Origin: a virus | DNA: 21,458 bases | Direction: 5' to 3' (one strand) | Virus record (IMG/VR): IMGVR_UViG_3300009149_000346 | Coordinates: 1-21,458 of that record | In this document: positions 1 to 21,458 of the stretch, one piece after another | How positions within the stretch are numbered: the stretch's first letter is position 1 | Layout: every line of letters starts with the position of its first letter | Program-made: the position numbers and the translations under genes | The notes under the pieces: model-generated | Database searches by the model: none | What the model saw: the letters and a program-made list of their open reading frames with translations, nothing else | Told to the model about the DNA's origin: nothing

Positions 1-106
1 CAACATCCCTGAGTTCAGCGAATTTCACTGAAATATCCTCGCCTAATTTGAGTTTTTCATCAGTTGTCAGCTGGTGTTTTACCGGGATACTCATTTCTTT
101 TTGCAT
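1..106 (-). CDS. Small phage protein, partial (runs off the left edge)
   Basis: An ATG at 104-106 (minus strand) is preceded by the strong ribosome binding site AAGGAG, and the frame stays open to the window edge, giving 35 residues that begin MQKEMSIPVKHQLTTDEKLK. The start lies 47 bases inside the 3' end of the upstream replication-type gene, an overlap typical of this operon. The visible part is charged and helix-prone with no recognisable motif. Short proteins opening with a similar 'PVKHQLTxxEK' stretch occur next to phage recombination and replication genes, but I cannot assign a function. Reality of the gene is supported mainly by the ribosome binding site and frame. Confidence 0.6.
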   Translation of the reverse strand, partial: MQKEMSIPVKHQLTTDEKLKLGEDISVKFAELRDV

Positions 107-1034
107 CGGTTTCTCCTTTGTTTAAATTTTCCCTGCCATCTTTCCAACTCTTTATTTTTTTACCGGTGATTTTCTCAATTTTCTCTATAAAAGCCTTATT
201 TTCTGCACTTACTTTTTTCAAGTTCCAATTTGTTATTAAGCAGTCCTCAGTTTCCTCGACATACTCCTCATGAGTATTGAATTTAAAATCGTTTATATCA
301 TCTGCGCTCATGCCTGCTTTTTGTAATATGTTAGCCAGCGGTATCAACTGTTTTTGAATATTTATTTCCTTATCTTTTAAGCTTTCCGGTCTTTTTTCAA
401 CTTTCGAAATACCATCTTGTAACATCCAGAGTCTAACCGTACCTTCAAAATCAGGGTATTTTTTACCCTTTATTTTTTCCTGATGTTTAACTTTCTCGAT
501 ATAATATTCGACTGTTTTTTCTGGATAATCTTTAATTAATTTTTTGTATCCAGCGGGGGAGATTTTTTGCTCCTGTATATTATTATTACTAACCTCTCCC
601 TCTACACATAGTTTATTATTAATTAAGTCTTTTAAAGAAGAAGAAGAAGAAAAAGAAGGGGCTGTGTATTTTTCTGTTAGGTTAGTGTTAGGTTTTTCTT
701 TTTTATAATGTCGTTTTTGGCGTAACCTGTTATTTTCCTTAGCTTTTTCTTCTCTAACCATACGCCGTGATATTACCGTTATATTTCCGTTAGAAAACTT
801 AAAATCACCAACTTTTTTTTCATTTAATTTCAATAAAATTTCATTTGTTTTTTCTTCATTTTCTCCAAAAATTCTACTCCATTCAGATAAGTTTAAATTC
901 AAAATTCCACGCCTTTCAGCGCTATGTAATTTATTTAAAATGGTTATCCATGCACCTCTGATTTCAAGAGAATGTTCGAGCATATCCCGCAAAAAATCAT
1001 CCGGATAAAACGGGAATGATGGTGCTTTGCTCAT
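60..1034 (-). CDS. Phage replication initiator / replisome organizer-like protein
   Basis: A 324-residue protein. The N-terminus (PSFPFYPDDFLRDML, then a helical stretch to about residue 110) resembles the DUF1376/winged-helix N-terminal domain of phage replication initiators of the YdaU or DnaT/DnaD-like type, which bind the phage origin or recruit the helicase loader. A Ser-rich linker (about residues 126-135, SFSSSSS) separates it from a Lys-rich C-terminal half containing YPEKTVEYYIEKV and a helical tail. The Ser run is encoded by a short triplet repeat. The ATG overlaps the previous stop by one base (TAATG) after GGGGG. Its place downstream of the ERF annealing protein in the early operon agrees with a replication role. 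The family call is from N-terminal resemblance only; no helicase or ATPase motif is visible. Confidence 0.6.
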   Translation of the reverse strand: MSKAPSFPFYPDDFLRDMLEHSLEIRGAWITILNKLHSAERRGILNLNLSEWSRIFGENEEKTNEILLKLNEKKVGDFKFSNGNITVISRRMVREEKAKENNRLRQKRHYKKEKPNTNLTEKYTAPSFSSSSSLKDLINNKLCVEGEVSNNNIQEQKISPAGYKKLIKDYPEKTVEYYIEKVKHQEKIKGKKYPDFEGTVRLWMLQDGISKVEKRPESLKDKEINIQKQLIPLANILQKAGMSADDINDFKFNTHEEYVEETEDCLITNWNLKKVSAENKAFIEKIEKITGKKIKSWKDGRENLNKGETDAKRNEYPGKTPADN

Positions 1035-1186
1035 TATCTACCCCCGGTTTTGATTCTGATAGCCCATTTCTTATTACCATTCGTTGATGCCAGCCAGATA
1101 CCGGTTATTGTCCCGATGATCCCGCCTATAGCAGCGGAAAGAACGCTGAATACTATAAACCCGAATATTGTTATTACCTGACTCAT
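1034..1186 (-). CDS. Small single-pass membrane protein, 50 aa
   Basis: The open frame reaches a TTG at 1249, but the ATG at 1184-1186 is preceded by AGAGGGAC at good spacing and is the better start. The product begins MSQVITIFGF. One hydrophobic segment (about residues 4-32, rich in Gly, Ile and Ala with a GGIIGTITG patch) is followed by a short basic tail. It is a predicted inner-membrane protein with the positive tail probably cytoplasmic. The stop overlaps the ATG of the next gene by one base, so the two are translationally coupled. No family is recognised. Confidence 0.6.
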   Translation of the reverse strand: MSQVITIFGFIVFSVLSAAIGGIIGTITGIWLASTNGNKKWAIRIKTGGR

Positions 1187-1281
1187 AAGTCCCTCTTTAC
1201 AGGAAAGCCCCGATTGCTGTTTTTGGGAGGGTATATCTATGTTAAGCAATCAATGTGGACAATCAGGGCTCCCTATTTATT

Positions 1282-1677
1282 TTAAGCGTCAACCTCGCCC
1301 GGTATAGATGATTTTGGTTTGCCAAATTCAGTCGTATCAAGATCGATGGTTTTCTTTTCCGGCTCGTTATCAGTCAGTAAATCAAGCTGCTGTGAACGGC
1401 CTTTTTTGACCTTGAGTTTCTTCTCATACTCGAAGCTGATCTCCTCGGATCCACCACGTTCCGACTTGAGCTCCCAGGTGTTGTTTGCATACGTTTCGGA
1501 ATGCTCATCACTGGTCGCCTTACGTATAAATTCCTGCGTTGAGCCGTACTGCTCGCCGGTGTAGATGAGGATTTTAACAGGTTCTTTTTTATCAAATGTC
1601 CAGTCCGTTTGTTCATCGAGCAGTGCTCTGGCGAGATCATGATTTACTTCTACATAAATCACTAAATACAGTTGCAT
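1282..1677 (-). CDS. Hypothetical early-operon protein, 131 aa
   Basis: The start is an ATG with AAGGAG a few bases upstream. The protein has a beta-rich N-terminal half (MQLYLVIYVEV, then PVKILIYTGEQYGSTQEFI) and a charged, Lys/Glu-rich C-terminal half with DLLTDNEPEKKTIDLDTTEF. There are no cysteines, membrane segments or recognisable motifs. The acidic, probably disordered tail could be a protein-interaction segment. It lies between a Cys4 zinc-finger protein and the small membrane protein of the early leftward operon. Function not recognised. Confidence 0.6.
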   Translation of the reverse strand: MQLYLVIYVEVNHDLARALLDEQTDWTFDKKEPVKILIYTGEQYGSTQEFIRKATSDEHSETYANNTWELKSERGGSEEISFEYEKKLKVKKGRSQQLDLLTDNEPEKKTIDLDTTEFGKPKSSIPGEVDA

Positions 1678-1708
1678 AATAGGTCTCCTTTGTGTAATTG
1701 TTGTTTCT

Positions 1709-1924
1709 TTACTTTACACCGTACTTCCGGCACATTTCCAGTGTTCTTTTAGATGGTTTTGTATTCAATTTTTTCAACATATTAATTACACGATACATTA
1801 CTCTTTTACTCAGACATTCATCACAAGTACGTGGTCTCTTTAAGTTGATAGGTATTGTAGGCATGAATTTGCCGCATATTTTACATTCCACTATTGCCGA
1901 ATACTTGTCAAAATGGTCACGCAT
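1709..1924 (-). CDS. Small Cys4 zinc-finger protein, 71 aa
   Basis: The frame extends upstream to about 1969, but the ATG at 1922-1924 (MRDHFDKYSAIVECKICGKF) has a GGGGAAG ribosome binding site and gives only an 8-base overlap with the end of the ERF gene, so it is preferred. Two CxxC pairs (CKIC near residues 14-17 and CDEC near 34-37) could bind one zinc ion. They are followed by a basic helical tail, 'KRVMYRVINMLKKLN'. A small DNA- or protein-binding accessory factor is plausible. The specific family is not recognised. Confidence 0.6.
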   Translation of the reverse strand: MRDHFDKYSAIVECKICGKFMPTIPINLKRPRTCDECLSKRVMYRVINMLKKLNTKPSKRTLEMCRKYGVK

Positions 1925-2777
1925 TGTCTTCTTCCCCAAACAATTCAGGGTCATAGTCGCCATTACCATTTACCGGCACTGTCTCAGGGATATCTTCCGG
2001 GCTTTCCGGCATTTCTATTTCCGGCTCTATAGGTGCTGTCTGCTTTTCTTCACCGACCATCAATTGATGAATGATTTGAGCATTTTGAAACGCTGCAATA
2101 AGACGGCCGCCGTCTTTATAAGTGATCTCTTTTTGTTGTGTGACATCCAATTTCAGAAAATCGGAAATCACACTGAAATACTTGGTATTTGGAACTCCCT
2201 GCTCTCTCATGAGTCCATAAATCACTTTGATTTGAGATGCCGTGCAGGGACCGCCATTCTCTTTCCCGGTAGATGTTTTACCGGTCTCTTTCCCGGTAGA
2301 TGTTTTACCGGCTCCGGCAGATTGTTGCTTCCCTTTGGGAGGTTCTCCCTGGTTGCTATCCGGATCGTCCTTGTCGGTCGGGATGTTAAAGAATTTCAAG
2401 AGGAAATACTTCTCCGCATAAGTAAGAGCTTTGCCGACTCCTTTTTCTCCCGAATCGAGCCCTTGACCGTACCAGGTGCATTCAATAATTTCAGTAGGAT
2501 TTTCGGCATTAACCCAGGTGAATGTCATGATAAGTTCGGTGAAATACTCATGACCTTCTTTTGCCGTGGTATGATCGGATACTACTTGTCCGGTTATCCG
2601 GGGTTCAAGAATAAGCCCCTGTGCATCGAGAGCTCTTCGCAGCGAGCCGATTATCTGGCTTGACGATACATACTTGAACTGAAATCCGCTCTTTTCCTTT
2701 TTGAGAAACTCAACGGTCTTTCTAACCTCGATAAGCTTCTGATAAATGTTTAATGGTTTTGTTGCTGCTGGTGGCAT
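1917..2777 (-). CDS. erf: ERF-family single-strand DNA annealing protein
   Basis: A 286-residue protein. Residues about 10-135 match the ERF superfamily: an N-terminal helical stretch (NIYQKLIEVRKTVEFLKK), 'YVSSSQIIGSLRRALDAQGL', a beta-rich middle and the signature 'GQGLDSGEKGVGKALTYAEKYFLLKFFNIPT'. ERF proteins form rings that anneal complementary single strands during phage recombination and genome circularisation. After the core come a low-complexity linker (a duplicated GKTSTGKE segment), a helical region (residues 180-240) and an acidic tail ending DPELFGEEDNA. The tail could contact partners, much as SSB tails do, but this is inference. AAGGAG precedes the ATG. It follows the coiled-coil protein gene, a neighbour often seen with phage annealing genes. 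Confidence 0.88.
   Translation of the reverse strand: MPPAATKPLNIYQKLIEVRKTVEFLKKEKSGFQFKYVSSSQIIGSLRRALDAQGLILEPRITGQVVSDHTTAKEGHEYFTELIMTFTWVNAENPTEIIECTWYGQGLDSGEKGVGKALTYAEKYFLLKFFNIPTDKDDPDSNQGEPPKGKQQSAGAGKTSTGKETGKTSTGKENGGPCTASQIKVIYGLMREQGVPNTKYFSVISDFLKLDVTQQKEITYKDGGRLIAAFQNAQIIHQLMVGEEKQTAPIEPEIEMPESPEDIPETVPVNGNGDYDPELFGEEDNA
2258..2311. repeat. Perfect 27-bp tandem duplication inside erf
   Basis: Two identical adjacent 27-bp units (2258-2284 and 2285-2311, each beginning TCTCTTTCCCGG on the plus strand) encode two in-frame copies of a GKTSTGKE-type linker motif. The unit is nine codons, so copy-number change keeps the frame and only alters linker length between the annealing core and the C-terminal region. 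Confidence 0.9.
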
Positions 2778-2788
2778 GGTACTCTCCT

Positions 2789-3592
2789 TTAAAAATTATT
2801 AATTAATTCTTTTTCTGGGATGAATTTTCGGTGACAGAAAGGACATTCGATTTGGCTATTGAGTTTCTTTTCATTTTCAAGCCGTAGTTTTTCAGCTTTT
2901 TCATGTTCTTGCCGGGCAAATTCCTCACGTTCCTCACGGTGCTTTTTCTCAGTAGCCAACCGTTCTTTATCGGCTTTCTCACGGTCTTTGCGGTTCTTTT
3001 CCTCAAGAACTTTACGCTCGGCATCAGCTTTTATTTCAATTTCTCGCTGTTTTTTTGCAGCAGCTAACCGTTCTTTCTGGAGTTGTTTCTCTTTCTCTTC
3101 CGTCTCTTTTTGTAGTCTTATATTTTCAAGGCGGATACGTTCCTGTTCTTCACGGTCAGCTTTTTCTTGGGCAAGACGGTCAGCTTCGATTTTTGCTCTT
3201 GCTTCTGCCAGTAATCTTTCATCTTCTTCTTTTTGCTTGATTTTGACAAAATGTTCCTGTCTATCGAGGTAATCCTCAATAGGCACTATAAGGGCTTTCA
3301 GGACGTTTGCAATGCCGTCAATAGCCCTGCCTTCCCTGAGCGATTGTTCTTTCAATTCTTTCCGCTTATTCTCAATGGCAAGTCGTTTCTCACGGAGGTA
3401 AAGTCGCCCAGTTCTCGCCATCGCCATATCGCCCGTTTGTGATTCATTTGTTACAACAATAGTCTTTGCTTTCTTTTCCCAGTCTGAGGCAATCTCAAAA
3501 TAATCTTGGAAATTTTCAAGCATGACTTTTGCTTTTGTGGCTTCAAGTCCTGATTCTTTAATGATAACTTGTAGTTTGTTTTCAGTTTCCAT
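2789..3592 (-). CDS. Coiled-coil phage recombination-region protein with C-terminal zinc knuckle
   Basis: A 267-residue protein with a mixed N-terminal domain (about residues 1-115, containing 'GDMAMARTGRLYLREKRLAIENKRKELKEQ'). A very long charged coiled coil follows (about 116-245, rich in Glu, Lys, Arg and Gln, with repeated EKADREEQERIRLE-like heptads). It ends in CPFCHRKF, a CxxCH element. Database tools often mislabel such proteins 'TolA-like' because of the coiled coil. Proteins of this shape sit directly upstream of ERF or Bet-type annealing genes in many phages; the role is unproven. AAGGAG precedes the ATG. A structural or partner-binding role in recombination is inferred from context. 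Confidence 0.65.
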   Translation of the reverse strand: METENKLQVIIKESGLEATKAKVMLENFQDYFEIASDWEKKAKTIVVTNESQTGDMAMARTGRLYLREKRLAIENKRKELKEQSLREGRAIDGIANVLKALIVPIEDYLDRQEHFVKIKQKEEDERLLAEARAKIEADRLAQEKADREEQERIRLENIRLQKETEEKEKQLQKERLAAAKKQREIEIKADAERKVLEEKNRKDREKADKERLATEKKHREEREEFARQEHEKAEKLRLENEKKLNSQIECPFCHRKFIPEKELINNF

Positions 3593-3605
3593 TGGATTCT
3601 CCTTA

Positions 3606-4064
3606 TTAAAGATTCTTTATTTCTTCTCTCATTTTAACGAGTGTAAATTCCTGTTTCTGAATATCCTTAAGCAGTTGCTCCTTTTCTCTCTCATCGATCC
3701 TGCCGTCTGCCATGGCATTGAGATAGTTCTGGCATAAATCCCCATGTTCCGAGCCGACCTTGATGATCTCATCTGCTATCGAGCCGTTAAGCTCTGTTTT
3801 AAGGGGTATCCTGATGAGTTTCAAGCCATGGCATCGGTCAACATACCAGTTGATGAAATCGATGTCCCCGGTGGCATTAAAAAGAGCCGGAATAAGTTCC
3901 GGCTTTAAGTATGTCGTTCCATCGATGATTTTATATAAAGCCCAGATTGTCATCCCGACTTTTTCCGCCACTTCTTTTACTTTTTTATCATCGTAGTCGG
4001 TTTGACCGTAAAACTTGCGGATGAATAAATCCCTCAGTTCGCTCTCTCTCCAGTTGTCGCTCAT
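3606..4064 (-). CDS. CII-like phage regulatory protein
   Basis: An upstream TTG (4079) is in frame, but the ATG at 4062-4064 follows GGAAGG/AGAGG closely and is chosen, giving 152 residues beginning MSDNWRESELRDLFI. Residues about 5-80 ('VKEVAEKVGMTIWALYKIIDG' followed by 'LIPALFNATGDIDFINWYVDRCHG') match the layout of the phage regulatory protein CII family (PF06892 type), a helix-turn-helix followed by a domain that senses or multimerises. The C-terminal part ('GRIDEREKEQLLKDIQKQEFTLVKMREEI') is helical. It probably acts as a DNA-binding regulator in the lysis/lysogeny decision. It stands between the small DNA-binding proteins and the recombination genes. Confidence 0.65.
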   Translation of the reverse strand: MSDNWRESELRDLFIRKFYGQTDYDDKKVKEVAEKVGMTIWALYKIIDGTTYLKPELIPALFNATGDIDFINWYVDRCHGLKLIRIPLKTELNGSIADEIIKVGSEHGDLCQNYLNAMADGRIDEREKEQLLKDIQKQEFTLVKMREEIKNL

Positions 4065-4103
4065 GCCTCTACCTTCCAAATGAAAGGGGTGATTTGTATT
4101 GTT

Positions 4104-4271
4104 TTAATTTACACAAACAGGTATTGTTATAGTATCGATGGTGGAATACCGCTTGTTTACCGGAGGATAGCTGTCCGGGAATGCTTTCAGACGAATAATG
4201 CCCTGAGCATTCTTATAGGCTATATTTACATTAATTAAAAACTGTTTCTTCGGGGTGATTGCTGGCTTCAT
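4104..4271 (-). CDS. Small hypothetical protein, 55 aa
   Basis: ATG at 4269-4271 with TAAGGAGAA eight bases upstream, and TAA at 4104-4106. The product begins MKPAITPKKQFLINVNIAYK and ends near TIPVCVN. It is basic and beta-strand-rich, with no membrane segment and one cysteine. It fills the gap between the excisionase-like gene (4283) and the CII-like gene (4064) in the same orientation. The strong ribosome binding site and position in a tightly packed operon support it as a real gene. Function unknown. Confidence 0.6.
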   Translation of the reverse strand: MKPAITPKKQFLINVNIAYKNAQGIIRLKAFPDSYPPVNKRYSTIDTITIPVCVN

Positions 4272-4282
4272 GGAAGTTCTCC

Positions 4283-4549
4283 TTACATGGATTCTGCTAT
4301 TTTCATGGCAAGTGCAACACGTTCTTCTTCATTTTTTGGGTGCGGGAAATCATCAGCATTAAAAGAAGGCCCGACAAACCTGTCGACTTCGCTGATCGGG
4401 ATACGGATACGGCCGTTAGGGCCGCGGTTGAACTGTATCCTGCCCTGATTGCAGAGACGCCGGATATAATCGGGGTTGTAATCGACACGCCGGGCAAAAT
4501 TAGTCGGGGAAATCCAGAACTCCCCGCGGAATCTCTTATGCGATGGCAT
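4283..4549 (-). CDS. Small helix-turn-helix DNA-binding protein, excisionase/MerR-like
   Basis: An 88-residue protein. Residues about 12-60 ('WISPTNFARRVDYNPDYIRRLCNQGRI' followed by 'RGPNGRIRIPISEVDRFV') fit the winged helix-turn-helix pattern of the excisionase/HTH_17 group, in which a helix-turn-helix is followed by a short beta wing and a final helix. Such proteins serve as excisionases (recombination directionality factors) or small repressors. The start overlaps the previous gene by 14 bases, with GAAGGA before the ATG. It is separated from the integrase by the repressor region, as in phages where excision is controlled from the early promoter. Excisionase function is plausible but unproven. 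Confidence 0.6.
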   Translation of the reverse strand: MPSHKRFRGEFWISPTNFARRVDYNPDYIRRLCNQGRIQFNRGPNGRIRIPISEVDRFVGPSFNADDFPHPKNEEERVALAMKIAESM

Positions 4550-4778
4550 GGTTTTCCTTCTTTGAAATGGCGTTGAATATCAGGTGGTAATTGTCACGGA
4601 GCCAGTTGTCCAGCTTGAACCGTGTCCGGGCGCTCGGGTTGGTTTTCCCGTTGACGACTTTGTGTAAGGTTTGCCAGGATATACCCATCTCCTTCTCCAT
4701 GCGGGGGCCGAAGGTGGTCCAGGGTTCGTCGGTGACAATCCGGTAACGCTCTATGATTAGGTACTTGTTTTCTTCCAT
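4536..4778 (-). CDS. Cro/XRE-type helix-turn-helix protein
   Basis: An 80-residue protein with a helix-turn-helix at about residues 20-58: 'WTTFGPRMEKEMGISWQT' then 'LHKVVNGKTNPSARTRFKLDNWL'. This is the lambda-repressor/XRE layout of two helices, a recognition helix and closing helices. AGGAA stands about ten bases before the ATG. It is the second gene of the early leftward operon and lies opposite the CI-type repressor, the position Cro occupies in lambdoid phages. A Cro-like role is inferred from position and fold. The recognition helix does not resemble that of the repressor, so different operators are possible. Confidence 0.6.
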   Translation of the reverse strand: MEENKYLIIERYRIVTDEPWTTFGPRMEKEMGISWQTLHKVVNGKTNPSARTRFKLDNWLRDNYHLIFNAISKKENHAIA

Positions 4779-4789
4779 AATATTTATTC

Positions 4790-4987
4790 CTATTTAGGTA
4801 CGGGGACGAAGCATGCTGATATACCGGTGATTTCACCATCGTATTTCATTATGATATTTTCATAAATCCAGCCACCCGGGACACGTGTAATTTGAAGTTT
4901 ATCAGAAGTAGACATACTCTCATGAAGTTTCATATCGAGAAGTTTTTTATATTCAATAAGATCTTCTAATCCTACAGTTTTCGGCAT
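4790..4987 (-). CDS. Hypothetical protein, first gene of the leftward early operon
   Basis: A 65-residue protein with a very good ribosome binding site (CAGGAGGT) before its ATG. The N-terminal half is helical (VGLEDLIEYKKLLDMKLHES) and the C-terminal half is probably beta-stranded (KLQITRVPGGWIYENIIMKY, then ISACFVPVPK). No motif is recognised. It lies directly downstream of the early promoter, with a leader of about 48 bases that contains the left operator. It would therefore be the first protein made on induction. An antirepressor or early regulator is conceivable, but nothing in the sequence shows it. Confidence 0.6.
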   Translation of the reverse strand: MPKTVGLEDLIEYKKLLDMKLHESMSTSDKLQITRVPGGWIYENIIMKYDGEITGISACFVPVPK

Positions 4988-5015
4988 CGTTTAACCTCCT
5001 GAAAGGGTGAGAAAA

Positions 5016-5031
5016 TGTACTTGTAAATAAA
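5016..5031. promoter_or_regulatory. Candidate repressor operator, left site
   Basis: TGTACTTGTAAATAAA here matches the reverse complement of the site at 5098-5113 at 15 of 16 positions. It lies just downstream of the early promoter's -10 box (5042-5047), around the transcription start, where bound repressor would block the early operon. Confidence 0.55.
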
Positions 5032-5041
5032 CCTTATGCTA

Positions 5042-5070
5042 ATAATATATATAGAAATACAGTTTGTCAA
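5042..5070 (-). promoter_or_regulatory. Early leftward promoter (sigma70 type)
   Basis: On the minus strand a perfect TTGACA (5065-5070) is followed after 17 bases by TATTAT (5042-5047). Transcription would begin near 5035, about 48 bases before the first early gene. The half-site AAGTAAA, shared with the operators, touches the -35 box. Confidence 0.75.
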
Positions 5071-5097
5071 GTAAAATTTATAAAAATTATAAATTAA

Positions 5098-5113
5098 TTT
5101 ACTTACAAGTACA
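5098..5113. promoter_or_regulatory. Candidate repressor operator, right site
   Basis: TTTACTTACAAGTACA contains the exact dyad TACTT-AC-AAGTA. It is the inverted partner of the site at 5016-5031, 82 bp away centre to centre. It lies between the early -35 box and the repressor's -10 box, so it could control the repressor's own promoter. Confidence 0.6.
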
Positions 5114-5125
5114 TAATTCTATAAT
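5098..5125 (+). promoter_or_regulatory. Repressor maintenance promoter
   Basis: A perfect TATAAT at 5120-5125 stands about 42 bases before the repressor ATG. Only a weak -35 (TTTACT at 5098-5103, 16-base spacing) is visible and it lies inside the right operator. This pattern suits a promoter that depends on, or is modulated by, bound repressor. Confidence 0.5.
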
Positions 5126-5166
5126 AATATTGACTTTATGAATGAAATTATTTTTATTTGTTTATC

Positions 5167-5871
5167 ATGACTAACAATGAATTATTGCAATTATGGATAG
5201 ATTATTTCAAGAAAGAGGCTCATAAAAAGGGGTCTCATTTTTTACAGAAAGAGCTTTCTTATAAATCAGGTGTCGCTGAAAGTTATATTACAAGTTTATT
5301 ATATAATAGAATAAATCTCGGTGAGAAGGTGCTTGATAAAATTGTCAAGGGTCTTGGCATCTCAAAAGCTCAATTCTATGCCGGTCCACCACCTCAGCAA
5401 ATAAAATCGCTTGAAGATTATAAAAACGGTGAGTATATTCCCGGTATAGGCACGGTCACGGAGTATGATCCAACCGACACTATCCCGCTTCTCACCGATA
5501 TACCGGCGGGTCACTGGAAGGACTGGAATAATTCGTATCCGGTCGGCTTCGGGGAGGGGAAAGTTGCAAGGTATGACCTCAAAGGTAAGCATATATTTGC
5601 AATACGTGTCGAGGGTGAAAGTATGCTCCCGGACCTCGAGCCTGGCGATATCCTGATTTTAGACCCTGAGAAAGCTTTTACGAATGTCAAGGGTGGTATA
5701 GGTATTGTTAAGTGTAATGAGGGCTTTCAGATACGCCATGTATATCTCAGAGGTGATAATTACCTGCTGGAGCCGTCAAACAAAGCCTACGAGCCGGAAA
5801 TCGTGCCGGTGACAGGCGCCACGATATTTAAAGTTGTCGAATGGAGACCGAAACGGGAGGGGAAATTTTGA
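5167..5871 (+). CDS. CI/LexA-type phage repressor with S24 peptidase domain
   Basis: The frame starts at TTG 5158, but the ATG at 5167 (MTNNELLQLW, 234 residues) is the likelier start; neither has a clear ribosome binding site. Residues about 5-70 form an N-terminal helix-turn-helix (KELSYKSGVAESYITSLLYN). A linker leads to IPLLTDIPAGHW, holding the Ala114-Gly115 pair used for self-cleavage in this family. Residues 145-225 are the S24 domain: VEGESMLPDLEPGDILILD supplies the catalytic Ser152, and FQIRHVYLRGDNYLLEPSNKAYEP is the second motif. There the usual catalytic Lys is Arg190. It should bind the operators at 5016 and 5098 and keep the early operon silent. Its TGA overlaps the ATG of the next gene. 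Confidence 0.88.
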   Translation: MTNNELLQLWIDYFKKEAHKKGSHFLQKELSYKSGVAESYITSLLYNRINLGEKVLDKIVKGLGISKAQFYAGPPPQQIKSLEDYKNGEYIPGIGTVTEYDPTDTIPLLTDIPAGHWKDWNNSYPVGFGEGKVARYDLKGKHIFAIRVEGESMLPDLEPGDILILDPEKAFTNVKGGIGIVKCNEGFQIRHVYLRGDNYLLEPSNKAYEPEIVPVTGATIFKVVEWRPKREGKF

Positions 5872-6410
5872 TGAGAAAAGCAATCTTGCTAATGATATTT
5901 ATAATTTGTCTATTTAATAACAGTGCAGTATTTTCAAAAGATATTATTACTTTTGAGGATTTGTATAATAAAACAGTACAAATATATTTATTGGATGGTT
6001 CTGTCAGAAAAGGTAAGGTAACATTCAATATTATTGATGAAAAAATGGGTATTGAAACATCTGATGGCAATATATTTATGTTTCAAAAAAAGGAAATTAA
6101 ACGAATTCTTTATCGTCCGCATGAAGATAGTGGAATATCTTTAAGTATTTTAGGTTGTGTCACAATGGGTTTTGCTTATTATTCTATACCACAAGAATCC
6201 TATGAATCTCATAATGGTATAAGAATTTATAACGATGAAGAAAGAGAAGATGCAAAAAAAAGATTTTTGCCTGTGTTTTATACTGGTGCAGGAATTGCAG
6301 TTACGGGAATTTTTTTATATATCTACACAAAAGATTTTCCCATACCTCAAAACAATAATGTTTCTTTTCAAATGCTCAATAATAAATTTATAGTTAGTTG
6401 GAAATTCTAA
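5871..6410 (+). CDS. Exported/membrane protein with Sm-like domain, cotranscribed with the repressor
   Basis: An in-frame GTG/ATG lies further upstream, but the ATG at 5871-5873 follows GGGAGGGG and overlaps the repressor stop as TGATG, giving 179 residues. Residues 1-22 look like a signal peptide (MRKAILLMIFIICLF, possible cleavage after AVFS). Residues about 27-83 (TVQIYLLDGSVRKGKV, then MGIETSDGNIFMFQKKEIKRIL) have the strand order and Gly positions of an Sm/SH3-like barrel. Two hydrophobic segments follow (about 89-105 and 133-152). Expression from the repressor transcript means it would be made in the lysogen, the usual setting of lysogenic conversion genes. The AT-rich composition differs from the repressor gene. 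The Sm-like call is by pattern only. Confidence 0.55.
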   Translation: MRKAILLMIFIICLFNNSAVFSKDIITFEDLYNKTVQIYLLDGSVRKGKVTFNIIDEKMGIETSDGNIFMFQKKEIKRILYRPHEDSGISLSILGCVTMGFAYYSIPQESYESHNGIRIYNDEEREDAKKRFLPVFYTGAGIAVTGIFLYIYTKDFPIPQNNNVSFQMLNNKFIVSWKF

Positions 6411-6419
6411 GCCAAAATA

Positions 6420-6540
6420 AGCTTACAGACCCCCTCACAAAATCGCTGACGATTGCAGGATTATGCCAAATTTTCGAGGATCGGGTGCCGGAACGTGGTA
6501 AGGGATAGCCTGAGAGGTGTAAATAGTTTTACGAGGGAAT
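6420..6540. other. Unexplained GC-richer intergenic patch
   Basis: Between two AT-rich convergent genes lies about 110 bp of clearly higher GC. On the plus strand one frame (from about 6411 to a TAG near 6506) reads like a protein fragment ending DRVPERGKG but has no start codon or ribosome binding site. A small AATCG/CGATT stem lies near 6443-6457, without a T run. It could be a decayed coding remnant or a structured RNA; I cannot decide. Confidence 0.3.
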
Positions 6541-6552
6541 ACGGATAATTAA

Positions 6553-6873
6553 TTATTCATCTTCACATCTTGAATATCTAATGCATTTCAGCCAATCTTC
6601 TAATGGATTATCAAAAGTGAATGAAACAGATATACAAGTTCCAGTTTTTGGTTGTTTGCTTTTTCTTAAAGCTTGAATATCAGATTCTTTAAGAGTATGT
6701 TTTAAAAAACGTGGAAAAAGATAATTATGCACAGCATCAATGAGATTACCAAAAGCTTCATTTTCATCTTTACCCATAACAGAAATATTAAAATCAAGAC
6801 ATGTTGTAACAAAAAATCCATCAGATTTTTTAATTGCTGCAGCGAATTCATAATTGTGTGTGATGGCATTCAT
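6553..6873 (-). CDS. Solitary HicB-like protein
   Basis: A 106-residue protein starting at the ATG at 6871-6873 after CAAAGGAG. Residues about 8-50 ('YEFAAAIKKSDGFFVTTCLD' followed by 'ISVMGKDENEAFGNLIDAVHNYL') match the HicB/UPF0150 fold: a strand that ends in FVTTCLDF, a turn with G-K-D/N-E-A and a helix. HicB proteins neutralise the HicA mRNA-cutting toxin and often regulate their own promoter. No HicA-like partner (short, basic, with a conserved His) is found on either side. It may therefore be an orphan immunity or regulatory protein. No DNA-binding domain is obvious at the C-terminus. It is transcribed from a promoter near 6990 that shares sequence with the early promoter. Confidence 0.6.
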   Translation of the reverse strand: MNAITHNYEFAAAIKKSDGFFVTTCLDFNISVMGKDENEAFGNLIDAVHNYLFPRFLKHTLKESDIQALRKSKQPKTGTCISVSFTFDNPLEDWLKCIRYSRCEDE

Positions 6874-6891
6874 TATATATTCTCCTTTGTA

Positions 6892-6953
6892 AAGGGGCTG
6901 AGCAGGATTCGAACCTGTGGAAATCGGCTTCCCCGTTTTTAATTTCAGCCCTT
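6892..6953 (-). other. tRNA-like element or tRNA/tmRNA 3' remnant
   Basis: On the minus strand AAGGGCTGA pairs with TCAGCCCCTT (one bulged C). Inside, directly before the 3' strand, is a canonical T arm (CAGG-TTCGAAT-CCTG). A small GGAA/TTCC hairpin lies further in. The element is about 62 bases, lacks a D arm, a normal anticodon arm and a CCA, so it is not a full tRNA. A 3' fragment of a class II tRNA, or of a tmRNA, left from an old attachment site is the simplest reading. Confidence 0.45.
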
Positions 6954-6960
6954 AGATATG

Positions 6961-6966
6961 TATAAT
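6961..6966 (+). promoter_or_regulatory. Possible -10 box for the zinc-ribbon/integrase operon
   Basis: A perfect TATAAT lies 40 bases before the zinc-ribbon ATG on the plus strand. The -35 region (around 6938, TTTAAT) is weak. It overlaps the minus-strand promoter that reads the other way. Confidence 0.35.
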
Positions 6967-6992
6967 TTATTTCATACCATTAATTCTGTCAA
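6964..6992 (-). promoter_or_regulatory. Promoter for the HicB-like gene
   Basis: On the minus strand TTGACA (6987-6992) is followed after 17 bases by TAAATT (6964-6969). The 12-bp string TGTCAAGTAAAA (plus strand) is identical to that at the early promoter's -35 box, including the operator half-site AAGTAAA. The transcript would first cross the tRNA-like element. Confidence 0.5.
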
Positions 6993-7006
6993 GTAAAAAG
7001 AGACCC

Positions 7007-7369
7007 ATGCAGAGAAAAATTCCCATTATAATCATCAAAGCCGGTCTCGCAAAGTGTAAATCCTGCGGGTATATCAATGGGAGAGCATGGTTCTACGGGA
7101 ACGCTTCCGGCGACTGCCGTTCTCATTTTCCCCTTGTCTGTGATGAATGCGGTAAGGATGCTGTCTTTAGAATCGAATTCAGCGAACTCACAAGAGAAGA
7201 AAAAACCGACCTCTACCGGAGACTTATCCGGTATGATCACCGCTGCCTCAACTGCGGTTATCAGTTCGTAAAGAGGTCTCCCGATAAACCCTGCCCCAAA
7301 TGCAAATCCACAGAATCATACCGCATTGCCGAAACCTTTGACGATTACGATCCGGAGATTGACGGCTGA
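7007..7369 (+). CDS. Double zinc-ribbon protein preceding the integrase
   Basis: A 120-residue protein with four CxxC pairs: Cys17/20 (CKSC), Cys45/48 (CDEC), Cys80/83 (CLNC) and Cys96/99 (CPKC). Each of the first three is followed by Gly in the zinc-knuckle style, so two zinc ribbons are likely. They are joined by a helical stretch (FSELTREEKTDLYRRLIRYD). The C-terminus is acidic (DDYDPEIDG). Its TGA overlaps the integrase ATG by one base (TGATG), so it is translated together with the integrase. It may be an accessory DNA-binding factor for recombination, but the family is not recognised. Start ATG 7007 has only a weak AAGAGA ahead of it. Confidence 0.65.
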   Translation: MQRKIPIIIIKAGLAKCKSCGYINGRAWFYGNASGDCRSHFPLVCDECGKDAVFRIEFSELTREEKTDLYRRLIRYDHRCLNCGYQFVKRSPDKPCPKCKSTESYRIAETFDDYDPEIDG

Positions 7370-8469
7370 TGAACAAGCCCACCGTATTCAAGCGCTCCGA
7401 TTCTCCCTATTGGTGGTACAGTTGGATTGCAGAGACGAAAGATACACATGGCAACGTCCATAAACGGCGTTTTCGCAAGTCCACCCGCGAATGGGAGCTC
7501 CTTATATCAGATTACCCTCAGAACGAAGCACAGCGCATTGTCATGCTCCGTCTCCACCTTATTGACGAATCGGTCACTCCTGATCAGGCTTCCCTCTCCT
7601 GGCTCAGGGATGAAATAATACTGCGCACAAAAACAGAGGGTCTCCGTCCTTCAACTGTCAAAGAATACCGCATTGCTTGTGATCATCTCATCGAAATGCT
7701 GGGGAGCAGTTTCCCGCTTGCCAAAATTGCCCGCTTTCATGCAAACGAACTGCAGAAACATCTCATCTCCCGCGGTGATACACCGGCAACGGTCAACAAA
7801 GTATGCCGGCACGTAGCAGCTGCCTTCCAGCGTCTTGTTGATGATGAATTCCTCGAAAAGAATCCGTTTAAAAAATATACCCGTCTGCGGGAATCCCCTC
7901 GAGGCCCACGTCATTTAACCCGGGAACAGATCATCAGGCTTTTTGAAATTGTCGATGCTACTGAAAAAGAGGAGTTCAAACATCTTCTCAGAATATCGAT
8001 GTTCACCGGGATCCGCCGGAATGAGGTCCTACTCATCCGGCGTGACGAAATCGACCTTGAACGTGACAGGGTGAAAGTCATGAATGTCAAAATCCATGAT
8101 CAGCGTAAGCGGTGGATTAAAATTCCCGATGCTGCCAGAGAATCCTTTGCATGGTTTTTAAATCACCGGGACGGCGATATGCCTCTCAAAGTCTGTCATC
8201 CCAGTACATATTCCCACTGGGTTAAAACAATGCTCAGGGAAGCCGGCCTGCAGGAAAGCCTTCACTTGCATTCACTCCGTCACAGCTTCATAACACTTGC
8301 CGGTGAAAAGGGAGTTGATCTCTGGCGACTGCAGATGCATGTCGGTCATGCCTCAAGCCGGACGACTGAAGGATATTTTCACCCGGACGCAGATCTCGGG
8401 AAGAGCATCGATATCGGCATCGATTTAAAACGTGACAAAACAGGCAAAAAACGTGACAAAACCCCTTAA
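7369..8469 (+). CDS. int: Phage tyrosine recombinase (integrase)
   Basis: A 366-residue protein. Residues about 1-65 form an N-terminal arm-binding type domain (SPYWWYSWIAE... RRFRKSTR). Residues 75-170 are the core-binding SAM-like domain. The catalytic domain runs from about 180 to 340: Arg216 (TGIRRNEV), the beta-hairpin Lys region (VKIHDQRKRWIKIP), His301-x-x-Arg304 (HSLRHSF), His327 (GHASS) and the nucleophile Tyr336 (EGYFHP). All catalytic residues are present. It cuts and joins attP with the host attB. The C-terminal peptide repeats KRDKT because two copies of the arm-type site CGTGACAAAA lie inside the coding sequence. The attP core stands 95 bases beyond the stop. Confidence 0.95.
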   Translation: MNKPTVFKRSDSPYWWYSWIAETKDTHGNVHKRRFRKSTREWELLISDYPQNEAQRIVMLRLHLIDESVTPDQASLSWLRDEIILRTKTEGLRPSTVKEYRIACDHLIEMLGSSFPLAKIARFHANELQKHLISRGDTPATVNKVCRHVAAAFQRLVDDEFLEKNPFKKYTRLRESPRGPRHLTREQIIRLFEIVDATEKEEFKHLLRISMFTGIRRNEVLLIRRDEIDLERDRVKVMNVKIHDQRKRWIKIPDAARESFAWFLNHRDGDMPLKVCHPSTYSHWVKTMLREAGLQESLHLHSLRHSFITLAGEKGVDLWRLQMHVGHASSRTTEGYFHPDADLGKSIDIGIDLKRDKTGKKRDKTP

Positions 8470-8527
8470 AAGAGTTCACCTTTGTTCAGTATAATTCGTG
8501 ACAAAACGTGTCAAATGACAAAATTAA

Positions 8528-8555
8528 AAGGGCTTGGAATTTCTTCCAAACCCTT
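8528..8555. terminator. Bidirectional terminator hairpin between int and the att core
   Basis: AAGGG-C-TTGGAA, loop TTTC, then TTCCAA-A-CCCTT forms an 11-bp stem with one mismatch. The plus strand continues GATTTTATT and the minus strand TTAATTTT. It can end the integrase transcript, and on the minus strand may be the terminator captured together with the tRNA 3' end. Confidence 0.65.
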
Positions 8556-8563
8556 GATTTTAT

Positions 8564-8613
8564 TGGTAGCGGCGCAGGGATTTGAACCCCGGACAAGCGG
8601 ATTATGATTCCGC
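8564..8613 (-). other. tRNA 3' fragment (anticodon CAT), att core
   Basis: On the minus strand it comprises the anticodon arm GCGGA-ATCATAA-TCCGC (T33, anticodon CAT, A37), variable loop TTGTC, T arm CGGGG-TTCAAAT-CCCTG, acceptor 3' strand CGCCGCT, discriminator A and encoded CCA. The 5' half, which should start AGCGGCG, is absent. Integration would rebuild a host tRNA-Met or tRNA-Ile(CAU). It is not a working gene here. Confidence 0.75.
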
Positions 8614-8615
8614 TC

Positions 8616-8630
8616 TTTGCTTTCAGCAAA
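8616..8630. repeat. Short perfect inverted repeat at the att core
   Basis: TTTGCT-TTC-AGCAAA lies immediately beside the tRNA fragment on the P-arm side. It could be part of the core-type integrase sites or a small hairpin; no T run follows. Confidence 0.4.
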
Positions 8631-8693
8631 CCCTTTATTTATGGGCTTTTCTATTTTTGGTCTGTCACGCTGTTTGTCACGAAATGCCGTTTT

Positions 8694-8906
8694 TCATTCC
8701 CCTTTGTTCACTATACTTCTCATTTTTTGAAACATTTCTTCCGGCTCTTTTTTTAACAACCACAATATTTTTTCAACTGCCCCCGATGGCTTGCGGTTAG
8801 CCTTATAAGAATAATATGTGCTCACTTTAATTCCAACCAGTTTAGAAAAAGCCTTTTTTGTCAGTCCTAATTTGTTCCTGATCGCTTCCATTTCTTTATA
8901 TTTCAT
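8694..8906 (-). CDS. XRE-type helix-turn-helix protein, 70 aa
   Basis: The frame is open from 9011, but the ATG at 8904-8906 follows AGAGGGA and starts the recognisable domain (MKYKEMEAIRNKLGLTKKAF). Residues about 5-55 are a helix-turn-helix: 'IRNKLGLTKKAFSKLVG' then 'KVSTYYSYKANRKPSGAVEKIL'. It is the last gene of a three-gene operon and converges on the integrase across attP. A transcriptional regulator of late genes or of integration is possible; the target cannot be told. Confidence 0.65.
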   Translation of the reverse strand: MKYKEMEAIRNKLGLTKKAFSKLVGIKVSTYYSYKANRKPSGAVEKILWLLKKEPEEMFQKMRSIVNKGE

Positions 8907-8931
8907 CTTATTCCCTCTATTAATAGGACAA

Positions 8932-9144
8932 TTATTTTTTCCTGTAAGTATTATAATTACGCTCAATATTATCCAGTGCATTCGAGATAGCTGAGCGTCT
9001 GTCTGTGCCAATGTCTTTAAATGTAACTCTTACATGCTCCCCTGTTTCTGTGTTGACTACGGTCTGATCAAAGCCAACCTGCCAACCATAAGCATGATGT
9101 TCATCTTTCCAAAAACGCCTTGACGTCGAGATAATTTTTAACAT
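8932..9144 (-). CDS. Hypothetical protein, 70 aa
   Basis: The ATG is preceded by AGGAGG. The product is basic, with a beta-like N-terminal half (MLKIISTSRRFWKDEHHAYG, then VGFDQTVVNTETGEHVRVTF) and a C-terminal helix (SAISNALDNIERNYNTYRKK). No known domain is recognised. It sits between two other small genes, 19 bases after the upstream stop, so it is part of their operon. Confidence 0.55.
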   Translation of the reverse strand: MLKIISTSRRFWKDEHHAYGWQVGFDQTVVNTETGEHVRVTFKDIGTDRRSAISNALDNIERNYNTYRKK

Positions 9145-9163
9145 TTCATCCTCCTATTTAAAA

Positions 9164-9466
9164 TTATTCATCTTCTTCTGGTAAATATTCATCTCCAAAA
9201 TCAGAAATCAAAGTCAAAGCCTCAAATAATCCTTCATTGTTATTTCTTTTTGCAATCTTCATTATATCTTGTTTTAGGCGTTGAAGTTCAACTTCAGCAT
9301 CGGTTCTATAGTCAATCTCTTGCCCATCAATCTGGCGGGCGATATACCCGTCAATACCGCCACGTTTGGAATCATCACCCATATTAATAACATGGTTTTC
9401 TTTTTTCTCAAGAATATTTTTGATTCTTTTGAGTCCTTCGTTCGTGATTTCTATTAGTGTTCTCAT
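9164..9466 (-). CDS. Hypothetical helical protein, 100 aa
   Basis: The start ATG follows AGGAGAAGG and lies about 45 bases downstream of a strong promoter. The protein is mostly helical and strongly acidic at its end (SDFGDEYLPEEDE). It has a central stretch of RGGIDGYIARQIDGQEIDYR. No cysteine, membrane or DNA-binding motif is seen. It is the first gene of the small operon that ends with the helix-turn-helix gene at 8694. Function not recognised. Confidence 0.55.
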   Translation of the reverse strand: MRTLIEITNEGLKRIKNILEKKENHVINMGDDSKRGGIDGYIARQIDGQEIDYRTDAEVELQRLKQDIMKIAKRNNNEGLFEALTLISDFGDEYLPEEDE

Positions 9467-9505
9467 TTCCTTCTCCTGTTTTTGGTTTGTCTTTAATTTC
9501 TATTT

Positions 9506-9535
9506 ATAATATAACATATTATTCTATATTGTCAA
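9506..9535 (-). promoter_or_regulatory. Promoter of the 9466-8694 operon
   Basis: On the minus strand a perfect TTGACA (9530-9535) is followed by overlapping -10 candidates TATATT (9508-9513, 16-base spacer) or TATTAT (9506-9511, 18-base spacer). The surrounding DNA is very AT-rich. Confidence 0.65.
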
Positions 9536-9653
9536 GTCTTTTTTATACTATTTATAATATTAACTACAAAATAACTCCCACAAACCTTTTATTCATAGGC
9601 TTTCACAGAGATTAAAAAATATTTTGCTTTTTTATTATTTTTTCTTCTTTTGA

Positions 9654-9670
9654 TGTTGCAAAATGCAACA
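9654..9670. promoter_or_regulatory. 17-bp perfect dyad, possible operator
   Basis: TGTTGCA-AAA-TGCAACA is a perfect 7-bp inverted repeat in the gene-free stretch 9467-9817. Neither side has a T run next to it, so it is not an ordinary terminator. A protein-binding site is the likelier reading. The rest of 9536-9653 is AT-rich with nothing else recognisable. Confidence 0.4.
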
Positions 9671-9682
9671 CATTATTAGCAT

Positions 9683-9709
9683 AAAAAACCCCGGCTTTTT
9701 ACACCGGGG
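9683..9709 (-). terminator. Rho-independent terminator of the late (tail-lysis) operon
   Basis: On the minus strand CCCCGG, a nine-base loop, CCGGGG and then six T form a GC-rich stem directly followed by the T run. It lies about 110 bases after the last lysis gene. Confidence 0.85.
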
Positions 9710-9741
9710 CTTCCTTCGGGAGGTTACTATGAAGTGGGATG

Positions 9742-9813
9742 TCATGTTGGTTTATATTTTGTATCCTTCCAGACATCGACAACGTCTTTGCCTTCCCGAA
9801 TAATAACAGGCAA
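9742..9813 (-). CDS. Possible 23-aa microprotein or gene remnant
   Basis: From TTG 9811-9813 a short frame to TGA at 9742-9744 reads like genuine protein (PVIIREGKDVVDVWKDTKYK). It follows the stop of the membrane protein gene directly, before the terminator. The ribosome binding site is poor (GGAAAG, 13 bases away). It could be the tail of a lost gene. Low certainty. Confidence 0.25.
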   Translation of the reverse strand: MPVIIREGKDVVDVWKDTKYKPT

Positions 9814-9817
9814 TTAA

Positions 9818-10183
9818 TTAAGTCTTTCCACCGAAAGCTGAAATTACAGATGCAATGAATTCCTCGACTTCTTTAAATACCGCATCTTTTTCTTCAGAAG
9901 TCATTTTCGTCCCGCCTGGACTATCTGACCTTCGGGCATTTCTTACAGCTTTAATAATGTCAGTAGCCTCATTTAATGGCACTTTACTTTTTAATGTTAC
10001 TTTACCCCATGCAGTACCGCCCCAAAAACCAGCAATAATCATAAAGATTAAACCTATGATAGATTGAATAGCATTATCGAGTATCCAATCCTTTGTGGAA
10101 CTTAAAATACCTGCATAAACAGGCTCACAGACGAACAATACTGCGATTACAACAACGATGAGTAATAATGTAAAGCGTTTCAT
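9818..10183 (-). CDS. Membrane protein of the lysis cassette, 121 aa
   Basis: The frame is open from 10219, but the ATG at 10181-10183 has TGGAGG at good spacing and begins a signal-like segment (MKRFTLLLIVVVIAVLF, ending PVYAG). A second hydrophobic segment (about residues 37-56, 'IIGLIFMIIAGFWGGTAWG') is followed by a charged helical tail. The layout (signal or anchor, TM, cytoplasmic charged tail) and the place just after the endolysin suggest a holin-type or lysis accessory membrane protein. The family is not recognised. The start overlaps nothing, but the upstream gene ends only 23 bases before it. Confidence 0.55.
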   Translation of the reverse strand: MKRFTLLLIVVVIAVLFVCEPVYAGILSSTKDWILDNAIQSIIGLIFMIIAGFWGGTAWGKVTLKSKVPLNEATDIIKAVRNARRSDSPGGTKMTSEEKDAVFKEVEEFIASVISAFGGKT

Positions 10184-10206
10184 GTTGTACCTCCAGATTT
10201 TAATAG

Positions 10207-10512
10207 TTAAAATTTCCATATTTTTCTCAGTATATCTATTTGAAATTTATCATCCCATTTATATACCTCAAAAAATCTAAATAACCGATATGCTGTTTCC
10301 CAATACAGCCACAAAGAAAGCCAGACCAACCCCCAGACTTTCCAAGAAACATTCATTTGCCACAGAATAACTGCAATCAAGATTCCGTAACTTGCCCCTT
10401 TTACCAAATGCCAGAGAGTTAATAATCTTTTCCCGCCTTTCGCATGATCTATCGCATCAGCAAAAGCATTCAGTATGTAAGCCAACAGAATTAAAAGTAT
10501 CAATAGAGCCAT
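10207..10512 (-). CDS. Multi-pass membrane protein, possible holin
   Basis: A 101-residue protein with hydrophobic segments at about residues 2-18 (ALLILLILLAYILNAFADAI), 41-53 (ASYGILIAVILW) and 55-72 (SWKVWGLVWLSLWLYWETAY), and a basic C-terminus (DILRKIWKF). Three membrane segments in a small protein with a charged tail, overlapping the endolysin gene by 13 bases, fit a class I-like holin. This is a context call without a family match. An alternative is a general phage membrane protein unrelated to lysis. Confidence 0.55.
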   Translation of the reverse strand: MALLILLILLAYILNAFADAIDHAKGGKRLLTLWHLVKGASYGILIAVILWQMNVSWKVWGLVWLSLWLYWETAYRLFRFFEVYKWDDKFQIDILRKIWKF

Positions 10513-10853
10513 ATTACTTTCTCTGGCTTGGAAATATCTATATCCACATGAATGAATGTTTTCCTGATGCCAATCCGATTAAAACCTGTCGTGAAGATTG
10601 CCGATAAAAGTTTCCATCGTGTACCGCTGCTGATTGCTTTTATATCCGCAGCAAGCCCCTCTAAATGAGCGGAATCATCTTTGCCCCCGGCTGCTTTATT
10701 GTTTTTCTCGCACCGGCAACCGCTTGATACCACGATGGGGATTCCGGCTTTTTCACGAACTCGGTCGAGTTTGCGGACTAAAGCATCATTTATATTATTC
10801 TTGCCACAACCGCAACGGCAATCGAACTCTGATATTTTAAAATATTGTGCCAT
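10500..10853 (-). CDS. Peptidase M15-type endolysin
   Basis: A 117-residue protein of the M15 (D-Ala-D-Ala carboxypeptidase, VanY-like) family, the size of single-domain phage endolysins. The zinc site is visible: SAHLEGLAADIKA gives the first His and the Asp, and FIHVDID gives the second His. The N-terminal part (FKISEFDCRCGCGKNNIND, then RVREKAGIPIVVSSGCR) is the usual start of peptidase M15A proteins, including a Cys cluster. It cleaves peptide bonds in peptidoglycan at lysis. Its ATG overlaps the stop of the TM plus coiled-coil gene upstream by one base. No signal peptide is seen, so a holin is needed for export. Confidence 0.88.
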   Translation of the reverse strand: MAQYFKISEFDCRCGCGKNNINDALVRKLDRVREKAGIPIVVSSGCRCEKNNKAAGGKDDSAHLEGLAADIKAISSGTRWKLLSAIFTTGFNRIGIRKTFIHVDIDISKPEKVIWLY

Positions 10854-11080
10854 TATTTCTTTTTACCGTTCTCTTTATCTTCAAGTCTTTTTATTCTATC
10901 TTCAAGGTCTTTATGGTCTGAATTATATTGGTCTTTCCATATCATACCGTTGCTCATTTCTTTTATTTGAGCTTCCAGATGTTTTAAGACAACCGACTGA
11001 ACCGTACTCATAATTATCAGTACAAATATTAATGCCGGTGTTCCCTTATCAATCAACCATGCTAAAGTTTCAGACTCCAT
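10853..11080 (-). CDS. Small membrane protein with coiled coil, lysis cassette
   Basis: A 75-residue protein: a short acidic start, one membrane segment (about residues 13-31, GTPALIFVLIIMSTVQSVVL) and a charged coiled coil (DHKDLEDRIKRLEDKENGKKK). One-TM proteins with a coiled coil of this kind occur next to endolysins as holin or holin-like accessory (XhlA-like) proteins, though usually with the coiled coil at the N-terminus. Two bases separate it from the gene before, and its stop overlaps the endolysin start. Role inferred from context. Confidence 0.55.
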   Translation of the reverse strand: MESETLAWLIDKGTPALIFVLIIMSTVQSVVLKHLEAQIKEMSNGMIWKDQYNSDHKDLEDRIKRLEDKENGKKK

Positions 11081-11082
11081 TA

Positions 11083-11316
11083 TTACACCTTTCCGGATTC
11101 CGGCTTTGCTGTCAGTTCATTTATAGCCTCATCGAGAGCTGCCTTCTGGTTTTGCAATCCGATACGTTCCTGCTGTATGATATAGAGCAGTGATTCCCGT
11201 GCCTGTATCTCCCTGTTCAAAGAAAGCTGTCGTCTCCTGAGTTTTGCGAGCATAATTTCTTCCGGCTTTACTTTGTTTTCCGGCGTCTTTTCAGGTTCTT
11301 TCGATTGATTTTTCAT
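11083..11316 (-). CDS. Coiled-coil protein, 77 aa
   Basis: A charged helical protein: a Lys/Glu/Pro-rich disordered start, then a continuous coiled coil (about residues 20-70, KLRRRQLSLNREIQARESLL, then QQERIGLQNQKAALDEAINEL). There is no membrane segment. GGAGG lies 12 bases before the ATG. It lies between the tail tip gene and the lysis genes. It could be a tail-tip assembly or lysis accessory factor; not recognised. Confidence 0.5.
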   Translation of the reverse strand: MKNQSKEPEKTPENKVKPEEIMLAKLRRRQLSLNREIQARESLLYIIQQERIGLQNQKAALDEAINELTAKPESGKV

Positions 11317-11333
11317 AGTATTTCTCGTCCTCC

Positions 11334-14300
11334 TTATGTATTAAGTGTTGTCCAAGCGTGACCACCATTGTTGAAATTTATTCTTATATCACCAATATCT
11401 ATATAAGTGACATATTGTGTTTTTGGAGGATGACTGTAATTATTAGCATCTTCTTCTATTGTATCGAGTTTATCACCGTCGTCAGCAATATCTCTACCGT
11501 CAACAGTACCAATGCTGGTTGTTATATTTTTATTTGAATCAATTATTGTGACATTGTCCATTTTATAGACACCACCAACATTTATATTACTTGTTAAATC
11601 AACACTTAAAGCATCTAATACAGCCTTGATTGTTAAATTACCTTCAGCATCAACAGTAAACACTTCTGCTGCTATTTCGTCTTTCAATACTAAAATATCC
11701 GCACCATCAGTATCAGTCATTATTACAAGTTTATTATCAAATAACTTTGCATAAGAATCTCCTCCCCATGCATAAAAAACTCCACCAGTATCTGCATGAC
11801 CAACTTGAAAACCAGGTCTGCCATCGCCAAGTAAATCATCGTCAATAATACATACTTCTCTTTCAGAAGAATCAAAAAATGAAAGCTTTTGATTAATACC
11901 GTCTGTCACAATACGCTGTCCTGAAGCACCACTCTTAAATGTTCCTATCCCGCTCGTTATCGAATCCGCATATATCTTTCCCCCGTCGATCATAGTCACA
12001 TCAGACCCGTGCTTCCAGTCCTTCCGCATCTTCCCGTATGTCGTGCCATCGATAACATCGTCCATATCGTTGCCGGTCAGGTCGAACTTGTCGGTCGGAT
12101 CATAGCCCGATGTGAAGGTTGTTGTCCCTGCTATTGCGATGTTATCGGCCTCGATATCGATTCCCTCAGCCGAGGCATTAATCGAGCCTATAACATTTGT
12201 GCTTTCAACGGGTACAAATGAGAGCTTGGTCGTGGTGATAGAGCCTGCCTTCATACACTGTACATTGAGAAGCCGGAACGTCTGAGCCATCTCGATCGTG
12301 TCGGTCCCCGAGTCATAGAATGCAAAGAAGAAGCCATTTGCTCCCAGGGAAGGCTCTGAGGCGCTCGTCTGCAGGGTTGTAATGCTGATGTCCGGGTCGA
12401 AAAAGATATATTCGTCCGTGGTATAGCCGGCCTGGATTTCATACAGAACGCCCTTGTAGAGTATCAGTCCTGTAGACCATTCACCCCGTGAATCGGTTGT
12501 CAGAATGAAGCCGAGATAAGTCGGCACCGGTATCGGTCCGCTTCCGTAAATGGTGATGGAATCCTCCGGAGCGGTGTCATCATCCGACCGTATTCCGTTT
12601 GTACATCCCACAGTTTGTATTTTGACATAGTAAAGTCCGGGACCGGGGACATCAAAAGTATATTCCGTGGCATAGAAAACAGCGAACGGCGTCCCGTATG
12701 CGCCTCCGTCAGGTTTTATAAAAATAGCAAAGAACACGCCGCCTGCGTAGATCTCTGCAGATGGCGTCCATTCAACAAGTATCTGAGGCTGGTATGTACC
12801 ATCCTCTAAGATTTGATATGTTTCTGTGAGGTCAATACTCGTTACATTCGGGGGTAAACCTTTTCTTGGAATCTGAGGGCGTTCGTTGAAATCGTCAGGG
12901 ATCCCCTCATCATTGTGGATGGAAGCATCGTATTTTTCGACTGTAAGTTCGATTTCATCATTCGGATATTCCTTAAGTTCGGTAATTCTGGCAGGTTGTA
13001 AAGTCCAGCCCGGGACATCGTAAGTTATCTGGCTCAAATCCCCGCAGCAGGCGTGCATATTATTAATCGAAACCCGGAAAGATGCTATTTCGTTGCATAT
13101 AAATCCGCGCCAGAGTATGAAATTAGCCATCCGTGTAGCCTGAGACCGCCTCTTTATGCCGTAGAGCGGTATGACCTTCGGAACGATTCCCCGGCGCTCG
13201 ATGTCGATGGTGTTTTCCGCCTGCACATGATCCTTTTCGAAATCGTTCTCCTGATCAATGAACAATACCCTGACCATGTTAGGAATATTCTCCTCGTCGA
13301 TCTCGGAGACAACAAACGTTCCGTCTACGATACTGTCATGGTCAAACACATGGTCGTAGGGGGGTGATTCTGCGGTTTCCACGCCAAGGCATATCTTACC
13401 ATCCCTTTGATAGAGATAGCCCCCGAACGTAGCCAGAATATCCTTAACAGCGGTTTCTTTGTTGGTTGACTCATCGAAAACGATGTCGCATTGGTATCGG
13501 GGTTCGTCGATGCCGTCTTTATTGGTTATCTCCTCGTCACAGAGGACAGCCACAGCCTTGAAAGTATCATCGTCTATGTAATCCTCGTTGATAGGCTCCG
13601 GGAAATCATCGTTTGTTAGAATATCCCGCAACTGCCATGCAGGGTTGCGGGTATATTGTTCTTCTATCCATTTGGTTGTTGCAACATCCCATACTTTGAT
13701 TAATTTGCCTTCGATAATGGCATCAAGTGAAGGCATTGCAGTATTGATTTTATTATTTGATGTATTAATGTGAATAGCAATATAGGCTGTATGTCTGAAT
13801 GCGCAGGGGTCTCCTCCCGAGAAATTTATTGTCAATAAAGGTGTTGCAATTCCTTCTTTTGATGAAAAAATACTATTCCCTGATGCTAACTCGTCCTGAT
13901 CAATAGTAAATGTTATAGTTGATTGTGCAGAATATGCTGTATTTAAGGCTGATATTCCCGTACTGTTAATGTTAATAGCAATATTCCCACCTCTTCGTTT
14001 TGCGGTATACATACTTGAATAATAAGCCCCTGGTGTCGGTTTAGTAGCGTATGTAACTGTATCTTCAGCCCATGAACCGCTTGCAGCTCTTATATTTATT
14101 ATTGGATCGGAACCAGTATAATCACTTTGCCATAATTTGAGAGTTGCCCCTGTAATTGTAAAACCTAATGGAAGTTTTGATAGATCAAATTTGAGAAAAA
14201 ACATTTGTTCTGGTGAACTATAATTGGTTTTTAATTCTACACTTGTACCATACGGTATAGTTGGATTATCTTCATCAACGTAAGCATCTTCTGTTGCTTT

Positions 14301-14684
14301 TATAGTATAAATACCACCTTCAAAAATGCTGTCTGCTTCTTGATCTGCTGTTCCCAAATATGGAGAATTATCAGTGATACCAAAATCTGCTCCAAGTTTT
14401 ACAGATTGAATTTCATCAACATTTATTTCTCCAATGCTTTCAATCGGTCCTTGGCAGAATCCAACTGCACAATCATAAGCCTCATCTATGGTTTCTTCAC
14501 GGTAAAACATGTGTCCTTTTACTTTATTTCTTCCATAAACAACAGCAACCGGCTCTTCAGTTGAACTCTCTTTTTCTTTGTCATTATCAACGTAGATAGG
14601 AGAATCCTTTTTCGGTTTTGGAGTTAGAGCCAAATAAACCGATCTCATAAGTGAGAATACTGCAAGTGCTGTTCCAATTCCCAT
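11334..14684 (-). CDS. Tail tip / receptor-binding protein (lambda J-like) with inserted domains
   Basis: A 1116-residue protein. Residues 1-110 and 292-600 are the J/GTA-hub type core ('EEPVAVVYGRNKVKGHMFYR', then 'AFRHTAYIAIHI...GGYLYQRDGKICLG', then 'PGWTLQPARITELKEYPNDEIELTVEKYD'). Residues about 126-290 are an inserted DNRLRE-like jelly-roll ('TIKATEDAYVDEDNP...FFLKFDLSKLP...GATLKLW...GSWAEDTVTY'). Residues 610-715 look like a fibronectin III domain (VEWTPSAEIYAGG, then YYVKIQTV). From 715 on comes a beta-rich fibre with 'SINASAEGIDIEADNIAIAG' and a C-terminal 'DGRDIADDGDKLDTIEEDANNYSHPP' tail-fibre motif. It crosses the hub and binds the host surface. It starts two bases after the previous stop, with AAAGGAA. 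Confidence 0.85.
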   Translation of the reverse strand: MGIGTALAVFSLMRSVYLALTPKPKKDSPIYVDNDKEKESSTEEPVAVVYGRNKVKGHMFYREETIDEAYDCAVGFCQGPIESIGEINVDEIQSVKLGADFGITDNSPYLGTADQEADSIFEGGIYTIKATEDAYVDEDNPTIPYGTSVELKTNYSSPEQMFFLKFDLSKLPLGFTITGATLKLWQSDYTGSDPIINIRAASGSWAEDTVTYATKPTPGAYYSSMYTAKRRGGNIAININSTGISALNTAYSAQSTITFTIDQDELASGNSIFSSKEGIATPLLTINFSGGDPCAFRHTAYIAIHINTSNNKINTAMPSLDAIIEGKLIKVWDVATTKWIEEQYTRNPAWQLRDILTNDDFPEPINEDYIDDDTFKAVAVLCDEEITNKDGIDEPRYQCDIVFDESTNKETAVKDILATFGGYLYQRDGKICLGVETAESPPYDHVFDHDSIVDGTFVVSEIDEENIPNMVRVLFIDQENDFEKDHVQAENTIDIERRGIVPKVIPLYGIKRRSQATRMANFILWRGFICNEIASFRVSINNMHACCGDLSQITYDVPGWTLQPARITELKEYPNDEIELTVEKYDASIHNDEGIPDDFNERPQIPRKGLPPNVTSIDLTETYQILEDGTYQPQILVEWTPSAEIYAGGVFFAIFIKPDGGAYGTPFAVFYATEYTFDVPGPGLYYVKIQTVGCTNGIRSDDDTAPEDSITIYGSGPIPVPTYLGFILTTDSRGEWSTGLILYKGVLYEIQAGYTTDEYIFFDPDISITTLQTSASEPSLGANGFFFAFYDSGTDTIEMAQTFRLLNVQCMKAGSITTTKLSFVPVESTNVIGSINASAEGIDIEADNIAIAGTTTFTSGYDPTDKFDLTGNDMDDVIDGTTYGKMRKDWKHGSDVTMIDGGKIYADSITSGIGTFKSGASGQRIVTDGINQKLSFFDSSEREVCIIDDDLLGDGRPGFQVGHADTGGVFYAWGGDSYAKLFDNKLVIMTDTDGADILVLKDEIAAEVFTVDAEGNLTIKAVLDALSVDLTSNINVGGVYKMDNVTIIDSNKNITTSIGTVDGRDIADDGDKLDTIEEDANNYSHPPKTQYVTYIDIGDIRINFNNGGHAWTTLNT

Positions 14685-14686
14685 TA

Positions 14687-15949
14687 TTATTCCTTTGGCA
14701 GAGCTTTAAAGCCCCCGAAGTTTATCCAGTTATCATGTTTCATTTTGCACATCATTGCCGTCTTATCACAGCCACGCTCGATGCTGTAAGTGTCACCGAT
14801 GCCCGGTGTATTCGGCAGGGGGATAATGATGTCGATATTCCCGCTGCTGTTCGATTCCTTGACCATGCGTATTTCGCCGTCATTTACCCCGGAAGTGATT
14901 TCAATAATGCCGTTGTTCCAATACCCGTCTGCTTCTGTTCTGTTAGCGGTGTCTATGATAAGCACCGTTGACGAGCCGGCTTCCACTGCGCCTGTTTTGG
15001 GATCGGCAAGAACTTCTCTTCTCGAAATATCATCCCATATAATGGTGGTATCGGTATTATCGGCACAGAGATATATATACCCGCTACCGGTTGCCGTTGC
15101 TATAAACGTAAATTCTTCAAATACATCATCTTGTGAAAATGTATGATAATGATGAGTATTACCGAGCGGGTTACTGTCGGCAATATCAGCTTTCCCGGTA
15201 CCTGCAGTTCGCATCACATAAGCAGTTACTTCATACGTTTTTCCGTTTTCTCCAAATGGTCCCTGTTTTATTGAATTAGCAAAGGAATCTGTATTTAATA
15301 TTTTCTGCGCAGAACTTCCTCCGTGGATATAGGTTGTTTCTTCTGAAACTGTCGGAGTCCCATCTTTTGTCCAGTCCGGAGCTACTCCCGAAACATACGT
15401 TCCTTCAAAGCCAGGATTGGTAATAATTTCCGTCCCTCTGCATTTAACCCCGTCAAATTTCCGGCGGCACGGCCCCGAATAATCACGTCCCGGAAACGAG
15501 GCTCTCAGCTTCCCGAAGTCCGATATAACCATAAGCATTGTATTCGATTCATTCGGCCCGTCAGCCGACTTCGGCGCTCCCATGTCTCCTGAGAACAGGA
15601 CAACCGCATTATCCGCTACTGCCAGCTTGTTCGCCGGCACTTTATAGAGGGTAAGGCGCCTGCCCTGGAATTTGTTGTTTTTGACGTATGTAGTCGAAAA
15701 AACGAGGTCTGTATTGTCGAACCGGAACTGCATTCTATCCTGCTCGAGCGAAAGCGTTGTTTTTATCTGGCTGAAATCAAAGCCCCAGGATGAATAAGTA
15801 TGTCCGCCCGATGTGGGGAAGTTCAAATCCTCAGAATAGTCCGTGAAATAAAGCGTAGTGTCGTCAAGCTCTATGATTATCAGAAATACAGGCTCGTTTG
15901 CTTCCTTCTGAAATTCGGTTTTAACGTCCGATTGTACTGTTTTTGGCAT
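14687..15949 (-). CDS. Tail hub protein, DUF2163/BR0599 family, with inserted carbohydrate-binding-like domain
   Basis: A 420-residue protein. Residues 1-160 match DUF2163 (LYFTDYSEDLNFPTSGGHTY, then SQIKTTLSLEQDRM), as in the gene transfer agent gp13 type hub protein. The C-terminus (residues 385-418, 'RGCDKTAMMCKMKHDNWINFGGFKALP') is the BR0599 signature. The Cys pairs Cys161/Cys170 and Cys394/Cys401 probably form the family's cysteine cluster. Between the halves, residues about 173-312 ('ITNPGFEGTYVSGVAPDWTK...AQKILNTDS...YEVTAYVMR') resemble a CBM4/9 carbohydrate-binding jelly-roll, an insert. It connects the tail tube to the tip protein. Its stop is two bases before the J-like start. Confidence 0.8.
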   Translation of the reverse strand: MPKTVQSDVKTEFQKEANEPVFLIIIELDDTTLYFTDYSEDLNFPTSGGHTYSSWGFDFSQIKTTLSLEQDRMQFRFDNTDLVFSTTYVKNNKFQGRRLTLYKVPANKLAVADNAVVLFSGDMGAPKSADGPNESNTMLMVISDFGKLRASFPGRDYSGPCRRKFDGVKCRGTEIITNPGFEGTYVSGVAPDWTKDGTPTVSEETTYIHGGSSAQKILNTDSFANSIKQGPFGENGKTYEVTAYVMRTAGTGKADIADSNPLGNTHHYHTFSQDDVFEEFTFIATATGSGYIYLCADNTDTTIIWDDISRREVLADPKTGAVEAGSSTVLIIDTANRTEADGYWNNGIIEITSGVNDGEIRMVKESNSSGNIDIIIPLPNTPGIGDTYSIERGCDKTAMMCKMKHDNWINFGGFKALPKE

Positions 15950-16539
15950 TATAAGTCCTCGATAAGCTCGATAGTCTGAATGTTACCCTGCGTAGGCTTC
16001 ACAAACGATGCCAGAAGCTTATCGCTTGCGAACCGCACATCGTATGTCTTATATACCCTCAAGAGAGCATTTACGGACTCTACATCGAGTTCTTCGTCTG
16101 CTGCCAGGGTGATCGTTCCCGCGGAGACTGCCGTTGAAGCATGGACATCATAAACCCTGTCATTTCCCAACCCTGAGCCATGAATGGTAACTTTCCCCCC
16201 GGTCTCGAAGCCTTTCTTGACAAACCCGCTGCTTGAATCGGTTATGGTGTCCGGATTGCTGTTAACAAGGGCAAGACGTATCCCTTTTAACTGCTGCCCG
16301 TAGTTCGGGAAGGTGAATGTCTCATACTGCCCGTCACGTGCATCAAAGAACGCCAGTATTTCATCGATATGGGTATCAAGCGATGCCCCCTCGAATATCA
16401 GTTGAAACCGGCGCCGTGCCGATGCCTGCTTTTTACGGTACTGCCGGGCGCCGCTCCTGAATTGCGTTACGAGCGTATTGAATTCAGGCCCGTAGGTGAT
16501 GACCTTCTTAGGTTGCCAGTCTATGTCCCAGTTTGCCAT
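15949..16539 (-). CDS. Tail hub protein, DUF2460-like, with inserted beta domain
   Basis: A 196-residue protein. Residues 1-88 ('YGPEFNTLVTQFRSGARQYRKK...RRFQLIFEGASLD...FFDARDGQYETFTFPNYG') and 162-196 ('TYDVRFASDKLLASFVKPTQGNIQTIELIEDL') match the DUF2460/GTA gp12-type tail protein that joins tube and hub. Residues about 91-161 (DTITDSSSGFVKKGFETGGK, then AGTITLAADEELDVE) are a beta-rich insert that has a close relative at the C-terminus of the long tail tube protein. The stop of this gene and the ATG of the next overlap by one base. Confidence 0.8.
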   Translation of the reverse strand: MANWDIDWQPKKVITYGPEFNTLVTQFRSGARQYRKKQASARRRFQLIFEGASLDTHIDEILAFFDARDGQYETFTFPNYGQQLKGIRLALVNSNPDTITDSSSGFVKKGFETGGKVTIHGSGLGNDRVYDVHASTAVSAGTITLAADEELDVESVNALLRVYKTYDVRFASDKLLASFVKPTQGNIQTIELIEDL

Positions 16540-16541
16540 AA

Positions 16542-18143
16542 TTATCCTCCGGAAACGCCGCCACGGCTCTTGTTTTCAAGCAACATTCCAAGGAAACTGT
16601 CCTCATCAAAGAGCCTGTTTATCAGATTCCCTGCTATCTTTTCAGAGAAAGCGCTGAGGAATGATGAGGCAATGTTTCGCGACATATCTTCAAATAGTTT
16701 TTGCACGGTATCGGTGGAGAAACGAGCCTCCATGACAAAATTGGTCATAGTTCTGCTCCATTGATTTTCAAGATTCCAGGTGAAGTCCTGATAGCCAAAG
16801 TTCGGTTGAGGAGTTGTCGGAACTGCAGGTGTTGGTATTCCTGCATTTAAAGTTAAACGGGGATGGAAAGGCTCCTTTCCCATACCGAGCCCTTCTCCTC
16901 CGCTTATTCCAAGCTCAGGATATCCTAAATATCGTGGTGATGGCCCAACAAACCCGACAGGTTGTTCTGATTTTCTTCCAAGATACTCATTGAAATAATA
17001 TGCTTTTAATTCGTTTATCCTTTTTTCTTCTGCTTCAGCTGCTTTACTTTTTTCTTCTGCTTCTGCTGTCTGATAGAGACGTTTTCCTTCTTCAATACCT
17101 CGCAAATGTTTGCTGACTAATAATTGGCCTTTTGTTTTTCCCTCTGTTACCTGTAAGTATTGTTGATATCTCCTATATATATTTTCATCCCATTTTATTT
17201 GGGGCGCTGTTCCCATCATTCCATAAGGCCCGACTGGTGCTGTACTTACTTCTGGAGTCCACTTTCCGGCAGCCCATTTTTCCGCTTTCTGTTTAAATAC
17301 TTCTTTTTCCATGTTATCAAGCATAGTACCGAAAGCCTTATCAACACTTTGTATACCCGCTTTTAAAACATCAAAAGTACCGCCTTCCATCATAAGATTT
17401 CTGAATATGAACCATTTATCAGCCATCATTGAGAGTGTGCCAGTCCAGGTAGTCGCAAGGTCTTCTGTTACACCTTTGAATTTACTCCCGGCTCTTGTCC
17501 ATTCTCTCATCATTATTTCTCGTGTCTCCTCCGCCGTATAATAAACCTGAGCTTTAAATCCTAACATATTGAGAATACCGCGTTCCCGGAATAAATCGGC
17601 GGTTCTTGCTCCTGCAGAATACATCCTCACAAACTGTCCCATTGTTTCACGCATAGTAAAACCGGTAACTGCCGCAAGATCGCCAATAAGCGGAATCCAT
17701 CGCATAATCTCATCAACTCCGCCTTCCATTATTCCTGCTAATGTAGCAGCTCCTTCCATGAGATCTTCCAGTTCAAAAGGAACTGTTCTTGCATAGGCAG
17801 TCATTTCTTTAAAGAGCCGGCTGCCTTCTGCCTGTGAACCTAAGAGACTTTTAAGCCTTAACTGATATTGCTCTGCTGTATTTGCAGCATCGATGAAAGC
17901 TCCGCCTACACTCTTTATGCCCCGGTAGAGTGCATAAACACCGAAAGTCCCATAAAGTAAGTTACGGAAATTTATTTTATCAAAAGAATGTGCCGATTTC
18001 CCGGCTTTGTCCATATTAATTTTATCAAGTTGTTTCTGAATATCGGTCTGTGTTGCCTTTGAATCGGCAATAGCAGTCTTTAATTCCCTTCGGAACTGAT
18101 CACGGGCTACTCTGACAACAACTGATAACTCTGCTAAATTCAT
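16542..18143 (-). CDS. Tail tape measure protein (short)
   Basis: A 533-residue protein. Residues about 75-230 ('LRLKSLLGSQAEGSRLFKEMTAYARTVPFELEDLMEGAATLAG', then 'IPLIGDLAAVTGFTMRETMGQFVRMYSAGARTADLFRERGI') match the N-terminal domain of TMP_3-type tape measures. A helical middle with 'EEKSKAAEAEEKRINELK' and a Gly/Pro-rich spacer (400-450) follow, then a helical C-terminus. Using the general rule of about 0.15 nm per residue, tail length would be near 80 nm, so the tail is short for a siphovirus. GGAAGG precedes the ATG, which comes just after the chaperone extension's stop. No peptidoglycan hydrolase domain is visible. Confidence 0.85.
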   Translation of the reverse strand: MNLAELSVVVRVARDQFRRELKTAIADSKATQTDIQKQLDKINMDKAGKSAHSFDKINFRNLLYGTFGVYALYRGIKSVGGAFIDAANTAEQYQLRLKSLLGSQAEGSRLFKEMTAYARTVPFELEDLMEGAATLAGIMEGGVDEIMRWIPLIGDLAAVTGFTMRETMGQFVRMYSAGARTADLFRERGILNMLGFKAQVYYTAEETREIMMREWTRAGSKFKGVTEDLATTWTGTLSMMADKWFIFRNLMMEGGTFDVLKAGIQSVDKAFGTMLDNMEKEVFKQKAEKWAAGKWTPEVSTAPVGPYGMMGTAPQIKWDENIYRRYQQYLQVTEGKTKGQLLVSKHLRGIEEGKRLYQTAEAEEKSKAAEAEEKRINELKAYYFNEYLGRKSEQPVGFVGPSPRYLGYPELGISGGEGLGMGKEPFHPRLTLNAGIPTPAVPTTPQPNFGYQDFTWNLENQWSRTMTNFVMEARFSTDTVQKLFEDMSRNIASSFLSAFSEKIAGNLINRLFDEDSFLGMLLENKSRGGVSGG

Positions 18144-18145
18144 TC

Positions 18146-18864
18146 TTATTCCTTCCGATGTTCACTTATTAAATTTCTTGCTGCTGCAACCACCTTTTTA
18201 AAACATGAATCAGGATTTTTGACCTTCAAACGGTCTATTACCAATTCCACAGCCCTTAAATCAATATCAATCGCTCCCCCCATTCCTGCAAAAATCATCT
18301 GGTGTGAGCACATTAAATAAACCTCGAGGGCCTCTTTATTCTCCGGCAGTATTTCCGGGATACACTGGTCACAGGGCGGTCTCTTTTTCTTTCCTTTGTA
18401 AAGCTCCCTGCAGTCGTCACAGGGCGGCCGGCTTTTATCGAATATTCGTCCTATGACCTGAAAAAGTTTTTTAACTCCTTCTCCTCCCGCATAGCCCTCT
18501 CACTCCCGGCGATTGCAATAGCCGTGTTGACAAGCCCCGGGAACACCGGATGTTCCTTCATGAGTTTGAGTTTATTTTTCTTATTGCAGGGAATCGGTTT
18601 ATCGTTGTCATAGAGTTCAGTCCAGTCCACAATGCAATAGTCGTAAGTAAGCTCGTTAAATGTATCCTTGTCCTCATTCTTTCGGACATAAACCCTGCCG
18701 TCCCGGTAATCTTCTTCCTCTGTGGTTGTTGCTGCCAGAAATTCATCCCGCTTCTGGTTCGTGAGGGCGCGGACTGTTATCCCGCCTTCCTCTTTTTTCT
18801 TACTGGTAGGCCACAGAAAGAAAATACCCGGGTTCAAATCATTCATATTAAGCCTGAGTGCCAT
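18146..18864 (-). CDS. Tail assembly chaperone, -1 frameshift fusion (lambda G-GT-like), 239 aa
   Basis: The frame of the 137-residue chaperone reaches A AAA AAC (18466-18472) four codons before its stop. Slippage by -1 there opens a frame of 106 more codons ending in TAA at 18146-18148, with no usable ATG and ribosome binding site of its own at its beginning. Lambda and most siphophages make a small and a frameshift-extended chaperone in this place, just before the tape measure gene; both bind the tape measure during tail assembly. The extension begins LFQVIGRIFDKSRPPCDDCR and has a second PPCDQC knuckle, then a helical region to KNPDSCFKKVVAAARNLISE. The stop lies two bases before the tape measure ATG. 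Confidence 0.85.
18416..18427. repeat. 12-bp direct repeat encoding the two PPCD zinc knuckles (copy 1)
   Basis: GTCACAGGGCGG occurs here and at 18368-18379, 48 bp apart. On the minus strand both encode PPCD within the frameshift extension, giving two Cys-x2-Cys elements. This suggests an internal duplication of the knuckle. Confidence 0.7.
18451..18864 (-). CDS. Tail assembly chaperone, short (G-like) form
   Basis: A 137-residue protein lying between the tail tube and tape measure genes, the invariable place of the short tail chaperone. It is a mixed alpha/beta protein (LNPGIFFLWPTSKKKEEGGI, then ALTNQKRDEFLAATTTEEED) ending KELKNFFRS after a helix (AIAIAGSERAMREEKE). There is no clear sequence family match, as is common for these fast-evolving proteins. 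The main support is the position plus the in-frame slippery heptamer near its 3' end. GGGAGA precedes the ATG. Confidence 0.75.
   Translation of the reverse strand: MALRLNMNDLNPGIFFLWPTSKKKEEGGITVRALTNQKRDEFLAATTTEEEDYRDGRVYVRKNEDKDTFNELTYDYCIVDWTELYDNDKPIPCNKKNKLKLMKEHPVFPGLVNTAIAIAGSERAMREEKELKNFFRS
18466..18472 (-). promoter_or_regulatory. Programmed -1 frameshift slippery site A AAA AAC
   Basis: The zero-frame codons are TTA AAA AAC, so the heptamer has the exact X XXY YYZ phase. It is followed by TTT TTC AGG TCA TAG. The -1 frame is open for 321 bases beyond it. A possible stimulatory hairpin (CCCTG/CAGGG) lies further downstream, but not at the usual 5-9-base spacing. Confidence 0.85.
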
Positions 18865-18934
18865 AGTTATTCTCCCGATTCTTGTTAAGTTTTACCATCA
18901 AAACCCTATTCTGACAATAAAAGTTAGTGAATTA

Positions 18935-19360
18935 TTAGGCTGCCTTTTCAAGCGTTCCGCCGCTGATTTCAACCGTGAACGAAATCGGACAGAGTCCGGA
19001 TGCATCTTTATCAGCCGACGGCCCGGAAACATTTGTTACCAATGCTGACGCGCTGGCATCGAGCTTGAAATAATCGCTTTCCCCGGCTCCGAAATAAAAC
19101 CGTATGGTATCAACTGCGGTTTTTGCAATACAGGCAGCTCTGATAACCGCTTGCCCTGTTGAATCGTCCGGATCGTAGAAACCGCTGAATGTGACGGTCC
19201 CGCCGTTGCCCCGTCCATATTCCTTGGAATCGAACTCATCCTCAAGCTCCGTTGAATCCAGAACCTGATTTGTGATGCCGGAATATTCCCATTTCCCTAT
19301 ACCGACAACTTTAGTTGTGCTGAGGGAAACCTTTCCTTTGTAACCTCTTTGTCCTGCCAT
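18935..19360 (-). CDS. Major tail tube protein, short paralogue
   Basis: A 141-residue protein of the siphovirus tail tube type. The motifs 'GKWEYSGITNQVLDSTELEDEFDSKEYG', 'TFSGFYDPDDSTGQA' and 'GPSADKDASGLCPISFTVEISGG' are shared almost word for word with the paralogue at 19484. By eye about two thirds of the positions in the first 140 residues are identical. It consists of the tube domain alone. AGGAT precedes the ATG. It lies after a large intergenic hairpin, which may adjust how much of it is made. Rings of this protein stacked along the tape measure form the tube. Confidence 0.8.
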   Translation of the reverse strand: MAGQRGYKGKVSLSTTKVVGIGKWEYSGITNQVLDSTELEDEFDSKEYGRGNGGTVTFSGFYDPDDSTGQAVIRAACIAKTAVDTIRFYFGAGESDYFKLDASASALVTNVSGPSADKDASGLCPISFTVEISGGTLEKAA

Positions 19361-19383
19361 TTTATCCTCCGTTTCTTAGGGGC

Positions 19384-19438
19384 AAACAGAGAGACGGCAA
19401 TACAGAAGTACAGGCCCCTGTATGCCGTCTCTCTGTTT
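19384..19438. repeat. Large perfect-stem hairpin between the two tail tube genes
   Basis: A 15-bp uninterrupted outer stem (19384-19398 with 19424-19438, centred on CAGAGAGACGGC / GCCGTCTCTCTG) continues after one bulged A as a 6-bp inner stem (ATACAG/CTGTAT) with a 12-base loop. On the plus strand it runs into TTTTT, so it can end antisense transcripts. On the minus (tail mRNA) strand no T run follows, which suggests RNA processing, stability or attenuation. Confidence 0.8.
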
Positions 19439-19440
19439 TT

Positions 19441-19472
19441 GTTACCCCTTAAGTGGCCACTCTCAGGGTAAC
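19441..19472. repeat. 32-bp interrupted palindrome beside the hairpin
   Basis: GTTACCC ... AGTGGCCACT ... GGGTAAC: the outer 7-bp arms and the 10-bp central palindrome are perfect, with four mismatched positions between them (12 of 16 per arm match). In the mRNA it would form a second stem right after the long tail tube stop. Confidence 0.7.
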
Positions 19473-19483
19473 CCCGTTTTATA

Positions 19484-20167
19484 TTATAAACTTCCTATTA
19501 ATGCCACAGCGTCTCCCACTGCTTCCGTTGTCAATTCGTTATCGGTATCATCAACAAGCGTGAGTACGCCTGCCGCAACTCCTCCCGTGTCGATGACAAA
19601 TTTTCTGCCATCATTAAAGGTGGATCCCTCGACAACAACATCCATTGCTGCCAGAAATCCGGCTGCTACTAACCCGCTCCCGCTGTCACTGATGAGCGGA
19701 GGCGATGCATCGGTGAATGAAATGGTGATGGCTTCCAGTATTGCTCCAGCCTTATACAATACACCATCGCTCACCTCGAGGGTGAAATTGATCGGGCATA
19801 ATCCCGAAGCGTCTTTATCGGCTGACGGACCGCCCACATTCACAACAAGGCAGGTCACATCGCCCTTGCAATAAAAGAAATCTGTCTCCAATGCCCCAAA
19901 ATATAGCCGAATATCCTGAATTTTGGTCTTGTTAATGGCTGCAGCCCTTATAATCGCTTGCCCGGTTGAATCATCCGGATCATACCAGCCACTGAATGTG
20001 ATAGTGCCTCCACTCCCCGGACCATATTCCTTGCTGTCAAATTCATCTCCGAGTTCAGTCCCGTCAAGAGTACGAATAATGATTCCGCTCGTTTCCCATT
20101 TCCCAATTTCAGCTACTTTTACCTGCCCCAACTGAACTTTGCCTTTGTATCCTTTTTCACCTGCCAT
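19484..20167 (-). CDS. Major tail tube protein, long paralogue with C-terminal beta domain
   Basis: A 227-residue protein. Residues 1-140 are a tail tube domain close to the shorter paralogue (shared KEYG, YDPDDSTGQA, GPSADKDASGLCPI). Residues 143-227 (AITISFTDASPPLISDSGSG, then AAGFLAAMDVVVEGSTFNDG and VLTLVDDTDNELTTEAVGD) are an extra beta domain of the same type as the insert in the DUF2460-like protein. Lambda gpV also carries an extra C-terminal domain on the tube surface. This one probably decorates the tail. CAGGAGG precedes the ATG. Confidence 0.8.
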   Translation of the reverse strand: MAGEKGYKGKVQLGQVKVAEIGKWETSGIIIRTLDGTELGDEFDSKEYGPGSGGTITFSGWYDPDDSTGQAIIRAAAINKTKIQDIRLYFGALETDFFYCKGDVTCLVVNVGGPSADKDASGLCPINFTLEVSDGVLYKAGAILEAITISFTDASPPLISDSGSGLVAAGFLAAMDVVVEGSTFNDGRKFVIDTGGVAAGVLTLVDDTDNELTTEAVGDAVALIGSL

Positions 20168-20182
20168 AATTGCCTCCTGTTT

Positions 20183-20578
20183 TTAATTTTTCTCTATCAA
20201 TACTTCATATCTTGCCGTGTATTGAAAAACGCCCTCAACATCGCTCGGCGGCATCACTGAGAGACGCCTTCGCATATAATTGAAAGTATATCCGTCAACT
20301 GTCAGCGTACCATTCTCATAAACAGCATCTAAAAGCTCGAACAGATCACAGACTGCATCTGCCGTATCACTTTCGCTAAAAATATTAAACTGCACCATAA
20401 ACTCCTCATAAGTCTCATCCAGTGTGTTAGCCGGTACGCGGTCAACCATTGTGAAAACTGCATAAGGACATACTGCCCCCTGTTTTGCTTTCACCTTATG
20501 AAGCCCGCCGGTGAGTGCAGCTTTAAGCGCTTCGTTATTGTCGAATGCCGTGTAAATTCCCCGAAAGAGTGCCTTCAT
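20183..20578 (-). CDS. Tail terminator protein, DUF3168 family
   Basis: A 131-residue protein. 'IYTAFDNNEALKAALTGGLHKVKAKQGAVCPYAVFTMVDRVPANTLDE' followed by 'EEFMVQFNIFSESDTADAVCDLFELLDAV' is the pattern of DUF3168 tail completion/terminator proteins, which cap the tail tube end that joins the head. It directly follows the HK97-gp10-type gene (stop to start at adjacent bases) and precedes the tube genes, the normal siphovirus order. Confidence 0.85.
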   Translation of the reverse strand: MKALFRGIYTAFDNNEALKAALTGGLHKVKAKQGAVCPYAVFTMVDRVPANTLDETYEEFMVQFNIFSESDTADAVCDLFELLDAVYENGTLTVDGYTFNYMRRRLSVMPPSDVEGVFQYTARYEVLIEKN

Positions 20579-20899
20579 TTATCCCCTTGCAAGATTGAAA
20601 AAACCATTGATTTTCGATATATTCTCATTAAGACCCGGCACCATGAACGGCTGTGCTTCCATAAACCTCGTTCCAAACTCATTCCATACTGCATAATCTG
20701 TCGGACAGAAGATTATTATTTCATCTACAGGATTGTCCGGTCTGGTATCAATGCTGTTTGCCATATTGCCCGTGTCTTTTCTTGCAAGATCATGCGCTGT
20801 TTTTCTAACAGCTTCACCGCTTAATATCAATGCACTCCTGAATTTAGTGTCAAATGCCTTCATCACTTGCCCAGAATTGTCTTTGAATTCAGGTGTCAT
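20579..20899 (-). CDS. HK97 gp10-family head-tail/tail component
   Basis: A 106-residue protein with 'EAVRKTAHDLARKDTGNMANSIDTRP' and 'CPTDYAVWNEFGTRFMEAQPFMVPGLNENI', the characteristic 'YAxxxEFGTxxMxAxPFMxPA' region of the HK97 gp10-like family. These small proteins act at the head-tail interface or tail top. It overlaps the upstream head closure gene by four bases (ATGA). Confidence 0.85.
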   Translation of the reverse strand: MTPEFKDNSGQVMKAFDTKFRSALILSGEAVRKTAHDLARKDTGNMANSIDTRPDNPVDEIIIFCPTDYAVWNEFGTRFMEAQPFMVPGLNENISKINGFFNLARG

Positions 20900-21216
20900 T
20901 CCAAAAGCTCCAGTTTTGTCTCCAGATGATGATCCCTGTTGCCCGGGTTTATAGGTGAACCGGTAATATTATATGTCACCCCATTCTCCACAACACGGTC
21001 GGTTACCAGTATATCTTCAACATCCGTATAGAGTTTATGGGTTGATTTATTCCCTATGCGTTCTAAAATGAGCAATTCCTGTGACGAAAGAGGCTGAATT
21101 AAGCCGTCAAGGGTCAGATGGGTACTCCAGGTCTTCGTAGTTCCCCCTGAGCCGTCTGCTGCCTCTGTGGCACGCTCTATGATTATATTTTGGCTGCCGT
21201 AGTGGTCATGTATCAT
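20896..21216 (-). CDS. Head closure / head-tail joining protein
   Basis: A 106-residue beta-rich protein. 'IIIERATEAADGSGGTTKTWSTHLTLDGLIQPLSSQELLILERIG' and a later 'TDVEDILVTDRVVENGVTYNITG' fit the SPP1 gp16-like head closure family (PF05521 type), which seals the connector after packaging. ATGA overlaps join it to both neighbours. Confidence 0.8.
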   Translation of the reverse strand: MIHDHYGSQNIIIERATEAADGSGGTTKTWSTHLTLDGLIQPLSSQELLILERIGNKSTHKLYTDVEDILVTDRVVENGVTYNITGSPINPGNRDHHLETKLELLE

Positions 21217-21458
21217 CTGAGTCCTACTTTTCTATAGGCATTAAGCATCGTTAAAAGCGCCTTCGGAAAATCATCGCTGTCAACTGTACGGTACCGCACC
21301 GTATAATCCCCGATTGTTTCGCCGGAAACCTCCTTTTTCGAATCATCAAATGCCATTGATTTCAAAAGATGACTGAGCATGGTTGCCATGACAGCTTTTA
21401 AGCCCTTTGGGAACCGTACCCGGGTAATTGATATTGTCGAATTCCCGGCTGCCTCGGC
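21213..21458 (-). CDS. Head-tail connector/adaptor protein, partial at the right edge
   Basis: The minus-strand frame is open from the window end to TGA at 21213-21215, giving 81 residues of the C-terminal part. They include ITRVRFPKGLKAVMATMLSH, then 'KEVSGETIGDYTVRYRTVDSDDFPKALLTMLNAYRKVG'. The 'ExIGDYTVRY ... LLxxYRK' ending is typical of gp6/gp15-like head-tail adaptor proteins, and the next gene is the head closure protein, as expected. The start lies outside the window. Confidence 0.75.
   Translation of the reverse strand, partial: AEAAGNSTISITRVRFPKGLKAVMATMLSHLLKSMAFDDSKKEVSGETIGDYTVRYRTVDSDDFPKALLTMLNAYRKVGLR

Follow-up and report, generated by a model that had tools for sequence, protein, structure and literature searches.

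Within the IMG/VR virus record IMGVR_UViG_3300009149_000346, short repeats lie on both sides of a partial tRNA next to an integrase gene. This locus raises the question of whether these elements form an intact phage attachment site and, if so, in which form of the DNA it was captured. The window analysed here is the whole record, 21,458 bases long; it is linear and without a terminal repeat. Judging from the sequence, we are highly confident that this locus forms a complete attP, belonging to a temperate siphovirus that would integrate into an elongator tRNA-Met gene by means of a lambda-type tyrosine integrase. The surrounding genes are arranged as follows.

Left part of the window: early genes, for a primosomal protein, an Erf-like annealing protein, a CII-like activator, and an S24 repressor.
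4283-4549, minus strand: gene for a small HTH_17 protein (HTH_17, 2.8e-5; PHROG 66 excisionase, 9e-4).
7369-8469, plus strand: tyrosine integrase gene (int), 366 aa (Pfam Phage_integrase, 3.3e-18; PHROG integrase, 1.4e-41).
8694-9011, minus strand: HTH gene, adjoining the far side of attP.
Right part, minus strand: genes for a small HTH protein, for the M15 endolysin, and for J-like, L-like, and tape-measure tail proteins.
Right part, minus strand: further genes, for major tail proteins, a tail terminator, an HK97-gp10-like protein, and a head-completion protein.

As the original prediction had stated, phage genes are present on both sides of the locus, and no host DNA was recognised among the genes of the window. 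The int side has repressor, CII, and recombination genes, and the far side has genes for endolysin, tail, and head completion. Because terminase and portal genes were not seen in the window, the genome in this record is probably incomplete. Searches of IMG/VR with the integrase, the J protein, and the DUF2460 tail protein returned no relatives. The G+C content of int and the zinc-ribbon gene before it (7000-8470) is ~48-49%, versus 32-37% in both flanks, a contrast that points to separate acquisition of the integration module. The small protein encoded upstream of int (7007-7369, plus strand) has zinc-ribbon-like motifs that score below the Pfam cut-offs, and its stop codon and the start of int overlap at 7369. 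A tRNA-like remnant (~6893-6951, minus strand), separate from the one at attP, lies just upstream of the minus-strand gene 6553-6873. It has an acceptor-like stem of 7 bp (GGGCTGA/TCAGCCC) and a T arm containing GGTTCGAATCC, and lacks a D arm and CCA. This remnant had no match on plasmids; it may derive from a class II tRNA gene, perhaps for Leu, through an internal deletion.

The catalytic set of the integrase is complete, with R216, K241, H301, R304, H327, and Y336 invariant in the alignment, and its catalogued relatives are ~25% identical to it. Alignment also revealed an N-terminal extension of ~75 aa before the SAM-like domain, which is absent from XerC/D-like relatives; this would be the position expected for a putative arm-binding domain. 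The N-terminal part has no Pfam match, and the predicted structure of the integrase (pLDDT 37.7) is too poor to show such a domain or for its fold matches to be used. At the other end of the gene, the last 40 bases hold the first two of the repeats listed below, which encode, in the int reading frame, the integrase tail KRDKT-GK-KRDKT.

8431-8440, plus strand: arm-type site CGTGACAAAA, exact, inside int, encoding RDK of the first KRDKT.
8452-8461, plus strand: arm-type site CGTGACAAAA, exact, inside int, in the second KRDKT.
8497-8506, plus strand: arm-type site CGTGACAAAA, exact, outside int.
8507-8516, plus strand: degenerate arm-type site, two mismatches, weak alone.
8514-8523, plus strand: degenerate arm-type site, two mismatches, weak alone.
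8660-8669, minus strand: inverted arm-type site, two mismatches (CGTGACAGAC).
8672-8681, minus strand: inverted arm-type site, one mismatch (CGTGACAAAC).

The 9-mer CGTGACAAA has four exact copies in the whole window, all inside the 251-bp stretch 8431-8681: three are direct copies on the int side, and one is inverted across the core. None of 5,000 dinucleotide shuffles of 8420-8700 contained four copies of any non-low-complexity 9-mer; low-complexity words were left out of this test, since runs of A otherwise dominate it. The three good and two degenerate copies on the int side and the two inverted copies beyond the core, all part of the original prediction, were confirmed. At up to two mismatches, CGTGACAAAA has 44 matches in the whole window versus ~23 expected, and the two-mismatch arm copies, taken singly, are weak and near background. 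Arms are present in the sequence on both sides of the core, ~140 bp apart across it. No relative with the same arm sites turned up in the searches, nor did the tandem arm pattern at 21-bp spacing in IMG/VR. Within the catalytic region of int (8041-8071), CGTGAC words at 8041 and 8062 are 21 bp apart, like the first two arm sites; they were not counted as arm sites, being probably a coding coincidence (RDE...RDR).

An alignment-based scan returned 80 distant integrase loci, whose ~21-33% identity makes them useful for layout comparison only. Of these, 73 had sufficient DNA downstream for a simple screen, which detected a 9-mer in at least three copies at nine loci and a tRNA T arm at four. Locus L059, in IMG/VR contig IMGVR_UViG_3300037048_000045, has two tandem GTGGTGAGTG copies inside the 3' end of int, a tRNA-Lys 3' half that is convergent with int and cut at the anticodon, an inverted GTGGTGAGTG copy beyond this tRNA half, and phage-like genes on the far side. 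The plan is the same as in the window, whereas the arm sequence differs, the tRNA is tRNA-Lys instead of tRNA-Met, and the two integrases are ~26% identical in the matched part. At locus L044, int contains two repeats and another two lie beyond it. The layouts at these two loci indicate that the attP plan is not peculiar to the window's phage. The far side of L059 also contains an ORF (5628-6452, minus strand) that resembles a reverse transcriptase, with a YCDDF motif recognised by eye.

Two of the three exact CGTGACAAAA copies are coding, the arm sites are predictions, and the neighbouring HTH gene (8694-9011) could have operators. The repeats might therefore be something other than arm sites: KRDKT would be a basic protein tail, and the copies outside int would be due to chance or belong to a regulator. 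However, one exact copy lies outside int and inverted copies lie past the core, all four exact 9-mers fall within 251 bp in a way that shuffles fail to reproduce, and the layout recurs with other letters in L059 and L044. We consider this explanation very improbable and retain arm-type sites as the preferred reading. Because one exact and the inverted copies fall outside the coding sequence, selection would have acted on the DNA, and the KRDKT repeat is most likely a by-product of it, in keeping with the earlier proposal that the arm sites explain the peptide repeat.

Between the arms lies the core, with the following elements.

8564-8613, minus strand: attP core, the 3' 50 nt of elongator tRNA-Met(CAU), from the anticodon stem to CCA.
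8602-8608, minus strand: predicted 7-bp crossover, the anticodon loop ATCATAA, between the half-sites 8609-8613 and 8597-8601.

Read on the minus strand from 8613 to 8564, the core is GCGGA-ATCATAA-TCCGC-TTGTC-CGGGG-TTCAAAT-CCCTG-CGCCGCT-ACCA; in order, these segments are the anticodon arm with CAU, the variable loop, the T arm, the acceptor strand, and CCA. The tRNA half, on the minus strand, converges with int, a point on which the original prediction was silent. Compared with intact tRNA-Met(CAU) genes on alphaproteobacterial plasmids, 43-44 of the 50 core positions are equal, versus 4-6 of the 27 bases preceding the core; the identity therefore ends at the 5' edge of the anticodon stem (8613). 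At this level of identity to intact genes, the tRNA(CAU) 3' half ending in CCA is real. Alphaproteobacterial tRNA-Met genes are its best relatives, and at 86-88% they are too distant for naming the host. Chimeras of the phage half with three bacterial 5' halves were called as tRNA-Met(CAT) by ARAGORN, which found no complete tRNA in the window. Rfam gave sub-threshold matches only; one of these, to tmRNA (8564-8615), was rejected because it is the 3' half of the tRNA. The expected bacterial tRNA gene with the 50-bp core did not appear, as there was no exact match among 84,980 GTDB representatives. A 33-nt part of the core likewise had no exact match among these representatives, and parts of 33 and 24 nt had none in IMG/VR.

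A matching host tRNA was thus not found in the exact scans of the GTDB representatives and IMG/VR, and the phage has a second tRNA-like remnant at ~6893-6951; both would fit a tRNA half that is a degenerate phage-carried tRNA gene or the relic of an old site, with the real core elsewhere. However, the fragment is intact from the anticodon stem to CCA and is placed between two arms, and its break falls exactly at the anticodon stem, as in active sites of the anticodon type. The chance that it is a relic appears to us extremely small. With the tRNA half as the core, the inverted half-sites around the 7-base loop (GCGGA-ATCATAA-TCCGC at 8613-8597, minus strand) make 8602-8608 the likely crossover; the cut positions are predicted from these half-sites and from anticodon-type att sites (PMC4383910).

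The DNA around the core contains further elements.

8547-8559, minus strand: exact IHF consensus match (WATCAANNNNTTR), between the core and the int-side arm.
8627-8639, minus strand: IHF consensus match with one mismatch, between the core and the far arm.
8528-8555, minus strand: 12-bp hairpin with a T-rich tail, a predicted terminator, directly after CCA on the tRNA strand.
8475-8497, plus strand: copy A of a 23-bp direct repeat.
8697-8719, plus strand: copy B of this repeat, overlapping the last codons and the stop of the HTH gene (8694-9011, minus strand).

A 14-nt direct repeat (8547-8560 and 8627-8640) coincides with both IHF consensus matches. The whole window contains three exact WATCAANNNNTTR matches, and 0.03 are expected in the attP stretch. 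We call the two sites IHF-like as consensus matches only. The minus strand of 8518-8562 folds at -19.1 kcal/mol (folding z -5.6), and a terminator scan also flags the hairpin, which is predicted to be a strong terminator for the restored tRNA gene and perhaps also serves int on the opposite strand. The two copies of the 23-bp repeat are identical at 20 of 23 positions and flank the core; none of 1,000 shuffles reached such a repeat. Its orientation is direct, in contrast to the inverted arm sites. It is a possible excisionase or regulator site. A more specific version, in which a phage factor (such as the excisionase or the adjacent HTH protein) recognises the repeat as an accessory site of a second class, with one copy per prophage end, we regard as tentative and rather unlikely. 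The small HTH_17 protein (4283-4549) is a weak candidate only for an excisionase (directionality factor); a terminase small subunit family scores similarly. No Xis or Fis sites were identified at attP.

Together, these elements suggest how the site would work. The integrase would bind to the CGTGACAAAA arm sites through its N-terminal domain, with the DNA bent by IHF-like proteins at 8547-8559 and 8627-8639. Its catalytic domain would then make the cuts that flank the 7-bp anticodon loop, at the predicted position 8602-8608. Strands would be exchanged with the same stretch of a host tRNA-Met gene. The 5' half of the host gene would thereby gain the phage 3' half, CCA, and the terminator on the int side, so that the tRNA survives, and a tRNA fragment would remain at the far end of the prophage. 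Integration would leave int convergent on the restored tRNA, and the hairpin would stop the tRNA transcript short of antisense entry into int.

Integration would separate the two arms, leaving one at each end of the prophage; here they are together, which indicates that the record shows attP in an unintegrated molecule. The original prediction of a virion or circular form stands as the likeliest reading, widened to a virion, circle, or concatemer. It is not the sole one, as tandem prophages or a concatemer give the same junction. If two prophages lay in tandem in a host chromosome, their junction would be identical to attP, and the att anatomy and mechanism would be unchanged. There are precedents for islands in tandem at a single tRNA gene (125 of 3,919 in Islander; PMC4383910), and the record is linear without terminal repeats. 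However, tandems are a small minority, the window is without host DNA, and packaged or excised DNA is the simpler explanation for a viral record. We therefore think a tandem junction improbable and continue to read the record as unintegrated phage DNA.

The site was also compared with published descriptions of known systems. In lambda, IHF sites are interposed between core and arm sites (PMC4880445). As in lambda attP and Int (PMC4880445), the core here lies between two arms with repeated arm-type sites, predicted IHF-like sites fall between core and arms, the (predicted) overlap is 7 bp, the site spans ~240-250 bp, and the core-binding and catalytic domains of the integrase are preceded by an N-terminal extension. 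The differences from lambda are the tRNA gene as target, the placement of two arm sites within the 3' end of int, the convergence of int on the core, and an extra 23-bp direct repeat; in addition, Fis and Xis sites were not identified. Attachment centred on the anticodon accounts for 2,083 of the 3,919 islands in Islander (PMC4383910). The window resembles this type A in that the 3' half on the element would restore the gene and the block of identity starts at the anticodon stem; it differs in that the terminator comes with the element and in that the attB side is predicted from the phage sequence alone. Convergent int-tRNA pairs, the OC shape, make up 438 of 1,273 tRNA-adjacent integrases, and in them the expression of int is uncoupled from the att site (PMC2951348). 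Here, too, int and the tRNA are convergent, and att is at the 3' end of int, away from the int promoter; whereas that survey covered integrated prophages (PMC2951348), the window holds attP before integration or after excision.

This attP is well preserved and ordinary, a site of a known kind, and it challenges no current model. Arm sites embedded in the 3' coding end of int, which also occur in contigs with distant integrases, add a small point on the linkage of attP and int. The window provides a readable pair of integrase and attP for an orphan phage. This attP predicts the 3' half of the host tRNA-Met gene, by which the host would be recognisable once its genome appears.

Follow-up and report, generated by a model that had tools for sequence, protein, structure and literature searches.

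A predicted -1 frameshift tail assembly chaperone with a putative zinc-binding four-cysteine module in its T domain, from a metagenome-derived phage record

Frameshifted tail chaperones are known from a modest number of cultured phages, and the slippery site of phage lambda, GGGAAAG, differs from the A AAA AAC considered here. What lambda G/GT and the locus described below have in common is the principle: a low-frequency -1 shift in a gene pair flanked by the tail tube and tape measure genes gives rise to a G-T fusion (PMC5009743). In synthetic constructs in E. coli, A AAA AAG shifts more readily than A AAA AAC (PMC5009743). For phage T1, both the tape measure chaperone and its joined product, entered as "tape measure chaperone, frameshift product", are on record (AAP49960, AAP50000.2), and T1 and T1-like phages of the Drexlerviridae such as Stevie resemble the window (the whole stretch of 21,458 nucleotides analysed here, from the IMG/VR record IMGVR_UViG_3300009149_000346) in gene order, in having A AAA AAC at the 3' end of G, in a -1 extension of the DUF1799/PHROG 680 type and in the tape measure gene on its 3' side (PMC4319613). 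In Acinetobacter phage Loki, AAAAAAC adjoins the chaperone stop, and a -1 fusion of gp12 and gp13 has been predicted (PMC5313236).

In the window, the zero-frame tail assembly chaperone (G) is an open reading frame of 137 amino acids at 18451..18864, on the minus strand like all window features given below, and its product matches PHROG 313, Tail assembly chaperone, with an E-value of 3.9e-7. Immediately 5' of it lies a tail tube gene (copy 1, 18935..19360; PHROG 158, major tail protein, E 7.3e-6), and a tandem paralog (copy 2, 19484..20167) shares 67% identity with copy 1 over 140 amino acids and carries an extra C-terminal part of about 86 residues. The tape measure protein (533 amino acids, 16542..18143; TMP_3 E 6.5e-9, PHROG 973 E 2.9e-11) is encoded immediately 3' of the extension, and profile scans assign the remaining neighbours to other siphophage tail genes. 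This puts the chaperone and its extension where a G/GT pair is expected, with a tail tube gene on one side and the tape measure gene on the other. Tandem tail-tube-like genes 5' of the chaperone are also present in the relatives L108 (1-522, 616-1041) and L110 (1246-1662, 1685-2101). Upstream of the tail tube gene, L110 (549-1244) and L111 (1043-1699) encode unrelated-looking proteins (IAIPLTYQHVP..., LAIGIPLSWPFC...) that, judged by eye, are possibly glycosyltransferases.

The slippery heptamer A AAA AAC (18466..18472, read from 18472 to 18466) stands in X XXY YYZ phase, a phase that was checked, and is followed by the four sense codons TTT TTC AGG TCA and then TAG. A -1 slip on it opens 106 codons (the extension, protein P0001, 18146..18466 with its stop; supported by open reading frame, DUF1799 match, AlphaFold2 model and structural matches) that run to TAA at 18148-18146, after which the two bases GA precede the tape measure ATG at 18143. 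The predicted G-T fusion has 239 amino acids and the junction peptide ...KELKNLFQVIGR. The preliminary description had claimed that a phased A AAA AAC precedes the chaperone stop by four codons, that the -1 frame stays open for 106 codons up to two bases before the tape measure gene and that the fusion has 239 residues, and in all three respects it agrees with the sequence. Among 4,741 in-phase codon positions of the 20 window genes, an in-phase A AAA AAC occurs at this site and nowhere else, and its 106 codons are the longest open -1 frame behind any slippery heptamer in these genes, the runner-up having 35.

The extension matches Pfam DUF1799 (PF08809) with an E-value of 3.1e-5, at 24.6 bits against a curated cut-off of 26, over P0001 residues 42-89 (18212..18355). 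Of the 62 aligned relatives, 54 match the same family at E<=0.01, the best at 4.8e-27. PHROG 680 is matched by window positions 18146-18478, and relatives match PHROG 680 and 17368. PHROGs gives both of these T-domain families the label "tail length tape measure protein", through which the DUF1799 gene has acquired a wrong name in the records of many phages. A tblastn search with a more distant extension from IMG/VR (L003) returned 716 phage records, most of those examined having the order tail tube, G, T, tape measure. Of 19 loci with this layout, the window included, 15 have T in the -1 frame behind an in-phase heptamer at the 3' end of G (AAAAAAC in 13, GGGAAAC in 2), and our script identified no site in the other four. 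The T-domain alignment has KKL right at the slip and then QW/Q, GxGG and LDY-like positions in common, and an invariant Asn of the G proteins is encoded by the AAC codon of the slip. Judged from these matches, the extension belongs to the same DUF1799 type of T domain as the annotated frameshift product of T1, and because the domain is common to both, the system is of a known kind.

Closer relatives were collected by a pattern scan of viral contigs that required AAAAAAC, two CxxC pairs and PxxLxxP; it gave 80 loci, and 76 of 81 sequences, the window included, passed the full filter, while two further ones were truncated copies. Since AAAAAAC had been demanded, this set carries no evidence on conservation of the heptamer, and a slip-blind scan, with the T-domain motif P[EPD][LI][LM]P[EDN]Nx[DEP][AIV] alone as query, was run for that purpose. 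It yielded 40 distinct loci, two of which begin within T at a contig edge, and in all 38 that reach upstream an in-phase slippery heptamer precedes an extension in the -1 frame (32 AAAAAAC, 3 AAATTTA, 2 AAATTTG and 1 AAAAAAA/G), with a chance expectation for in-phase AAAAAAC of about 0.13 in 36 loci. Automatic frame picking placed one of 36 chaperones in +1, which we take as a script artefact, as every untruncated locus is listed with an in-phase -1 heptamer. Stops breaking the -1 frame in relatives, which the preliminary description had named as grounds for refutation, were sought and none was found. In the -1 frame, dN/dS ranges from 0.05 to 0.34 (12 pairs, 75-97% identity), which indicates purifying selection. 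A decayed or mis-sequenced single gene with an accidentally open -1 frame could be suspected from a single metagenome-derived record, and Markov-1 simulations of the same region produced a 106-codon open frame by chance in 31 of 20,000 runs; the recurrence of junction and frame in the pattern-scan relatives and in the 38 slip-blind loci, together with the low dN/dS, refutes this explanation for practical purposes and leaves it next to no probability.

Other observations were made during these searches. A AAT TTA or A AAT TTG replaces A AAA AAC at the same junction in L120, L124, L125, L129 and L132, five loci that form a natural series for slippery-site comparison. The clade relative L137 (2480-2818) is without the cysteines discussed below and has overlapping AAAAAAA/AAAAAAG heptamers in a run instead; in Nitratiruptor phage NrS-4 (L151, 1478-1489), the A run ending the chaperone offers AAAAAAA/AAAAAAG and is followed by a DUF1799-like frame without cysteines. 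Single-protein scans of viral contigs and genome contigs with P0001 retrieved no relatives, the exact peptide seeds being too narrow, and a second scan of the genome contigs found no prophage relative. Matches of P0001 to phages and plasmids in tblastn were weak, yet pointed to Microcystis phage MACPNOA1. A profile comparison of alignments A3 and A1 was set aside as circular, P0001 being in both.

Start codons bear on how the extension is expressed. No ATG, GTG or TTG was found 5' of the first CxxC in the window's -1 frame, and the cysteine-bearing part would therefore be reachable only via a frameshift or a rare start; the same absence holds for 26 of 35 slip-blind relatives. These counts speak against a separate gene with its own start, or re-initiation past the chaperone stop, that would yield no fusion, an arrangement suggested by the many related phages in which the DUF1799 part is annotated as its own gene from an internal start. 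Under such an arrangement the conserved KKL encoded across the heptamer, and the heptamer itself, would persist without reason, and we regard it as highly improbable.

Probable stimulatory signals flank the slip. A Shine-Dalgarno-like purine run, GGGAGGAGAAGGAG (18475..18488), lies 5' of the heptamer in the window; the best duplex it forms with the anti-SD is at -10.3 kcal/mol, where synonymous codons average -6.5. In the family (78 deduplicated sites), mean pairing with the anti-SD is -5.0 to -5.8 kcal/mol for 9-mers whose last base lies 3-7 nt ahead of the heptamer, and an upstream coding control gives -1.35. The Glu-rich protein sequence accounts for part of this signal; a synonymous-codon null, which preserves the protein, gives -5.20 +/- 0.31, and the observed best duplex, at -6.45, lies beyond 100 of 100 null sets. 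On the 3' side, the stretch +12 to +60 at the family sites is predicted to fold more stably than its synonymous variants (mean z -1.47 +/- 0.16), with no excess in regions further downstream (z 0.17 to -0.25), and the commonest spacer between heptamer and first stem in the family is 7-8 nt. A possible stem of the window, GUCAUAGG/CCUGUGAC (18416..18457, from the centroid fold), begins 8 nt past the heptamer, and as the window's own downstream fold does not differ significantly from shuffles (z 0.00), downstream structure is a family result not established for the window itself. Hairpins of the form GUAGUC-GNRA-GRCUAC occur downstream of the slip in some relatives.

These signals fit ribosomal slippage and weigh against transcriptional slippage on the A6 run as the source of the -1 product. 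The site does have six consecutive A, a homopolymer on the short side for bacterial RNA polymerase to slip on; the C that follows the run is conserved, and relatives have at the same place AAATTTA, AAATTTG or GGGAAAC, heptamers that permit a tandem slip without a long homopolymer. Transcriptional slippage is accordingly given a very low probability, if a slightly higher one than the separate gene.

An AlphaFold2 model of the extension, built with 58 window and locus sequences as input, reached a pLDDT of 96.4 and a pTM of 0.84. Among the best viral Foldseek matches are proteins of F20, Solomon, Loki and CcrColossus annotated as tape measure or tail assembly chaperones (TM 0.63-0.71, probability 1.00), but their E-values are only 0.012-0.066. 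Searches of PDB structures with the T model gave no credible match.

What sets this extension apart is a module of four cysteines, CxxC-x12-CxxC (P0001 C20, C23, C36 and C39; 18362..18421), placed just past the G-T junction and ahead of the DUF1799 core. All four cysteines are present in 58 of 58 aligned clade rows, and the 4 outgroup rows aligned with them leave all four columns empty; in the outgroup of alignment A1 (T1/HK639/cyanophage-type, n=15), 14 members have none of the four and 1 has a single one. On these alignments, the module is all four or none across relatives. The preliminary description had pointed to duplicated PPCDxC elements, and PPCDDC and PPCDQC are indeed present in the window, though the family keeps the CxxC pairs and the following P, not PPCD. 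Its term zinc knuckle is a misnomer: the CCHC pattern C-x2-C-x4-H-x4-C is absent, the actual arrangement being the C4 pattern C-x2-C-x12-C-x2-C. Scans of Pfam and PHROG named no metal-binding family for the extension.

Two CxxC pairs about 12 residues apart are a usual arrangement in zinc fingers. The all-or-none conservation of the cysteines supports metal binding, and the module is probably a structural zinc site; we infer that it would bind a single zinc ion through its four cysteines and thereby stabilise the amino-terminal half of the T domain beside the G-T junction. CxxC pairs can also serve in disulphides or Fe-S clusters, and a real frameshift with one of these uses in place of zinc is unlikely, though less so than the rival accounts of expression above, given that a phage assembly chaperone works in the reducing cytoplasm. 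A structural zinc site would most likely stabilise the start of the T domain; alternatively, the module could be part of the contact with the tail tube. A bolder proposal, which we consider doubtful, is that tailed phages of a large and mostly uncultivated group have a distinct, metal-dependent class of GT chaperone, whose T domain cannot engage the tail tube protein unless it carries a zinc module of four cysteines made by frameshifting alone.

Homology, gene order, retention of the heptamer in relatives collected slip-blind, the low dN/dS of the -1 frame and the stimulator signatures give strong support to the reading as a -1 frameshift tail chaperone, already put forward in the preliminary description. 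We consider it very probable that the locus encodes a G/GT-type frameshift chaperone, in which a slip on A AAA AAC yields a G-T fusion, G and T act as in lambda and the cysteines bind one zinc ion; from the same lines of evidence and the lambda analogy we infer the occurrence of the frameshift, its rate and the roles of G and T. The majority of ribosomes would terminate at 18451 and release the 137-residue G, and a minority would slip by -1 on A AAA AAC, probably aided by the upstream SD-like run and the downstream RNA structure, and produce the 239-residue fusion. By analogy with lambda, G would form a coat on the tape measure protein, and the scarce fusion would use its T part to recruit tail tube subunits and so start polymerisation (PMC5009743), the probable client of the T domain being tail tube copy 1. 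Both G and G-T would leave afterwards.

The slippery site, its flanking stimulators and the four-cysteine T domain persist across dozens of divergent uncultivated phages, and because gene callers skip or split the extension, its proteins are missing or mislabelled. The family supplies natural examples for work on bacterial shifting at A AAA AAC, which counts as a weak heptamer in E. coli. Should the module bind zinc, T-domain function could be probed simply, by removing the metal or by Cys-to-Ser changes. In the literature, within a coverage that was incomplete, no description of a cysteine-bearing T domain was found. The one record of this type met in the phage collection is that of Microcystis phage MACPNOA1 (KY697807), in which the chaperone ends in KN with AAAAAAC and the -1 extension contains CRECRAHGRCDGC; its CxxC pairs are x4 apart, as against x12 in the window, and its parts are annotated merely as separate hypothetical proteins. 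T1-type extensions have 0 of the 4 cysteines of the window, and their heptamer lies directly at the stop, whereas that of the window lies four codons before it. Compared with these systems, the recoded tail chaperone gene is of a well-known kind, and the C4 module within its T domain makes it a new form of that kind.
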